From Cloacibacillus porcorum (GTDB lineage Bacteria > Synergistota > Synergistia > Synergistales > Synergistaceae), in the NCBI RefSeq assembly GCF_001701045.1, contig NZ_CP016757.1:2444219-2508218 (forward strand): 64,000 nt of DNA. Reading direction: 5' to 3'. The notes beneath the pieces were generated by a model. The model was not told the DNA's origin, did no database searches, and saw only the letters and a program-made list of their open reading frames with translations. The position numbers and the translations under genes are program-made. Below, piece after piece: positions 1 through 64,000 of the stretch (its first letter is position 1; the number at the start of each line of letters is the position of its first letter).

Positions 1-1330
1 TCCACGGGCGAATAGCCTACGTTAAGCGTAGCGGTTTGGCCTGCGGCGAGGTCAAGAGAGGAGGGGGCCACGGAGATGGATTTCAGGTCAGGGAGTACGT
101 CCGGCGAGAGTGCTTTGATATCTCTGCCGTTTCCCGTCAGACAGACCGGCACGCCGGCAAAGTCTGTCTTGCCATCGCCGTTGTTGTTGTTTCCCTCTAC
201 AAAGATATAGACCTCTTCGCTATCGTGGTATTCGGGAATGACGAAGGTTGCGGTTCCGTTTGCCTTGGAGTCATCTTCAAGGCTCTTTATCCGTCCGTAG
301 TACAGCGCCCTGTCTCCGCTGGTCACAACGGCGGCGAGGTGGTAACCCGCGCCCGTCGAGGCGCCGGAGTAACTCACGTCAATGCTTGTGCCGGCGGTGA
401 TGGCGCCACTGGTCAGGTCGGCGGAGGTCAGTTTGTAGGTGTTTGTGGCGAGGGTCAGTTTGTGTTCGGTAAAGTCTCTCGACGTTGGTATATGCGTGTA
501 TATGCCGTCATACACCTGTTTCTGAAGCGCAGTGACCACTCCGGCGTCTTTCCCGCCTGCGGCGGGAGAGGTAAAGATGATGTTTTTAAGATTCAGACGA
601 AAAGCCGGACGGAGGCCGGCAGACCCAAAGTCAACGTAGTAAGCGTTGAGGTAGCCGGCGCTACGGACGCTCGACGCCGAGCCTACGATGTTGCCGGGGG
701 AACGAAGCCACCAAATACCATACTTTTTATTACCACTAGTATGGTTGATGACTCCCCGCGACACGCTATAGTCGGTAAGCTCCGCTTCGCGGGAACCAAT
801 ATCGACAAAACCGTATTTTTTGCCCAGCGCCTGTGCGTTATTGGAGTCGTCAACATCGGCGTAGGAGAGGAGGAATATTTTATCGGTCGTCTTAGGACCG
901 GTGGGAGCACCCTGTGTGCTCGAGTTGTCCACCGCCGCCTTTATTATCCCGCTGCCTTCGCCCGCGGAGAAGGCCTTGTCGTAGAAGGAATAACCTTTTG
1001 GGTTCGTCACCGTTATCTCTGTCTTGTCCGCGGAGACCGACCCGACATATTCTTTACCGTTGAGGAATTTGCGGATCTGCGATTCGCTCCACCAGCAAGC
1101 CCACTCCGGTCCTATATTTGGGTTGAATTGCACGCCGCCGTCCAGTATCTTTTCCGAAAGCGTGAGCGCCGCGGCGGGCCGCGCCGTGTTCAGTATTAGT
1201 GTAAGTGAAAGTAAGAGAAGAATTAAAATAAAGGGACAGGGATATCTTAAACTCGACTTTACTTCTTGGGGGGAGGGGCACTCTCGTTCAATACAAAAAT
1301 ATTACAGTGGTCTCTGTTCTGAGTTTTCAA
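1..1330 (-). CDS. Secreted DUF6273-type surface protein, C-terminus cut by window edge, frameshifted near the start
   Basis: The minus strand is open from about 1294 to the left edge. It encodes a signal-like segment (ILILLLLSLTLILNTA, then ARPAAA) and a domain with the motif WWLRSPG followed by AGLRPAFRLNL, which is the DUF6273 signature seen in many anaerobe surface proteins. Towards the C-terminus it becomes beta-rich and Gly/Thr-rich. This frame has no ATG, GTG or TTG ahead of the signal segment. The only good translation start is a TTG at 1330-1328 with AAGGAG nine bases upstream (1340-1345), and it lies one frame away: it reads MKTQNRDHCNIF, then stops just after a G6 run (C6 on the coding strand) at 1268-1273. 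One extra C would join it in frame to the signal peptide. Either the gene is in an OFF state, it is a pseudogene, or the base call is wrong. Function unknown; probably cell-surface. Confidence 0.7.
1268..1273. repeat. G6 homopolymer at a reading-frame break
   Basis: Six G on the + strand (C6 on the coding strand), followed by A and a further G4. The run sits exactly where the frame with a good ribosome site and TTG start must switch to the frame holding the signal peptide. A seventh base would restore one continuous gene. Confidence 0.6.
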
Positions 1331-1419
1331 CTTAGTTCGCTCCTTCGTTATTGTTTTCACCTTATTGGTAGGTAGTTTTACTTAGTGCAGTATAGCATAA
1401 TTTACTTAATCCAGGCAAT

Positions 1420-1956
1420 TTATTCGTTCAGCGCCTTTTTTATCTTTTTACGGATTGTTTTAAGGCGCGCCGCGACCGCCTGCTGGCTGACGCCCAGGGT
1501 ACGCGCGATCTCCCGCTGGCTGTAACCGCCTATGAGCGCCTGGGTGATGTCGAACTCATCGGGGGAAAGGGCGCGCATGAGCATCTCGCGCAGTTCGATT
1601 TCACGGTAGTTTTGTTCTTCCGCGCCAAGTATCTCTTCCAGCTCTTCGAGCGGCAGCCCTTTGCCGACGGCGTGCGCGCGGCGGAGACGCGCCGCGGCGT
1701 CCCTTATGTATCCGGGCAGGTGGTTTTTGAGGAAGCACGCGAGCCATTGGGGGTCGGGGCATTTGGGGACGAGGATGAGCAGCGCGAGACAGCCCTCCTG
1801 CACGAGGTCGTCGTATTCCGCGCCGCGTCCCTGGTAGCGTTTCGCGACGGCCTTTACAAGCGGCTTGTAGGCACGGACGGTATCAGGAACGGAAACGGGC
1901 TCCGGTCGTGGTACGGGTAGGGGAGACAAGTGAACGTTCTGGTTCTCTTTCTGCAT
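1420..1956 (-). CDS. Small sigma-70-like factor
   Basis: 178 residues. A region 2-like segment (AEYDDLVQEGCLALL, about residues 45-60) is followed by a C-terminal region 4 helix-turn-helix (QREIARTLGVSQQAVAARL, about 145-163) and a basic tail. It resembles small, phage-type or extracytoplasmic sigma factors, though region 2 is short, so it could instead be a sigma-like DNA-binding regulator. I chose the ATG at 1956 because AGGAGG lies nine bases upstream; the longer frame from 1992 has no such site. It stands alone upstream of the surface-protein gene at 1-1330, in the same orientation with about 90 bases between, so co-transcription or regulation of that gene is possible. No anti-sigma gene is visible next to it. 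Confidence 0.75.
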   Translation of the reverse strand: MQKENQNVHLSPLPVPRPEPVSVPDTVRAYKPLVKAVAKRYQGRGAEYDDLVQEGCLALLILVPKCPDPQWLACFLKNHLPGYIRDAAARLRRAHAVGKGLPLEELEEILGAEEQNYREIELREMLMRALSPDEFDITQALIGGYSQREIARTLGVSQQAVAARLKTIRKKIKKALNE

Positions 1957-2117
1957 TGTCGCAGTCCTCCTTATTGGGTTTTGTAAAGTCAAGGTGTGAC
2001 AACTTTAACAGTGGGAGGAGACGAGGAAGGCGACAACGCCGCGCAGAGGCCGGGGGGTTGGGGGGTGCTGGTTGCTTGGTTGTGTGATAAGGAGGAGAAA
2101 TCTGTAAGGTAAAAGAT

Positions 2118-2458
2118 AAATTACGGTTTAGCAAAGATTTTGGCGCCCTCTCTGAGGCGGCCAGGGAGCCAAATCAGAGTTCTTCTGATTTGTGCGATTC
2201 GGCTGGTAGTTACATCAGAGCTGGCTCGGCGATGTTTTTCGCCGAGACTGAGGGAGAGTTGACCTTCGGTTCTCCCGCGGCTTTCGCCGCGGGCTCTGTA
2301 TGGCGCGCTTTCCGCGCCATACAGAGCAACACTCCTTCCGTCTCGCCGCAAAAGCGGCGGCGATCCACCTTCCTCAGAGAGGAAGGCTAAAAGGGCAAAG
2401 TCAAAAGCTAAATCGCAATTTACAGTTTTCCTCATCGAAGATAAATCGCAATTTAGCT
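2118..2458. repeat. Dispersed palindromic repeat, copy A (MITE-like)
   Basis: A non-coding element whose core (2118-2421) is bounded by near-identical inverted ends (AAATTACGGTTTAGC at left, GCTAAATCGCAATTT at right). Inside are nested hairpins: an outer stem with CCCTCTCTGAGG against CCTCAGAGAGG, a CCCGCGG/CCGCGGG stem, and a 15-base-pair stem at 2293-2307 against 2313-2327. A second copy lies at 39945-40209. A 37-base tail (2422-2458) here follows the right end; in copy B its reverse complement precedes the left end. No transposase is encoded, so a mobilised non-autonomous element or a conserved structured RNA are both possible. Confidence 0.75.
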
Positions 2459-2954
2459 TTCAGCCTGTCGAGTCAAAGTGGAACCGTTGTTTGCTTTTGT
2501 TCTTGTCTTGTCGCACCGGCCCCCGAGCCGGTGTCCAGCGGCTTGCCTTGTTCTACTCCTAACAAAATAAAACCCCAAGCCCCTGGATGCCGGGTCAAGC
2601 CCGGCATGACAAACAAAAATCATTTTTCTCGCAAAATATCCCGCGCGTTTTCAGCGTCAGAAGGTTATCGACCGCTATATAGCAGACTTTTATTGTTTTA
2701 AGACCGCCTTGGTCGTAGAAATAGACGGCGGTCAGCACTATTGCGGCGGCCGCCCGGATTTTTACGCGGGTTGCCGATAGCTGAACTTAGCTCCGTTTCT
2801 ATCAGAGGCGTCAGCCGCCTGTTTTTGCGGCTGACTGAATGAGTGCTGCGCGGCGAAAGCTGGGAATAAAATTGAAGCCTCCCTCTTCGATGCCGTTAAA
2901 AGGAAGCTTCCGCAAAGTTATTTTCTATAATTTAGGATTTCGGGCCGTCTGCGA
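2459..2954. other. Gene-free stretch with short palindromes
   Basis: I see no credible gene. It holds a REP-like pair: a hairpin with arms CACCGGC and GCCGGTG at 2514-2532, and ATGCCGGG/CCCGGCAT at 2587-2607 within a CTGGATGCC...GGCATGAC repeat type common in bacterial genomes. Further on are a GACCGCC/GGCGGTC hairpin (about 2702-2734) and a perfect GTCAGCCGC/GCGGCTGAC stem near 2811-2836. The latter could act as a terminator region between the convergent or spaced minus-strand genes. Confidence 0.5.
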
Positions 2955-4121
2955 TTATTGTTTTTTTTCCGCGCTGCTGATGTTCTTCAGCACAAAGGCG
3001 GCCCACAGCTCAAAGGCGTCTTTGAAGTTCCAGGGGTCTTTGCCGGTGAGGGCGCGGATTTTTTTGAGGCGGTACTGAAGGCTGTTTCTGTGCATCGCGA
3101 GACGCTCGGCCACTTCGCCGCTCGCGAAGGGGGATTCGCACCAGCCGAGGAAGGTGTCGCGCATCTCCTCGTAATCGTTGCGTCCCTCGAGCCCCGCGAG
3201 GGTGCGGTCGGCGAATTCTTCCCGTTTGCCTACCGGGAGCAGGTCCAGCAGGGCCTCGCTGGTGAGGCTGCGCGCGGAGATAACGCCGGAAAGTTTGAGC
3301 TGGCCCGCGAGGCGCATCGCGTCGCGCGCGGAACGCAGGGAGATGGCGAGCCCGTTCAGGTCGTTCGCGGGAAAGCCTACGGCGATGTCGGCGGTAATGC
3401 CTTTGTCTTCCAGGCTCTCGATAAAACCGTGGGCAAGGCTCTCAATGTTCTGAGTGATGTCGTCGTTGGTCCCCGGACGGTTCGGCGTGACGAAGATCGT
3501 GACGCGCCGGTTCCGCTGCGGACAGATGACATTGCGCGGATGGGAGAAGGCGGAGCGCAGCTCGCGCACCATGATCTGATAGGCGTTCTCGCTCGATTCG
3601 TCTTTCCACTTTTTCATCTCGACGACGACGGAGGCTTTGCAGCGCGTGAGGGTTACGCCAAGCTCTTTGCCCTGAAGGGTGATGAGTTCGCCCATGCCCT
3701 GGGAGGCGTCGTAGGAGGCGACGTTTTCAACAAGGTCGCGCAGCGCGCGTTCGCGCATAAGGTTTGACTCAAGGAAGGCCTGTTCGCGCAGCATGATTTC
3801 CGCCTGTTTCTGCACGAGGAGCCCAAAACGCTCGACCTCATCGGGCATACCGGTTATTGAGACGGAGCCGATGACTTTGTCGAAGAATTGTATGGGCAGT
3901 GTATAACCGGGATAGACGCCGGGCATTTTTTTCGCCTCGTCGCTGTAGGTGACGCATGGTTTGTTTTCCTGCATCACCTTAATGGAGGGTTCGTGGAAGG
4001 TCCCCACTCTTTTCTTTACATTACAGCCGATAATGATGCCGTTTTCATCGGTAACGAGAACGCCGCGTCCGATTACCTCGCTTGTACTCTCTGCGATATT
4101 CTGCGCCATTTTTTTAAACAT
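2955..4121 (-). CDS. CdaR/PucR-family transcriptional regulator, divergent from grdE
   Basis: 388 residues. The N-terminal 130 or so residues match the sugar-diacid recognition domain (AESTSEVIGRGVLVTDENG, and later GYTLPIQFFDKVIGSVSITG). A middle GGDEF-like linker follows, and the C-terminus is a PucR-type helix-turn-helix (SGEVAERLAMHRNSLQYRL, about residues 340-360). The start at 4121 is the ATG in front of the conserved domain, with GGGAGTGG upstream; an in-frame extension to 4349 runs into the grdE leader and has no domain content. The gene is transcribed away from grdE across a roughly 196-base intergenic region rich in A and T, the usual arrangement for a local regulator. I infer that it senses a small carboxylate or amino acid and controls the glycine reductase genes; the ligand is unknown. 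Confidence 0.85.
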   Translation of the reverse strand: MFKKMAQNIAESTSEVIGRGVLVTDENGIIIGCNVKKRVGTFHEPSIKVMQENKPCVTYSDEAKKMPGVYPGYTLPIQFFDKVIGSVSITGMPDEVERFGLLVQKQAEIMLREQAFLESNLMRERALRDLVENVASYDASQGMGELITLQGKELGVTLTRCKASVVVEMKKWKDESSENAYQIMVRELRSAFSHPRNVICPQRNRRVTIFVTPNRPGTNDDITQNIESLAHGFIESLEDKGITADIAVGFPANDLNGLAISLRSARDAMRLAGQLKLSGVISARSLTSEALLDLLPVGKREEFADRTLAGLEGRNDYEEMRDTFLGWCESPFASGEVAERLAMHRNSLQYRLKKIRALTGKDPWNFKDAFELWAAFVLKNISSAEKKQ

Positions 4122-4317
4122 GAAGAAACCACTCCCGGACTTTTTATTCAAGAGCATAGTTCGTTTTTTATTATATATCATTTTTATGTTCTTAGGAATA
4201 ATGTATTTTGCCCCGTATATAGCTAGAATGTGAATAGGGAGACAAAGTGGCTGAAGCACCGAATCTTCCAAAAAGAATTTAATGTTTGTTTTATCAATAA
4301 ATAAGGAGGAATGCAAA

Positions 4318-5607
4318 ATGCGTTTGGAGTTGCATAAGGTCCACATCAAAGGACTTGATTTTGCAGAGAAAACCCACGTAAAGAACGGCGTGCTCTATGT
4401 CAACAAAGAAGAAGCCGAGGCCCTCGTCGCCGAGGACAGGAACTTCTCGAAGGTGAGCATAGATTTTGCCCGCCCCGGTGAGAAGACGCGCATCATTCCG
4501 GTCAAGGATGCGGTCGAACCCCGCGTTAAGATCGGCAAGGGCAATTATTTCCCCGGTTTCATGGCTCCCATGGAGAAAGCCGGAAACGGAGAGACCCTCG
4601 TCCTTGACGGCGCGGCGGTAGTCACCTGCGGCCCGATCGTCGCCTTCCAGGAGGGCTTCATCGACATGAGCGGCCCCGCAGCCCCCTATTCACCCTTCTC
4701 AGAGACATACAACATCGTACTCTCAGTCGAACCCGTAGAGGATCTTGAGAAGCACCTTTACGAAACTTCGCTCCGCGAAGCCGGACTTAAGCTCGCTGTA
4801 TACCTCGCCCGCTGCGCGGAAGAGAACGGCGCTAAGGCAGACGAAGTCGCGGTATTTGAAAAAGGCGACACCTTCGAGGAGAGCCAGAAGTATCCCGATC
4901 TCCCGAAGGTCATCTATGTCTGCATGAATATCACGCAGGGACTGCTGCACGACACCTATCTCTACGCGGCGGACCTCCGTCCCTCGCTTCCGACGCTCAT
5001 CCACCCGAACGAAGTCCTCGACGGCGCGATGGTCTCCGGAAACTGCGTCTCGGCCTGCGACAAGAACACCACCTGGCATCACTGCCACAACCCCATAGTC
5101 CAGGCGCTCTATGCCCGCCACGGCAAAGAGATCAACTTCCTCGGCATGGTTCCCACCCAGGAGAGCACGGTGCTCGCCGGTAAGATCCGCGCCTCGCAGA
5201 TGAACCTCTCGATCGCGCAGCAGCTCGGCGCAGACGGCGTCATCGTCTCGGAAGAGGGCTACGGCAACCCCGATACGGACCTCTGCCTCAACGCGAAGAA
5301 TTTTGAGAACGCCGGCATTAAGGCGGTTCTCGTATCCGACGAATCGGCCGGTACGGACGGCGCGAGCCAGAGCCTTGCCGACGCCACGCCGGAGCTCACA
5401 GGCTTCATCTCCACGGGCAACGTCAACGAGATGATCGAAGTTCCCGCCATGGACAAGGTCATCGGCTACCCCGAATCGATCGCGGTCCTTTCCGGCGGCG
5501 CGGAGGAGAGCCTGCGTCCCGACGGCTCGATGTACGTAGAGCTTCAGTCCATCATCGCTTCCACAGCTGAAATCGGCTTCAACAAGCTCGGCTGCGAATG
5601 GGTATAG
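4318..5607 (+). CDS. grdE: Glycine reductase component B, alpha/beta proprotein
   Basis: 429 residues, full length for GrdE. Component B binds glycine and passes it to selenoprotein A as a carboxymethyl group. GrdE is made as a proprotein and is known to be cut at a cysteine that becomes the pyruvoyl (carbonyl) group used to form a Schiff base with glycine. Here that site is SGNC at residues 240-243, followed by VSACDKN as in characterised GrdE proteins. Other family hallmarks are EPRVKIG, GFIDMSG, SEEGYGNPDTDL and GTDGASQSLAD. ATG 4318 is preceded by AAGGAGGA. grdB follows 13 bases downstream, so the two are co-translated. Cys243 distinguishes it from the second GrdE-like protein at 28670-29977 and points to glycine, a primary amine, as substrate. 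Confidence 0.95.
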   Translation: MRLELHKVHIKGLDFAEKTHVKNGVLYVNKEEAEALVAEDRNFSKVSIDFARPGEKTRIIPVKDAVEPRVKIGKGNYFPGFMAPMEKAGNGETLVLDGAAVVTCGPIVAFQEGFIDMSGPAAPYSPFSETYNIVLSVEPVEDLEKHLYETSLREAGLKLAVYLARCAEENGAKADEVAVFEKGDTFEESQKYPDLPKVIYVCMNITQGLLHDTYLYAADLRPSLPTLIHPNEVLDGAMVSGNCVSACDKNTTWHHCHNPIVQALYARHGKEINFLGMVPTQESTVLAGKIRASQMNLSIAQQLGADGVIVSEEGYGNPDTDLCLNAKNFENAGIKAVLVSDESAGTDGASQSLADATPELTGFISTGNVNEMIEVPAMDKVIGYPESIAVLSGGAEESLRPDGSMYVELQSIIASTAEIGFNKLGCEWV

Positions 5608-5620
5608 GGAGGTAATCACA

Positions 5621-6934
5621 ATGACCTTAAAAGTTGTTCATTATATTAACCAGTTCTACGCCGGTATCGGCGGAGAAGAGAAGGCCGACCACCAGCCCGA
5701 GATACGCGAGGGTATTGTCGGTCCCGGAATGGGCCTTAACGCCGCCTTCGGCGGCGAGGCTGAGATAGTCGCCACCGTCATCTGCGGCGACGGCTACTAT
5801 GGAGAGCACACGGAAGAGGCCCGCGCCAAGTGCCTGGAGATGGTGGCGGCCAAGAAGCCCGACCTCTTCATCGCCGGCCCCGCCTTCAACGCCGGACGCT
5901 ACGGATTCGCCTGCGGCGATATCGCGGCCACGGTAGCCGCCGAGCTCGGAATCCCCACGGTGACTTCAATGTACCCCGAGAACCCCGGAGTGGAGCTCTA
6001 TTCCAAGAAGACTTACATCGTCCCCTGCGCCGACTCGGCGCGCGGCATGGGCCAGGCCCTTCCCGTAATGGCTAAGCTCGGCCTCAAGCTCGCGAAGGGC
6101 GAACCGATGGGCCCCGCGAAGGTCGAGGGTTATATCCACCGCGGCATGCGCAAGTCTTTCTTCCATGAGAAGAGCGGCGCTGAGCGCGCGGTAGAGATGC
6201 TCCTCAAGAAGCTCCGCGGCGAAGAGTTCCAGACGGAATATGAGATGCCGACCTTCAAGAAGATCCCTCCGGCAGCGCCGATCAAGGATCTGAAGCACGC
6301 GAAGATCGCGCTCGTCACCTCCGGCGGTATCGTCCCGAAGGGCAACCCCGACCGTATCCGCGTCTCCTCGGCGGAGAGCTTCGGCGAGTATGATATTTCC
6401 AGCCTCTTCGATATGACGCCCGATAACTACGAGTCAATCCACGGCGGCTATGACCGTCAGTGGGCAAACCTCGACCCCGATGTGGTCGTTCCCATCGACG
6501 TTATGCGCGAACTTGAAAAAGAGGGCGTATTCGGCAAACTCCACGATAAGTTCTACACCACGACCGGTACCGGTACGGCCGTCGCCTTCGGCGAGAAGTT
6601 TGGACAGGAGATCGGCGCGAAGCTGAAAGAGGCCAGCGTTGACGGCGTGATCCTCACCTCCACCTGAGGAACTTGTACTCGGTGCGGTGCATCGATGACA
6701 AGAGAGATCGAAAACGCGGCAGGCATCCCCGTCGTCCAGATAGCGACGATCGTTCCTATCATGCTCACAGTCGGAACGAACAGAATAGTCCCCGGCGTGG
6801 CGATCCCCCATCCCGTCGGAAACCCCGAACTCGGCCCCGAGGTCGACAAGGCGGCACGCAGAGAGCTGCTCATGCGCGCATTCAAGGCTATGACTACGCC
6901 TATCGAAGAACAGACAATCTTCGAAAAGAACTAG
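5621..6934 (+). CDS. grdB: Glycine reductase component B gamma subunit, selenoprotein (in-frame UGA)
   Basis: 437 residues with selenocysteine at residue 349, encoded by TGA at 6665-6667. The frame continues without interruption past TGA as UGTCTRCGASM, the UxxCxxC redox motif of GrdB. Without Sec decoding the gene would be called as a 348-residue protein plus a spurious 79-residue one. Upstream, the motifs IAGPAFNAGRYGFACG and SGGIVPKGNPDR are typical of the family. The Sec residue attacks the substrate-bound Schiff base during reductive C-N cleavage. It follows grdE and precedes a hairpin at 6948-6972. A close paralogue is at 27346-28656. Expression needs SelA/B/C/D, none of which is in this window. 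Confidence 0.95.
6665..6705 (+). promoter_or_regulatory. Putative SECIS region of grdB
   Basis: The UGA is followed immediately by a GC-rich stretch (GAACTTGTACTCGGTGCGGT and on) that can fold into the short bacterial SECIS hairpin expected within about 40 bases of the Sec codon. The same stretch after the second selenoprotein B TGA (27613) is nearly identical. The fold was judged by eye only. Confidence 0.55.
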
Positions 6935-6947
6935 TTTTAAACTATCC

Positions 6948-6972
6948 GAGGGCGGCTTTAAACGCCGCCCTC
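6948..6972 (+). terminator. Hairpin after grdB
   Basis: A strong stem GAGGGCGGC / GCCGCCCTC with a short TTTAAA-type loop lies 13 bases after grdB. The downstream sequence has only a weak T run, so it may be a leaky terminator or an RNA-stabilising end that lowers expression of grdX relative to grdEB. Confidence 0.55.
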
Positions 6973-7058
6973 TTCCACCAAAATATTAATCCGAACAAAA
7001 AAATTACCTATTTCAGTAATTCTCTTATCATTTTTATAAAAATGCACAAAAACAGCCT

Positions 7059-7087
7059 TTGCATTTTGCTGTAAAATATCATATTAT
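7059..7087 (+). promoter_or_regulatory. Putative sigma-70 promoter ahead of grdX
   Basis: TTGCAT at 7059-7064 and TATTAT at 7082-7087 are 17 bases apart, about 30 bases upstream of the grdX start and after the grdB hairpin. This suggests that grdX-trxA-grdA can be transcribed apart from grdEB. Confidence 0.4.
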
Positions 7088-7115
7088 ACAAAGCGGCACG
7101 AGCTGAGGAGACCGG

Positions 7116-7523
7116 GTGATAGAGATGACGGCAAAAGAGTTACGTATCGTTACAAACAACAGCTGGATAGAGACAGGCCCCGCGGTACCGCATGAGATAG
7201 TGTTCGTCGAGGGGACGCCGATGGAGGTCCTCGATAAGACGGAAGAGCTGCTTCAGCAGGGTTGGAGGCTCGTATCCGCCCCACTGCCTCCGAATGTGCC
7301 GATAATGCGCGGTCCCTATCGGTCTTTGGTGATAGAGAAAAATGACCGCCAGTATGACAGGGACGGGCTGATAGCGCTCGGCAAGGCGAGAGACCGTTAC
7401 CGGATGGAACGGGAGAACCACAATTTGCCGGAGCCCGGCGAGGACTTCGGCGTGATCGACCGCCAGATGCTGCAGCGGACGCTGCGCGACGCTATGATTA
7501 TTGAGGCTGAAAATAGAAATTAA
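7116..7523 (+). CDS. grdX: GrdX-family protein
   Basis: 135 residues. The sequence (TNNSWIE near the start, ELLQQGWRLVSAPLPPNV, YRSLVI) fits the GrdX family, small soluble proteins encoded in glycine reductase operons of Clostridia and Synergistota. The biochemical role is unknown in the family. The GTG start at 7116 has GAGGAG five bases upstream; an ATG nine bases later is a less well spaced alternative. It lies between grdB and trxA, the normal neighbourhood for grdX. No membrane segment or metal-binding motif is evident. Confidence 0.8.
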   Translation: MIEMTAKELRIVTNNSWIETGPAVPHEIVFVEGTPMEVLDKTEELLQQGWRLVSAPLPPNVPIMRGPYRSLVIEKNDRQYDRDGLIALGKARDRYRMERENHNLPEPGEDFGVIDRQMLQRTLRDAMIIEAENRN

Positions 7524-7622
7524 ATATCGTTTCAAGGTCGACTTTCTGACTGACGGATGATATGATAAGAAATAGATATTAAAAGCTGTGACTTTTAAAA
7601 TATAAACAGGAGGCAAACTACA

Positions 7623-7946
7623 ATGATTGCACTTACAAAAGAAAACTGCGACGCCGAAGTACGCGAAGAGAAGTCAATACCCGTAGTAGTGGATTTCTGG
7701 GGACCCCAGTGCGTTCCCTGCATGGGCCTTATGCCCCACTATCACGAGATGGAGAAGGAATTCGAGGGTAAGGTGAAGTTCACCTCCGTCGACTGCTCGA
7801 CCAACAAGAGAGTGGCGATGGGCTTCCGCGTAATGGGCCTTCCCACCTTCCTCTTCTGGAAGGACGGAGTAGAGGTAAAGCGCCTCTCAAAGGAAGAGTG
7901 CACGGCCGAGTCAATCAGAGCGGAGATCGAAAACCTTATTAAGTAA
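7623..7946 (+). CDS. trxA: Thioredoxin of the glycine reductase system
   Basis: 107 residues with a full thioredoxin fold and active site WGPQCVPC (Cys30 and Cys33). The CVPC motif replaces the usual CGPC; variant dipeptides are common in grd-linked thioredoxins and shift the redox potential. The conserved cis-proline is in GLPTFLFW. In this system thioredoxin regenerates selenoprotein A after each turnover. AGGAGG precedes the ATG. The usual neighbour, thioredoxin reductase trxB, is absent here, so reducing power must come from a reductase encoded elsewhere. Confidence 0.92.
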   Translation: MIALTKENCDAEVREEKSIPVVVDFWGPQCVPCMGLMPHYHEMEKEFEGKVKFTSVDCSTNKRVAMGFRVMGLPTFLFWKDGVEVKRLSKEECTAESIRAEIENLIK

Positions 7947-8007
7947 GGCGATAGTTGGACGGCAGCGTCCAATTTAGCATAAAACACAAATAGGAGGTAT
8001 CTTGTCC

Positions 8008-8484
8008 ATGGGCAAATTAAGTGGTAAGAAACTTCTCCTGCTTGGCGAAAGAGACGGCGTACCTGGGCCCGCGATGGAAGCGTGCCTTAAGGATTCTGGC
8101 GCAGAGATAGTATTCTCAGCGACAGAATGCTTTGTCTGAACCGCGGCAGGAGCAATGGACCTGCAGAACCAGCAGCGTATTAAAGACGCCGCTGAGAAGT
8201 TTGGAGCCGAGAACTGTGTAGTAGTATTAGGTTCTTCAGACGCGGAAGGCGCAGAAATCTACGCCGAAACCGTCACGAACGGCGATCCGACCTTCGCAGG
8301 CCCGCTTGCTGGAGTCTCGTTGGGACTCCCCGTGTATCACATCTTTGATGAAGCTATTCGTTCAGAGTGCGATCCCGCGCAGTGGGAAGAGCAGATTTCC
8401 ATGATGGAAATGGTCCTCGATCCCGAGGCACTCGCAGCCGCCGTAAAAGGCATGCGTGACCAGTACAGCAAGGCTGCTCTGTAA
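8008..8484 (+). CDS. grdA: Glycine reductase component A, selenoprotein (in-frame UGA)
   Basis: 158 residues, the normal length for GrdA, with selenocysteine at residue 44 encoded by TGA 8137-8139 in the diagnostic motif CFVU. The frame is open from ATG 8008 (AGGAGG ten bases upstream; an in-frame TTG six bases earlier is too close to it) through the TGA to 8484. GrdA carries the carboxymethyl-selenoether between component B and the acetyl-phosphate-forming component C, and it is reduced by thioredoxin. It is shared by glycine, sarcosine and betaine reductases, so this copy can serve both B components in this window. A strong terminator follows at once; no grdC or grdD is present. Confidence 0.95.
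8137..8177 (+). promoter_or_regulatory. Putative SECIS region of grdA
   Basis: The bases after TGA 8137 (AACCGCGGCAGGAGCAATGG) are compact and can pair into a short apical stem, as needed for SelB-dependent decoding. This is inferred from position and the obligate Sec in GrdA, not from a calculated fold. Confidence 0.45.
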
Positions 8485-8510
8485 GCCTTACTTATTTAAC
8501 AGGATTTAGC

Positions 8511-8542
8511 AAAAGAGAAGAGCCGCACGGCTCTTCTCTTTT
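8511..8542 (+). terminator. Intrinsic terminator after grdA, bidirectional
   Basis: A perfect stem with arms AAAAGAGAAGAGCCG and CGGCTCTTCTCTTTT. It ends in TTTT on the + strand and AAAA-flanked T on the other, so it also serves the minus-strand gene ending at 8559. Confidence 0.9.
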
Positions 8543-8558
8543 GTCTTATCTGCTTGTT

Positions 8559-9293
8559 TTATTCTTCCCGCGGTTTGAAATCCGGCGGATAGGCGATCAG
8601 GTACTGCTGTATGCGCTGGTCCGGGGGCAATGCTCCGATATCACGCCAGGTGTGAAAGAATTCCTCGGCGGAGGCGACCGCGTAGCCGTCCTGACAGTGG
8701 TCGCAGACGTCGTCGCTGTCCATAAAGATGAGCACGTCGTCAGCCGTAGTCTCCGTACCCATGGTATCGTAGCCGATGATGACGCGCCAGTGGCCGCCGA
8801 AGCGCATGTTTTCCACCATGATGGGCAGCCCCGCCCGCAGATTGCGGATTACAAAGTCTCGGAAGGCGGCGGCATCCTTAAAGATACGCTCGCCGCCGCG
8901 GCACTCGCAGAGGCTTGTGCTTATCCGCCAGCCGATCTCTTCAAAGAAGCGGCACATTCCCGCGGTGCAGGTGCCGCCCTCGCCCCTTTCGTTGGGGGTG
9001 CCGCTGGAGCCCATTCGCCGCATCAGCTCCGGTTCGTCGTAATCGGTAACGCCGAAGTACCAGAGCACCGTCAGCGCCGCCGCGGGGCCGCAGCTGTAGC
9101 AGGCGGTCTGCTGGTAGGTGGGGTAGTTCGTGAGTATCGTCAGCCCCCTGTCGTTGCTCTCCATGGTGAAGAAATCGGGCGCTTTGAAGTACGGCGAGTT
9201 TTTTACATCCGCGACGCCCTCGTAAGCGGCGCCGCTTTCGGGATGGGGAATTATGTAGTCGGGACGCGGGACGCGCCTTACACGTTTCTGCAT
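8559..9293 (-). CDS. C39-like papain-fold peptidase family protein
   Basis: 244 residues. The sequence CYSCGPAAALTVLWYFG (about residues 65-81) is the Gln/Cys-containing nucleophile region of the C39_2 peptidase-like group, preceded by QQ at 61-62. GGHWRVIIGYD supplies the expected histidine, and a downstream MDSDD region holds candidate acidic residues. No signal peptide or ABC transporter domain is visible, so it is not a bacteriocin exporter. Last gene of a six-gene minus-strand operon, nine bases after the unknown gene at 9303. Could be a cytoplasmic protease, a transglutaminase-like enzyme, or a prepilin-associated peptidase; substrate unknown. Confidence 0.7.
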   Translation of the reverse strand: MQKRVRRVPRPDYIIPHPESGAAYEGVADVKNSPYFKAPDFFTMESNDRGLTILTNYPTYQQTACYSCGPAAALTVLWYFGVTDYDEPELMRRMGSSGTPNERGEGGTCTAGMCRFFEEIGWRISTSLCECRGGERIFKDAAAFRDFVIRNLRAGLPIMVENMRFGGHWRVIIGYDTMGTETTADDVLIFMDSDDVCDHCQDGYAVASAEEFFHTWRDIGALPPDQRIQQYLIAYPPDFKPREE

Positions 9294-9302
9294 CAGAAAA
9301 CC

Positions 9303-9914
9303 TCAGTCGGCGATGGAGCTGAGCTGCTCAAGCTTCGTCTGTTTCTGGAGGAGCGCCAGCGCGACGCTCAAAATATGCGTGTTATCCACCCATAAGAAGG
9401 AGGCGCTTGTAAGCAGCTTATCGGTGGCCTCCGCGGGGGTGAAGACAAGATTCCCGTTCACGATGCCCCATTTAAGCCGCTTCCATTCATAAAACTCAGA
9501 CTGCGAGCCCTTGAAGAGTCCACGCTGCGTCATCGTGAGACCATTGTCGGAGACGGAGAAGTCTCCGAAGCGGTAATCCTTTCCCTTCCTCAGTCCGTCA
9601 AGCATCTCGGCCATCAGGCGCTTCCCCACCGCGCGCCAGAAGCGTTGCGTAAGATGTTCATAAAAATCTTTCTGTTTGGTCTTGATCGTGAATTCACGGG
9701 TCTCAGTGCCGAAGGTGGCGAGATAGCGCACCTTCGGGAAGGGGCCGCCCCGCCGCTGGTCCACGCCCCAGCGGAGCCGCGTTATCGTTTTAAGGGGAAA
9801 TAGTTCTCCGCAGTACAGAAATCCGGCAGGGGTGATGTCCAGGCTCTTTTTGAAGGGCCAAATGCCAAAGCTGCAATGAAAATCTATTTCGTTATGCCAT
9901 GATTTTTTATCCAC
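9303..9914 (-). CDS. Protein of unknown function
   Basis: 203 residues, not recognised. The protein is Trp/Phe-rich with alternating hydrophobic strands (ITPAGFLYCGELFPLKTITR, later DNGLTMTQRGLFKGSQ). These suggest two beta-rich halves, each with a strand pattern like a pleckstrin-homology or DUF-type bacterial fold. No signal peptide and no membrane helix. It sits 13 bases after the pseudopilin gene and nine bases before the C39-like peptidase gene, so the three are probably expressed together. Confidence 0.55.
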   Translation of the reverse strand: MDKKSWHNEIDFHCSFGIWPFKKSLDITPAGFLYCGELFPLKTITRLRWGVDQRRGGPFPKVRYLATFGTETREFTIKTKQKDFYEHLTQRFWRAVGKRLMAEMLDGLRKGKDYRFGDFSVSDNGLTMTQRGLFKGSQSEFYEWKRLKWGIVNGNLVFTPAEATDKLLTSASFLWVDNTHILSVALALLQKQTKLEQLSSIAD

Positions 9915-9927
9915 GACAGACCCGCTC

Positions 9928-10407
9928 CTATAATTTATCTTTAATATCTACATATCCGGTGCCGGCAATCGTCACAAAATACCTGACCTCCGGCATCTTC
10001 CTTGATTTTACTATAAAAGTGGCCGCTGGGGTCAGCGTAAACCAGCGCCCGGAGAAAATTAATTCACGGACGCCCTCGTAGGCCAGCACCGCCTCATCGA
10101 AAGAATATATCTCGTGCCGCAGATTTTTCATACCGCCGAGCCAAATTATGGTCACCTCATAGCTGCGGTCTGTGTTCTGCGTGAGCATGACGCGAAATTC
10201 CACACTCTCGCGCGCCGCCAAAGCCATCCGGTGCTTCATCCAGGTACAAAAGTTTTTCGCCTCATTCAGTATTATACGCCGTTCTCTCGTCTGCGAATTC
10301 GAAAGGGTCTGAAGAGAGATGCAGGAGAGGCTTCCAACGATCACCAGCACCGCGATCAGCTCAACAAGCAGGAAAGCCCTTCTCCTGCCTCCGGCCTCAG
10401 CCCTCAT
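9928..10407 (-). CDS. Prepilin-like protein (GspH/type IV pseudopilin class)
   Basis: 159 residues. The N-terminus is basic (GGRRR), then AFLLVELIAVLVIVGSLSC, the type III signal and hydrophobic helix of pilins, with the expected glutamate at position +5 of the mature chain; Ala replaces the more usual Gly-Phe. The rest is a beta-rich domain like minor pseudopilins. It overlaps the thioesterase gene by 11 bases. No pilus assembly genes are nearby, so it would have to use machinery encoded elsewhere, as would the pilins at 51-60 kb. Its presence in an operon with enzymes is odd. Confidence 0.7.
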   Translation of the reverse strand: MRAEAGGRRRAFLLVELIAVLVIVGSLSCISLQTLSNSQTRERRIILNEAKNFCTWMKHRMALAARESVEFRVMLTQNTDRSYEVTIIWLGGMKNLRHEIYSFDEAVLAYEGVRELIFSGRWFTLTPAATFIVKSRKMPEVRYFVTIAGTGYVDIKDKL

Positions 10408-10828
10408 TCCCCAGCAGCGAGAGGACCCACAGATAGAAGGGATGTTCTTTTTTGAATAATTTGCCGTTCAGGTCTGTGCAGCCGTGCTTTGTCCACCCCT
10501 CGGTGAGCAGCCTGCCGTCGGAGGCGCGCACGACACGGTATTCAAACTTAATGCTGTGGACCTTGAGCTCAGAGACGCGGCCCCACAGCTCTATCTCGTC
10601 GTCGTAGCAGGCAGGATGCTTATAGCGGCAGTAGGCCTCGACAACGGGCAGCATCAGCCCGTTTTTCTCCCACTCGGTATAGGGGCGGCCCCAGCCGCGG
10701 CAGAGTTCGGTACGGGTCACCTCAAACCAGTCAAGGTAGTTGGCATTGTAGACGATCTTCATCTGGTCGGTCTCGCTGTAGCGCACCCTTATCTTAGTGG
10801 CCAGCGTATATTTATCTTCCATCGACAT
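10397..10828 (-). CDS. Acyl-CoA thioesterase, YbgC/4HBT family
   Basis: 143 residues, a single hot-dog domain. The motif RVRYSETDQMKIVYNANYLDWFEVTRTE carries the Asp/Tyr catalytic region of the YbgC-type 4-hydroxybenzoyl-CoA thioesterase family. These cytosolic enzymes hydrolyse short or medium acyl-CoA esters. It starts ten bases after the TetM-like gene and overlaps the pseudopilin gene, so translation is coupled. The natural substrate cannot be read from sequence. Confidence 0.85.
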   Translation of the reverse strand: MSMEDKYTLATKIRVRYSETDQMKIVYNANYLDWFEVTRTELCRGWGRPYTEWEKNGLMLPVVEAYCRYKHPACYDDEIELWGRVSELKVHSIKFEYRVVRASDGRLLTEGWTKHGCTDLNGKLFKKEHPFYLWVLSLLGNEG

Positions 10829-10838
10829 TCTCCTCTCT

Positions 10839-12752
10839 TTATGCGCCTAAGGCTCCGCGTTTGTACAAAATATATTTTGCGCGGTCCAGCGGCGAGACCC
10901 CGCGGTATGGAACCTCAAATCCTTCGCCGGGCGGGCAGGGAGCGTAACCAGCGGCGGTTGTGGAGAGCGTGCCCCGGCCTCCGGTGAGCGAGGCTACGCG
11001 CAGCGGGAAGTCCATACTTGAGGCGACAGGCAGCAGCCCCTCCATCATAAAGCTGCCCTTGCGCACGACGGGGCTGTCAAATGTGCCGCGCATCGCGACA
11101 ATCTCGCCGATCAACCTGCCGCTCGCCTCCTCGGGGAAGGTTAGGCGGAACTTCTGCATCGGCTCAAGAAGTTCCGTGCCGCTTGCCACGAGGCCGTCCA
11201 TGATTCCCATGGGCGTCGCGAGCATGAAATCCAGAGGGTGCGTATGTACCGTATGGTGTTCGCCGCCGACGAGCCTGATCCTGACGTCCGTGACCTCCCA
11301 GCCCTTCGGCCCCTGCCGCAGCGCCTCCGGGATGGTCTGACGCACCTGGGCCTGGTAGCGCGTATATATTTTATCGTTTGCCACGGTGCTTTCAAAGACG
11401 ACGCCTGTGCCGAGCGGCAGCGGCTCGATCTCAAAGTCCATAACCGCCCAGCAGGGTTTGGGCATGGTATATTCGACATAGCCGTGCGCGCGTTTGAGCG
11501 GACGCTCTTTATAGACGACCATCGGCTCGCCGAGAGCCGCCTCAAGGCCGAAGCGCTCGGCAAGCAGCGTCTGCAGTATCTCTATCTGCAGCAGTCCCGT
11601 GACGCGCACAAGCAGTTCGCGCGACTCTTTTTCCCAGATGACGTCCAGCAGCGGGTCTTCGGCGGAGAGCTCCGAGAGGGCGGCCACCAGCGCGGGATAC
11701 TGCGACGGTTCCGCCGACGTCACCTTAACGCGCAGCACAGGAGCGGCAATCTCCGCCACCGGCGGCACGTACGAGGGATCGCCGATGATGTCTCCGCTGA
11801 CGGTCCCCGTCAGGCCGTAGACCGCGCCGACCTCTCCGGCGCAAAGGCTGCCCTTGTCCTTTTCCTTTGAGCCCAGCACCTCGCGTATCTGCGTCACCTT
11901 CTCCTCGCGTCCCATGGTGACATTGCGCACGCTGTCGCGGTTTTTCAGCGTTCCGGAAAAGAGGCGCAGATGCGCCACGCGTCCGAGCGAGGGGTTATGT
12001 TCCACTTTGAAAACTACGCCTGAAAGCGGACCGGCGGCGTCCTGTGCCTTGGACAGCCGTGCGAGCAGCTCCAGAAGCGGCTCGACGCCCTCGCCTTTCA
12101 GCGCCGCCCCGCAAAGGGCGGGAATGAGTTTACGCGCATAGAAGGAATCTCTCAGAAGCGTGTCGAGCTCATCTTTGCTAAATGCGCAGGCTCCTTCGTC
12201 AAAGTATTTTTCCAGCGCCGCGTCGTCATATTCGGCAAGCGTCTCGGCAAGCGACTCTTTATCCTCCAGATCGATCAGGCGCGGCGCGGTTCCAGTCAGC
12301 TCCCCTATCTCCGCCATGACCGACTTGACGTCGGCTCCGACGCGGTCGGTCTTGTTGATGAAGAAGAGTGCCGGAATACCCATCTTATCGATGGAGCGCC
12401 ATATGAGCTCAGTCTGCGACTGTACGCCCTCGACGGCGGAGACGACAATCACGGCAAGGTCCATCGCGCGCACGGCGCGCTGCACCTCGGCGGAAAAGTC
12501 GCTGTGGCCGGGGGTATCGATGATATATATCTTTACGCCGCGCCATTCAAGAAGCGCGGATGCGGCGCGGACCGAGATGCCGCGCCGCCGCTCAAAGTCC
12601 ATAAAATCCGTATGCGCGCTGCCATCGTCCACGCGGCCCAGCGAACGCACGGCACCGGCCTTAAAGAGCATCTGCTCCGTCAGAGTGGTCTTTCCTCCGT
12701 CGACGTGGGCCAGAATGCCGATCGTCAGCGGGCAGGCTTCGTTTACAGCCAA
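10839..12752 (-). CDS. TetM/TetO-type ribosomal protection GTPase homologue
   Basis: 637 residues, the length of TetM-class proteins (EF-G relatives that dislodge tetracycline from the ribosome). GTPase motifs are intact: AHVDGGKTTLTE (G1), DTPGHSDF (G3), NKTD (G4). EF-G-like domains follow, with a C-terminal tail ending SPLDRAKYILYKRG similar to the family. It has Gly in place of the usual Ala in HVDAGKT and is divergent in domain IV, so it may be a chromosomal, housekeeping or low-activity relative rather than an acquired resistance gene. There is no leader peptide, mobile element or plasmid gene nearby. It overlaps the nitroreductase gene by ten bases. Confidence 0.85.
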   Translation of the reverse strand: MAVNEACPLTIGILAHVDGGKTTLTEQMLFKAGAVRSLGRVDDGSAHTDFMDFERRRGISVRAASALLEWRGVKIYIIDTPGHSDFSAEVQRAVRAMDLAVIVVSAVEGVQSQTELIWRSIDKMGIPALFFINKTDRVGADVKSVMAEIGELTGTAPRLIDLEDKESLAETLAEYDDAALEKYFDEGACAFSKDELDTLLRDSFYARKLIPALCGAALKGEGVEPLLELLARLSKAQDAAGPLSGVVFKVEHNPSLGRVAHLRLFSGTLKNRDSVRNVTMGREEKVTQIREVLGSKEKDKGSLCAGEVGAVYGLTGTVSGDIIGDPSYVPPVAEIAAPVLRVKVTSAEPSQYPALVAALSELSAEDPLLDVIWEKESRELLVRVTGLLQIEILQTLLAERFGLEAALGEPMVVYKERPLKRAHGYVEYTMPKPCWAVMDFEIEPLPLGTGVVFESTVANDKIYTRYQAQVRQTIPEALRQGPKGWEVTDVRIRLVGGEHHTVHTHPLDFMLATPMGIMDGLVASGTELLEPMQKFRLTFPEEASGRLIGEIVAMRGTFDSPVVRKGSFMMEGLLPVASSMDFPLRVASLTGGRGTLSTTAAGYAPCPPGEGFEVPYRGVSPLDRAKYILYKRGALGA

Positions 12753-13564
12753 TGTATGTTTGCTTCCCGGCGCGGGGGGTACTGCCGCAGCGGACGAAGC
12801 TGGGGCCAGCCCATCATCTGCGCGCCGCAGATGTGTTCGTCATCACCGATCCCAAGATATTCCCGCAGCGGCGCAAAGCTCCTGATCGCTATCGTCAGGT
12901 AACCGCCCCAGCAGCAGCCTATCCCCAGACCATGGGCGGCAAGCTCAAGATATGTAAGGGCGATGGCCCCGTCCTCCGGCCAGCGGTGTTCTTTAGGCAC
13001 GACCGCGACCGCGACATGCGGCGCGCCGCGCAGCAGCGCGTCCTCCCCCGCCTTGGCCTTCGCGATCATCGCCGCGCCGAGCAGCGCGCCGGGGTCGGTG
13101 GGGTTCTTGAATATCTCCTCACGGAACCAGCAGAGGATAAGGTTCGTTATCTCCTTGGTCTTTTCCGGATCATCCGAGACCACCCAGCGTACGGGCTGAT
13201 AGTTCACCGCCGTCGGCGCCTGGCGCACAGTTTCGAATATCCGCGCGAAAAGCTCGCGCGGAATGCGCTCATCCTTGAACTTACGGATACTGCGGCGCGT
13301 CTTGAGCAGGTTTTCCGCCTGTTCCGCCGTGGGCATCACTATATCCTCGCTCCTCACGATCTTTCCCTGGTCCATGAAGGAGAGGGTATCTGCGTATGCC
13401 GGACAGAAGAGCACGCACTGGGCGCACTGGATACAGCGTCCGCTGTGCTTCTCCGACATTTCCGGGAACCCGTCGTCGCCAAACTTTATTATCCCGGCGG
13501 GGCAAATGCGCAGACATGTTCCGCATTTCGTACATTTTTCACGGTCAACTCGCAGTTCGTTCAT
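12743..13564 (-). CDS. Ferredoxin-fused nitroreductase
   Basis: 273 residues. The N-terminus has two [4Fe-4S] motifs: CTKCGTCLRICPAG (residues 10-23) and CIQCAQCVLFCPA (44-56). The remainder is an FMN-type nitroreductase domain beginning RRSIRKFKDERIP, with GLGIGCCWGGYL near the C-terminus. Such fusions couple ferredoxin electrons to reduction of nitro, quinone or enone compounds in anaerobes. AGGAGTG precedes the ATG at 13564. First gene of the six-gene operon running to 8559; a promoter probably lies in 13565-13735, but I could not pick one with confidence. Confidence 0.88.
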   Translation of the reverse strand: MNELRVDREKCTKCGTCLRICPAGIIKFGDDGFPEMSEKHSGRCIQCAQCVLFCPAYADTLSFMDQGKIVRSEDIVMPTAEQAENLLKTRRSIRKFKDERIPRELFARIFETVRQAPTAVNYQPVRWVVSDDPEKTKEITNLILCWFREEIFKNPTDPGALLGAAMIAKAKAGEDALLRGAPHVAVAVVPKEHRWPEDGAIALTYLELAAHGLGIGCCWGGYLTIAIRSFAPLREYLGIGDDEHICGAQMMGWPQLRPLRQYPPRREANIHWL

Positions 13565-13735
13565 CTGGATTCACACTCCTAAGTATCTTTTATATATTGG
13601 TCCGCCGGCCATATGCGCCGTACGCCTCGCGGCAGACACATCCAATCAGCGGAATATATCTTAGTTATTTAGCCGATAAAACGATTTAACCGGCGCTTCC
13701 TGAATAATTTTAACACTATGAAACAAATTTTTATC

Positions 13736-13797
13736 CTCCAATCACGCAAAACCAAGGAGCGCTCGTCCGCGTTTTAGGCTATAATCTGTGATTGGAG
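13736..13797 (+). promoter_or_regulatory. Serpin promoter framed by a 10-bp inverted repeat
   Basis: CTCCAATCAC at 13736-13745 is matched exactly by GTGATTGGAG at 13788-13797. A TATAAT box at 13780-13785 lies just inside the right arm. The arms enclose the promoter, so the structure may be a DNA looping operator or cruciform, with the right arm beginning the transcript. A clear -35 box is not visible. Confidence 0.5.
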
Positions 13798-13829
13798 CAG
13801 AAATGCAGCCGATTACAGGAGGTAATTTG

Positions 13830-15374
13830 ATGAAACGAATAATCATTACGCTGGTGCTGGTCACGGCGCTATTGTCGCCAAATATCGCGATGGCGAATAT
13901 ATCGAATCTGATACCGCCCTTTCACTGGACCTATCATTCTCTAAGCAATCTCTCGGCCAAAGGGCTGATCGGCGAGCAGGTAGTCCCCGGCAAGAGCGCC
14001 TTCACACCCGAGCAGGTGGTGGCACTTGTGGTGATGGCGCTCAAACACGCGGAGAACGACATTACAAAGCTTGGAGACGCGGAGCTGTCCAGCATGCGTC
14101 AGCTGGCAAGCGCCTACCGCCCCTATTTCAAAGAGGCGGGCTACGACTATAACACCATACGCAACGACATCGAAATGGTGGCAATCCGCGCGGGGCTGAC
14201 GGCGATTGAGACGAACGGCGGCTTTACGCCAAACCCAAAAACTCTTTCGGCGAAGGCGGCTTACGCCGTCAACAAGTTTACCTTCGACCTATACCGGCAG
14301 GTGGCGGCAGAGCGCGGACACCGCAATCTTTTCATCTCGCCCTACAGCGTCACCTCGGCGCTCGCGATGACCTACGCCGGCGCGCGCGGCATCACTGAGC
14401 AGCAGATGGAAAAGGTGCTCTCGCTGTCGCCGGATATTCACAAGAATATGGGCGCGCTCATCAACGAGATAAACTCGGTGCCGCAGGATATCGCGCAGGT
14501 GCACACGGCGAACGCCGTCTGGCCCGCGAAGCAGGAGAAGATCCTGCCAGAATACGCGCAGACGGTCCGCGACTATTATAACGCGGGGCTGACGCCGCTC
14601 AATTACAGGGCCAACCCCGAGTCGGCGCGCAAGACGATAAACAAATGGGTGGAAAAACAGACGCAGCAGAGGATCAAGGACATCATCGGCCCAGGCGTGC
14701 TCAGCAAAGAGACGCTGATGGTACTCACAAACGCCGTGTACTTCAAATCCTCCTGGCTTGAGGAGTTCCAGTCGGTCAACACCGTGCCGCGCCCCTTCTG
14801 GATAAGCCCGGAACGATCCGTCAAGGTGCTGACGATGAACCGCACCGGAGAGCAGGTGGACTACGCCAAACTCAGCGACGCGGAGATCCTGGAGCTGCCT
14901 TACAAGGGAGGGCGCTTTTCCATGCTGGTACTGCTGCCCGATAAAAAATCCGACATTGAAACGCTGGAAAAGGCGCTGAGCGCCGAACAGCTCTCGAAGT
15001 GGATAGCGGCGATGACGCCGCAGAAGGTAAAGATATATCTGCCGAAGTTCAAGCAGGAGAACGACTATGAGCTGGCGCAGACATTGGCAAAGATGGGCAT
15101 GCCATCAGCCTTCAGCCCCGAAGCGGCAGACTTCTCCGGCATTACCGGCCTGGATGATCTCTACATCAGCAACATCGTGCATAAGACCTTTATTGAAGTG
15201 GCGGAAGAGGGTACAGAGGCCGCGGCGGCGACGGCGGTCATCATGATGCGCACCTCGATGCCCGCACCCGACGACGACGCGGTCGTTTTCCGCGCCGAGC
15301 GTCCCTTCATCTACATCATCAGGGACAACACGACGGGCGCGATAATCTTCATCGGCAGGTACACAAGGCCATAG
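13830..15374 (+). CDS. Secreted serpin with SLH-like N-terminal region
   Basis: 514 residues. Start at ATG 13830 (AGGAGG upstream) gives a signal peptide (KRIIITLVLVTALLSPNIAMA). Residues about 30-75 (HWTYHSLSNLSAKGLIGE, then AFTPEQVVALVVM) resemble one S-layer homology repeat, suggesting attachment to the cell envelope. From about residue 150 the serpin fold is complete: FISPYSVTSALAMTYAGA, TNAVYFKSSW, and the hinge EEGTEAAAATAV. Its small alanines fit an inhibitory serpin. Counting from the hinge places the scissile bond near MMRTSMP, with Arg or Thr at P1. I infer inhibition of host or competitor serine proteases outside the cell. It stands alone between a promoter with an inverted repeat and a strong terminator. 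Confidence 0.9.
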   Translation: MKRIIITLVLVTALLSPNIAMANISNLIPPFHWTYHSLSNLSAKGLIGEQVVPGKSAFTPEQVVALVVMALKHAENDITKLGDAELSSMRQLASAYRPYFKEAGYDYNTIRNDIEMVAIRAGLTAIETNGGFTPNPKTLSAKAAYAVNKFTFDLYRQVAAERGHRNLFISPYSVTSALAMTYAGARGITEQQMEKVLSLSPDIHKNMGALINEINSVPQDIAQVHTANAVWPAKQEKILPEYAQTVRDYYNAGLTPLNYRANPESARKTINKWVEKQTQQRIKDIIGPGVLSKETLMVLTNAVYFKSSWLEEFQSVNTVPRPFWISPERSVKVLTMNRTGEQVDYAKLSDAEILELPYKGGRFSMLVLLPDKKSDIETLEKALSAEQLSKWIAAMTPQKVKIYLPKFKQENDYELAQTLAKMGMPSAFSPEAADFSGITGLDDLYISNIVHKTFIEVAEEGTEAAAATAVIMMRTSMPAPDDDAVVFRAERPFIYIIRDNTTGAIIFIGRYTRP

Positions 15375-15396
15375 AATAAAAATCCCCTTAAAGCAC

Positions 15397-15473
15397 AAAA
15401 CAGCGGCGTCCCGCGCCGGCCCTTGTCCGCAGCAGCGGACAGGAAATTAGGCAGACGGGACGCCGCTGTTTTT
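15397..15473. terminator. Bidirectional terminator between serpin and symporter genes
   Basis: Long stem with arms AAAACAGCGGCGTCCCG and CGGGACGCCGCTGTTTTT, plus an internal GTCCGC/GCGGAC hairpin. T runs on both strands allow it to end the serpin and the convergent symporter transcripts. Confidence 0.88.
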
Positions 15474-15493
15474 CTCTTATCAATTAACAGCCG

Positions 15494-16945
15494 TCAGCGT
15501 TTCGCGAGCGCGACCTGTGCCTCGCCGTCCGCCGGAGCCTCCTGCATGAAGCTCACCGCCACGGTGACAAAGGTCGAGGAGAGCGCCGCTGGGAGCATCT
15601 CATACATGATCTCCTTCAGGAACGGCGTATTGTACCAGAGCACCGTCACGACACCGCCCGTGATGATACCCCCCAGCGCACCAAGCGCCGTGACCCTTTT
15701 CCAGTACAAACCGAGGATCAGCGGCGGCGCAAAGGAGGCCCCCATGACCGCCCAGGCGTAGAGAACGAACCAAAATACCATGCGCGTATTTGAAAGGGCG
15801 ATACAGGCTCCGCAGATGCCAACGGAGACGATCACGATGCGCCCGACTAGGGTTGCCCACCTGTCGGAGAGTTTTTTGTTGAAGACGCCCTCTATAATGT
15901 CCAGGTGCACAGTCTGGGAGACAACCATTATCAGGGAGTCAAGCGTGGAGAGAATCGCCGAGAATACCGCGGCCAGCACGACTCCGGCAACCATCGGATG
16001 CAGCCTGTCCTTTATGAGCACGGGAAAGGCAAACTCTGGGTCGTGGATCGTCGGCATGATGACCCGGCAGATTAGGCCGATCAGAGTAGCCCCGCTGACG
16101 ACGGTTACCATCCAGAATACGCCGATGACTGCGGAGGTGATGAGCGTCCTGTCGTCGCGCGCCGTAATGAAGCGCTGCAGTATCTGAGGCTGCCCCATAA
16201 GGCCGATCCCGCCGGCGGCGAGACCAAAGGCGAAGGCAAAGCCGGCGTATCCGCCGATACCCGCCGTCGCGTTCAGCAGCATGGGATCAAGCGCGAAGGC
16301 GCGCTCCCAAAAGGCGTGCCAGCCACCGAGATAGAAGATAAAGATAAAGGGCGAGACGAGCAGCACCAACAGCATGATCGAGCCCTGCACAACATCGGTC
16401 CAGACGACGGCCCGGTAGCCGCCAAGAAAGGCATAGGAGGTACCGAGAAAGGCGGAGACCCATATCGCATGTTCGTAATCCCAGCCGACAAGGGCCTCGA
16501 AGGCCTTACCGGCGCTTGTGAGCTGCGCGGAAGTGTAGATGACGAAAAAAAGGGTAATGATCAGCGAGGAGACACCGCGCAGCAGCTTAGCGTGTTCTTT
16601 GAAGCGCACGCCGAAAAAATGAGGTATCGACATCGCGCCAGTGCGTTTGGTGTAGCGGCGCAGCGCCGGCGCCAGGCAAATGTAGTTGAAGAAATAACCG
16701 AAGGTGTAGCCCACGCAGATCCACATCATCGAAACGCCGAAGGCGTAGGCAAACCCCACCGCTCCGGTAAATATCCAACCGCTCGAATCTGTCGCGCCCG
16801 CGCTGAGCGCCGTCGGTATCGCGCCGAAATCGCGGTCCCCAAGGTAAAATCCCTCGGCGGAGCTGGAAAAATAGCGGGTCGCGATAAAGCCTATCATTAT
16901 AAATATCACAAGATAAATGGCGGATACCGTGAGCATAGTATTCAT
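15494..16945 (-). CDS. Sodium:solute symporter, PutP-like (SSS family)
   Basis: 483 residues with about 13 predicted membrane helices. The N-terminus carries ALSAGATDSSGWIFTGAVG, the Na+-site and substrate region typical of the proline/sodium symporter group, and GGYRAVVWTDVVQG in the middle. It imports an amino acid, most likely proline or a related compound, with Na+. Its ATG overlaps the stop of the small membrane protein gene at 16942-17085, so the two are translationally coupled. The exact substrate cannot be set from sequence. Confidence 0.88.
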   Translation of the reverse strand: MNTMLTVSAIYLVIFIMIGFIATRYFSSSAEGFYLGDRDFGAIPTALSAGATDSSGWIFTGAVGFAYAFGVSMMWICVGYTFGYFFNYICLAPALRRYTKRTGAMSIPHFFGVRFKEHAKLLRGVSSLIITLFFVIYTSAQLTSAGKAFEALVGWDYEHAIWVSAFLGTSYAFLGGYRAVVWTDVVQGSIMLLVLLVSPFIFIFYLGGWHAFWERAFALDPMLLNATAGIGGYAGFAFAFGLAAGGIGLMGQPQILQRFITARDDRTLITSAVIGVFWMVTVVSGATLIGLICRVIMPTIHDPEFAFPVLIKDRLHPMVAGVVLAAVFSAILSTLDSLIMVVSQTVHLDIIEGVFNKKLSDRWATLVGRIVIVSVGICGACIALSNTRMVFWFVLYAWAVMGASFAPPLILGLYWKRVTALGALGGIITGGVVTVLWYNTPFLKEIMYEMLPAALSSTFVTVAVSFMQEAPADGEAQVALAKR

Positions 16946-17085
16946 TCGCCGCTTACCTCTCTTTCGCGCGCCCTCTCCGCCTTCATTGCATAATAATAGT
17001 AGATCGTGATCGCCGCTAAGGCCGTCAGCGGAAAAATTATGAACATGAAGGTTATCAAAAATGGTATTTCCGGTAAAATATTCAC
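16942..17085 (-). CDS. 47-residue symporter accessory membrane protein
   Basis: A short gene starting with GTG at 17085, preceded by AGGAAGGCGG, with its TGA overlapping the symporter ATG (ATGA). The product has one hydrophobic helix (FLITFMFIIFPLTALAAITI), a run of four tyrosines, and a charged C-terminus (MKAERAREREVSGE). Small single-span proteins encoded just before SSS carriers are a known class of symporter accessory proteins. I infer that it stabilises or gates the carrier. Easily missed by gene callers because of its length and GTG start. Confidence 0.75.
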   Translation of the reverse strand: MNILPEIPFLITFMFIIFPLTALAAITIYYYYAMKAERAREREVSGE

Positions 17086-17185
17086 CAGTCAGGCCGCCTT
17101 CCTGATTCCATTAATTATAAATACCCAGTTTAATTTAAAGCAGACTAACACAAGACAAATTTTTACGCAAACCCATCAGAGGCAA

Positions 17186-17215
17186 AAATAGCCGGATCTT
17201 TAATAAGCTCCGGCC
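17186..17215 (-). terminator. Terminator after the TRAP operon
   Basis: On the minus strand GGCCGGAGC...GATCCGGC is followed by TATTTTTG. It closes the dctQ-dctM-dctP transcript. Confidence 0.75.
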
Positions 17216-17233
17216 ATTTCGCATATTGCGGCG

Positions 17234-18289
17234 TTATTTTTTCTTAGGCGTGTAGCCGATAAACTTAGCCTCCTGTTTGTAGCCGAGCTCCCACAGGGTT
17301 TCGCGGTATATTCTTAGATACTCTTTTCCTTCGGGGGTCTTGCTGCATTCGTTGACAATAAGCTTAAGACCGGTCTCACGCGCCTTTTTCTCATCTTCGG
17401 GGCTCCATCTGATGATCTTGATCTTCGAATTTTCCTTCCACTTCTCGCGCGCCTTCACCTCGGCGACGTATACCATCGCCGACTGATAGCGGGCACGGTC
17501 ACGGGCGACAATGATGATATCCTTTAGATGCTGCGGGAGCTTCTCCCATTTACCGGGGTTGACAACGAGCGGGAAATATTCACAGGTCCCGTTCTGGAAG
17601 GCGGGATCGACGACATACTTGGCGACTTCGTGGAAGCCCATACGCATGTTCTCATCCCAGAAGGTCCATTCCGCGGCGTCGATATTCTTCGTCTGGAAGG
17701 CGGTATAAATCTCAGGAGCGGAGAGCGAGACGGTCGTCGCGCCAAGCGCACGGTAGTAAAGCGCGCCGAAACCGGAGGTACGGATCTTCTTGCCCTTGAT
17801 GTCGGAGATCTTGTTGATGGGAACGACAGACATCAGCTGCTCATAGATCGGGCTCTCCATGATATGTCCAAGGTACTTGATACGGTGCTTGGCGTAGAGC
17901 TTCGAGAAAAAGGGCTCGAGCTTTTCATCAAGATAAGCGCCCTCCGCGTAGGTGTTGAGCGGGCAGCCAGGGCGTGTCTGAAGATTAAAGAGCGGATCTT
18001 TGCCCGTCCAGTAGGCTCCGTATACCATCGCCATATCAACGACGCCGTTCGCCACGTTGTCAAAGGTCTCGAATACCGGGAAGAGGACTCCCGCCGCGTA
18101 GGGCTCGATTACCAGCTCGCCCTTAGAGAGCGTCTTAACCGTCTTGCAGAAATCCTCGGCGATCTTCTGCTGCTCTGTGCCGGGCATCGCGTGGGTTACT
18201 ACGCGCCACCTGGTCGCCGCGTCTGCGCTCTGCACGGAAAAGGCCGCGAGAAGAAGCGCAATAACTGCCATAACCTTAAAACTCTTCAT
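17234..18289 (-). CDS. TRAP transporter solute-binding protein, DctP family
   Basis: 351 residues from ATG 18289, which has GGGGGAAAC upstream; an extension to 18361 would overlap dctM and lacks a signal. Signal peptide KSFKVMAVIALLLAAFSV ends at ADAA. The DctP fold includes GVVDMAMVYGAYW, KGKKIRTSGFGALYYRALGA and ALGATTVSLSAPEIYTAFQ, with the conserved Arg for binding a carboxylate in the KIRTSG region. Periplasmic; delivers a carboxylate-containing ligand to the DctQM membrane subunits encoded just upstream. Ligand class unclear from sequence. Confidence 0.9.
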   Translation of the reverse strand: MKSFKVMAVIALLLAAFSVQSADAATRWRVVTHAMPGTEQQKIAEDFCKTVKTLSKGELVIEPYAAGVLFPVFETFDNVANGVVDMAMVYGAYWTGKDPLFNLQTRPGCPLNTYAEGAYLDEKLEPFFSKLYAKHRIKYLGHIMESPIYEQLMSVVPINKISDIKGKKIRTSGFGALYYRALGATTVSLSAPEIYTAFQTKNIDAAEWTFWDENMRMGFHEVAKYVVDPAFQNGTCEYFPLVVNPGKWEKLPQHLKDIIIVARDRARYQSAMVYVAEVKAREKWKENSKIKIIRWSPEDEKKARETGLKLIVNECSKTPEGKEYLRIYRETLWELGYKQEAKFIGYTPKKK

Positions 18290-18330
18290 AATTACAGTTT
18301 CCCCCTTAAGTTTTTTTACTGCTCTATAAC

Positions 18331-19647
18331 TTAGCGTCCCATCGCAAGTCTGGGCAGCCAAAGCACGAGATTCGGAAATAGGAAGATCAATACTACAGAT
18401 ACAACCTGCAGGGCGAGGAAGGGCAAAGCGGCTCGGTATATCTCCATGATGTCCACATCATTCGGAGCGCAGCCCTTGAGATAGAAGAGGCTGAAGCCGA
18501 AGGGAGGAGAGAGATAACCGCACTGCAGCAGCACGTTGAATACAAGGCCAACCCAGAGCGGGTCATAACCGAGCTGCGAGAGGATCGGCGCGAGAATGGG
18601 AACCGCGAGGAAGATGATCGCGCCTGGCTCAAGGAACATCCCCAGGAAAAAGATGAAGGCCGCGGATACAAAGAAGACCATCGTCGCGCCGCCGGGCATG
18701 CTCATTGCCATATCGGCTATTATCGAGTTACCGCCGAGGCCGGAAAATACCGAGCCGAAGGCCGAAGCGCCGATCATCGTCCATCCGACCATCGCCGTGA
18801 TCGAGAGCGTCTCATAGCAGGAGCTCCAGACGATATCCCAGGTGAGGCGTCTGTTTAACAGGCCGATGAGGATAGCGCCCGCCGCGCCGAAGGCCGCCGC
18901 CTCCGTAGGCGTAGCGACACCGTTAAGTATGGAACCGAGAACGATCGCGATGAGCAGCGCGGGAAGCGCCACGCCCCACAGCGAGCGGAATTTCTCGCCC
19001 CAGCTAGCGCGCTCTTCCAGCGGAAGCGCCGGCGCAAAATCTTTGTTAAAAAGGGCCCCGATGAGCACATAGCCGATGTACAGGACCGCCAGCAGACCGC
19101 CGGCGCAGAGCCCGCCGGCAAAAAGACCGCCGATGGAGACTCCCGTCACGCATCCGTATAGAACCATGTTGGTGCTTGGTGGGATAAGCTGGCCGAGCGT
19201 ACCGCCGCCAAGAACACAGCCAAGCGCAAGCTTTTTATTGTATCCATGCTTGAGCATCTGCGGCAGGCCGATGAGCCCGAGACCGATAACGCCCGCAGCG
19301 ACGACGCCTGAGACCGCGCCAAGGATGGCGCCTACGATGACCGTCGCGATCGCCAGGCCGCCGCGCAGCCCGCCGGACCACTTGAAAATAGTGTCATAGA
19401 GGTCTGCGACGACATTAGTTTTTTGTAATATATAGGCCATATATATAAAGAGCGGCACCGCCACGATCACGAAGTTATTCATTGAGCCCCAGGTCGCGGA
19501 GACCAGCAGGTTAAGAGCTCCCCACCCCCAGAGAAAATAGGCGAAAACTATGGAAACCGCCGCCAGCGAAAAGGCTATCGGCACTCCGACTGCGAGCAGT
19601 ACGAAGAGTAAGACAAACATCAGCAGCGGATAAAGATCACTTGACAT
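18331..19647 (-). CDS. TRAP transporter large membrane subunit, DctM family
   Basis: 438 residues, about 12 membrane helices, full length for DctM (TRAP-type C4-dicarboxylate carrier, large permease). Motifs GVIGLGLIGLPQMLKHGY and GGGTLGQLIPPSTNMVLYG carry the family signature, with GYDPLWVGLVFNVLLQCGYLSPPFG near the C-terminus. Uses a Na+ gradient to import what the DctP protein binds. Its ATG overlaps the end of dctQ by 11 bases. Confidence 0.92.
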   Translation of the reverse strand: MSSDLYPLLMFVLLFVLLAVGVPIAFSLAAVSIVFAYFLWGWGALNLLVSATWGSMNNFVIVAVPLFIYMAYILQKTNVVADLYDTIFKWSGGLRGGLAIATVIVGAILGAVSGVVAAGVIGLGLIGLPQMLKHGYNKKLALGCVLGGGTLGQLIPPSTNMVLYGCVTGVSIGGLFAGGLCAGGLLAVLYIGYVLIGALFNKDFAPALPLEERASWGEKFRSLWGVALPALLIAIVLGSILNGVATPTEAAAFGAAGAILIGLLNRRLTWDIVWSSCYETLSITAMVGWTMIGASAFGSVFSGLGGNSIIADMAMSMPGGATMVFFVSAAFIFFLGMFLEPGAIIFLAVPILAPILSQLGYDPLWVGLVFNVLLQCGYLSPPFGFSLFYLKGCAPNDVDIMEIYRAALPFLALQVVSVVLIFLFPNLVLWLPRLAMGR

Positions 19648-20146
19648 CAGAGCGTTCCTCCTCTAAAGCATCTTCCCTCTCCTTATCCGTGCCTCTTCCG
19701 GTAATAATCCCGACCATATCACGGATAGACTGGTAGGATAAAAGCAGGCACGAAATAGGTATGATCCACCGGTACCACCACACATGCGGATTGAAGGGAG
19801 TCTGGTGCGTGGAACGCTCAAGCATCATCGTAGAGCGCCAGGCGGTGGGAATGCTTACAACCAAAAGCGTCAGGACGACAAAAAGGACGACCGCCTCTGA
19901 AAATACGGCAAATCTCCTGCGCCATTTGACACTGAGATAGGGAGCAAGCGCTTCGACGGCGACATGAGCCTTTTTCATATGGCAATAGGCCGCCCCCAGC
20001 ATGAAAAATGTCCCGTAAAGAAATATTGTTACCTCAAAACTCCAGATAGGAGTGTCGTTAAACAAAAAGCTCTTCAGCGTGCTGTAGACGATCTCAACGA
20101 TCAGCGGAAGAATTAAAAGAGAGATCATATGCGCAAACCTTCTCAA
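19637..20146 (-). CDS. TRAP transporter small membrane subunit, DctQ family
   Basis: 169 residues with four predicted helices, including WSFEVTIFLYGTFFMLGAAYCHMKKAHVAVE, typical of DctQ proteins. The start is a TTG at 20146 with AAGGGG nine bases upstream. First gene of the TRAP operon. A gene for an XRE-cupin regulator begins 370 bases away on the opposite strand and is a likely controller. The C-terminus is strongly acidic/basic (DKEREDALEEERSD). Confidence 0.88.
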   Translation of the reverse strand: MRRFAHMISLLILPLIVEIVYSTLKSFLFNDTPIWSFEVTIFLYGTFFMLGAAYCHMKKAHVAVEALAPYLSVKWRRRFAVFSEAVVLFVVLTLLVVSIPTAWRSTMMLERSTHQTPFNPHVWWYRWIIPISCLLLSYQSIRDMVGIITGRGTDKEREDALEEERSDVK

Positions 20147-20516
20147 TTTTAATTACCCCTTTCCCAAAGATTATGGTACTTTTCCCTGCACAAATAAAAA
20201 CCGGCTGCCCTCCTTTATCTTTTTATATACAAAACATTTGGTGACACAATAGTTTCATCTCAACAAAAGAGCATGAACACAAAGGCTCAGCAAAGCGCTG
20301 TCCCGTATCACTGATTTTCACTCAAATATTTATTTTTATCCATATTTTCTCTGACCCGCGTGAAAGTATAAAGCTCATCTTAGACTTTGTCAAATATTTG
20401 TTATAAGTAAAATTTTGATTTTAAGGAATTATTTCTCACATCTATTGAAACCTGTCTGATTTAGGTATATCATTATTATAGAACTACGAATTTCCGCCAG
20501 ACAGGAGGGATAGCAT
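20147..20516. other. Divergent intergenic region between TRAP operon and XRE-cupin regulator
   Basis: A 370-base AT-rich stretch without an open frame worth calling. It must contain the promoters for both directions. I did not find a clear operator palindrome. The last 20 bases carry ACAGGAGGG, the ribosome site of the regulator. Confidence 0.5.
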
Positions 20517-21074
20517 TTGCTAGGAAGCCGCATTAAAAAACTTCGTAAAGAGCGCGGAGCCACACTGAAAGAGGTCGCGGACGCAACCGGCCTGTCGCAG
20601 GGCTACCTGAGCCAGATAGAGACGGACAAGGTCGAGCCTTCCATCTCCGTGCTCCGAAAGCTGGCCTCTTATTACAAGGTGCTCATGCTATATTTCTTTG
20701 ACACCGATCCGGTGGATAATATTGTCGTCAGAAAAGATGAGCGCCGGATCATAGGCAGCCCCGGAGACCCTCTTATGTACGAACTGCTCCAGCACAATGT
20801 GAAAAATAAAAAGATGGAGTGCGCGATAATGAGGCTTGCTCCCCATTATCAAGACCCTGAGGGAGTGTACACCTCTTACCCCGGCGAAGAATCCTTCCTC
20901 GTCCTCAGCGGCACGGTGGAATTTGAGCAGGAGGGCAGCGTTTACAGGCTCAACGAGGGCGACAACATCTACTATGAATGCTCAAAGCCGTTCCGCCTCT
21001 TCAACCCCGGCGACACCGAGGCCGTTATAGTCGGCGTATGCACCCCGCCGCACCGACAGATAGAAGATGAGTAA
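20517..21074 (+). CDS. XRE-family regulator with cupin sensor domain
   Basis: 185 residues. An N-terminal helix-turn-helix (TLKEVADATGLSQGYLSQIETDKVEPSISVL, residues 16-46) is followed by a cupin_2 domain (SYPGEESFLVLSGTVEFEQ, then RLNEGDNIYYECSKPFRLFNPGD). This MerR-like PuuR/CdhR architecture is common for regulators of amine and amino-acid uptake. The start is TTG at 20517 with AGGAGGG seven bases upstream. Divergent from the TRAP operon, so it probably controls it. A perfect terminator follows. Confidence 0.88.
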   Translation: MLGSRIKKLRKERGATLKEVADATGLSQGYLSQIETDKVEPSISVLRKLASYYKVLMLYFFDTDPVDNIVVRKDERRIIGSPGDPLMYELLQHNVKNKKMECAIMRLAPHYQDPEGVYTSYPGEESFLVLSGTVEFEQEGSVYRLNEGDNIYYECSKPFRLFNPGDTEAVIVGVCTPPHRQIEDE

Positions 21075-21083
21075 AAGAGACAG

Positions 21084-21128
21084 GCGATAAAAAATCCGGA
21101 AGAGAAGCTCTTCCGGATTTTTTATCGC
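21084..21128. terminator. Perfect bidirectional terminator
   Basis: GCGATAAAAAATCCGGAAGA and its exact complement flank a three-to-five-base loop. T6 runs on both strands end the regulator transcript and the convergent rmuC transcript. Confidence 0.92.
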
Positions 21129-21164
21129 TTTGTGGCAGGGATTACTTTACAGAATAAACAAACC

Positions 21165-22604
21165 TCATTCATCCTCCAAATTGTCGGCCTCGGCCTGGAT
21201 GAACTCCTCCTCGCCGGATACCGGGAGCTGCTGGACGTTTTTCAGGGCGCGGTTTATCGCTCTGGTGCGTGTGCCGGCCTTGTCCAGCTCTTTTCCCGCC
21301 TGGTCTATCTTCTGCCTTGTCCGTTCGAGCACTTCGCCGAATTTTTCAAATTCGGTCTTTACTTTGCCGAGAAGCACCCAGACCTCGCTCGACCGTTTTT
21401 CGATCGCGAGCGTGCGGAAGCCCATCTGCAGACTGTTCAGCAGCGCGCAGATGGTCGTGGGGCCCGCGGGGACGACGCGGAAGTCGCGCGAAAGCTGCTC
21501 GCAGAGGCCGTCTATCCGCAGCACCTCCGCATAGAGCCCCTCTATCGGCAGGTAGAGGATGCCGAAGTCGGTCGTGAAGGGAGGTTCGATATATTTGCTG
21601 TGTATCGCCTTCGCCTCTTCAAGCACGCGGAGGCGCAGCGCCTTCTGCTGTTCCGTTATCTGCTGGCTGTCGCCGCTCTCCGAGGCGGAGATGAGGCGCT
21701 GGTAATCCTCTATCGGGAATTTTGAGTCTATCGGCAGCCAAACTTTTCCGCTCTCATCGTCGGCGCCGGGAAGGATCACGGCAAATTCCACGCGTTCGCT
21801 CCGGTTGGGACGCGTGGCGACGTTCTCGGCGTACTGCTCTTTAGTGAGCAGCTGCTCCAGCAGAACACGAAGCTGCATCTCCCCCCAGGTACCGCGGACT
21901 TTGACGTTAGCCAGTACCTTTTTCAGGTCGCCGACGTCGGAGGTCAGGGCGCGCATCTCGCCAAGCCCCTTATGCACCTGCTCGAGGCGTTCCGAGACGT
22001 TGGCGAAGGCCTCTCCAAGCCGCTTTTCCAGCGTTGAGTGGAGCTGCTCGTCGACGGTGGCGCGCATCTTTTCAAGTTTTTCTTCGTTGCTTTTATGCAG
22101 CTCGCGCAGCCGCTCTTCGACCGCGGCACGCACCGCCTCGAGCTTTTCCTCGTTGAGGCGGCTGATGTTCGTCAGCTGGGTCGAGAAGGCCGCGAGGCTC
22201 TCGGTCTGCTGTCCGCTGATCTCCTTTATGCGCGTCGCCTGGCTCTCGCCGAGGTTTGTCAGCTGCGCGGAGAAGCTCTGGAAACTTTCGCGCTGCATAT
22301 CGCCTATCTCTTTGATCCTTTTAGCCTGTGCGTCGCCGAAGGTGCCAATCCCGCGCGCCTGCTCGGCCCTGGCCTCGATGGCCGCCTCGCGCTGTTCTTT
22401 ACGCATCGCGCTGAGGCTGCCATTCAGCCGCTCCTCAGTCTCGTCAAGCCTGGACTCCATCTTTTGCAGCCGCGTAAGCAGCTCTCTTACGGCCTGCTCC
22501 ATCGCGCCGGCGCTTTCGCGGAAGCGAGAGAGCGACATTACGACGTATATGCCCGCGAGAACAACAAGGGCCGCTATCCCAATCAATATCGGCATCGTCA
22601 ACAC
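21165..22604 (-). CDS. rmuC: DNA recombination protein RmuC homologue
   Basis: 479 residues. One N-terminal membrane helix (TMPILIGIAALVVLAGIYVVMSL) is followed by about 200 residues of coiled coil, with repeated segments such as FSAQLTNLGESQATRIKEI and FSTQLTNISRLNEEKLEA, and then the RmuC nuclease-like domain with VRGTWGEMQLRVLLEQLL and LPIDSKFPIEDYQRL. Length and order match RmuC, which limits inversions at short repeats in Escherichia coli. Monocistronic in appearance. The internal heptad repeats are duplicated units. Confidence 0.92.
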   Translation of the reverse strand: MLTMPILIGIAALVVLAGIYVVMSLSRFRESAGAMEQAVRELLTRLQKMESRLDETEERLNGSLSAMRKEQREAAIEARAEQARGIGTFGDAQAKRIKEIGDMQRESFQSFSAQLTNLGESQATRIKEISGQQTESLAAFSTQLTNISRLNEEKLEAVRAAVEERLRELHKSNEEKLEKMRATVDEQLHSTLEKRLGEAFANVSERLEQVHKGLGEMRALTSDVGDLKKVLANVKVRGTWGEMQLRVLLEQLLTKEQYAENVATRPNRSERVEFAVILPGADDESGKVWLPIDSKFPIEDYQRLISASESGDSQQITEQQKALRLRVLEEAKAIHSKYIEPPFTTDFGILYLPIEGLYAEVLRIDGLCEQLSRDFRVVPAGPTTICALLNSLQMGFRTLAIEKRSSEVWVLLGKVKTEFEKFGEVLERTRQKIDQAGKELDKAGTRTRAINRALKNVQQLPVSGEEEFIQAEADNLEDE

Positions 22605-22740
22605 ACCCTTTCATTTATACGGGGATATTATAAACTAAGAAGCTGCGGAAAAATCGCAGATATCCGGCAAAACACAAGGAATACCGCTCCGGAGATGAAA
22701 TAAAGCGGTAATTCCAGATTTAAAAAAACCGCCCCGGTGG

Positions 22741-23388
22741 TTATTCGAGCGTCAGAAAACCCTCGCGTATCGCATACTTTGTAAGCTCGGCCATACTCTC
22801 GCAGCCTAGCTTGTCCATGATGCGGCGGCGGTGGGTATCGACCGTGTTTTTACTGATGGAGAGAGCGTCGGCGACCTGCTTGCCGTTGCGCCCTTTGACA
22901 AGGAGCTGCAACACCTCCATCTCGCGTTCGGATAGAGGGCTCGCGCGGCCGACCTCCTCATTGCCGAGCAGCCGCAGGTAATCGCTGACAAGCACCGTAC
23001 AGACTTTCGGAGAGAAGAATACCTCGTTCCGGCTCACGGTACGGATGGCGTCAAGCATCAGCTCCGGGGAGCTCTCTTTCAGGACATAGCCGCGCGCGCC
23101 GGCTTTCAGCGCCTCGGCGATAAAGCGCCTGTCGTTGTGCATGGAGATGACGATAACGGCGATATCAGGCAGTTCGGAACATATCTTAGCCGTCGCCTGT
23201 ATGCCGTTCATATTCGGCATGGTAACGTCCATCAGGACGACCTCCGGTTTCAGCCGCCGAACGGCGTTCACCGCCTCAAGGCCGTCGGAGGCGGAGCCGA
23301 CTATCTCGATATCTTTTTCACGGCTCAGCAGGCTCTTAAGCCCCTCGCGAAATAACTCGTGATCATCGGCGATAAACAGTTTTATCAT
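22741..23388 (-). CDS. NarL/FixJ-family response regulator
   Basis: 215 residues. Receiver domain with phospho-acceptor Asp in VVLMDVTMPNMNG and conserved KLFIADDHELFREGL at the start; C-terminal LuxR-type helix-turn-helix (SISKNTVDTHRRRIMDKLGC). Its ATG overlaps the stop of the sensor kinase gene by four bases, so they are a pair. Regulated genes are not evident; the nearest upstream minus-strand gene is separated by a terminator. Confidence 0.93.
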   Translation of the reverse strand: MIKLFIADDHELFREGLKSLLSREKDIEIVGSASDGLEAVNAVRRLKPEVVLMDVTMPNMNGIQATAKICSELPDIAVIVISMHNDRRFIAEALKAGARGYVLKESSPELMLDAIRTVSRNEVFFSPKVCTVLVSDYLRLLGNEEVGRASPLSEREMEVLQLLVKGRNGKQVADALSISKNTVDTHRRRIMDKLGCESMAELTKYAIREGFLTLE

Positions 23389-24497
23389 TGATCGGCCCCC
23401 TCCCGCAGATCACTTACCTTTAATTTTAACGGCGCAAGCAAAGAGACCGTCGTTCCGTCTTTGTTGGAGACGATTCGCATATCGCCTCCGATATGCAGGA
23501 GACGTTCTCTGATGCTGAATAATCCCAGACCACCGGTGTTGCCTCTGCCGGGCATGAAATTTTTCCTCATGCCGACGCCGTCGTCTTCGATCACGACCTG
23601 TATTTTATTCGGTCCTCTGTTGACGTTTATGTGGACATGCTTCGCCTTCGCGTGTTTGATGACGTTGACCAGCAGCTCGCGCGACATTCTGTACAGTATG
23701 ATACAGACGGCGTCGTCCGCCGGATAGTCTTTAAGCTGTCCCCTCGTCGAAACGCTCCATTTTATATCTCTCGGCGACAGGAGTTTATCCGCGAGCGCCT
23801 CCAGCGCCGGGGTAATACCGACCTCAAGAAGAATCGGCGGACTCAGCTCGAATATCAGCTGGCGGCTCTCCGCGATCATCCGCTCCGTAGACTCGATGGC
23901 GCCGTCCAGAATTGATTCCGCCGCATTCGGCCGGTGATAGTTTTCTTTCAGCTTTCGCAGGTCAAGCAGCAGCGATAGCAACGAATGGCCGATGCTGTCG
24001 TGGAGGTCCGTCGCGATCTCGCGCCGGGTAGTCTCCTCACTGATCGTCAGCTTGGTCGCCAGCTCCCTCAGCATCGACTGGTACTCGATAAGTTTTTTCT
24101 GCTTATCTTTCAGCTCAGCCTCCGACTTTTTCAGCTCCGTCCGGTCAAGAAATATCGTCGCCGCACGGTCGTCTGACAGGGGAAAGGCTATCGCCTCAAG
24201 ATATTTATCGGTATAGACGCTCTCGCTCTCACAGTGGACGGCATGTTTCTCCTTCACACAGCGTTCGATTATCTCGGACCAGCATGGCTCAACGTTCGGC
24301 CATACTTCCAGAAAGCTCTTGCCTGCCACCTCTTCACGCTTGACCTTATTCACACGTTCATATGCGCTGTTCACATCAATGTATATTATTGCCGACGAAC
24401 CCCTAATGCCAATATCCGGCTCTATCTTGTAGAGGGCGATGGGGTTGAATGTCTGCTCAAAGAAGAATTTTTCAAAAAAGTTATTTTCTATCACCAT
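23385..24497 (-). CDS. NarL-partner sensor histidine kinase with PAS domain, soluble
   Basis: 370 residues. N-terminal PAS fold (residues about 10-120: FNPIALYKIEPDIGIRGSSA, DVNSAYERVNKVKREEVAGKS), a coiled-coil linker, HisKA_3 dimerisation domain with the phosphorylated His in REIATDLHDSIGHSLL, then HATPase (ELLVNVIKHAKAKHVHI, EDDGVGM, GGLGLFSIRERL). No membrane helix, so a cytoplasmic signal is sensed. Pairs with the response regulator at 22741-23388. Confidence 0.92.
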   Translation of the reverse strand: MVIENNFFEKFFFEQTFNPIALYKIEPDIGIRGSSAIIYIDVNSAYERVNKVKREEVAGKSFLEVWPNVEPCWSEIIERCVKEKHAVHCESESVYTDKYLEAIAFPLSDDRAATIFLDRTELKKSEAELKDKQKKLIEYQSMLRELATKLTISEETTRREIATDLHDSIGHSLLSLLLDLRKLKENYHRPNAAESILDGAIESTERMIAESRQLIFELSPPILLEVGITPALEALADKLLSPRDIKWSVSTRGQLKDYPADDAVCIILYRMSRELLVNVIKHAKAKHVHINVNRGPNKIQVVIEDDGVGMRKNFMPGRGNTGGLGLFSIRERLLHIGGDMRIVSNKDGTTVSLLAPLKLKVSDLREGADQ

Positions 24498-24604
24498 TAC
24501 CGACCATCCATCCGGAATTTATTTGTTTAATTATACTCTATGCCGTCTGCATAGGGAAAAACCATACTTAAATACGGGCCGCAGTATATTTTATCGGCCA
24601 GAAG

Positions 24605-24646
24605 TAAAAACCTCCGAGATATCCCTGAAACGGTATCTGCGGAGGT
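24605..24646 (-). terminator. Terminator after the gene at 24748
   Basis: On the minus strand ACCTCCGCAGATA...TATCTCGGAGGT is followed by TTTTTACTTC. It separates this gene from the two-component system. Confidence 0.8.
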
Positions 24647-24747
24647 CCGAAAACTAATCTTCAATATTAAGTAGAAATATAGGGCCTGCCCGCGCGCCGG
24701 TCGCTTCTTCGAAAAGATATCGTCCTGTGCAAGCCTAATAATAAGAC

Positions 24748-25725
24748 TTATACATCCGGCCTGACAATGTGTACGCTGCGGTCGCAGAACCAGTCGTAAA
24801 CGGTATATTCAGGCTTAGGCTGCAGACGCAGGCGCTCGATGCTCGTTCCGACGATAAAGAGCGGATTGGCCGGATCGATGAGATTCCTGCCGTCGTGCGA
24901 AAGCCGCTCGTATACGCCCTCAAGCTCCCTTTCATTATCAGCGGCTATGACGACCATCGTCCAGTTTTCCTGCTGCTGCGAATCGATGTCGGCATAACCG
25001 GGGATATAGACCCGCCTCTGTCCCAGCAGAAAGAGGTGCAGCTTTCCTATAGCGTCGTATATTTCGTCGTAGTTGTCTCCGGTAGCGCGCAGGAAGAAGA
25101 GGCGGTCGGCATCCTTCATATAGTAAAGGTCGTCGGGGAGATGAGCCTCTTTGCGATAGAGCTCAAAATCATACCTGCTTCTCAATATGAGGTTGAAGCG
25201 CACCTCGTCGGCCTCGGCGCCGTTTTCCTCCATCCATCTGCGCATTCCGGCCTCTCCGGGAGGCGTAGTCCCCCTCGTCCCCACGCCCCATTTAGGAAAA
25301 GCCTCGTAAAAGGAGCGGACCAGCGGGGACTCCGGCCACCGGTATTTGACGCGGCCATTTTCGATTCCCCAGAGAGCCTCCCGCGCCAATTTCGGCACGG
25401 ATGGCAGCGCCTCGTTGACCGAATATTCTTTTATGCCGAACTGGCCGATAAAGGCCCTCTCCATCAAAAGGTAGAGACGGTTGTTCCAGAGGGCCTTTTC
25501 AGCGTCAAATTCACCAATCGGCAGGGCGGAAAGATAATGGAGCTTCGCGCACTCCTGACGTCTTTTTTCTCCCTTTTCTGTAAGGACATAGCCTTCGCCG
25601 TCCTTAACCAACAGGCCGTCTCCGGCAAGTTCCGACAGAGAGGAAACATTCTCTCCGACAAGGGCAAAGGTCTCCTCATCCCAGCAGGGAAATTTGTCTT
25701 CAAAAAGAAGCAGTGCGCGATCCAT
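24748..25725 (-). CDS. Protein of unknown function next to BCCT carrier
   Basis: 325 residues, not recognised. The N-terminus (DEETFALVGENVSSLSELAGDGLLVKDGEGYVLTEKGEKRRQ) looks like a small winged-helix fold, ending in a wing-like VLTEKG. The rest is a mixed alpha/beta domain with many aromatic residues (NRLYLLMERAFIGQFG, QENWTMVVIAADNERELEG). No signal peptide or membrane span. It starts only three bases after the BCCT stop and is in the same direction, so it is probably co-transcribed with the betaine carrier. A regulatory or amine-related role is only a guess. Confidence 0.6.
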   Translation of the reverse strand: MDRALLLFEDKFPCWDEETFALVGENVSSLSELAGDGLLVKDGEGYVLTEKGEKRRQECAKLHYLSALPIGEFDAEKALWNNRLYLLMERAFIGQFGIKEYSVNEALPSVPKLAREALWGIENGRVKYRWPESPLVRSFYEAFPKWGVGTRGTTPPGEAGMRRWMEENGAEADEVRFNLILRSRYDFELYRKEAHLPDDLYYMKDADRLFFLRATGDNYDEIYDAIGKLHLFLLGQRRVYIPGYADIDSQQQENWTMVVIAADNERELEGVYERLSHDGRNLIDPANPLFIVGTSIERLRLQPKPEYTVYDWFCDRSVHIVRPDV

Positions 25726-25728
25726 ATA

Positions 25729-27252
25729 TTATCTCTCCTTTTTATCTTCCTTTTTAAGCGCCTTCCAGAAAGAGGCACAGGCACAGACCATTATCAGCGA
25801 GAAGGGCATCGCCGCTGCGAGCGAGACCGTCTGGAGGTTCTGCAGACCTCCCGTAAGGAGGAGCACGACCGCAAGAGCCGCCATAAGTATACCCCAGACG
25901 AGCATCTTGCTCTTCGGCGGGTTCAGATCGCCGTGCGTAGACAGCATCGCGAGGACGAATGTTCCCGAGTTGGCCGAGGTGACAAAGAAGGTTATGATCA
26001 GCACGAGCATCACAACCGACATTATCTGCCCCAGCGGATAGTGGCTGTACATCTCAAATATTCCCACGGATACGTCTTTAAGCACCGCGACGGAGACATT
26101 TATCTTCTGCACAAGCTCCAGATGCAGCGCCGATGTGCCAAAGATTGCAAACCATGTGAAGCTGCCGAGAGCCGGCACGATGAGAACGCCGCTTACAAAT
26201 TCCTTCACCGTGCGTCCGCGTGATATTCTCGCGACAAACGAACCGACGAAGGGCGCCCATGATATCCACCAGGCCCAGTAGTAGAGCGTCCAGCCGCTGA
26301 GGAACGATTCGTATTTGCCGCCATAGGGCGCAAGGGTAAAACTCTCTTTAATCAGGCCGCTGAGGTAATCGCCTATTCCCGTCATCAGCGAGTTTACGAT
26401 GGGGAGCGTCGGTCCCACTAAAAACAGCGCCAGCATCAGCAGCAGACAGACCCAGAGATTGAAGTCGGCGACAACTTTGATCCCTTTTTCTATACCGAGC
26501 GCCGCCGAGCCGGTGTAAAGGACGGCCAATATCACGATTATCGCTATCTGGATGACAAGGCTCTTGGGAATGCCGAATATCGCGTTCAGCCCGCTGTTGA
26601 GCTGCAGGGTTCCCAGCCCCAGCGAAGTGGTGATACCGGCGAGTGTCGCGAATATGGCAAGTATATCAACAGTTTTTCCAAACGTCCCGCGGACCTTTTC
26701 CTCACCTACGAGAGGAATGAATATGGAGCTGATAAGTCCGGGAGCGTTGTGGCGGAACTGATAATAGGCCAAAGGCATGGCTATGACGGCGTATCCCGCC
26801 CAGGGGTGGAGCCCCCAATGGAAGAACGATATCTGTATGGCGTCGCGCGCTGCCTGAACGGAACCGGGCTCCGCGCCAAAGGGAAGAGAACCGAAGTGGA
26901 AAAGCGGTTCGGCGGCTCCGTAAAATACCAGCCCCACCCCCATACCGGCGGAAAAGAGCATGGCAAACCACGACATGTTGCTGTATTCAGGGCGGGAATC
27001 ATCAGGCCCCAGCCGCACATTACCGAAGCGGCTCAGCGCCACGGCGATGCAGAATATTACAAAAAGATTCATCGTAAGCATATATCCCCAGCCATAATAG
27101 CTGGTGAGGCCGCCATTCAGGATCTTGGCGAACGCTCCGAAACTTTGCGGGGAGACGAGCCCCCAAAATACCAGCGCAAAGGTTATGGCGATGGAGATTA
27201 TATACACCATATTTCTTTTAGGTACGGCGGTATTATTGGTTTTTTCCGACAT
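25729..27252 (-). CDS. BCCT-family carrier, probably glycine betaine/choline/carnitine
   Basis: 507 residues, 12 membrane helices. Start at ATG 27252 with AAGGAG ten bases upstream. The family core is present: GMGVGLVFYGAAEPLFHF, HWGLHPWAGYAVIAMPLAY, and the substrate-pocket region WTLYYWAWWISWAPFVGSFVARISRGRT, whose tryptophan cluster binds trimethylammonium groups. Its placement beside the selenoprotein B pair at 27346-29977 strongly suggests import of betaine for reduction. A terminator-like hairpin (27303-27330) separates it from the reductase genes. Confidence 0.92.
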   Translation of the reverse strand: MSEKTNNTAVPKRNMVYIISIAITFALVFWGLVSPQSFGAFAKILNGGLTSYYGWGYMLTMNLFVIFCIAVALSRFGNVRLGPDDSRPEYSNMSWFAMLFSAGMGVGLVFYGAAEPLFHFGSLPFGAEPGSVQAARDAIQISFFHWGLHPWAGYAVIAMPLAYYQFRHNAPGLISSIFIPLVGEEKVRGTFGKTVDILAIFATLAGITTSLGLGTLQLNSGLNAIFGIPKSLVIQIAIIVILAVLYTGSAALGIEKGIKVVADFNLWVCLLLMLALFLVGPTLPIVNSLMTGIGDYLSGLIKESFTLAPYGGKYESFLSGWTLYYWAWWISWAPFVGSFVARISRGRTVKEFVSGVLIVPALGSFTWFAIFGTSALHLELVQKINVSVAVLKDVSVGIFEMYSHYPLGQIMSVVMLVLIITFFVTSANSGTFVLAMLSTHGDLNPPKSKMLVWGILMAALAVVLLLTGGLQNLQTVSLAAAMPFSLIMVCACASFWKALKKEDKKER

Positions 27253-27302
27253 CGATGGATTACTCCTTTGTGACAAGGTAGTCGAGATTTTGAGGTAAAC
27301 CG

Positions 27303-27330
27303 AAAACGGCGGGGCGTGATAACGCCCCGC
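27303..27330 (-). terminator. Terminator after second selenoprotein B gene
   Basis: Stem GCGGGGCGT/ACGCCCCGC followed on the minus strand by CGTTTTCGG. Lies 16 bases after the selenoprotein stop. Confidence 0.75.
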
Positions 27331-27345
27331 TCGAAACACAAACTG

Positions 27346-28656
27346 CTAGATGCTTACTTTAAAAACCTTCGGCTCATTGATATCTTCGGCGAGAGCGTCA
27401 AGCGCTACACCGACTCTGTGGTAACGGAGCGCCCACTCTTCCTCTTTCGAGAGCGTCGGGTCGCCGAGGGGATAGGGTACGGAGGTGGTGGGGACTATTC
27501 TGTTTGAACCGACAGTCTTGGCGACGTCGATGAGGTTCGCCATGACGACGACGGGGAATCCTGCGCGTTCGATCTCTTTGGCCATCGTTGCACCGCAACG
27601 AGTACATGTTCCTCAGGTGGCGGTGAGGATCACGGCGTCAACTCCGGCCTGTTTCAGCTCGGCGGCGATCTCCTTGCCGAACTTAGCCGCGTAGTTCTGC
27701 GTCGTTCCGGTTCCGACCGTTACATAATAGTAGTCGTAGAGTTTCGCGAACTTGCCCTCTTTCTCATAGGCGCGCATCGCGTCAAGGGGAATCCCGCGGT
27801 CGGGAACGGCGCACATCGCCTCGGGGTCAAATCCGGCGTGGATCGTCTTAAACTCACCGGTGGGAAGGTGATCCATACCGGCGATGTTATATTTGCCCCA
27901 CTTCTGGGCGGAGGCGCTCTGTATCCTGTCTGGGTTGTCTGAGGGAACGACGCCGCTTGAAGAGACCAGCGCGATCGTGCACTTACTGAGGTCCTTCACC
28001 GCCGGCGCGGGCGGTATCCGGTCGGTCTTCGGGATCACGAGCTCCGTCTGGAAGGGCTCGCCGCTGAGCTTCTTCAGCAGCATGTCAATGACGCGGTCGG
28101 CAGCCATCACGCCGCCGGGCGCGGGAATCTCGCTGCGGATGCCGCGCGGGAAATAACCCTCTTCCGCGGCGGGCAGGAGTTTTTCGCCCTTCGCGATCTT
28201 TTCGGCGTACTTCGCCATCAGCGTAAGATCGTCCTTCATAAAGGTCGCCTTGCGGCCTCCCTTAAAGATGACGCATGAGCTCTTATATTCTTCGACACCG
28301 GGGTTTTCCTCGTTCATCGAGGTGATGACGGGAACGCCGTAGCGCTCGGCGACGGCTTTGCAGACCAGACCGCAGCCTACCCCGTAGCGCCCCGCCATGA
28401 ACGCGGGACCGGCAAAGAAGATATCAAACTGCTTTGTGTCAAGCCAGGCGAATATCTCCGCGAGAGCTTCGTCAGTGTGGTTGGTGATATAGTTGTCGCC
28501 GCAGACAATGGTATTGGTGACTTCGATGTCCGGCATCAGCCCGTCGAGCATCAGCGAACAGCCGATCGGCTTTTCATTGAAGAGCGGCTTGCTGTCCGCC
28601 GCGTCCTCGCCGCCGACCTGGCCAAAGAACTGGTTTATATAATGTATGGCTTTCAT
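27346..28656 (-). CDS. grdH: Betaine (or sarcosine) reductase component B selenoprotein (in-frame UGA)
   Basis: 436 residues with selenocysteine at residue 348, encoded by TGA at 27615-27613. The frame continues as UGTCTRCGATM, the UxxCxxC motif seen also in grdB. Without Sec decoding it would be called as 347 residues and a separate 79-residue fragment. Body motifs IFFAGPAFMAGRYGVGCG and SSSGVVPSDNPDR match GrdB/F/H. Its partner, encoded 13 bases upstream, lacks the pyruvoyl cysteine, and a BCCT carrier lies just downstream, so I favour betaine (product trimethylamine plus acetyl phosphate) over sarcosine. Component A is supplied by grdA at 8008. Confidence 0.9.
27575..27615 (-). promoter_or_regulatory. 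Putative SECIS region of second selenoprotein B gene
   Basis: The sequence just after the TGA (GAACATGTACTCGTTGCGGT) is almost the same as after the grdB TGA at 6665, with changes at few positions. It is a candidate Sec insertion element. Confidence 0.5.
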
Positions 28657-28669
28657 CTATTTCGCCCCC

Positions 28670-29977
28670 TTAGAAATCGGCGCAGCTTCTGCGCGAATAG
28701 CCGCTGATGTGGTTTGCGCAGAACATGCCGTTATTTTCCATCACGCAGCTGCCGTCAGGATTGATGCAGCCTTCCCAGCCGCCGGAGTTTCCGTCGCGGG
28801 CGAGCGCCTCAAGTTCGCCTATGACCTCCATCGCCGGCATCTCGTAGAACTGCGAGACGTTGCCGGTGGTCACAAGGGCGTCTGTAGCGGGGTTCATGGA
28901 AACGAGAGGCTGTGAAGCGCCGTCTCTGCCCGTCGCCTCGTCCGAGAGACCGATCGTCTTGATACCGAGCCGCTCAAGTTCGACAAGCATCGCCGTGTAG
29001 TCGACGTCGGGGTTGCCGTATCCCTCTTCGGCGACGACGGCGCCCTTCGCGCCGAGCGCCACCGCGATCTGTCCCGCGATCTGCACGCAGCGCGCCTTCT
29101 CCTCCATCTTAGGATTGAGGGTCGAGAGGATCACGCCAAGGAAGTTGATCGTCTTTCCGTGCTGGGCATAGAGACGTTTGATCATCGGGTTGGTCGAGAA
29201 TTCATAGGTGGAAATTTTTGAGGAGCTGGGCATAAAGCTGCCGGATACAAGGCATCCGTCAAGGAATTCGTTGGGGTGCATAAAGGTCGGGAGCATACGG
29301 TTGCCGTCCCAGCCATATACTAAAGTGTTATAGCCCAGCGCTTCCATCTGAGTCTGCGGCTGCAGCACATAAACTACGCCGGGAAGGGCCTTAGTTTTTT
29401 CGTCGCGCTCATTAAGGGCCGGCAGATCGTAGACGTCGACCTCTTCGGGCTCCATATCGCGCACGCATTCCGCGATATGCTCCGCGAGGCGCAGTCCGGC
29501 CCAGCGGATCGCGTGGTTTTTCTTCTGCTGTTCCCTCTGCTCGTCAAGTTCGCTGGTATCGGCTATAAGGACGAGGTTCGGCATATCTCCCCATATAGTG
29601 TAATGCTGATAAGGGCCGCCCATATCGATGAGCCCGTCCTGAAAACCGCCCCAGTGCTTTCCTACGGAAAGAAGCGATACTCCGTCAAGTACGTGAGTCC
29701 GGCCCATGCCGGCCTGGCCGAGCGGGCTCGTCACACCGGGATACGCGCCCTCTCCGCCGTCTACCTTGCATCTGAATTCCACCGAGTCCTTAACCGGGCA
29801 AAGTCTCACCATATCGCCGGGATGTACGATCTTAAGGTCGGCCTCGGTAATATATTTGTCCTCGCATACGACCTTAAGTGCATCTTCCTTATTGACGGAG
29901 AGGATGCCACCGCAATAGGCCGTCTTGTCGCCAAAGACGATATCTCTGACTTTAAACTTGCCAATTTCCAGTCTCAT
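28670..29977 (-). CDS. grdI: GrdI/GrdG-like component B subunit without pyruvoyl cysteine
   Basis: 435 residues, collinear with GrdE over its whole length (MRLEIGKFKVRDIVF, AEEGYGNPDVDYTAML, GRDGASQPL). At the proprotein cleavage site the GrdE sequence SGNC is replaced by SGSF (residues 246-249), and the following VSACDK by MPSSSK, so no Cys-derived pyruvoyl group can form. This fits a substrate that cannot make a Schiff base, such as the quaternary amine betaine. As I recall, the sarcosine and betaine subunits are isolated unprocessed; this recollection should be checked. A serine-based cleavage in SGS is a less likely alternative. It is followed 13 bases later by the selenoprotein gene. Choice between grdI and grdG rests on the BCCT neighbour. 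Confidence 0.85.
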   Translation of the reverse strand: MRLEIGKFKVRDIVFGDKTAYCGGILSVNKEDALKVVCEDKYITEADLKIVHPGDMVRLCPVKDSVEFRCKVDGGEGAYPGVTSPLGQAGMGRTHVLDGVSLLSVGKHWGGFQDGLIDMGGPYQHYTIWGDMPNLVLIADTSELDEQREQQKKNHAIRWAGLRLAEHIAECVRDMEPEEVDVYDLPALNERDEKTKALPGVVYVLQPQTQMEALGYNTLVYGWDGNRMLPTFMHPNEFLDGCLVSGSFMPSSSKISTYEFSTNPMIKRLYAQHGKTINFLGVILSTLNPKMEEKARCVQIAGQIAVALGAKGAVVAEEGYGNPDVDYTAMLVELERLGIKTIGLSDEATGRDGASQPLVSMNPATDALVTTGNVSQFYEMPAMEVIGELEALARDGNSGGWEGCINPDGSCVMENNGMFCANHISGYSRRSCADF

Positions 29978-30465
29978 GTTCTTCCTCCTTCTATATATTT
30001 ATTGGATCTGTTACTATTGAATCTGTTACGTGCCGCTCTTTATGTGAAAAGATACACTAAAATGTCCTTCAACCTCAATAAGGGAAAACGCCAAAAGCTC
30101 GTCATGTTTTACATTACACACGACCTCACTACAGTGACATTTCACGCCATTTTATGGAGGAACTCACGCGGGATAAATCTTCCTGCAGTCTAATAAAAAG
30201 AAGATCCGCAGCAAAGGCGCCAGCTGCGTAAATTCCCAGCATTGCCTCCGTCACGGCGTCCACGACGGAGCATTAGTAAAAAACGTTAACAGTCTTTCAC
30301 TGTTTCCCTCATAGATTATAGGTACTATATTCAGATAACCTATATTTATACATATTAGATATCTGCCAGCATAGCTTACAGATATTTATATGTACACGGC
30401 GGTTATTCTCATTAACATACCGGAATGCGTAAATCCGGAGATTATTTTTAAGGAGGAAGTTCTTC
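29978..30465. other. Divergent intergenic region, betaine reductase genes versus abgT
   Basis: 488 bases without a supported gene. An AAGGAGGAAG ribosome site is present at each end. The middle holds a GCAAAGGCGCCAGCTGCG segment and ACGGCGTCCACGACGGAG near 30250-30275. I see no known riboswitch. A direct role in control of the betaine genes is likely but not demonstrated. Confidence 0.45.
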
Positions 30466-32031
30466 ATGTCTGGTACCAAAAAGAGTCTAATGGAACGCTT
30501 TATCAGCGGAGTCGAACGAATCGGCAACAAGCTCCCACATCCATTTTGGATATTCACGTTTTTGATCGTATTCGTCGTCGGGCTCTCCGCAGTCCTCGCG
30601 TCGGCCAATTTTTCAGTGACCTATCTCGCGGCGTCCAAAGATCCCACCGTCGCGCCTGCGATGAAGACGGTAGCTGTAAAAAGCCTTCTGAGCTTAGAGA
30701 TCCTCAACAAGTATTTCGGTAACTTCGCGGGAGTATACGGCGGCTTCTATCCCATCGGCATCGTGCTGATAATGATGATGGCGATCGGACTCGCGGAAAA
30801 ATCGGGCTTCATCACCGCCGCGATGAGAAAGATGATCCTGGGCGCTCCCGTGCAGTGGATCATCGCTATTGTGGCCTTCGTCGGCATAAACGCCAACCTG
30901 GCCTCGGACGCCGGCGTTGTATTCACTCCGCTGGTAGCGGCGGCAATGTTGAAATCGATCGGTATGAACCCCTGGATCGGCATCATCGCCGGTTATGCGG
31001 CGGCCAACGGCGGCTATACGGCCAACTTCTTCATCGCCGGTACCGACGCGCTGCTGGCCGGGATCACGGAGTCGATCTGCACAGGCAACAATATCAGCTA
31101 CCCCATCTCCCCGCTGATGAACTGGTACTTCCTCATCGCCGGCACGGTGGTGCTGACGATATGCACGGTCATCGTCTGCAAATACTTCCTCATCCCCTAT
31201 CTCCACGGCGGCAAGATTGATGAGATCGACGCCTCCGAGCTTGCGAAACACCAGCTCAGCGCCGATGAGACTAAAGGACTGCGCGTGGCGGGGATAGCGG
31301 CGCTCATTTTCGTCGTCGCCCTGGTAGCGATGGCCCTGCCCTCAAGCTCCTTCCTCCGCAACGCCGACGGCGGATTTGTGCCGCGCTCGCCGCTGCTCAA
31401 CAACGTTGTGGCGCTGCTGTTCCTCTTCTTCTGCACGATAGGCGTCTCGTACGGCTACGCGGCGAAGACGATCAAGTCGATAAACGACATTCCCGGCATG
31501 ATGCAGGACTCTCTCAAGGGCATCCTCAGCTTCCTCGTCGTCGCGCTTCCCGCCGCCTTCTTCATCGAGCTCTTCAATGAAAGCCAGCTGCCGACGGTGC
31601 TCGCGGTCAAGGGCGCGGAGATCCTCAGGGCGGCCGACATCTCCGGTATTCCGCTCTTCCTGCTCTTCATCCTGATATGCACCTGCGTGAACATCTTCAT
31701 CACCTCGGGCGTCGCCAAGTGGCTGATCCTCGGACCGGTATTCGTCCCGATGCTCGCGATGGTCAATATCTCCCCCGCGATGACGCAGCTCATCTACAGA
31801 ATAGGCGATACCTGCACAAACATAATCTCCCCCATCGACTACTACGTTCCGGTAATCCTCGGAATGCTTGAGGCTTACCGCACAAACGACAATCAGAAGG
31901 TCGGCGTCGGCACGCTGATCTCCCTCTCCATCCCCTTCAGCATCGCCTACATGATCGGGTTCATTGCGCTTCTCGTTTTTTGGTATATATTCAATCTGCC
32001 GCTTGGCCCCGGAGCGAGCATATATATGTAA
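30466..32031 (+). CDS. abgT: AbgT-family transporter
   Basis: 521 residues, about 12 membrane helices. Starts ERIGNKLPHPFWIFTFLIVFVVG, the N-terminal signature of AbgT (p-aminobenzoyl-glutamate transporters), and has NANLASDAGVVFTPLVAAAM and YRIGDTCTNIISPIDYYVPVI. Members carry p-aminobenzoyl-glutamate or export sulfonamides. The following M20 amidohydrolase gene matches the abg gene arrangement of Escherichia coli. I infer uptake of an N-acyl-glutamate or dipeptide-like compound, then cytoplasmic cleavage. AAGGAGGAAG lies before the ATG. Confidence 0.9.
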   Translation: MSGTKKSLMERFISGVERIGNKLPHPFWIFTFLIVFVVGLSAVLASANFSVTYLAASKDPTVAPAMKTVAVKSLLSLEILNKYFGNFAGVYGGFYPIGIVLIMMMAIGLAEKSGFITAAMRKMILGAPVQWIIAIVAFVGINANLASDAGVVFTPLVAAAMLKSIGMNPWIGIIAGYAAANGGYTANFFIAGTDALLAGITESICTGNNISYPISPLMNWYFLIAGTVVLTICTVIVCKYFLIPYLHGGKIDEIDASELAKHQLSADETKGLRVAGIAALIFVVALVAMALPSSSFLRNADGGFVPRSPLLNNVVALLFLFFCTIGVSYGYAAKTIKSINDIPGMMQDSLKGILSFLVVALPAAFFIELFNESQLPTVLAVKGAEILRAADISGIPLFLLFILICTCVNIFITSGVAKWLILGPVFVPMLAMVNISPAMTQLIYRIGDTCTNIISPIDYYVPVILGMLEAYRTNDNQKVGVGTLISLSIPFSIAYMIGFIALLVFWYIFNLPLGPGASIYM

Positions 32032-32110
32032 GCTAAACAGCCGGCAGGCGTCCTGGAGGAGCCTCTCCCCCGGGACGCGGGCAGATAGTACTGCATAGGA
32101 GATGAGAAAA

Positions 32111-33400
32111 ATGAAAGATACGGAAAAAAGGCTGATCGAGCTGCGCAGGGATTTTCATAAACATGCAGAATCAATGTGGAAGGAATACCGCACGGCCTCC
32201 ATCGTCGCCAGACATCTGATGACACTTGGCATCCCCGTCGTTATGGGCGACGACCTCTCAGTAAAGGGGATGCAGTTCCAGTATCCCCCGGAGGAAAAGA
32301 TCGCGGAAGAGAAGAGGCGCGCCATATCGCAGGGCGCGGAGCCGGAGCTCGTGGAAAAGATGTGCGGTCTGCCCGGCGTGATGGGGATCATCGATACCGG
32401 AAAAGAGGGGCCGGTGACCGCCTTCCGCTTTGACATTGACGCGCTCCCCTTTTCGGAGACTGACGCGCCGGAACATAGGCCCGTAAAGGAGAACTATGTT
32501 TCCGTCAACGGCGGTTCGTGCCACGCCTGCGGACACGACGGACATACCGCTATCGGAATGATCGTCGCCGAGGAGCTTATGAAGAGAAAAGATAGCCTGC
32601 GCGGCAGGATAAAGCTGATCTTCCAGCCCGCGGAGGAGGGCGGCGGCGGCGCGCGCGGCATCGTGGAGCGCGGCTGCCTAGACGATGTGGATTACTTCTT
32701 CGCCGGACACCTCGGCCTCACCAGGCTGGACGGAAAGCCTCTGCCCTCGCACGGCATCATCGGCGGCACGAAGGATTTCCTCGACAGCCGCAGGTACAAC
32801 ATCATTTACAAGGGCAAAGCCGCGCACCCCTGCGGCAACCCCAACGACGGCAAAAACGCCCTGCTAGCCTCCTGCGTCGCGGCGCTGGGGATACACACGA
32901 TCCCGCCGCACTGCCAGGGCGAGTTCCACCAGAACGTCGGCGTCATGCACGCGGGCAGTTCGCGCAACACGATAGCCGCCGACTCCTATATGGAGGTCGA
33001 GGTCCGAGGAGAGAACGACATCGTCGCCGAATACGGCGAAAAAAAGATGCTCTCCGTCGTGAAGGGCGCGGCGGAGGCCTATGAGGTCGAGTGCGACGTC
33101 GTCCTCATCGGAAAATCCTCCTCCGGGGCCTCCGACGACAAAGCGATAGAGATCGTCATGCGGTGCGCGAGAACGATCCCCTGGTTCACGGAGTTCCACG
33201 ACGTCGGCAGCGTCGGCGGCAGCGACGACGCCTCGGAAATGCTGCGCCGCGTGCAGAAAAACGGCGGCGTCGGCAGCTACATCGGCCTCGGCGCGGACTT
33301 TACGGCAAGCTTCCACGATAAGGCCTTCGATTTTGACGAAGGCGTGCTCGCCCCCTCAGTCGAGCTCTTCGTGAAGATGGTGGAAGATATCCACTCCTAA
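32111..33400 (+). CDS. M20-family amidohydrolase, AbgA-like
   Basis: 429 residues. The M20D metallopeptidase pattern is present: RFDIDALPF, GSCHACGHDGHTAIGM (metal ligands), FQPAEEGGGGARGIVE (catalytic Glu-Glu) and a dimerisation domain. The metal ligand His of the second site is in FFAGHLGL. It removes the glutamate or acyl group from a substrate brought in by AbgT, 79 bases upstream. I chose ATG 32111 because TAGGAG is nine bases ahead; the ATG at 32102 touches that site. No partner AbgB subunit gene is present, so it may work as a homodimer. Confidence 0.88.
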   Translation: MKDTEKRLIELRRDFHKHAESMWKEYRTASIVARHLMTLGIPVVMGDDLSVKGMQFQYPPEEKIAEEKRRAISQGAEPELVEKMCGLPGVMGIIDTGKEGPVTAFRFDIDALPFSETDAPEHRPVKENYVSVNGGSCHACGHDGHTAIGMIVAEELMKRKDSLRGRIKLIFQPAEEGGGGARGIVERGCLDDVDYFFAGHLGLTRLDGKPLPSHGIIGGTKDFLDSRRYNIIYKGKAAHPCGNPNDGKNALLASCVAALGIHTIPPHCQGEFHQNVGVMHAGSSRNTIAADSYMEVEVRGENDIVAEYGEKKMLSVVKGAAEAYEVECDVVLIGKSSSGASDDKAIEIVMRCARTIPWFTEFHDVGSVGGSDDASEMLRRVQKNGGVGSYIGLGADFTASFHDKAFDFDEGVLAPSVELFVKMVEDIHS

Positions 33401-33511
33401 AACGCTGATTCCCACAAACACCCTTCAATACCCAAGAGCCGTGCCCTCGCCGATGTTATATAATAAGTGGCGAAGACACGGCTTCTTAATATTTTGAGGA
33501 GGGTACAGACA

Positions 33512-35119
33512 ATGGCGGAACGTCCCGAAATCAATATACCACGGCTGATGGCAGCCTATTATACAGAACACCCGGACATGGCCGACAAGGGGCAGAGGGT
33601 CTCCTTCGGAACATCCGGCCACCGCGGCTCGTCGCAGAAGGACAGCTTCAACGACGACCATATTGCGGCTATCGCGCAGGCGATCTGCGAATACCGGCAG
33701 GAGAAGGGGATAACCGGCCCTCTCTTCATGGGAATGGATACCCACGCGCTCTCTGAGGCGGCGCTGCGTACGGCGGCGGAGGTCTTCGCGGCAAACGGCG
33801 CCGAACTGCGCATGCAGGAAAATTTCACCTATACGCCCACCCCCGTCATCTCCCACGCGATACTCAACTGGAACCGGCAGCAGGGAGCGCCGGCCGCGGA
33901 CGGCGTCGTCATAACGCCCTCGCACAATCCGCCGCAGGACGGCGGCTTCAAATACAACCCCCCGAGCGGCGGTCCCGCGGGAACGGAGATCACTAAACTG
34001 ATCGAGAAACGCGCCAACGAACTCATAGAAAACAGGCTCGCGGGCGTCAGGCGCATCGGCTTCAAAGAGGCGCTCTCGCGCGCCAACGTGCGTTTCATCG
34101 ACTATGTGGCGCAGTATACGGCGGAGCTTGGAGATATCATCGACATGAAGGCGATCGCCGCCTCCGGCCTCAAGATCGGGGCGGACCCGCTCGGCGGCTC
34201 AGGCATCTTCTTCTGGGAGCCGATCGCCGAAAGATACGGCCTTGATATTGAGGTCGTCAACAAATCCGTCGATCCGACCTTCTCCTTTATGCCCCTCGAC
34301 CACGACGGCAAGGTGCGCATGGACTGTTCATCGCCCTGGGCGATGGCCAAGCTCGTCGCGCTCAAGGACAAATACGACATCGCCTTCGGCAACGACCCCG
34401 ACTATGACCGCCACGGCATCGTCACCAGGGATGGCCTCATGCAGCCGAACGCCTACCTCGCGGTCGCCATAGAATATCTCTTCACCCACCGGCCGCTGTG
34501 GAGCAAAGCGGCTATGGCGGGCAAGACCCTCGTCTCCAGCTCGATGATCGACCGCGTGGCGGCGGGGCTCGGCAGGGAGCTATACGAAGTTCCCGTCGGC
34601 TTTAAATGGTTCGTAGACGGCCTGCTCTCCGGCTCGCTCGCCTTCGGAGGCGAGGAGAGCGCGGGAGCCTCCTTCCTGCGCAGGGACGGCACGGCCTGGA
34701 GCACGGACAAGGACGGTTTTATCATGAGCCTGCTCGCGGCGGAGATCACGGCGGTCAGCGGCAAATCACCTTCCGAGCACTACCGTGATATGAAGGAACG
34801 CTTCGGCACTCCCTACTATTCGCGCAAAGACGCGCCCGCGACACGCGAGGAGAAGGAGAAACTCAAAAAACTCTCACCGGCGGGTGTGACGGCGGAGAGA
34901 CTCGCCGGAGAAAAAATAACGGCGAAGCTCACAGCCGCCCCGGGAAACGGCGCGCCGATAGACGGCCTCAAGGTTACAGCCGAAAATGGCTGGTTCGCCG
35001 CCCGCCCCTCGGGCACGGAGGATATCTATAAAATCTACGCCGAGAGCTTCAAAGGCGAAGAACATCTGGCCGCGATCAACGAAGAGGCGCGGCAGATAGT
35101 GGCGAAGGCGATAGCGTAG
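33512..35119 (+). CDS. pgm: Phosphoglucomutase (alpha-D-glucose phosphate type)
   Basis: 535 residues. Catalytic serine loop [11 protein letters not shown] at residues 28-38, metal-binding loop [12 protein letters not shown] and sugar loop [15 protein letters not shown], with the phosphate-binding [16 protein letters not shown] at the C-terminus. Interconverts glucose-1- and glucose-6-phosphate. Start at ATG 33512 with GGAGGG upstream. A promoter may lie near TATATAAT (33451-33463), inside a hairpin-forming stretch at 33431-33486 that ends with ACACGGCT. Not in an operon with the M20 gene, judging by the 111-base gap. Confidence 0.93.
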
Positions 35120-35180
35120 CGGCAACGGGGAGGCGCGGCGCGCTGCCGCGGCCTCCACTTACGCGCTGGGAGCGGCGGCG

Positions 35181-35711
35181 GTGAAAAACGTATTTTTTAT
35201 CGGAGGAACGATGGGGGCCGGGAAGACGGCCGTCTGCCAAGTTCTCAAGAAAAGGCTCTACAGAAGCGTCTTTCTCGACGGAGACTGGTGCTGGGACATG
35301 GAGCCCTTTCAGGTGACGGAGGAGACAAAGGCGCTCGCGCTGGATAACGTCTGCTGCCTGCTCGGTAATTTCATTCGCTGCTCTGCATATGAAAACGTGA
35401 TATTCTGCTGGGTGATGCACCGGCAGGAGATCATCGACTCCATCCTCGCGCGCCTCGACACCTCTGGCTGCCGCCTCAATATCTTCTCTCTGGTCTGCGG
35501 CGAGGAACCGCTCCGGCGGCGGCTGGAGGGCGACATTCGCGCCGGGAGGCGCGCGCCGGATATAATCGAAAGAAGCCTTGAATACCTCACGCTCTACGAA
35601 CGGCTTGACACAATCAAGATTGACGTTTCAGAGCTAACGCCGGAAAAAGCCGCGGAGCTGATAGTCCAGATGAGCGGAGAGAATTTACCCCGCCAATTTA
35701 ATATACAGTAA
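35181..35711 (+). CDS. Small P-loop nucleotide-binding protein, kinase-like
   Basis: 176 residues. Walker A motif GGTMGAGKTA at residues 8-17, then a DGDW acid site and a lid-like arginine stretch (RRRLEGDIRAGRRAPD). This layout matches small kinases of the AAA_18/33 type that phosphorylate small metabolites or RNA ends. GTG start at 35181; GGAGCGGCGG lies directly before it, in the tail of the pgm gene unit. The substrate is not recognisable. Confidence 0.75.
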   Translation: MKNVFFIGGTMGAGKTAVCQVLKKRLYRSVFLDGDWCWDMEPFQVTEETKALALDNVCCLLGNFIRCSAYENVIFCWVMHRQEIIDSILARLDTSGCRLNIFSLVCGEEPLRRRLEGDIRAGRRAPDIIERSLEYLTLYERLDTIKIDVSELTPEKAAELIVQMSGENLPRQFNIQ

Positions 35712-36103
35712 ACATCGCTCCCATACTGCCGCCGTCCACATGGCGCGGTTTTGAAAACTCCCCCGCATCTAAAACCTTCCACACAACGTCCCTTTGCGAA
35801 AAGCGGCGTCAGCTCTGTAATTTACCGCGCCTCTGAACAGCTATATCCTGCTGACTATCTGTTCCAATTCTTTATCGCCCAACCCGTCAAAAAACGCCAT
35901 TGCTGAGCAAAACAAAGTAATATTTACAGCCATTTGTAATATAGATAACGATATATCGATATATGTATACCGATATACGTCATCTCATATCTTCATAAAA
36001 TGCTTACCCTCCATTATCATTCTTTGTAGTGAATTGAGATATTTTTCACATTTACAAAACTGAGAACTTTCTATTTGGGTAAAACCGGACAGGAGTGTTG
36101 AAA
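35712..36103. other. AT-rich leader region ahead of adhE
   Basis: 392 bases with no supported gene. At 35949-35979 lies a run of overlapping palindromes built on CGATATATCG and CGATATA, candidates for a regulator or bent DNA. At about 36035-36050 TTGAGATATTTTTCACA resembles a Rex redox-repressor site (consensus TTGTGAAATATTTCACAA), though it is imperfect. AGGAG precedes the start at 36104. Confidence 0.45.
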
Positions 36104-38719
36104 ATGGCAAAAGAGAGAGCAAAGGAAGAGCGGATCGTCGACAGCGTTGAATCACTCAACGCAAGAATGGCCGAGGTACGCGAGGCACAGAGCAAGTTCG
36201 CCCTCTACACGCAGGAGCAGGTGGATAAGATTTTCCTCGCCGCGGCGATGGCCGCCAACAAGGCGCGCATCCCCCTCGCGAAGGCCGCCGTCGAAGAGAC
36301 CGGCATGGGCATCGTGGAGGATAAGGTGATCAAGAATCATTTCGCCTCCGAATACATCTATAACTATTATAAGGATGTAAAGACCTGCGGCGTCATCGAA
36401 GAGGACAAAGCCTTCGGCACGCAGAAGATCGCGGAGCCCGTCGGCGTCATCGCCGCGGTCATTCCGACGACGAACCCCACCTCGACGGCGATTTTCAAAT
36501 CGCTGCTCGCACTCAAAACGCGCAACGGCATCATCATCAGCCCCCATCCGAAGGCGAAAAACTCAACGATCCTCGCCGCCCGTACCGTGCTTGAGGCGGC
36601 GGTCGCCGCCGGCGCGCCGGAGAACATCATCGCCTGGATAGACATCCCCTCGCTTGAGATGACAAATACTGTCATGAGAGAGGCGGACCTCATTCTCGCG
36701 ACCGGCGGCCCCGGCATGGTCAAGGCCGCCTATTCAAGCGGCAAACCGGCGCTCGGAGTCGGCGCGGGCAACACCCCCGCGGTGATCGACGAAAGCGCCG
36801 ACATCCAGCTCGCGGTAAGCTCGATCATCCACTCCAAAACATTCGACAACGGCATGATCTGCGCCTCCGAGCAGTCGGTCATCGTCCTTGACAAAATATA
36901 TGACAGGGTAAAAAAAGAATTTGCCGACCGCGGCTGTTTCTTCCTCAACAAGCCGGAGACGGAGCAGGTACGCAAGACGATCATCGTCAACGGCGCGCTT
37001 AACGCGGCGATCGTCGGACAGAGCGCCTTTAAAATCGCCTCGCTCGCCGGCGTCAACGTGCCGGAAAAGACGAAGATACTCATCGGCGAGGTAGAGAGCG
37101 TCGACATCAGCGAAGAGTTCGCGCACGAAAAGCTCTCCCCCGTCCTCGCGATGTACCGGGCCGGCGACTTCAAAGAGGCCGTCTCCAAGGCGGAGCGCCT
37201 CGTCGCGGACGGCGGTTTCGGACACACCTCGTCGCTCTATCTGAACGCCGTGACGGAGCGTGAAAAGCTCGACTACTTCAAGGCCCGCATGAAGACTGGG
37301 CGCGTCCTCGTCAACACGCCATCCTCGCACGGCGGTATCGGCGACGTCTACAACTTCAAGACCACGCCCTCGCTGACGCTCGGCTGCGGCTCCTGGGGCG
37401 GCAATTCCGTCTCGGAGAACGTCGGCGTGAAGCACCTTCTCAACATAAAGACCGTGGCCGAAAGGAGAGAGAATATGCTCTGGTTCCGCGCTCCTCAGAA
37501 GTTATACATCAAGAAGGGCTGCCTGCCCGTAGCGCTGCGCGAGCTGAAGGAGGTCCTCGGCAAAAAGAGGGTCTTCGTCGTTACGGACAGCTTCCTCTAC
37601 AACAACGGATACACCAAGGCGATCACCGACCGCCTCGACGAAATGGGCATCACCCACACCACCTTCTTCAACGTCGCCCCCGACCCGACGCTCGCCTGCG
37701 CGCGCGAAGGCGCGGCGGCGATGCACGCCTTCGGCCCTGACTGCATAATCGCCCTCGGCGGCGGCTCCGCAATGGACGCCGGCAAGATCATGTGGGTCCT
37801 CTACGAGCACCCGGAGGCGGACTTCATGGATATGGCGATGCGCTTCATGGATATAAGGAAGCGCGCCTACACCTTCCCCAAGATGGGTGAAAAGGCCTAT
37901 TTCATCGCCGTACCGACCTCGGCGGGCACCGGCTCCGAGGCGACACCCTTCGCGGTCATCACCGACGAAAAGACGGGAGTTAAATATCCGCTCGCGGACT
38001 ATGAGCTGATGCCGAACATGGCGATCATCGACGCCGACATGATGATGAACGCCCCGAAGGGGCTGACGGCGGCCTCCGGGATCGACGCCGTGACACACGC
38101 GCTCGAGGCCTACGCCGCGATGCTCGCGACGGAATACACCGACGCGCTCGCGCTGCGCTCCCTGAAATCGATCTTCGAGTTCCTGCCGCGCGCCTATGAC
38201 GACGGCCCCAACGACCCCGTGGCGCGCGAAAAAATGGCGAACGCCGCGACAATGGCAGGCATGGCCTTCGCGAACGCCTTCCTCGGCGTCTGCCACTCGA
38301 TGGCCCATAAGCTCGGCGCCTTCCACCACCTGCCCCACGGTGTGGCGAACGCCCTTATGATAGAATATGTGCTGCGCTTCAACGCCGAAGAGGTCCCCTC
38401 GAAGATGGGCACCTTCCCGCAGTACGCCTACCCGCACACCCTCGCGCGCTACGCTGAGGTCGCCGACTACCTCGGCCTCAAGGGCAGGGACGACAGGGAG
38501 AAGCTTGAGAGCCTCATCGCCGCGGTGAACGGCCTTAAAGAGCGCGTCGGCATCAAAAAGACGATCAAGGATTACGGCATTGACGAAAAGGCATTCCTCG
38601 CCACGCTCGACGAGATGACGGAACAGGCCTTCGACGACCAGTGCACCGGCGCGAATCCGCGCTACCCGCTGCTCTCCGAGATAAAAGATATGTACCTCAA
38701 AGCCTACTACGGAAAATAG
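36104..38719 (+). CDS. adhE: Bifunctional acetaldehyde-CoA/alcohol dehydrogenase
   Basis: 871 residues, the standard AdhE length. N-terminal half is aldehyde dehydrogenase with the catalytic cysteine in DNGMICASEQSVIV; the C-terminal half is an iron-dependent alcohol dehydrogenase (FVVTDSFLYNNGYTKAI, IALGGGSAMDAGKIMW, GVCHSMAHKLGAFHHLPHGVANA, which holds the iron-binding histidines). Converts acetyl-CoA to ethanol with oxidation of two NADH and so balances redox in fermentation. Assembles as spirosomes in other bacteria. Start chosen at ATG 36104 with AGGAG upstream, not the TTG nine bases earlier. Followed within 16 bases by the kinase-like gene. Confidence 0.95.
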   Translation: MAKERAKEERIVDSVESLNARMAEVREAQSKFALYTQEQVDKIFLAAAMAANKARIPLAKAAVEETGMGIVEDKVIKNHFASEYIYNYYKDVKTCGVIEEDKAFGTQKIAEPVGVIAAVIPTTNPTSTAIFKSLLALKTRNGIIISPHPKAKNSTILAARTVLEAAVAAGAPENIIAWIDIPSLEMTNTVMREADLILATGGPGMVKAAYSSGKPALGVGAGNTPAVIDESADIQLAVSSIIHSKTFDNGMICASEQSVIVLDKIYDRVKKEFADRGCFFLNKPETEQVRKTIIVNGALNAAIVGQSAFKIASLAGVNVPEKTKILIGEVESVDISEEFAHEKLSPVLAMYRAGDFKEAVSKAERLVADGGFGHTSSLYLNAVTEREKLDYFKARMKTGRVLVNTPSSHGGIGDVYNFKTTPSLTLGCGSWGGNSVSENVGVKHLLNIKTVAERRENMLWFRAPQKLYIKKGCLPVALRELKEVLGKKRVFVVTDSFLYNNGYTKAITDRLDEMGITHTTFFNVAPDPTLACAREGAAAMHAFGPDCIIALGGGSAMDAGKIMWVLYEHPEADFMDMAMRFMDIRKRAYTFPKMGEKAYFIAVPTSAGTGSEATPFAVITDEKTGVKYPLADYELMPNMAIIDADMMMNAPKGLTAASGIDAVTHALEAYAAMLATEYTDALALRSLKSIFEFLPRAYDDGPNDPVAREKMANAATMAGMAFANAFLGVCHSMAHKLGAFHHLPHGVANALMIEYVLRFNAEEVPSKMGTFPQYAYPHTLARYAEVADYLGLKGRDDREKLESLIAAVNGLKERVGIKKTIKDYGIDEKAFLATLDEMTEQAFDDQCTGANPRYPLLSEIKDMYLKAYYGK

Positions 38720-38734
38720 GAGGAGGATACGAAG

Positions 38735-39484
38735 ATGAAACTTGAAAAGATCATTGCGGTACGCACCTCAAAGACCGTCTTTCGCGACGGGGACAAGTGT
38801 ATAAAACTCTTCGACCAGGACCATTCCAAGGCGAAGATACTCTCCGAGGCGGCGACGCACGCCAAGGTCGAAGAGAGCGGCCTTAATGTGCCGAAAGTGC
38901 TCGAAGTGACAAAGGCCGAGGGCAAGTGGGCGATCGTCTACGAATTCATCTCCGGCAAGACCCTTGACCGGCTCGCCGGCGAGGCTCCCGAGAAAGCGGA
39001 CGAATACATGGAGCGTTTCGTAGAGGCGCAGCTCAAAATAAACGCCGCCAAGGCGCACAGCCTTGAAAAGCTCAAGGACCGCCTCGCCGAGAGCCTCTTC
39101 GCGGCGGACCTTCCCTCCGCGACGCTCTACGAACTCCACATGCGCCTCGAGTCGCTGCCCGTGGGAGACCGTATCTGCCACGGAGACTTCGCGCCCAGCA
39201 ACCTGATCGTCAACGGCGAGGACGAAGATTATATCGTGGACTGGTCGCACGCGGCGCAGGGCGTCCCCGCGGCTGACGCGGCGCGCACCTACCTTCTCTT
39301 CTGGCTCGCCGGAGAGATCGACGGCGCGGACAGATACCTCAGCCTCTACTGCGAAAAGAGCGGTATCGCCAAGGCGGAGATACAGAAGTGGATACCGCTG
39401 CGCGCCGCCGAAAGGCTCGCGCAGGGCAAGGCGGAAGAGCGCGAATTTCTGCTCTACTGGGTCAACGTTGTAGATTACGAATAA
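38735..39484 (+). CDS. APH/choline kinase-like phosphotransferase
   Basis: 249 residues of the aminoglycoside/choline kinase fold. Catalytic loop ICHGDFAPSNLIVNG and metal site YIVDWSHAAQG are present; an ATP-binding lysine may be in KCIKLFD. The N-terminal glycine loop is poorly conserved. Members phosphorylate choline, aminoglycosides, homoserine or sugars, and fine specificity cannot be read here. It lies 16 bases after adhE and 21 bases before the [2Fe-2S] gene, so it appears to be in the adhE operon, an uncommon partner. Confidence 0.82.
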   Translation: MKLEKIIAVRTSKTVFRDGDKCIKLFDQDHSKAKILSEAATHAKVEESGLNVPKVLEVTKAEGKWAIVYEFISGKTLDRLAGEAPEKADEYMERFVEAQLKINAAKAHSLEKLKDRLAESLFAADLPSATLYELHMRLESLPVGDRICHGDFAPSNLIVNGEDEDYIVDWSHAAQGVPAADAARTYLLFWLAGEIDGADRYLSLYCEKSGIAKAEIQKWIPLRAAERLAQGKAEEREFLLYWVNVVDYE

Positions 39485-39505
39485 CAAAAGGCAGGTAATA
39501 TAGAG

Positions 39506-39751
39506 ATGATAAAGATCAAAGTCTGCATCGGCAGCGCATGTCACGTAAAGGGTTCACGCCAGGTCGTCGAGGGGCTGCAGTTCCAGATCGCGGAACATTC
39601 GCTCAAAGATAAGATCAATCTCGGCGGCGTATTCTGCATGGGACGGTGCCAGGAGGGCGTCTGCGTTACCGTGGACGACAAGTTCTACTCCGTCGCGCCG
39701 CAGGACGTCGCCTCATTCTTTGAAAAAGAGGTCCTGCCCCTCGTGAAATAA
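39506..39751 (+). CDS. Thioredoxin-like [2Fe-2S] ferredoxin (NuoE-type)
   Basis: 81 residues. Two cysteine pairs, CIGSACHVKGS near the start and CMGRCQEGVCV at about 44-54, match the thioredoxin-like [2Fe-2S] ferredoxin fold of NuoE/HndA. The protein lacks the longer N-terminal helices of true NuoE, so it is a stand-alone electron carrier domain. It is the last gene after adhE and the kinase, closed by a strong terminator. No NADH dehydrogenase or hydrogenase subunits are nearby; partner unknown. Confidence 0.85.
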   Translation: MIKIKVCIGSACHVKGSRQVVEGLQFQIAEHSLKDKINLGGVFCMGRCQEGVCVTVDDKFYSVAPQDVASFFEKEVLPLVK

Positions 39752-39774
39752 ATCGATACTCACGTCACAACACC

Positions 39775-39804
39775 GCCCGCCGGCTGTCAGCCGGCGGGCT
39801 TTTT
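39775..39804 (+). terminator. Intrinsic terminator of the adhE gene group
   Basis: Perfect stem GCCCGCCGGC/GCCGGCGGGC with TGTCA loop and TTTTT. Confidence 0.9.
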
Positions 39805-39944
39805 GCCGTCCGCGGCCCGGTATACGGCGGTATTTTGACCTTCCAGACGGAGCATACCGTTCAGTATTCCATTAAAAGCTCTGGCGCTCATACCGCCTGT
39901 TGGAACAACTAAACAAACACCTCGGTAAAAATCAGCAAAAATAT

Positions 39945-40209
39945 AAATTACGATTTAGCTTCGATGAGGAAAACTGTAAATTGCGATTTAACAAAGATTT
40001 TGGCTCCCTCTCTGAGGGAGCTGTCCCGTAGGGACTGAGGGAGAGTTGACCTTAGGTTCTCCCGCGGCTTTTGCCGCAGGCTCTGTTTGGCGCGGTTCTT
40101 GCGCCAAACAGAGCAACACTCCCTCAGTCTCGGCGGAAAAACATCGCCGAGCCAGCTCCCTCTGAGAGGGCGCCTTTAAGGGCAAAGTCAAAAGCTAAAT
40201 CGCTATTTA
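39945..40209. repeat. Dispersed palindromic repeat, copy B (MITE-like)
   Basis: Second copy of the element at 2118-2458. The core spans 39978-40209 between AAATTGCGATTTAAC and GCTAAATCGCTATTTA. Stems are conserved with compensating changes: the A-T pair at 2300/2320 of copy A is T-A at 40087/40107 here. The tail (39945-39977) is on the opposite side from copy A, as its reverse complement. Core orientation is the same in both copies. Located between the adhE-group terminator and the CofE-like gene. Confidence 0.75.
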
Positions 40210-40343
40210 AGTTTTAGCCTGCCGCCTCTGATATTTATTGATGCGTTTGCCATGATTTGTGTAATTATGTATTTCACAAAATCATGTTTAAGATGATACA
40301 ATAGGGTGTTATTAAAAATACTTTTGCAGAGGGGTACGATCTA

Positions 40344-41525
40344 ATGCGTTATGTTGGAACCGTTTCAAGGGGGATACGCCTCCCGGTCGTCACCAGGGGC
40401 GCCGATATTGTAAAGATCATATCCGACAGCATAATCAATGCGGCGGAATCGGAAAGAGATAAATTCGAGATGAGGGACCACGATATCGTCGGCGTTACGG
40501 AGTCGCTCGTGGCGCGTTCACAGGGTAACTATGTGACGCTGGAGGACATTTCAAACGACGTCGCGAAGAAGTTCCCAGCGGGGGACGTCGCGGTAATCTG
40601 CCCGATACTCTCGCGCAACCGCTTCCACCAGCTGCTCCGCGGCATGGTGAAGGGGATAAAGGGGCATGTACACGTCATCCTCACCTATCCTTCGGACGAG
40701 GTCGGCAACCAGATCATCGAGCCGATGAACTATTACCTTAACAGCGCGAAGCTCTCCGGCGAATGTTTTGACGAAAAAGAGTACTACGAGATATTCGGAG
40801 AATACAAACATCCCTTCACGGGCGTCGATTATGTACAGCTCTACAAGAGCATCGACCCCGGGCGCGTCAGCGTACATTTCTCAAACAACCCGCTCTCGGC
40901 GCTCAAGTTCGCGAAACAGGTGATCGTCGCCAGCATCCACACCCGCCAGATCCACCGCGACATTCTTGAAAAGGGCGGCGCGGAGAGGGTCGTTACAATG
41001 GACCAGATATGCAGCGAACCGGCGCGTCCAGGCGCGGGCTACAACGAAGATTACGGTCTCCTGGGCTCCAATTACACTAACGACGAGTCCGTCAAGCTCT
41101 TCCCGCGCGACTGCGGCGAGTTCGTCAACAAACTCCAGGCGGAGCTTAAAGAGCGCACGGGGAAGGAGATCGAGGTGCTCGTCTACGGCGACGGCGCCTT
41201 CAAAGACCCCGTCTGCGGCATCTGGGAGCTTGCGGACCCCGTGGTCTCCCCCGGTTACACGGAAGGGCTCAACGGTATGCCGAAGGAGATAAAATTCAAA
41301 TACGTCGCTGACAACGCCGGTGAAAAGGATCCCACGGCGGCGGTCGAAGAGGCGATCCGCGCGAAGAACCGCCTCGACAAGTTCGGCCACTCGACGCTCG
41401 GCACGACGCCGCGCCGTCTCACGGACCTCGTAGGCTCGCTCTGCGACCTCACCTCGGGTTCAGGCGATAAGGGTACGCCCGTCATCTACATCCAGGGCTA
41501 CTTCGACAACTACCTCGATGACTGA
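40344..41525 (+). CDS. F420-0:gamma-glutamyl ligase (CofE)-like protein
   Basis: 393 residues. The start (VSRGIRLPVVTRGADIVKIISDSI) and the segment VGVTESLVARSQGNYVTLEDI match the CofE/FbiB family, which adds glutamate to coenzyme F420-0 in archaea and actinobacteria. The C-terminal half (EVLVYGDGAFKDPVCGIWELADPV) also fits. No other F420 genes are visible, so a different acceptor is plausible; many anaerobic bacteria carry such a homologue. The gene overlaps the acyl-ACP thioesterase gene by eight bases, hinting at a shared pathway. A CofE role is not proven here. Confidence 0.7.
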   Translation: MRYVGTVSRGIRLPVVTRGADIVKIISDSIINAAESERDKFEMRDHDIVGVTESLVARSQGNYVTLEDISNDVAKKFPAGDVAVICPILSRNRFHQLLRGMVKGIKGHVHVILTYPSDEVGNQIIEPMNYYLNSAKLSGECFDEKEYYEIFGEYKHPFTGVDYVQLYKSIDPGRVSVHFSNNPLSALKFAKQVIVASIHTRQIHRDILEKGGAERVVTMDQICSEPARPGAGYNEDYGLLGSNYTNDESVKLFPRDCGEFVNKLQAELKERTGKEIEVLVYGDGAFKDPVCGIWELADPVVSPGYTEGLNGMPKEIKFKYVADNAGEKDPTAAVEEAIRAKNRLDKFGHSTLGTTPRRLTDLVGSLCDLTSGSGDKGTPVIYIQGYFDNYLDD

Positions 41526-42252
41526 GTTAGAAAACGTCCTTCCGTTCAGCGGCATCGACCCGCGCGGGCGCGTAAAATTCTCCGTGCTGCTGGAGATGTT
41601 CCAGCAGATGGCCGACGCAGACGCCTCGAAGTACGGCCTCTCCGTACGCCAGACGCTGGAGCACGATATCACCTGGGTGCTGCGCAAATACCGCATAGAC
41701 CTTGAAAAGTACCCTACCAAGGAGAGCGGAAAGATCATTATCAAGACCTACGCCGAACCGTTCAGGAACCTTTTTTCGCTGCGAAGCTTCAAACTATGGG
41801 ACGCGCACGGGGAATTTCTCGGCTCCGCCTATACATGGTGGGTGCTCCTTGACTTCATCAAACAGCGCCCGATACGTCTGGACAAGTGCGAGCTGATGAA
41901 CGCCTTCATGGAGCAGATAACCGACGAGCTGCCGACCGACGTGAAGATACCGGCGGTGACGGCTCCTACAATGGAGGAGCCTTGGAAGGTGCGCTGGCAG
42001 GATCTCGACGTCAACGACCACACAAACCACGCCGTCTACTTCAACTGGGCGCTCGACACAGTGCCCGACGAAGTTCCCGACAGTATGGCGCCGGTCTTTG
42101 TCGAGGGAGAATTTCTCCACCCCATCCCGCGCACAAGGGTGCGCTGCCTCACGCAGGAACTTCCCTGCGAAGAGGGACGGGGCTTCCTCCACTCGCTGCG
42201 CCACCAGGAGGACGACACGGAATACGCGAAGCTCTCCTCAAAATGGCGCTGA
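41518..42252 (+). CDS. Acyl-ACP thioesterase family protein
   Basis: 244 residues with two hot-dog halves, as in FatA/B-type acyl-ACP thioesterases. Motifs: MFQQMADADASKYG, DITWVLRKYRIDLEKYP, and VRWQDLDVNDHTNHAVYFNWALD, which carries the catalytic Asp-Asn-His region. Releases free fatty acid from acyl carrier protein in the cytoplasm. Its ATG overlaps the end of the CofE-like gene; a terminator follows at 42265. Confidence 0.88.
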   Translation: MTELENVLPFSGIDPRGRVKFSVLLEMFQQMADADASKYGLSVRQTLEHDITWVLRKYRIDLEKYPTKESGKIIIKTYAEPFRNLFSLRSFKLWDAHGEFLGSAYTWWVLLDFIKQRPIRLDKCELMNAFMEQITDELPTDVKIPAVTAPTMEEPWKVRWQDLDVNDHTNHAVYFNWALDTVPDEVPDSMAPVFVEGEFLHPIPRTRVRCLTQELPCEEGRGFLHSLRHQEDDTEYAKLSSKWR

Positions 42253-42264
42253 TACGCAGCTCTT

Positions 42265-42294
42265 GCCGTCCCCGCGAACCGCGGGGGCGTTTTT
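42265..42294 (+). terminator. Intrinsic terminator after acyl-ACP thioesterase
   Basis: Stem CGTCCCCGCG/CGCGGGGGCG with AAC loop and TTTTT. Confidence 0.85.
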
Positions 42295-42354
42295 GTATTT
42301 TCGACGTGCCGCGCCTTCATTTATCGTAATGGGAGAATAACCTGCAAATAACAA

Positions 42355-42402
42355 TTTACACCGCTTATGCACTTTGATATAATCTATTCAATCGGTTGCA
42401 CA
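42355..42402 (+). promoter_or_regulatory. Promoter and LacI-type operator of the peptide transporter regulator
   Basis: TTTACA (42355-42360), 17-base spacer and TATAAT (42378-42383) form a near-consensus sigma-70 promoter. Immediately downstream CAATCGGTTG (42389-42398) sits in a GalR/LacI-like palindrome (consensus TGCAACCGGTTGCA). It overlaps the expected transcription start, so the adjacent regulator probably represses itself and perhaps the transporter. Confidence 0.65.
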
Positions 42403-42414
42403 AGAGGTGTTCCC

Positions 42415-43002
42415 ATGAAAGTTACCATGCAGGATGTCGCGAATCAGGCGGGTGTGGACAAGGCCACCGTGAGCCGCGTACTCCGCGGCGACCACCGGAT
42501 ATCGGAAAAGACAAAGATAAAGGTGATGGAGAGCGTACGCGCCCTCAATTATAAACTGGACCGCAACGCAAGGAACCTATCCACAAACACCAGCGGCCTT
42601 ATCGGGGTGGTGATGCGCGACCTCAACAGGCCGTGGCTCGGAGCCTTTCTCGCCGGCATTGACCGTGCCTTCGCGAACTCGGAATATGAAATACTGCTAA
42701 AGTGCACAGAGGGCAACGCGATGCGCGCCCGGCGCGAGCTAAGTACCCTTGACGGACGGCATGCGGAGGGCTTAATCTGGTGCGATGCGGAGAATTTTCC
42801 GTCTGAGCTGCGTACACCGGCGGTCTGCCTCGGCTTTACGGCGCCCGGAGCTTACTCAGTGACGATGGAGAACGCGGAGGACGCGCCCACCTTTGAGACC
42901 GGCGTGCTCGTCGGCAGGATGATGCTCAAGATAGTCGCCGGCAAGCCCCTTCCCGGCAGGGAGATAAGGGTCATGCGTCCATTGGAACAGACAGCGGATT
43001 AA
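42415..43002 (+). CDS. Shortened LacI-family regulator
   Basis: 195 residues against about 330 in the family. The helix-turn-helix and hinge are complete (MKVTMQDVANQAGVDKATVSRVLRG, then NARNLS). The effector domain starts normally (GLIGVVMRDLNRPWLGAFLAGI), runs to VCLGFTAPGAY and then jumps to the family's final segment (ETGVLVGRMMLKIVAGKPLPG). About 130 internal residues, including most of the second lobe, are missing. It may bind DNA without a classic ligand site. Start at ATG 42415, with AGAGGTG upstream, close to its own operator. Precedes the five-gene peptide transporter by 47 bases. Confidence 0.8.
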   Translation: MKVTMQDVANQAGVDKATVSRVLRGDHRISEKTKIKVMESVRALNYKLDRNARNLSTNTSGLIGVVMRDLNRPWLGAFLAGIDRAFANSEYEILLKCTEGNAMRARRELSTLDGRHAEGLIWCDAENFPSELRTPAVCLGFTAPGAYSVTMENAEDAPTFETGVLVGRMMLKIVAGKPLPGREIRVMRPLEQTAD

Positions 43003-43049
43003 CGGAAGCAGCGCCGGTTTATGCCGTTACCGCCGATTACAGGGAGGTC

Positions 43050-44738
43050 GTGGCAACGACATTGAACGGAATTAAAAAAATTTTATGCTCTTTAGCTCTA
43101 TTGGCGTTATTGGCCGCTCCGAGGGCCGCAAGCGCCGATGAGAGGATAGATATAGACAAGATACGCGGGCCGAAGATAGAGGAGCTTGCGATGTTGATCA
43201 TCTCCAACCCCGACGCGCAGATAATGGCCGCCGAGGCCGGGGAGCTCGACATCGTGAGCGATATCGCCCGCCCCTCGGACATCGACCGTCTCAGCGCCAA
43301 TAAAAATTTGCAAATGTCCCTCGCGCGCGGCATGCACGCCTTCTTTTTGCTGCTCAACAACCGCGCCGCGCCCTGGGATGATAAGGATGTGCGCCGCGCC
43401 GCCGCGATGGCGATCGACCGCGGCAGCATCGTCCGCATGATATTCTCCGGTTACTGCGAACCGATAAATTCCTGGCTTCCCCCCGTATCGCCGTGGGCGC
43501 TGGCCAACAGCACGGAGGATATTTACAATCCCGCCGCGGCAAAGGAGCTGCTGAAGAAAAAAGGGTACAGCTGGGATCTCGCGGGGATGCTTGTCGCCCC
43601 CGACGGTAAAAGGCTGCCCACAATGAAGCTGCTGACGCCGCTCGCGCGCGTCGCGCCGACGACGGCGGAGCTTGCGGAGCTGATCGCCGATTCGCTGAAG
43701 GCGGTGGGCTTCCCAGCCGAGGTGGACCCGATAGATTTTTCCACGATGATTGCGCGGCTCGACCGCAAGGATTATTCTCTGGCGGTGCTGGCCTGGAGCA
43801 TGGGGCGCAATCCCGATTCTCTCTATTCCTTCTATCACAGCGATATGGATGTCGAGGGCGGCTACAATATGACCGGCATCAGGGACGCGAGGCTCGACAA
43901 GGCCCTCGCAGAGCTGCGCTACGCGCCGGACCGCGCCGCCGCCGAGAGAGCCTCGGATGAGGCGCAGCGCCTGCTGCTGGAGCTGATGCCCTCGGTGCCG
44001 ATCTACAGCCGCATCTCGGTGGCGGCGATCTCCGGCAAATGGAAGAATATCTTCACCACGGACAAGATGACGGCGGACAATATGTGGACGCTGCTCACGG
44101 CGGAGCCGAAGGACGGCAAAATGCGCCCCCTGACGATGCTGCTGCCGGAGGAGCCGCGCAACCTCAACCCCTTCACCGCCTCCTCGGCCTATTCGTGGCA
44201 GGTGCTCGGCATGATATACGAGTCGATGCTCTCCACGGATCCATACACGCTTGAGAATATGCCGGGACTCGCCGCCTCGTGGGATATCCGCACGGCGGGA
44301 GAGGGCAAATCGCGCCACACGGAGCTTATCTTCAGGATCAGGCGCGGCCTTCGCTGGAACGACGGCAGCCCGCTGACGGCGCGCGATATAAAGGCCAGCA
44401 TCGACTTCATCCATAAGAATAAGATACCGCGCTTCTTTGACTCGGTAAAAAACATCAGAAGCGTCGAGACGCCGGACGACTACACGCTGCGCGTCGTAAT
44501 GGATGGCGTCAGCTACTGGTATCTTGACAACGTCGCGGGCATTCCGGTGATCCCGCAAAAGGTCGTCGCCAATATCAAAGACTGGCAGAGCTGGGACCCC
44601 CTCAGCACGAAAAACGCCGGCGGCCCGCGCGGCCTTGTGGGAAGCGGCCCGTTCATGCTCAAAAGTTATAAGCCGGGAGAATATGTGATGATGAAGAGGA
44701 ATCCCCATTACCGGCTGCTGGGAGGCGGGGCAAGATGA
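43050..44738 (+). CDS. Circularly permuted peptide-type solute-binding protein (SBP family 5)
   Basis: 562 residues. A signal peptide (LCSLALLALLAAPRAASA) is followed by the segment that is normally C-terminal: residues about 39-352 contain IISNPDAQIMAAEAGELDIV, FFLLLNNRAAPWDDKDVRRAAAMAIDR, YNPAAAKELLKKKGYS and ELMPSVPIYSR. Then residues about 358-556 contain the segment that is normally N-terminal: LTMLLPEEPRNLNPFTASSA, LENMPGLAASWDI, FRIRRGLRWNDGSPLTARDI and GSGPFMLKSYKPGEYVMMKR, ending NPHYRLLG. In ordinary DppA/OppA proteins NPHYRLLG would lead straight into the GPKIEEL found here at residue 40, so the chain is cut at that point and the old ends are joined by EPKDGK. Periplasmic peptide capture is inferred. 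The start is GTG 43050 (AGGGAGG two bases away) or TTG 43062. Its stop overlaps the first permease start. Confidence 0.88.
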   Translation: MATTLNGIKKILCSLALLALLAAPRAASADERIDIDKIRGPKIEELAMLIISNPDAQIMAAEAGELDIVSDIARPSDIDRLSANKNLQMSLARGMHAFFLLLNNRAAPWDDKDVRRAAAMAIDRGSIVRMIFSGYCEPINSWLPPVSPWALANSTEDIYNPAAAKELLKKKGYSWDLAGMLVAPDGKRLPTMKLLTPLARVAPTTAELAELIADSLKAVGFPAEVDPIDFSTMIARLDRKDYSLAVLAWSMGRNPDSLYSFYHSDMDVEGGYNMTGIRDARLDKALAELRYAPDRAAAERASDEAQRLLLELMPSVPIYSRISVAAISGKWKNIFTTDKMTADNMWTLLTAEPKDGKMRPLTMLLPEEPRNLNPFTASSAYSWQVLGMIYESMLSTDPYTLENMPGLAASWDIRTAGEGKSRHTELIFRIRRGLRWNDGSPLTARDIKASIDFIHKNKIPRFFDSVKNIRSVETPDDYTLRVVMDGVSYWYLDNVAGIPVIPQKVVANIKDWQSWDPLSTKNAGGPRGLVGSGPFMLKSYKPGEYVMMKRNPHYRLLGGGAR

Positions 44739-45709
44739 GCGGGAGATGGTTCCTGAAACGCCTCCTCTCTTCCCTCGTCGTCCTCGCGGCGGTGCTGGTG
44801 CTCAACTTCCTGCTCTTCCGCATGATGCCGGGCGACGCGGTGAGCACGATCATCGATCCCTCCTTCTCGCCGGAGGCCAAGGAGAACCTGCGCGCCATCT
44901 ACGGCCTGGACCGCCCGCTGTGGGAGCAGTTCGTCATCTATATCAGGCAGATGCTCACCTTCAGCTTCGGTCTCTCCTTCCTGAGCCGCAAACCGGTCTG
45001 GGACGAGCTCGTCTCGCGCCTGCCCGTGACGCTGACCCTCACGGTAAGCTCGATGGCGCTCTCCTCCGCGCTCGGCGTCTGGCTGGGCATCAAAGCGGCG
45101 CTGAACCGCGGGCGGCTGGCGGAGAAGATCGTGCTGCGCGCGAGCGCCGTCACCTCATCCTTTCCAGGCTTCTTCGTCCAGCTCGTGCTGCTGATGTTAT
45201 TCGCGCGCGCTCTGCCGATATTCCCGCTGCGCGGCACCCTCTCCGTTCCGCCGCCGACGGGCGCGCTTGGCATATTTCTCGACTACGGCTGGCACCTGGC
45301 GCTGCCCGTATTGTCGCTCTCACTGATGGGCTTCGGCGGCTGGGCCCTCTACGTGCGCAACCTCATGGTGCGCGCGCTCAATGAGGACTTCGCGCTGATG
45401 GCGCGCGCCCGCGGCCTTTCGCGCGGACGCGTCGTCTGGCACGCCTTCCGCACGATACTGCCGCCGATCCTGACGATCCTCCTGATGTCCGTCCCCGGGC
45501 TCGTCTCCGGCGCGGTGATAACGGAGTCGGTCTTCTCGCTGCACGGCGTGGGCACCTTCCTGCTGGAGGCGATCTCCGGCCACGACTACCCCAGCGCGGG
45601 AGCATCCTTCTATCTGCTCGCGCTGATCACCGTATTCTGCAACCTGCTCGCCGACATCACCTACGGGCTTGTCGACCCGCGCGTGCGCATCGAGGGCAAG
45701 GTACAATGA
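44735..45709 (+). CDS. dppB: Peptide ABC transporter permease, DppB family
   Basis: 324 residues, six membrane helices. Starts with RWFLKRLLSSLVVLAAVLVLNFLLFRMMPGD and carries the DppB N-terminal TM and EAA loop near ALMARARGLSRGRVVWHAFR, the site where the ATPase docks. Its ATG overlaps the binding-protein stop by four bases. It pairs with the DppC-type permease, encoded with a further four-base overlap. Confidence 0.92.
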   Translation: MSGRWFLKRLLSSLVVLAAVLVLNFLLFRMMPGDAVSTIIDPSFSPEAKENLRAIYGLDRPLWEQFVIYIRQMLTFSFGLSFLSRKPVWDELVSRLPVTLTLTVSSMALSSALGVWLGIKAALNRGRLAEKIVLRASAVTSSFPGFFVQLVLLMLFARALPIFPLRGTLSVPPPTGALGIFLDYGWHLALPVLSLSLMGFGGWALYVRNLMVRALNEDFALMARARGLSRGRVVWHAFRTILPPILTILLMSVPGLVSGAVITESVFSLHGVGTFLLEAISGHDYPSAGASFYLLALITVFCNLLADITYGLVDPRVRIEGKVQ

Positions 45710-46881
45710 GAACCATTCTTACACGCAAAAGCGTGATCGCCTTCATCGCCATCTCCCTTATCGGTGCCTTCGCGCCCCTTATGATGAGCCAGTCGCCCTA
45801 CGCGATAACCGGCGCTCCGTTCGCGCGTCCTCTCTGGTGGCGCGGCGGCACGCTGTCCGCGACGCAAAATTTCACGATAAACGACGGCCGTCTCGATCTT
45901 GAATGGGATAAAAACCCGCCGGCGATATTCTCGCTCTCAGGCCGGATCACCGCGAAGCCGGAATCCAACGTGCGCGTGATCTGGCGTACGCGTGATAAAG
46001 ACTATCTGCTCGATGATCTCAGCGGTTCAGAGACATACTGGATAAACCAGGACGGCCGCGACATGATATTCAAGCAGGCGCTGGGCCTGCCCCTCATCAG
46101 CAGAAGCGTTGACTATCTCTTTCCGGCACACGGCACGTACAGCCTCATCGTCGAGGGCGCGGAGAGCGTGGAGCTTAAACTGTCGCTGCCCGGCGAACGA
46201 CAGGGGCTGCTCGGCACCGACCAGCGCGGACGCGACGTCTTTACGATGCTCATCTACGGCATTCGTACCTCTTTAATAATCGGCATCAGCGCGACGATCA
46301 TCGCGAGCATGCTGGGCATGGCCTTCGGCCTCACCGCCGGTTACATCGGCGGCTGGTGCGACACGCTCATTATGCGTGTGGTGGACATCCTCCTTTCGAT
46401 ACCGACGCTGCCGATACTGATGGTGCTCGCTGGTATCTGGGGCAAGGGGCTCTGGCAGCTCGTGCTGATACTCTCCATCTTCTCCTGGATGGGCACGGCG
46501 CGCTCCGTGCGCGCGCTCGTCCTCACCGTGCGAGAAAGCCCCTGGGTGGAGTCGCTGCGCGCCCTCGGCGCGAAACGCGGCTACATCCTCTGGCGGCACC
46601 TCGTGCCGGAGACCGCGCCGATACTGCTGGCGAACATCGCGCTCGGCGTGCCGGGAGCGATACTCGCGGAGGCGGGGCTCGCCTTCCTCGGCCTCTCCGA
46701 CCCGCGTCTGATCTCCTGGGGCCGTATGCTGCACGAGGCGCACTCCTTCGGAGCCTTCACGGAGGGCGCGTGGTGGCTGCTGCTGCCGCCGGGATTCGGC
46801 ATCGTGGCGATCTGCCTGATATTTATGGATATGGGAAAATTCCTGGAAGAAAAGATAGATCCGAGGCTCAGCGGAAAATGA
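45706..46881 (+). CDS. dppC: Peptide ABC transporter permease, DppC family, with added extracytoplasmic domain
   Basis: 391 residues. After the first helix (VIAFIAISLIGAFAPLMM) there are about 135 residues (30-166) outside the membrane, where typical DppC has about 40. This domain is beta-rich (ATQNFTINDGRLDLEWDK, AIFSLSGRI, TYSLIVEGAESVELKLSLPG). Then LGTDQRGRDVFTMLIYGIRTS resumes the normal permease, with EAA loop ESLRALGAKRGYILWRHLVPE. The insert is placed to touch the binding protein, which is permuted in this system. Overlaps its neighbours by four bases on each side. Confidence 0.9.
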   Translation: MRTILTRKSVIAFIAISLIGAFAPLMMSQSPYAITGAPFARPLWWRGGTLSATQNFTINDGRLDLEWDKNPPAIFSLSGRITAKPESNVRVIWRTRDKDYLLDDLSGSETYWINQDGRDMIFKQALGLPLISRSVDYLFPAHGTYSLIVEGAESVELKLSLPGERQGLLGTDQRGRDVFTMLIYGIRTSLIIGISATIIASMLGMAFGLTAGYIGGWCDTLIMRVVDILLSIPTLPILMVLAGIWGKGLWQLVLILSIFSWMGTARSVRALVLTVRESPWVESLRALGAKRGYILWRHLVPETAPILLANIALGVPGAILAEAGLAFLGLSDPRLISWGRMLHEAHSFGAFTEGAWWLLLPPGFGIVAICLIFMDMGKFLEEKIDPRLSGK

Positions 46882-47645
46882 TACTTGAGATAAAAGACCT
46901 TAACGTCACATACAACAGCAAATCGGACAACCCCAACGCCGCGGTGCGCGGCGTATCCTTCGCGCTGGAAGAAAACTCCTTCAGCGGCCTCATCGGCGAA
47001 TCCGGCAGCGGCAAGAGCACGGTGATAATGACGCTGCTCGGACTGCTGCCGAGAGACAGCGCGGCGAGCGGCGAGATTTTATATAAGGGGCGCAGCATCC
47101 TGGGCATTCCCGAAGACAAAATGGCCTCCCTGCGCCAGCGTGAGATCGCCCTCATTCCGCAGGGGGCGCTCAACTCATTCACGCCGGTAATGACGATCGG
47201 CCGCCACCTGCGCGAGGTGCTGGAGCTGCACCTCGGCCTCAAAGGCGAAGCCGCCGAAAGACGTATCACTGAGCTGCTCGCGGAGGTCGAGCTTCCCCCC
47301 GAGATCGCCGCGCGTTATCCCCACGAACTTTCCGGCGGGCAGAAACAGCGCGCCGCGATCGCCATCGCCCTCTCCTGCGAACCCAAGCTCATCCTCGCCG
47401 ACGAGCCGACGACGGCGCTCGACGTCATCACACAGGCGGCGATCCTCCGACTCCTTGAACGGCTGCGCCGCGAAAAGAACCTCACGATACTGCTCGTAAC
47501 CCACGATCTGCCGCTGGCCGCCTCGGTATGCGGCGAACTCTTTGTCATGAAGGACGGGAAGCTGATCGAAAGCGGCACGCCGCGGCAGCTGATCGATTCG
47601 CCGCGCGAAGCGCACACCAGGGCGCTCATCGCCGCGATGCTGTAG
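46878..47645 (+). CDS. dppD: Peptide ABC transporter ATPase, DppD family
   Basis: 255 residues. Walker A GESGSGKST, Q-loop IPQGALNSF, signature LSGGQKQRAAIA and Walker B LILADEPTTALD are all intact. It lacks the C-terminal Fe-S cysteine tail (oligopeptide-binding extension) found on many DppD/OppD proteins, so the chain is short. Start ATG 46878 overlaps the permease stop. It works with the DppF-type ATPase next in line as a heterodimer. Confidence 0.92.
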   Translation: MILEIKDLNVTYNSKSDNPNAAVRGVSFALEENSFSGLIGESGSGKSTVIMTLLGLLPRDSAASGEILYKGRSILGIPEDKMASLRQREIALIPQGALNSFTPVMTIGRHLREVLELHLGLKGEAAERRITELLAEVELPPEIAARYPHELSGGQKQRAAIAIALSCEPKLILADEPTTALDVITQAAILRLLERLRREKNLTILLVTHDLPLAASVCGELFVMKDGKLIESGTPRQLIDSPREAHTRALIAAML

Positions 47646-47658
47646 GAGCGTGATTACG

Positions 47659-48432
47659 ATGGAAAATATTGTAGAGATAAAAAACCTCACCATAGAATTC
47701 AACTCCCGCAGCGCCAAAAGCCACCGCGCCCTCGACGGCCTGGACCTCGCTCTCGAACGCGGCGGCACGCTCTCGATCGTCGGCGAGTCTGGCAGCGGCA
47801 AGAGCACCCTGCTGCGCGCGGTGATGGCGCTCATTCCCCCCACCGCCGGCAGCGTGGCGCTCTTCGGCAAAGATACGGCAAAGATCACAACGGCGGAGCT
47901 CAACAGCCTGCGCCGCCGCTGCGGCTACGTGCCGCAGGACCCCTACGGCGCGATACCGCCGGGGCTGTCGGTCATCGACGCGGTGATGGAGCCGGAGATA
48001 ATCGCGGGGGTAAAAAGAACGAAAGAGGAACGGCTCGAACGCGCGAAAAAACTGCTCGCCGAGGTCGGCCTCACCGGAGAGAGGATACTCGCCTCGCGCG
48101 CCGTCGGCCTCTCCGGCGGACAGCGCCAGCGCGTCGAACTTGCGCGCGCCCTGATGCTCGATCCGGAGCTGCTGCTCTGCGACGAACCGACCTCGATGCA
48201 GGACGCCTCGACGCGCGGCGAGATCATCGAAGTGCTGCGCCGCCGCACCGGCGGCGGCATGTCGATGCTCTTCGTCACCCACGACCTGCTCCTCGCAGCC
48301 CACGCGGCGCAAAAGATAGTCGTCCTCAAAGAGGGCAGACTATGCGAAAGCGGCGATTCAAAAGAGGTGCTAGCCGCGCCGCGGCACCCGTACACAAAGG
48401 CGCTGCTGGACGCGCTGCCGAGAATCACCTAA
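47659..48432 (+). CDS. dppF: Peptide ABC transporter ATPase, DppF family
   Basis: 257 residues. Walker A GESGSGKSTLL, signature LSGGQRQRVELA, Walker B LLLCDEPTSMQD, with His in VTHDLLLA. The Walker B region reads SMQDAST in place of the usual SALDVST. Start at ATG 47659 because AGGAG lies ten bases upstream; a GTG at 47650 is too near to it. Its last bases overlap the end of the convergent Fic gene, so no terminator separates them. Confidence 0.9.
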   Translation: MENIVEIKNLTIEFNSRSAKSHRALDGLDLALERGGTLSIVGESGSGKSTLLRAVMALIPPTAGSVALFGKDTAKITTAELNSLRRRCGYVPQDPYGAIPPGLSVIDAVMEPEIIAGVKRTKEERLERAKKLLAEVGLTGERILASRAVGLSGGQRQRVELARALMLDPELLLCDEPTSMQDASTRGEIIEVLRRRTGGGMSMLFVTHDLLLAAHAAQKIVVLKEGRLCESGDSKEVLAAPRHPYTKALLDALPRIT

Positions 48433-49343
48433 GCAACACACCTCAGATAGGCGGCCAACCTTTCTTTAACATATTCCCCCGTCATCTCGATCATCGGCCA
48501 GGAATCGCCGTCGCGGTAATAGCTGTCGAATGCTTCGTAATAACGACGTCTGTCCGCAAACTTCACATTGACGGGCGGATATCCCCCCTGCATCAGCATG
48601 AGATTCAGTATCAGCCGCCCGGTGCGTCCGTTGCCGTCCACAAATGGATGGATACCCTCAAATTTCAGATGAAACAGCGCCGCACGCTCTATCACGTGCA
48701 GCTTTGCATCTGAAAATTCCGCGGACAGCCTCTCCATAAGCTCAGGCACCATCACCGGCAGCGGCGGCTCGTGAAAGGCCCCCATAATGCGTACTGGTAT
48801 CCGACGGTAGAGCCCCCTATCCTCCGGCCTGTCCATCAGCACCAACGTGTGGATTTGTTTGATAACGGTTTCGGAGAACGCGGCTTTATTCTCTACAAGT
48901 TCCTGTACATATATAAAAGCGTCGCGATGCCCCACCGCCTCCAGATGGTCTTTCAGCGGCTTGCGGTCAACAGTGAGACCAGACAAAACCAAAGCCGTCT
49001 CCCGAAGCGTCAGCGTATTGCCCTCGATCGCGTTGGAATTATAGGTGTACTCCACCAAAAACTCATCACGCAGCCGCTGCAGTTCTCCCGCGGTCAGAGG
49101 ACGCCGCCTCTCCGCCTCGCCTCTCATGGCGTCTATACAGGCAAAAAGCTCCTCACGACGAAGGTCCTCCGCCTGATAACGAAAGCTGCGCCCATCCGCC
49201 GGTTTAAGAGCCTCCGCGGGTATCAGATAATAACGCCCGTTACGTATAACCCCCGGAATTCTATCCTCCGAGCACAAAACCCTGACACGGCGGTCAGATA
49301 TTCCCCAGCGATTCGCCGCCTCTTTTACACTGATATAGGACAT
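48429..49343 (-). CDS. Fic-family AMP transferase with N-terminal HTH
   Basis: 304 residues. N-terminal MerR-like helix-turn-helix (SVKEAANRWGISDRRVRVLC), then a Fic domain with catalytic motif HPFVDGNGRTGR. The segment YTYNSNAIEGNTL has the S/TxxxE(G/N) inhibitory helix placed ahead of the Fic core, as in class II auto-inhibited Fic proteins. Expected to transfer AMP (or similar) to a protein target. A stand-alone gene; no antitoxin gene is adjacent, consistent with self-inhibition. A second, related gene is at 62830-63735. Confidence 0.88.
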   Translation of the reverse strand: MSYISVKEAANRWGISDRRVRVLCSEDRIPGVIRNGRYYLIPAEALKPADGRSFRYQAEDLRREELFACIDAMRGEAERRRPLTAGELQRLRDEFLVEYTYNSNAIEGNTLTLRETALVLSGLTVDRKPLKDHLEAVGHRDAFIYVQELVENKAAFSETVIKQIHTLVLMDRPEDRGLYRRIPVRIMGAFHEPPLPVMVPELMERLSAEFSDAKLHVIERAALFHLKFEGIHPFVDGNGRTGRLILNLMLMQGGYPPVNVKFADRRRYYEAFDSYYRDGDSWPMIEMTGEYVKERLAAYLRCVA

Positions 49344-49459
49344 TACGCATCACCACCTCTGCCTGCGATTCTACCGTTTCAGTATACTTCTTTATCGGAA
49401 TAATAGCAAAATATTTTTACCAACTTAGGAATAATAGCTTATCGTTTAGCGCACTCCAC

Positions 49460-49493
49460 AAAAACAGCCCCGGGATCATCTTTCCCGGGGCTG
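49460..49493 (-). terminator. Terminator after pckA
   Basis: Stem CAGCCCCGGGA/TCCCGGGGCTG followed on the minus strand by TTTTTG. Confidence 0.85.
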
Positions 49494-49520
49494 CCGCGTT
49501 ATCGTTATACTTTCGAAAAA

Positions 49521-51179
49521 TTATTTTATCGCTTTGATGACACTCTCCACCGCCTGCATGGCGTCCGGCGGAAGGGCGTCCATGCCGCCCTTTTCCGTTT
49601 CGCGCGATTTGATGAACTGCAGACGGTCGTTCATCCTGTTGGTAAATTGCTGCTTATAGGTCCAGTTGTTGAAGTCGGGCTCAAAGCCGGGTATCAGCAT
49701 GTATTCTATACCGGGGATGCCGCCGAAGGACTTCCACTCGGCCTTGCCCTCGACGATCCCCTCCAATATTGAGAGCGTCGTGTTCTTCTCCACCTTCTTA
49801 TCCATAAACGAGCCGGTATTGAGAATATAACATTCAACGCCGTCCTCAAAGAGGGTGCGGAAGCGGATATAATCCATCGCTAGAGGATAGGTGCGGAAGG
49901 GGTTCGCGTAACTTTCAATTACCAGCGCGTCGGGGTCCACTCCGGGAGCAAGGCGCTCGGCGGAGGTGCGCTTCGTCGCAAGCGTCGAGCCCATCACCGA
50001 GGCGAGCGACGGCCCTGTAAGCTTCACCACCGGCGGCAGCGTCGGGTCCTTCATGAGCCAGCATATCGCGTTGAGGGGCTCGTCTATCCTGTCTATGCGG
50101 TTCGGGGTCCAGAAGCGGGACTTCACGGCGCGGCCGTTGCCGTTGCGGATATCCTCGCTGACCACCATCAGCTTTCCCTCCTCATCGCGCGTCACGCCGC
50201 AGTTCTGCAGCGACAGGAGATACTTATTGTCGGGACAGCCGATGGGATAATCCTGCATCTTGTCGAAATAGGCCGGTTCAAGGGCGATCGCGTACTTCTC
50301 CTTGACATTTATAATGACGGCGTCGTCGTGAAGCACGGTGACATTATACTTATCCTTATGCTTCGCGTGCGTGATGGTCGACTTTCCGGAGCCGGAGAGT
50401 CCGAATACGGCGAGAACATACTTCTTGCCGCTGCCGTCCTTAAGCTCGTAGCGTTTGAGACCGCCGTGGCAGGAGGCGTAGCCGTTGCGCGCGGCGGCGC
50501 CCCAGGCAAGCGTCAGCGTACCCTTCTTAAACTCTCCGAAATAGCGCATTCCGAGGATCGCGGCGCAGTTCTGCTCCGGAGAGAAGAAGGCGAGGCCGAG
50601 GGGATAATCGGGATGCGTCCAGTATGGGTCGGCGTAGACAAAGAGGTCGCCGTCGGCAGGCAGTTCACGGGAATTCTTATAGCGCGCCGCGTATTCGTCA
50701 TTAAGATACTGGAAGTTCAGCATCCAGCTATAGAGATTATTTTCAAATCCCTCCGGCATCATGATGTTGGCTTTGACCATAAAATCCTCTTCAAGGCCGA
50801 TGACCGCCTGCGCCGAATAAAAATGACGGAAACGGGAGTTATGTATAGCCTCGCGTAAAAGCGTCGCCAAATCCGGCACGGATACGCCGGGATGGCCGAC
50901 GATCCTGCGCGCCGCGGCACAGCGTCCAAAAATCGCGCCGTCGTTAAAGAGCAGTACGTTGGCGCCTTCGGGAAGTCCCAGCTCTGTTGGCCGGTAGACG
51001 GGCATGCCTGTCAGTTCCACTGTTCCGGGGCTGTCCTTCGCAAGCCTGTAGGCCTCCTTAAGATCCTTGACCGGAGAGACGTTATTGCCGTAAAAGGCCG
51101 TCTCTATAGTCGTCCTGATGGGTGTGGCATTGAGCCTCTTGAAACTCTCCAAATCCACAAAATGCCCCTGCGTAGCCAT
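49521..51179 (-). CDS. pckA: Phosphoenolpyruvate carboxykinase (ATP)
   Basis: 552 residues. The P-loop GLSGSGKST and the metal/oxaloacetate region of ATP-dependent PEP carboxykinase (LHDDAVIIN) are present, as are WGAAARNGYASCHGG and RFWTPNRIDRI. It is longer and diverged from the Escherichia coli enzyme, in line with the form seen in some anaerobes. Converts oxaloacetate to PEP (or the reverse, with ATP gain) in the cytoplasm. Strong ribosome site AGGAGGAAAA upstream of the ATG at 51179. Single gene with own terminator. Confidence 0.9.
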   Translation of the reverse strand: MATQGHFVDLESFKRLNATPIRTTIETAFYGNNVSPVKDLKEAYRLAKDSPGTVELTGMPVYRPTELGLPEGANVLLFNDGAIFGRCAAARRIVGHPGVSVPDLATLLREAIHNSRFRHFYSAQAVIGLEEDFMVKANIMMPEGFENNLYSWMLNFQYLNDEYAARYKNSRELPADGDLFVYADPYWTHPDYPLGLAFFSPEQNCAAILGMRYFGEFKKGTLTLAWGAAARNGYASCHGGLKRYELKDGSGKKYVLAVFGLSGSGKSTITHAKHKDKYNVTVLHDDAVIINVKEKYAIALEPAYFDKMQDYPIGCPDNKYLLSLQNCGVTRDEEGKLMVVSEDIRNGNGRAVKSRFWTPNRIDRIDEPLNAICWLMKDPTLPPVVKLTGPSLASVMGSTLATKRTSAERLAPGVDPDALVIESYANPFRTYPLAMDYIRFRTLFEDGVECYILNTGSFMDKKVEKNTTLSILEGIVEGKAEWKSFGGIPGIEYMLIPGFEPDFNNWTYKQQFTNRMNDRLQFIKSRETEKGGMDALPPDAMQAVESVIKAIK

Positions 51180-51429
51180 ACTTTTTCCTCCTGTAATAAA
51201 GAAAATTGTAACTAATTAGTTATATTTCTGTGACCTGTCCGTAGCATACATCAATAATTAAAATTGACAAGAGTTTTGTTACAAAATATACAATTTCAGA
51301 ATATTGGAATATTAATGGCATAACAAACGACTGTCCGTTTTTTATTTATAACTAAAGATGATTTATGAATAAAATATTCAATTAAGTATTATAATTAAGA
51401 CAATTAATATTTGTTGGGAAGGTATAGAC
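51180..51429. other. AT-rich divergent region, pckA versus pilin
   Basis: 250 bases, much more AT-rich than the surroundings, no gene supported. It contains promoters for both directions in all likelihood, but several AT boxes make a single choice unsafe. GGGAAGG is the pilin ribosome site. Confidence 0.45.
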
Positions 51430-51999
51430 ATGGCACAAAAACATAAAAGAGCTTTCACTTTAGTAGAAGTGCTGATCGTCATACTAATTATCGGCATACT
51501 CGCGGGGCTGATAATGCTATCAAGCGGCAGCGCGACGGACACCGCGGAGAGGACACGCTGCGTGGCGGACAGGCGTTCACTGCGCTCGGCGCTCTACATA
51601 TTCCGCATCGAAAAGGGCGGGACCACGAGCGCCGACCTTAGCGCCACCCTCAACGAGGTGCTGGACAAGATGTTCGACAACGGTCAGGGAACGGTCAGCG
51701 GCGACAGCGAAATAAACGGCATCTGCCCCTCAAAGGGAATATACGACGTAACTATCAGCGACGATAAATACCTCATCGCCTGCTCCGTACACGGCGGCGA
51801 GAGCGGGGGAGACGTCATGATACCTGGAACTACCGTGAAAATTCCTGAAAATAAACAGTGGGATAGCATTGATGATTTTTTGGAAGATACACGCCGTACC
51901 CCTCCCCCTTATGAGATTATGGCCGGAGATGTGATAAAAATAGGCGATGACGTCTATGTAGCATTGGGATGCACTGCTAAACTAATCCTGTACATATAG
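51430..51999 (+). pseudogene. Type IV pilin, 5' part, interrupted by an insertion sequence
   Basis: The frame starts QKHKRAFTLVEVLIVILIIGILAGLIML, a class III pilin signal and helix with Glu at +5. A globular part with paired cysteines follows (CPSKGIYDVTI...LIACSVH), as in the pilin at 60010. It carries a long C-terminal extension with a beta module (GDVIKIGDDVYVALG). The current frame ends at 51999, inside the insertion. Joining codon 188 (TAC, 51991-51993) to 53351 restores a 280-residue frame that ends at 53629. As it stands the product would be 189 residues and could still be functional, since the core pilin domain is complete. Confidence 0.75.
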
Positions 52000-52093
52000 G
52001 GGGTAAAAGTGAGACAAGATATAATTGTCTTTTATACATGACAATAATATCTTGTGGCACAAGAGCTATGTTTATATGCACAGGAGGCCTGTA

Positions 52094-52459
52094 ATGCGAT
52101 ACACGAAAGAAGAGCGTCTTGAAATCGGACGAAAAGTTTATGAGGGGATAATGACGCGTTACGAGGCTGCCGAAGCCTACGGCATCAGCGACGACACGGC
52201 TAGGGACTATATGCGGATGTATCGTGATTTCAACAGTCTGCCGCCCAAGTCTTCCGGAAACGGTTCGGACAGTTATGTTTACAAGCCTTCCGAAAGACGG
52301 CCTGACCTATCAGATTATGAGTCCATGACAAAAAAAGAACTCATTGTTGAGTTGATTAAAGCGAAAGTAGCGGAAGCAAGATTAAAAAAAGGCTACGAGG
52401 TGAAAGGAGATGGTCCGGTAAAAGAATATATCCTTTTAGACAGCTCGAATACCAAGTAA
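52094..52459 (+). CDS. IS3-type transposase OrfA
   Basis: 121 residues. N-terminal helix-turn-helix (GIMTRYEAAEAYGISDDTARDYM) and a lysine-rich C-terminus (KKELIVELIKAKVAEARLKKGYEV). Start ATG 52094 with AGGAGG upstream. In zero frame a run A_AAA_AAA at 52384-52390 followed by G provides a classical -1 slippery site; slipping there leads into the OrfB frame with no stop. Confidence 0.85.
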   Translation: MRYTKEERLEIGRKVYEGIMTRYEAAEAYGISDDTARDYMRMYRDFNSLPPKSSGNGSDSYVYKPSERRPDLSDYESMTKKELIVELIKAKVAEARLKKGYEVKGDGPVKEYILLDSSNTK

Positions 52460-53334
52460 TTCTGGAACTATCCGAGTATTTTCCTGTAGTCATCCTGTGC
52501 CGTGTGACGGGGATTCCCAGAAGCAGCTTCTATAACTGGAAACGCAGCCTGTTTGAACCGTCCAAAAGAGCGAGGGATTTTGCTAGAAGTGTAATGCTCT
52601 TTATGGAATATCATAAAAGATATCCGTCGCACGGATACAGATGGCTTAACGCGAAGATACGCCTTGACACCGGAATAGTCCATTCAGATCCGTACGCCTA
52701 TAAATGCTGCAGGGCTGCCGGTATAAAGAGCAAGGCAAAACACTACCGTTATAAAAAACCAGGCAATCCGTACAGATTATTCCCCAACCTGCTTCTTGCA
52801 GGCCTGCCGGTATACTCACCGATGCAGTACATAGCGAGCGATATGACGGCATTCTGCTTCAAAGGTACGTACTATGAGCTGACACTGTATATGGACCTAT
52901 GGAACAACGAAATAGTAAGCCATGCGTTGTCTTCAAGGCGCGGAGACAGAATGACATACATAGACGGGCTGGAAGGACTGATAATGAATAAAGATAAAAA
53001 AACGGAATGGCAGACGATACTGCACACAGACCAGGGCGCGGTATACGCCTCCAAGAAATACAACGACATCTTGGAACTGAACCATATAGCCCACTCCATG
53101 TCCAGGAGCGGAACTCCTACGGACAATGCGGCGATGGAAGCGATAAACGGCTGGCTGAAAGCGGAGCTGTTTACAGACTTTCATGTAACAGGCAAAGAAA
53201 ACATAGAGCGGGAGATAGAGGAATACATAAAATTCTTCAATGAAGAGCGTCCGGCCTATGCTTTGGGATACATGACGCCGAAACAGTATAAGGAGGCGTA
53301 TGGCGGAAACGGCAGTTTTAGGAGTAGGACGTAA
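52391..53334 (+). CDS. IS3-type transposase OrfB (DDE integrase), made by -1 frameshift
   Basis: The -1 frame is open from the slippery run at 52384-52390 to 53334. Translation by itself could start at GTG 52504 (276 residues). The protein has RVTGIPRSSFYNW (helix-turn-helix), then the rve catalytic core: D in IASDMTAFCFKG, D in ILHTDQGAVYAS, and E in DNAAMEAINGWLKAELF. The last two are spaced about as in the D-D(35)-E family. Intact and probably active. Start at 52391 marks the frameshifted entry, not a start codon. Confidence 0.82.
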
Positions 53335-53350
53335 CGAGATACCCCCCTAC

Positions 53351-53629
53351 TATACAGAGTTAAGCAAGTCAACTGTCCAGGTTTTGTTGACTAGTGCAGG
53401 AAGCGCACCTGTAGATCCTAGCAGTATAAATAGAGGTAATTATTTTAATGATAGTAGATATTTCAAGATGTCGGATAGGACAGTGTCTGATTGGGTAAGT
53501 AATACCCATTATGACAGGGGGGATGTTTGCTCTTTCAACGGGACATATTATATAAGCAACGAAAACGGAAGTAGCGGTCAAGGTAAAACTCCCGGCACAT
53601 ATGGTGGATGGGTAAAGATATTGCAGTAA
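53351..53629 (+). pseudogene. Type IV pilin, 3' part, separated by the IS
   Basis: Reads TELSKSTVQVLLTSAGSAP and then VSDWVSNTHYDRGDVCSFNG, ending TYGGWVKIL. The second segment resembles a carbohydrate-binding module of the CBM5/12 type (Trp...Tyr...GDV..(F)NG...YY...GGW). The same GDV motif occurs before the insertion, so the pilin had two such modules. An in-frame ATG at 53300 inside the IS tail could still drive translation of this part (109 residues), without any signal sequence. Confidence 0.65.
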
Positions 53630-53723
53630 ATATCAAATTACTGATTGACATAAAATCTGCCGGCAATGCGGATAAACAAAATCAAATAACAAAAGTTTTG
53701 GAGAATTATTCCATTAGCACAGC

Positions 53724-53765
53724 AAAAGACAGAGAGCCACCAGAATCATGGCTCTCTGTCTTTTT
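53724..53765. terminator. Bidirectional terminator between pilin remnant and FadL gene
   Basis: Perfect arms AAAAGACAGAGAGCCA/TGGCTCTCTGTCTTTT with ending T runs in both directions. Confidence 0.9.
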
Positions 53766-53786
53766 GTTTTGCAAATCAAAAATAAA

Positions 53787-55079
53787 TTACTTAAGCTTAA
53801 CGGTATAGCCGATCGAAAGCACCTGCGTGAGGCCGTCGTGGATGTAGGCGGATGCGTAATCTGCACGGCCTATATGCGACTGTACGTCTCTGTTGCCGGC
53901 CCAGATCGCGGTGTATGCGAAGGCAAGTTCGCTCGTCTCGTTCGGACGGTACTTGAACCCGATGCTGCCGCGGTGGCGGTCGCCGGTCGGTACGGTGAAG
54001 TCCATCCATTCGTCAGGCACGGGGCTTTCGTCATAGACATAGCCGCCGAGGATGCTCCATTTCTGGCTCAGCTTATGCTCAATACCGATACCGATACGCC
54101 ACGCGGCGCTCCAGTCCTTCGGGTTATCTGATTTCGTGTTACCAAGTATCGGGTCGTCAAAGGTGAGATTGAGAGCATTGTAGGTGCTCCAGTTCGTCCA
54201 TGTCGCGTTTATCTCCATACGCGTTCTGTCGTTGAATTTGTGTCCCAGACCAAGAGAGAGAGAGTCTGGGAGGGTCACCGTCCCATGCGCCATAGTGGAC
54301 ACATTTTGAGGACCTAAACCCAGTAGTGTTCCACTAAAATTAATGTCTGCATCCATTGTATGTTTTACTCTCGCCCTATAAACAACCGCCGCGGAGGTTT
54401 TTGGGGTAAAGTCATACATCAAAGAGGCTACCCAGCCAATATTTGTGCTGTCACCGTCAAGGTCTGATCTAATATCGCCAAGGTGTGTTATACTTCCTGG
54501 GGCAAACGCCGGAACATCCTTTTTCATTCTAAGCTGAACGTAGTTGATATCAAGTCCCACGGCAGCGGAGAGCTTGTCGTTGATCTTAAAGGCATAGGTA
54601 GGCTGTAAGGTCACCCCTTTGACGCCGGTAAACACCGTGTCATATCTTCCGGGCCAGAGGTCGTCGTATTCAATCTGGTTGCCATAACGGGCGAAGAAGG
54701 CCACGCCCCACCAGGAGTTCTTGCCCGCCTTCTGCGCGTAATACATATAGGGTATCAGCGCGGGGCTGTATGAGTTGTCCCATTCGTCGGAATTATTACG
54801 ATTCAGCACACTGCTTTTTAAACCGTTAAACGTTACCGACGTCGCCGGATTCACCCAAGCTGTACCGATACTGAGGTAGCTGCCGTTGAGCTTCGTTATC
54901 TGCGCGGGGTTGTAGGCGAGCACCGAGGGATCATTTTCCCCGAACATATAGTTGTCGCCCATCGCCGTACCGGCGGCGCTCCACTCATAGACGCCGAATC
55001 CTTCGGCAAAGGCCGCGGCGGGGATCGAAAGCGCCAGCAGCGTCAGCATTAATGCCGCAATCAAATTTTTCCTCTTCAA
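53787..55079 (-). CDS. Outer-membrane transport protein, FadL/OmpP1 family
   Basis: 430 residues. I place the start at TTG 55079 (reading MKRKNLIAALMLTLL...), since GGAAGGA lies nine bases upstream and this gives a compact signal peptide ending at AAAFAEG. An ATG at 55097 adds six residues. The mature protein starts GFGVYEWSAAGTAMGDN, the FadL N-terminal plug pattern, and then alternating beta strands through the last strand ending in TVKLK. The presence of such a porin shows an outer membrane. It imports long-chain fatty acids or other hydrophobic solutes. Upstream in the same direction is an Rrf2-type gene. Confidence 0.88.
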   Translation of the reverse strand: MKRKNLIAALMLTLLALSIPAAAFAEGFGVYEWSAAGTAMGDNYMFGENDPSVLAYNPAQITKLNGSYLSIGTAWVNPATSVTFNGLKSSVLNRNNSDEWDNSYSPALIPYMYYAQKAGKNSWWGVAFFARYGNQIEYDDLWPGRYDTVFTGVKGVTLQPTYAFKINDKLSAAVGLDINYVQLRMKKDVPAFAPGSITHLGDIRSDLDGDSTNIGWVASLMYDFTPKTSAAVVYRARVKHTMDADINFSGTLLGLGPQNVSTMAHGTVTLPDSLSLGLGHKFNDRTRMEINATWTNWSTYNALNLTFDDPILGNTKSDNPKDWSAAWRIGIGIEHKLSQKWSILGGYVYDESPVPDEWMDFTVPTGDRHRGSIGFKYRPNETSELAFAYTAIWAGNRDVQSHIGRADYASAYIHDGLTQVLSIGYTVKLK

Positions 55080-55104
55080 TGAACACAATCCTTCCATAAG
55101 AAAA

Positions 55105-55593
55105 TTAATTAATATGTCCGAAGCCTGGGTGCTTCTGCCCCAAACTCGGGGTAATAACCGAGATTTCAATGCTCACGTCCGTGCCGTGTATGTAATAGGA
55201 GGTGAAATCGGCCAGCGTGCGCGATTCGAGGTAGCGGAAAAAGGCTCGTGACAATTCGTCCATCATGTCGCCGATAAAGCACTTCTTACCGCGGCAGCCA
55301 TCGAGACGGCAGCCGCGCGATTCAAACGGGCCGCCGAGCAATTCAAAGATAGGATAGAGGGGCGTCTCGGAGGGGACGCAGTTAAGCCGGTAGCCTCCGC
55401 CCGGCCCGCGGACGGACTTTACCAGACCACCCTTGTTGAGACGCTGCAAAACTTTTGAAAGATGCGGCTCAGAGGTTCCGATCGCCGCCGCAACCTGCTG
55501 CGTGGTGAGGCATTCATCCGGCTCCTTGGCAAGCTCGCCAAGCGCGTGAAGTCCCAAAAGCAACGGTTCCGGCAGATCTACTATTGGATTCAG
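55105..55593 (-). CDS. Rrf2-family transcriptional regulator
   Basis: About 162 residues. A winged helix (TTQQVAAAIGTSEPHLSKVLQRLNKGGLVKSVRGPGGGYRL) is followed by a cysteine-rich segment CRLDGCRGKKCFIGDMM that can bind an Fe-S cluster, as in IscR and relatives. The usual N-terminal helix (LPEPLLLGLHALGELA) reaches upstream of TTG 55563; a CTG at 55593 with AGGGG nine bases ahead is the best-placed start, though rare. The safe minimum is 55105-55563. It is oriented with the FadL gene and may control it or respond to redox or iron. Confidence 0.8.
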   Translation of the reverse strand: MNPIVDLPEPLLLGLHALGELAKEPDECLTTQQVAAAIGTSEPHLSKVLQRLNKGGLVKSVRGPGGGYRLNCVPSETPLYPIFELLGGPFESRGCRLDGCRGKKCFIGDMMDELSRAFFRYLESRTLADFTSYYIHGTDVSIEISVITPSLGQKHPGFGHIN

Positions 55594-55906
55594 CTTTGAT
55601 TTCCCCTTTCCAAAAAACTATAATGGAATACTGGATATTCTATTCCACTTATATTAACGGGTCAAGTAGTGATTATAAAGTCATAAGAAAAAATTTTTAT
55701 ACATAATATGAACGGCAAAAAACAATAATGCCGCAGACTGGCTTCACGGGCCGCCTATGTTCGCCAAAAGACTTGATGCGTTTGCCGCGATTTGGAATCT
55801 CGCCTATGAGTCCCGGCTAAAAATGTGAGATAATATGCGAAACATAGCCAAACGCCGCGCCCGTACGGCCATGCGGCGTCAATGGCTTTTAGCGGAGGGG
55901 TCGAGA
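55594..55906. other. Intergenic region between Rrf2 and SemiSWEET-like genes
   Basis: 313 bases, no supported gene. An ATAATGGAATACTGGATATTCTATTCC stretch at about 55620-55646 contains GGAATA/TATTCC, an inverted repeat that could be an operator for the Rrf2 regulator. Confidence 0.4.
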
Positions 55907-56203
55907 ATGTTCTGGAGCAACGTATTTGAAACGGCTATGCTGTTGTGTTTCGCCGCCGCCTGGCCGGCTTCGATATACAAATCATGGGTCAGCCGCACAA
56001 GAAAGGGAAAAAGCCTCGCCTTCATGGTAATAGTGCTGATCGGTTACATGGCGGGAATCACGAAGGTGCTCGTCAGCCACAGCGCGATATACATGCTCAT
56101 TCCGTACACAGTCAACACCACGCTCGTCGCCTGTGACCTTGTGCTATATTACAGAAACTACCGCATCGACGAGGGACTGCCGCACATCTTCGGCGAGCAT
56201 TAA
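55907..56203 (+). CDS. SemiSWEET/PQ-loop-like membrane protein
   Basis: 98 residues, three membrane helices. The segment AAAWPASIYKSWVSRTRKGKSLAFMVIVLIGYMAGITK has the Trp-Pro and Arg/Lys-Ser layout of a PQ-loop repeat, as in bacterial SemiSWEET sugar transporters, which act as dimers. ATG 55907 follows GGAGGGG; an ORF from 55835 has an unlikely basic extension. Function is inferred: small-solute movement across the inner membrane. Confidence 0.75.
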   Translation: MFWSNVFETAMLLCFAAAWPASIYKSWVSRTRKGKSLAFMVIVLIGYMAGITKVLVSHSAIYMLIPYTVNTTLVACDLVLYYRNYRIDEGLPHIFGEH

Positions 56204-56367
56204 TTTAATTAAAACCACCGCGGCGTTATATTCCACCGCTGCATTTTGCCGAAATCTGACCTTACTACCACAAACATGCGACAAAAACAAGGGGGCAAGC
56301 ACCTAAAATACCCTTGTTCTGCCAATGGTAACACTATATACTATGCGAAGAATTTGGAGGCGGTACT

Positions 56368-56829
56368 ATGTCCCTGCGGAAAATATCCGGTTCGCGCCAT
56401 CGCGGAGCGGCGCTGCTTATAATAGTATTGATAGGCTTTATCCTGCTTTTCATCATCAGCGGGATCGCCGTCAGTATCGCGTGGAAAACAATGAGAGTCG
56501 AGGGCTGGCAGACACAGAATATCGAACGGCGCCGGCTGGACTACATCGCCCGCACCGCCGCCAACCTTGTCGTAGAGGAGATAAGCAACGACAAAGGGGT
56601 GACCTCCTTTGACAACACGCTCAATATCAGCAACGGCATCTCGGCGGATAAAAAACTTATCTTTGACGATTCCCAAAAGGTATACCTTACGCTCAGCATA
56701 AAGGGCAGCAACAGCTACTGCACAATAACGTCCGTGGTCTCTGCCGATAATGGTGAGAAAGTTACGGTCTCGGCGAATATGGTAAAAAGCGGCGACACCT
56801 ACATAACGACATGGAGGAACGGGAAATGA
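56368..56829 (+). CDS. PilX-like minor pilin protein
   Basis: 153 residues. Basic start (LRKISGSRHRG), then AALLIIVLIGFILLFIISGIAVSIAW. The helix has the pilin length but lacks the usual Glu at +5, as in PilX/GspK-type proteins. The remainder is Asn/Ser-rich and beta. GGAGGCGGT precedes the ATG. Heads a three-gene group with overlapping starts (56826 and 57161), which probably form the tip or priming complex of a pilus. Confidence 0.7.
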   Translation: MSLRKISGSRHRGAALLIIVLIGFILLFIISGIAVSIAWKTMRVEGWQTQNIERRRLDYIARTAANLVVEEISNDKGVTSFDNTLNISNGISADKKLIFDDSQKVYLTLSIKGSNSYCTITSVVSADNGEKVTVSANMVKSGDTYITTWRNGK

Positions 56830-57164
56830 GGCGCACCGGAAGCATCCTGACAGAAATCCTTGTGGCGATCATCATCTTTACGGTCGGCCTGATGGCGGTC
56901 GCCGGCACGATAATGTTCAGTATGAGGATCATAATGGACTCGGCCCAGACGACGCTTCGCGAGCAGGCGCTGTTCAACGACGCGGAGAATTTTCTTGCAG
57001 AGCGCATTCTGGAAAACACCGGCACTCCCGGTTCGCCCGCTGAATTTATTAAAAACGACAGTATCGTCATCGGCGACAAAACATTACACTATTCGCTCCA
57101 CCGTTATCGCCTCAATGATAAAAAGGGAAGCGAAATGTATGTCATCAAGAGGGAAAACTCATGA
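56826..57164 (+). CDS. PilV-like minor pilin
   Basis: 112 residues. Starts MRRTGSILTEILVAIIIFTVGLMAVAGTIMF: the Glu at +5 of the mature chain is present (ILTEILV) with Ser-Ile in place of the usual Gly-Phe. ATG 56826 overlaps the previous stop (ATGA) with GGAGG upstream. A short globular domain follows. It overlaps the long gene that follows by four bases. Confidence 0.72.
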   Translation: MRRTGSILTEILVAIIIFTVGLMAVAGTIMFSMRIIMDSAQTTLREQALFNDAENFLAERILENTGTPGSPAEFIKNDSIVIGDKTLHYSLHRYRLNDKKGSEMYVIKRENS

Positions 57165-59677
57165 ATAATAAAAAACTGGCGGCCTTCACGCTTGTCGAGG
57201 CTCTGATAGGCGTCATCATTATGATGATCGTCATTGGCGGGATCGCCCTTTCCATCAAGATGGGAATAGACATGTACGGAAGGGCCGAGGCCCACAGCGA
57301 ACTGATCAACGGCATGCGCTTTACGCTTGATTCATTTAACCGGGAAATATCACCGATGCTTAGTTCGACAAAAGAGATAGAGATACTGTCGTACGACAAC
57401 GCTGACATTCCTGCCGTTCTCTCAGACGATGTACATTACCTCTACCTCAAGGACGGTGCGTTGACTCACAGGAGCAAAGATGGAGAAGAACCGCTGACCG
57501 GCTCGGAATACATCTCACAGGTGCTTTTTTCCATACCATCTGCCGTTGATGAAAAAGGAGAAAATTACACCTTAGCAATGAAGCTCATCGCGCAGCATAC
57601 CCGTTACGGAGCTGTACATTACAAGACTGGCGTAGACAAGGCGCTTTATAACAGGCCGGATAAGCTGGGACTGACTGAAGGGACAATACTTCGCTTCAAA
57701 TTTAACGAAGATGAGATGCTCAATGTCCTTGTGGAAAATATCAGGCTTTATGATGGCGCAAAAGACATCAGCAACTCGACAAACGTGTCTAAGGGTACCG
57801 AGGTCACGGCAAGCTACGACCTCAAGGTTGAAGGTACAGACATAGCGGATTATGAAGATACCTCAATAGTCGAATGGTACATCGCCGCTAACGTCATTGA
57901 CAGTAGAAATATCTCCAACGAGCCCCCTGACGCACAAAATATCAATGAATGTCACTGGCAGCTTGTCGATTCTTCCGGAACCCCATTGACGGGAAAAACC
58001 TTGAATACATCGGAAGATTTTTATCTAAAACATGGCGACTCAGTCACTAAGTGGTCATATGGCGTGGTGCGCTGCCGCGTGACGCCGCAGATATCCGACA
58101 CGGCAAAAAACATCGTTGGAACAGGTGAACCAGCATGGGGGCCATACGCGGTCATTATAGAAAAAAAAGACTCAAATAAGGGCGGAAAACTATGGCCGGA
58201 GTGGTTTGACCACCTATCCAACGGAGGACAAACAGATGATTTTATAGAAAACACAAAGGATGTTACTATCGGGGTATCTACAGAGACAGGTAAAAAAATC
58301 GTCACGTTGAATCCTGGTTCCAGCAACAGCGGCAGCGCCATTCTGGCGGACGTCCGCCTGAGCTTGATGGGCGACGAGCGCTTCTACTCCAGGGGAGAGC
58401 ATGGCTATGAAAGCATGGCCATTACCAGCATCACAAACTATTCCATCATCGTCGATGCGGAGATCGTCGATACCTCTGGCTACGGAATCCTTTTAAACGG
58501 CAGGGTCGCCTACAGCAACAAGACGCCCAAAGACTATGGGTATATGTTTCAGTATGATAAAGCCAGAAAAACATTTCTCATTAGATTGTTTGGAAATTCT
58601 CAACAAGCCTATGGCGGAAACCCTGACTTTGCCGATTTATTCGGCGAAAAAGAGGCTCTTTACGGAGCTTATCCAGAACGCGCTTTAGCGGATAAAAACG
58701 GAATTGCGTTAAATGACGCTAATAATGCCAAATCTGAATACGTAATCAGAGGCATGCAGAACGACGCCTTTAAACTCGAAGGTAACGAGACGGCTGAAAA
58801 ATATTATAAAAAGCGAAAACGCGTACTTTATACTATCTTAGAGTATTATTACGCTGGCGAAGATAAAACAAAGCCGCATTACATATTGCGGATGAGAACT
58901 CTGAAAGACACCGACACTGAGCTAAACAAGATGTCTCCAGATAGGCGCAGCGAGGTAGTCAAGAACGACCCTTGGTTTATCGGCGCGGATTTCTACGATT
59001 CCGAGCCGATCTGGTTTGGAGACTTCGTCGGCAGCCCGGAAGAGAAATCCGGAGACATCTATATAAACACCGTGAAGAATTTCAGCAAAACACTAAACGG
59101 TACTAAAATAGAAACTGTTAATTATAATAAAAACCGCTATCCCATGGCTGTGCATGACGAGAAAAGCAGTAAAGACGCTTACGCCATCTACCGTGGCTAC
59201 GACCTCAATGTCTGGAAAGATCTACAAGCAAAATGGGGGGATAAATCATGGACCAGCGATCAAAATCTCCAAAAAACATACGCGGCAGACGGGAAGCGTT
59301 ATATCGGCGTCAGAGTTTGGGGGTCTGATACGACGACGACAGGCGTCCGTTTTTACGAAATAAATATTGCACCGGGCTTCTCCATTGATGAATTACGGGC
59401 TATAATGCCCAAGGGCGGCTTGCTCTATCAGGTGGAAGAGACATACAATATGGGAGACTGGAACAAGCTGAACGACGCGGATAGAGATAAAATGTTCAAT
59501 TGGCAAAAAAACCATGACGGCGCTTTAAACAAAATTTTTGCCGGTGATGAAATAGCCGGCGGCGGAAACAAAGCTTCAGACGGCAAAGGGAACAATAGCA
59601 AGAGCGGGAAAGTCGGAGTGGGGGACATCCAGCATGTACCTGGAAATTGTACCTGCTCAATGTGGCATGGCAAATAG
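57161..59677 (+). CDS. Giant pseudopilin, PilW-like N-terminus with large beta-rich region
   Basis: 838 residues, several times a normal minor pilin. The N-terminus KLAAFTLVEALIGVIIMMIV is a good prepilin signal with Glu at +5, followed by a PilW-like domain (to about residue 250). From about 340 on a new domain begins: ITNYSIIVDAEIV and YGILLNGRVAYSNK resemble a concanavalin-like (LamG) sandwich, and later MRTLKDTDTELN and RYIGVRVWGSDTTTTGVRF suggest further strands. It ends with Cys-containing GNCTCSMWHGK. Such a chain would sit at the pilus tip and could bind a glycan or host surface. No function proven. ATG overlaps the previous stop. Confidence 0.75.
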   Translation: MNNKKLAAFTLVEALIGVIIMMIVIGGIALSIKMGIDMYGRAEAHSELINGMRFTLDSFNREISPMLSSTKEIEILSYDNADIPAVLSDDVHYLYLKDGALTHRSKDGEEPLTGSEYISQVLFSIPSAVDEKGENYTLAMKLIAQHTRYGAVHYKTGVDKALYNRPDKLGLTEGTILRFKFNEDEMLNVLVENIRLYDGAKDISNSTNVSKGTEVTASYDLKVEGTDIADYEDTSIVEWYIAANVIDSRNISNEPPDAQNINECHWQLVDSSGTPLTGKTLNTSEDFYLKHGDSVTKWSYGVVRCRVTPQISDTAKNIVGTGEPAWGPYAVIIEKKDSNKGGKLWPEWFDHLSNGGQTDDFIENTKDVTIGVSTETGKKIVTLNPGSSNSGSAILADVRLSLMGDERFYSRGEHGYESMAITSITNYSIIVDAEIVDTSGYGILLNGRVAYSNKTPKDYGYMFQYDKARKTFLIRLFGNSQQAYGGNPDFADLFGEKEALYGAYPERALADKNGIALNDANNAKSEYVIRGMQNDAFKLEGNETAEKYYKKRKRVLYTILEYYYAGEDKTKPHYILRMRTLKDTDTELNKMSPDRRSEVVKNDPWFIGADFYDSEPIWFGDFVGSPEEKSGDIYINTVKNFSKTLNGTKIETVNYNKNRYPMAVHDEKSSKDAYAIYRGYDLNVWKDLQAKWGDKSWTSDQNLQKTYAADGKRYIGVRVWGSDTTTTGVRFYEINIAPGFSIDELRAIMPKGGLLYQVEETYNMGDWNKLNDADRDKMFNWQKNHDGALNKIFAGDEIAGGGNKASDGKGNNSKSGKVGVGDIQHVPGNCTCSMWHGK

Positions 59678-59733
59678 AGGGAAGCTTGCCAGAAAAGAGG
59701 TATAACTGCCTATCGGCCGCGTAATCTACATTC

Positions 59734-59776
59734 GGCCGCTTTAAATCAGAACAAACTGGTTTAGAGCGGCCTTTTT
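59734..59776 (+). terminator. Terminator after the minor pilin group
   Basis: GGCCGCTTTAAA pairs with TTTAGAGCGGCC (one mismatch) and is followed by TTTTTG. Confidence 0.82.
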
Positions 59777-60009
59777 GTTTTTGATAGACACAGTCCGTTT
59801 AGGGGAGACAGCTTCACCACAGCAGCGGGAGCGTGATTTTTATTATGGACTCATCGTTGTAAAGGGTTTTATGCCTCTTGAGCACCATAAGTTCATTAAA
59901 AATATCTTATCGTTAAATTTTAACGAATGAACCTTGCCGTGCCGCCGGCAAAAACCAACAAACCTCCGGGCTTACGCCGTCGGTACTGCCACCGCCTGTG
60001 CTCACATTT
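59777..60009. other. Short gene-free region
   Basis: 233 bases between convergent genes. It contains CTTAAATTTTAACG-like AT-rich sequence, and a GCCGTGCCGCCGGCA stem near 59936-59951 that may end the minus-strand pilin gene. No gene supported. Confidence 0.4.
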
Positions 60010-60336
60010 CTATTTATGCACGCTGCATTCAACGTTATTATCGCCGTCGCTGGCGCTGTAAACGCCGCCGGAGGGACAGGCAGCCTCTTTATTCGATATC
60101 TGGTCGTGATACTTGGCGTTTATAAATTCCTGCAATGTCTCGTTCGACGAATGGGCGAATTTATATATAGACCAGCCCGCCTTTATCGCTTCGCGGTTCC
60201 CCAGGCAGGCCGCCTCTTTCGCCTTTTTGTCCGAACCGCCCACACTAAGCAATAATCCGCCCGCAAGCACCCCGATTATTATTATCACTATCAGCAGTTC
60301 AACAAGCGTGAATCCGGTGCTCTTTTTAATTTTCAT
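60010..60336 (-). CDS. Type IV major-type pilin
   Basis: 108 residues. KIKKSTGFTLVELLIVIIIIGVLAGGLLLSVGG is a textbook class III signal with GFTLVE cleavage and Glu at +5. The globular part has a cysteine pair (ACPSGG...VECSVHK) matching the core of the split pilin at 51430. It is compact and could be the major subunit. Transcribed alone; a ribosome site GAGGGTAC is upstream. Confidence 0.88.
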   Translation of the reverse strand: MKIKKSTGFTLVELLIVIIIIGVLAGGLLLSVGGSDKKAKEAACLGNREAIKAGWSIYKFAHSSNETLQEFINAKYHDQISNKEAACPSGGVYSASDGDNNVECSVHK

Positions 60337-60562
60337 CGTCAGTACCCTCTTTATTCAGTAGTCATCTATATCCGCCACGATTATAGAATATTTGGCGCTA
60401 GGGGGCAAACCAACCATAGGATAATCGGATAAAACGCCTCAGTAAATAAGACTTGGCAATTCCTTGGACCCCACATATGAACGCCGCGAAGGACTAATTT
60501 ATCTTTCGTTGCTTTACTCGGTATTTAGCGGCTTAATAGTTTTGTGCCGGAGAGGAGTCGCG

Positions 60563-61150
60563 TCAGTTTCTATAATCGCGCTGATCAACGCATTTATCGT
60601 AGTCGTTTTTTGAAAGGCGGATCCAGTCCGTACCGTCAATGCCTCTTTTAAAATCAGGATGGTCCGGCAGTACAGAGGCTATCTTAATCCAGCGTTGTTT
60701 TTCATACGCTATAGCGCGTATCTCTTTCGCAACTTCGGCAAAATCCGTGTCTCGGCTGAATAAAATGGCGACATCGCATTGATCCAGACGGGCTGCCCTG
60801 ACAAGGTCAAGTGCGATACGGATGTCGACTCCCTTTTCACTAGGGACACCGGAATTATAATGGAGCGGCGTCGTAAAGATATCGACACGCGTGTCCTGTG
60901 CCTTATGGGAGGCAAGCTTTTTTGTCCAGAAGTTGTGCCAGAACGGCGATTTTTTTGAATCATGAATTCCCGTGTAAAGATGGATTCCTGTCAGCTTCCA
61001 GCCACTGTGCCGCGTGATTACAAGGCGCGAAAGTTCAACAGGGTCAAAGTTCGGGAAGCTATAACCCCATGCGGATTTTGACGAAAGGAAAAGATTTTGT
61101 AGATCAAAAAATGTTACGGCTCTTTTTATAGGCGGTTCGACATATGGCAT
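60563..61150 (-). CDS. NYN-domain (PIN-like) ribonuclease-type protein
   Basis: 195 residues. RAVTFFDLQNLFLS, later KGVDIRIALDLVRAA and VAILFSRDTDFAEVAKEI, carry the acidic residues (Asp-Asn, Asp, Asp) of the NYN/LabA-like fold, related to PIN nucleases. Members degrade RNA or act with toxin systems. No partner gene is adjacent. GACGGGAGGAAC is the ribosome site, which follows a hairpin with a T run (61177-61223), so expression could be attenuated. Confidence 0.82.
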   Translation of the reverse strand: MPYVEPPIKRAVTFFDLQNLFLSSKSAWGYSFPNFDPVELSRLVITRHSGWKLTGIHLYTGIHDSKKSPFWHNFWTKKLASHKAQDTRVDIFTTPLHYNSGVPSEKGVDIRIALDLVRAARLDQCDVAILFSRDTDFAEVAKEIRAIAYEKQRWIKIASVLPDHPDFKRGIDGTDWIRLSKNDYDKCVDQRDYRN

Positions 61151-61176
61151 CTAAGTTCCTCCCGTCTAAAAAATAA

Positions 61177-61223
61177 CCCTCTTGGAGATACTGCGACGGG
61201 TACACCCGACACCTCCAAGAGGG
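61177..61223 (-). promoter_or_regulatory. Terminator-like hairpin in the leader of the NYN gene
   Basis: On the minus strand CCCTCTTGGAG pairs with CTCCAAGAGGG, with a nested GGGTGTACCC stem in the loop, followed by TTATTTTTT and then the ribosome site of the NYN gene. This is the shape of an attenuator, or simply the end of an upstream transcript. Confidence 0.65.
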
Positions 61224-61429
61224 AGAACATACCTGTATTATATTCACACCCAGAGATGTTGTCAATAATGTTCTGGTTTTTCATAATTTTAGCATAATAA
61301 AGCTTTATTTTTATCTCTTTTTTATATGATGTTGATTTCTTTTGCGATATGCGCTATGTTTTTTGTAATTTACTGCACAGTGATGATACAATGAACCCGC
61401 AGCAGAGAGATAATATAGGAGGCATTATG

Positions 61430-62767
61430 ATGATAGACGAGAAGAAGCGAGAGTCTTTCGGGAGCCGTATCGGGTTCGTCCTCGCGGCGGCGGGGTCGGC
61501 GGTGGGGCTCGGCAATCTGTGGAAGTTTCCCTATATAGCGGGGAGGAACGGCGGCGCGGCCTTTCTATTTATTTACATCGTGATAATAGTCTGCATCGGC
61601 ATCACGGCGATGATGGCGGAGGTGCTCATCGGGCGCATGGGCAGGCTCAACGCGGCCGACACCTTTGAAAAGCTCGGCGGCAAAAAATGGAAGCCAGTCG
61701 GGCTGGCGGGAATATTATGCACCTTCATCATTCTTTCATATTATTCGGTGATCGGCGGCTGGATCGTAAAGTATTTTTTCATGTCATTCACTGATCTCAT
61801 CGAGCAGGCCGGAGCGGGAAAGACGGGGGAGATATTCGGGGCATTTGTCTCAAATCCTTCCCAGGTCATCTTTTATCAGGGAATATTCATGCTCATTACG
61901 GCGCTTGTCGTATTATTCGGGATAAAGGGCGGCATCGAACGAAGCTGTAAAATCATGATGCCGATGCTCTTCGTGGCGATGCTCGTTCTCATCATCCGCG
62001 CGGTGACGCTGCCGGGGGCAATGGCGGGAATAGAGTTTTATCTGAAACCAGATTTTTCCAAGGTGACCTCCGAAACATGGCTCGCGGCTCTGGGACAGGG
62101 CTTTTTCTCGCTCTCGCTCGGCGCGGGCGCTATCATGATCTACGGCAGCTATCTGCCTAAGACAGAGAATATCGTCTCTTCAGTGAAGCAGATCTGCTTC
62201 ATCGATACGGCGGTCGCCTTTCTCGCTGGGCTGATGATCTTCCCCGCCGTATTCGCCTTCGGCGCGGAGCCCGCGGCGGGTCCTGGGCTAACTTTCATCA
62301 CCGTTCCCACGCTCTTCGCGAAGATGAGCGGCGGCGTTGTCTTCGCGGTGATCTTCTTCCTGCTCTTCTTCGTCGCGGCGCTGACGTCTTCAATATCGCT
62401 GCTTGAGTGCTCTACGGGATATTTCGTCGATCACGGCATGGACAGGAAGCTGGCGACGCTGATAACGGCGGCGCTGATATTCCTCACCGGCATTCCCTCC
62501 GCCTATTCGCTATCCGGCGGTCTCAAGATCGGCAGCCGCGATTTCATTGACGCCGCCGGTTATCTGACTGACAGCATCATGATGCCACTCTGCTCGATGT
62601 TCTGTTGTATCTTCGTCGGCTGGATCCTTAACAGGGAACTCGTGAAACGCGAGGCGACAAGCGACGGAAAGATCGGCTTCGGCTCTTTCAATATCTGGAT
62701 GATGATGGTTAAGTTCGTCGCCCCCGCCGCGATCTTAGTGATCTTCTTTACGGGGCTTAAGTGGTAG
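61430..62767 (+). CDS. Sodium-dependent neurotransmitter-type (NSS) amino acid transporter
   Basis: 445 residues. GFVLAAAGSAVGLGNLWKFPYIAGRNGGAAF is the helix 1 sodium and substrate region of the NSS/SNF family, and the fold is as in LeuT. Probably imports an aromatic or branched amino acid with Na+. Start at ATG 61430 (AGGAGG seven bases ahead); the adjacent ATG at 61427 is too near. Stands alone, ended by a terminator at 62798. Confidence 0.92.
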   Translation: MIDEKKRESFGSRIGFVLAAAGSAVGLGNLWKFPYIAGRNGGAAFLFIYIVIIVCIGITAMMAEVLIGRMGRLNAADTFEKLGGKKWKPVGLAGILCTFIILSYYSVIGGWIVKYFFMSFTDLIEQAGAGKTGEIFGAFVSNPSQVIFYQGIFMLITALVVLFGIKGGIERSCKIMMPMLFVAMLVLIIRAVTLPGAMAGIEFYLKPDFSKVTSETWLAALGQGFFSLSLGAGAIMIYGSYLPKTENIVSSVKQICFIDTAVAFLAGLMIFPAVFAFGAEPAAGPGLTFITVPTLFAKMSGGVVFAVIFFLLFFVAALTSSISLLECSTGYFVDHGMDRKLATLITAALIFLTGIPSAYSLSGGLKIGSRDFIDAAGYLTDSIMMPLCSMFCCIFVGWILNRELVKREATSDGKIGFGSFNIWMMMVKFVAPAAILVIFFTGLKW

Positions 62768-62797
62768 GGTAAAGCACGGATAGTATTCGGTAATGGT

Positions 62798-62838
62798 AAA
62801 GCGCGGCGTTTTTATGGAAGCGCCGCGCTTCATTTTTT
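62798..62838 (+). terminator. Terminator after NSS transporter
   Basis: Stem AAGCGCGGCG/CGCCGCGCTT with an AT loop, followed by CATTTTTTAT. It overlaps the stop of the convergent Fic gene. Confidence 0.85.
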
Positions 62839-63735
62839 ATAAGGTATTCGGAAGTAATCCAGCACTTCTTTGAAGCTGTCCTGCGCGGTCAGACAGGTAT
62901 CCATCAGGTATCCACGTTCACAGTCCCATTCGCTCATCCCGCGGTAATAGAACATTTTAAGCTTTTCGTTTATGATAAACGGCACGATGTCATTTCTGAG
63001 ACATTCTTTGAAAAGAATGAGCCGCCCAACACGTCCGTTGCCGTCCTGAAACGGATGGATAGTTTCAAAGCGCACATGAAAGTCAATGAGCTCCGCCAAC
63101 GTTTTTTCCCCGGTGCTGCTGTAAGAGGCCAGCAGTTCACGCATCCGCCGGGGAACCTCTTCGGGAGCGGCTGTCCTGCGTCCTCCGACCTCGTTCGGCA
63201 TCCGCTTGTACTTTCCGACGGCGAACCAGCCCTTACGGCTGTCGCTGGTTCCATTTTTCAGCGCGGCATGAAGTTCGAGGATAAAATGCTCACTCAACGG
63301 ACGCGCCGCATTGTCGATTATCATATCGATGCAGCGGAAATGGTTGGCCGTCTCCAGCACGTCGTCCAAGTCCACGGCCTGATCCGAAACGCCAATAGTG
63401 TTGGTTTCAAAAATATATCGCGTCTGATCGTGAGTGAGCCGGCTGCCCTCGATATGATTGGAGTTATAGGTCAGGTCGATCTGCACCTTATGATAAATAC
63501 CCCCGGAAAGTCCGCCCTCTTTTTCACGCCGCAAATATTCCAGCAGAGTGGCAGGAGCCTTCCTCGCCCTGGGAATTCGGGAGGGCTTCTCCGCCGTCTC
63601 GGGAATGTTCCATGTCTTGCCGGTCAAAAAAGCATCGAGGATACGTCCCTGCGCGCAGTAGCCGCGTACGGCACGTTCGGAGATATTCCATTTTTTCGCT
63701 GTCTCGGCAGAAGAGAGGAATTTCATAACCGCCAC
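62830..63735 (-). CDS. Second Fic-family protein with N-terminal HTH
   Basis: 301 residues. MerR-like helix-turn-helix (SSAETAKKWNISERAVRGYC), then Fic motif HPFQDGNGRVGR and inhibitory-like TYNSNHIEGSRL. It shares its architecture with the gene at 48429, though sequence similarity is moderate. The linker has a short basic Pro-rich stretch (SRIPRARKAPAT). Probably an AMP transferase that is off by default. Upstream, GCGATAACGG-type sequence leads to an uncertain promoter. Confidence 0.86.
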   Translation of the reverse strand: MAVMKFLSSAETAKKWNISERAVRGYCAQGRILDAFLTGKTWNIPETAEKPSRIPRARKAPATLLEYLRREKEGGLSGGIYHKVQIDLTYNSNHIEGSRLTHDQTRYIFETNTIGVSDQAVDLDDVLETANHFRCIDMIIDNAARPLSEHFILELHAALKNGTSDSRKGWFAVGKYKRMPNEVGGRRTAAPEEVPRRMRELLASYSSTGEKTLAELIDFHVRFETIHPFQDGNGRVGRLILFKECLRNDIVPFIINEKLKMFYYRGMSEWDCERGYLMDTCLTAQDSFKEVLDYFRIPYKK

Positions 63736-64000
63736 CTCATTTCCTTCTCCCGTATTATATGCCGTTATCGGAAATTTATCATCTAAATTAGCGCTAAAAG
63801 TTCACATATTTATTACCGATAACGGTACGGCGCCGTAACCACAAAAAAGCACGGCGTTACTGTAAAAGCTATCATGACCACAGGCAGAGAGGGCTTTGTT
63901 CACACAGTCTGGGAAAAAATAACATAGGCGGAGCTCTTGATCGGAGCGTCGCCTATACAACATTAACATTTACTAATATGATGAAGATAGGCAATGACAA
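63736..64000. other. Gene-free right edge
   Basis: 265 bases without a supported gene. A hairpin with ATAGGCG/CGCCTAT arms at 63924-63956 and inner GAGCTC/GAGC pairing has no T run. The upstream TTACCGATAACGG at about 63809-63825 and GCCGTTATCGG at about 63762-63772 form an inverted pair around the Fic start region, a possible operator. Confidence 0.45.

Follow-up and report, generated by a model that had tools for sequence, protein, structure and literature searches.

The gene at positions 43050-44738 of the stretch of Cloacibacillus porcorum DNA analyzed here (the window, 64,000 nucleotides) raises the question of whether a receptor of SBP family 5 can be built from a chain whose two parts have changed places. 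An earlier note, made from the letters of the window, had proposed exactly this, with the old ends joined by a short linker and the gene set in an overlapping operon. The order of the profile matches, a rotation test, the prediction of a single fold and the conservation of the arrangement support the proposal that this SBP family 5 protein is naturally circularly permuted. We consider it very probable that the old ends have been joined, that new ends lie after the NPxYR strand, that the protein has its own importer and that the arrangement has a single origin. The features on which the argument draws are the following.

42367-43002, + strand: shortened LacI-type regulator just upstream of the SBP gene (LacI HTH; same place at 12 Synergistaceae loci)
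43050-44738, + strand: circularly permuted SBP family 5 protein, 562 aa (profile, PDB-sequence and AlphaFold2 evidence)
43050-43136, + strand: new signal peptide, residues ~1-29, lacking a lipobox cysteine (from sequence; predicted helix 4-21)
43164-44105, + strand: segment B, residues 39-352 (PF00496 145-362; model residues 40-355 align to DppA 208-507 of 507)
44106-44120, + strand: linker PKDGK, residues 353-357, joining the old C- and N-termini (boundaries by profile, PDB and homologues; high predicted confidence)
44121-44717, + strand: segment A, residues 358-556 (PF00496 3-142; PDB sequence matches to residues ~10-195 of canonical chains)
44735-45709, + strand: DppB-type permease, dedicated partner (Pfam BPD_transp_1)
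45706-46881, + strand: DppC-type permease with an extra beta-rich segment at residues ~47-165
46878-47645, + strand: ABC ATPase, DppD-like (Pfam ABC_tran; operon conservation)
47659-48432, + strand: ABC ATPase, DppF-like (Pfam ABC_tran and oligo_HPY; operon conservation)

The reading frame of the SBP gene is intact from a GTG start codon at 43050 (an alternative TTG lies at 43062) to a stop codon that overlaps, as ATGA, with the start of the following gene at 44735, which bears out its placement in an overlapping operon. Within this single frame, PF00496 (SBP_bac_5) matches the protein twice, first with profile positions 145-362 (139.6 bits) and then with positions 3-142 (93.9 bits), and its score of 231.1 bits passes the curated cut-off of 32.4. 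Because the parts follow each other in this order, and not with the N-terminal part ahead of the C-terminal part as in canonical chains, the protein is a permuted variant rather than an ordinary member of SBP family 5. The sole other SBP5 gene of the genome has the normal order (PF00496 2-367). Segment B corresponds to the C-terminal ~60% of a canonical SBP5 and reaches its natural C-terminus; segment A corresponds to the N-terminal ~190 residues. Comparison with PDB sequences gives the same picture, in that residues ~40-330 resemble the later portion of canonical chains and residues ~360-554 the earlier portion. Rotating the sequence in silico merges the partial matches and lifts the best score from 79.6 bits, in two pieces, to 94.9 bits in a single one. 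The segment boundaries that the earlier note had given, together with the break between NPHYR and GPKIEEL, agree with these comparisons.

Structure prediction with AlphaFold2, based on 46 aligned sequences, yields one confident fold (mean pLDDT 92.9, pTM 0.87) in which the few residues joining the old ends are ordered. In sequential structure comparison, residues ~40-355 of the model align to canonical SBP5 structures from residue ~188-230 through to the C-terminus with Z 26-29 (Z 27.8 for DppA and 29.2 for AppA), and essentially nothing of segment A is aligned, which is as expected of a permutation under sequential aligners. The identity of segment A as the N-terminal part of an SBP5 is supported instead by its Pfam score and its PDB sequence matches. 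As a prediction, then, the protein would have the two-lobed SBP5 fold, with segment B recognized by structure and segment A by sequence. The new ends fall in the loop that follows the NPxY strand, at about residue 207 of mature DppA, a position that we take from published OppA/DppA domain boundaries to belong to lobe 1. Lobe 1, and not a hinge-region loop as previously proposed, is thus the most likely site of the new ends, and since the cut falls there the hinge crossings should stay unchanged.

The permuted SBP heads its operon, and nearly all loci with enough flanking sequence have the gene order SBP-DppB-DppC-DppD-DppF. The protein is encoded with DppB/DppC permeases and DppD/DppF ATPases, as expected of SBP family 5, and most likely serves a type I ABC importer as its receptor. 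Even in the Bacillota-affiliated group, the DppB proteins beside permuted SBPs match at 45-54%, whereas the next best DppB reaches at most 38%. The shortened LacI-type regulator possibly controls the operon. It is ~195-211 aa long and is 54-92% conserved ahead of the permuted SBP at the 12 Synergistaceae loci; it consists of an HTH and the start of the N-terminal subdomain followed by an apparent LacI C-terminal return segment, and by eye the C-terminal subdomain (~130 aa) seems to be missing.

The extra DppC segment follows the first membrane helix and precedes the permease core, is predicted to be beta-rich and has conserved columns common to the Synergistota and Bacillota-affiliated groups. 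Beside permuted SBPs, at least 150 residues precede the core in 99 of the 99 loci counted (some of which are one genome fetched twice), whereas beside canonical SBPs, nearest relatives included, the figure is mostly 50-85 residues; some of the very long N-terminal values are over-extended frames, and likewise the 534-residue frame at L264, a locus with a canonical SBP. The N-terminal part of DppC, which includes the extra segment, had no meaningful match in Pfam, and among the matches listed by Foldseek there was no solved permease chain with such a segment, only weak similarities to small beta-domains. A known parallel is the P2 region of MalF in the maltose transporter, which contacts MalE (PMC3150292). 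It too is a beta-rich periplasmic insert in a permease subunit, but it belongs to another permease family, has another insertion point and shows no detected homology; SBP contact is known for MalF-P2 and supposed for the DppC segment, making the two functional analogues at most. By this analogy, we hypothesize that the extra DppC segment may aid docking of the SBP.

Tentatively, and with doubts that outweigh our confidence, we propose that the permuted receptor and the DppC segment could represent a novel type I importer subtype with a docking geometry held by the permease, fixed once and now present in two phyla. If this is true, the moved chain ends of the receptor permitted a different docking geometry. 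We assign about an even chance to a permutation that is real yet selectively neutral, with a DppC segment kept by common descent and no cooperation between the two. Such neutrality would fit a cut in lobe 1 that leaves the hinge crossings, as judged from canonical domain boundaries, unchanged. Moreover, unrelated segments occupy the same place in other DppC-like proteins beside canonical SBPs (L263, L265); the position thus tolerates insertions, and the link between segment and permutation may reflect common descent only. Neutrality is harder to reconcile with the presence of the segment beside permuted SBPs throughout the examined loci and its absence from the nearest canonical operons. At L265:4030-5907 (- strand), the DppC-like permease adjoining a canonical SBP has an insertion of RCC1 repeats, comprising five RCC1_2 stretches, that separates its first membrane helix from the core.

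The structural model also bears on whether two chains might complete each other in a domain-swapped dimer. The new ends could permit such an exchange of segments, but the single-chain model is confident throughout and its linker is ordered, and we regard a swapped dimer as improbable. Even less credible is a chance fusion of two incomplete SBP halves that is decaying or has been neofunctionalized and does not act as one receptor. Either half alone is indeed an incomplete SBP5; jointly, however, the halves amount to exactly one complete SBP5, the model of the single chain is confident and the gene has been retained with its own importer genes. Purifying selection acts on both halves and the join, with dN/dS relative to a congener of ~0.08 for the mature protein as a whole and 0.09 at the join, values that are noisy over short stretches and for which some dS estimates fail. 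A decaying fusion was rejected on the fold model, the conservation and the overall dN/dS. That a faulty assembly join or a chimeric MAG at ~44106 mimics a permutation can, as the earlier note held, be dismissed as next to impossible; nothing was found in its favor, the genome is a single contig of 3,585,187 bases, and the same order and junctions recur in more than 100 independent assemblies from two phyla.

A genuine permuted receptor also fits the distribution of the gene. The search for Synergistota homologues that had been suggested with the original proposal recovered colinear permuted homologues in 108 of 188 genomes, at 43-88% identity. A GTDB-wide scan with two motif patterns, which will miss divergent members, added Bacillota-affiliated MAGs with the same order. 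In one Bacillota-affiliated phylum, the permuted SBP is found in 26 of 398 sampled genomes, a sample that includes genomes previously known to carry it, and within one class in 11 of 12 genomes. The permuted SBP is not one odd gene but an ancient, phylum-wide family found in more than 100 species. Beyond these groups, 120 genomes from the phylum of an Elusimicrobia locus contained no match at E<=1e-40 (a set that lacked a positive control), and 112 genomes from the phylum of a Myxococcota locus contained one contig-edge fragment only, which is probably a mis-binned contig. The viral contigs searched encode no relative, and a plasmid search gave distant matches only, at ~26% identity among the matches listed.

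In a tree of rotated and canonical sequences, all 71 permuted sequences form one group (SH-aLRT 100), which divides into a Synergistota half and a Bacillota-affiliated half; the tree omits L207 and L213 ('perm' calls), which are loci with in-frame stops and short pieces. Given that all permuted sequences group together, the permutation most likely arose once, and a single origin, with subsequent descent or transfer, is the best fit. The canonical branches are long and the exact sister of the permuted clade is unsure. The closest canonical SBPs include L157/L158 and L193/L196, and the closest other DppB genes include those adjoining L157, L158 and L193, an independent hint at the parental type. 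Our searches found no close canonical-order sister, the nearest canonical SBPs being ~25-30% identical, and no duplication intermediate. Duplication followed by fusion and trimming is the textbook mechanism of circular permutation, and we infer that a tandem duplication, an in-frame fusion and the loss of the outer parts probably produced the permutation, which was then fixed.

Several loci depart from the common arrangement. Some Bacillota-affiliated MAGs have tandem pairs of permuted SBP genes before one importer (L126:3916-5616 and 6449-8152, + strand; L129:1-1542 and 1906-3669, + strand). Genome G342 encodes two further permuted SBPs, one of them divergent (L257:6310-8091 and L258:5563-7221, both - strand), with no DppB/DppC neighbors in the stretch read; these are possible orphan receptors. 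At L037:38-1714 (+ strand), an in-frame TAG at about query residue 384 interrupts a permuted homologue, which points to either a broken copy or a sequence error.

What the receptor binds is a separate matter. A near-invariant arginine of the permuted family, R253, aligns with the site of the ligand-binding aspartate of DppA, which is known to bind the amino group of the peptide. The aspartate is also absent from some canonical members, and R253 is therefore compatible with peptide ligands. None of the NCBIfam equivalog cut-offs is reached, the best score being 112.5 against 393 for NikA, with 64.1 against 1005 for DppA. Outside the operon, no gene neighbor is widely conserved, and hence the neighborhood offers no clue to the ligand. 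On account of R253, the equivalog scores and the neighbors, the gene should not be called peptide-binding, as it had been before.

Taken as a mechanism, a short ordered linker would connect the old N- and C-termini, the chain would have been opened anew in the loop that follows the NPxYR strand, and a new signal peptide would precede the new N-terminus. The chain is predicted to fold as the usual two-lobed receptor, which would capture a small solute in its cleft, close around it and pass it on to the dedicated type I ABC importer (DppBCDF type).

Canonical members of SBP family 5 (AppA 1xoc, DppA 1dpp, OppA, NikA) are homologous to the permuted SBP over both of its halves and share its predicted fold and DppBCDF operon context; they differ in that the permuted chain is rotated, is ~20% identical to them and has an arginine at the DppA aspartate site. 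The matches of the protein go to SBP family 5 and not to Cluster B (MglB-like) sequences or folds. Cluster B does include a precedent, TpMglB-2 (Tp0684) of Treponema pallidum, described as 'Type Ic / Cluster Bc', in which permutation adds a hinge crossing (PMC4990184). Like the present protein it is a naturally permuted SBP of an ABC importer kept in a bacterial set, but it is a sugar-binding lipoprotein cut elsewhere and with that added crossing. Furthermore, its permuted part is only 13% identical to MglB; the two halves of the present protein, by contrast, are plainly homologous to SBP5. A literature search, with subscription papers mostly outside its coverage, returned no permuted family-5 SBP, and the main text of a preprint on permutations across AlphaFold clusters makes no mention of SBPs (PMC12667903). 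As far as this search reaches, the permuted SBP is undescribed in, and new to, SBP family 5; the earlier note likewise named no described case.

Natural circular permutation of large two-lobed transport receptors is rare, and the one case that the literature search found is from another class. Standard profiles overlook it, reporting two partial matches under the ordinary family name. The natural permutation site may be of use for biosensors built on SBP family 5. For the family itself, the finding is a natural experiment that can show whether receptor closure and docking depend on where the chain begins and ends and, above all, whether the DppC segment and the permutation act together.
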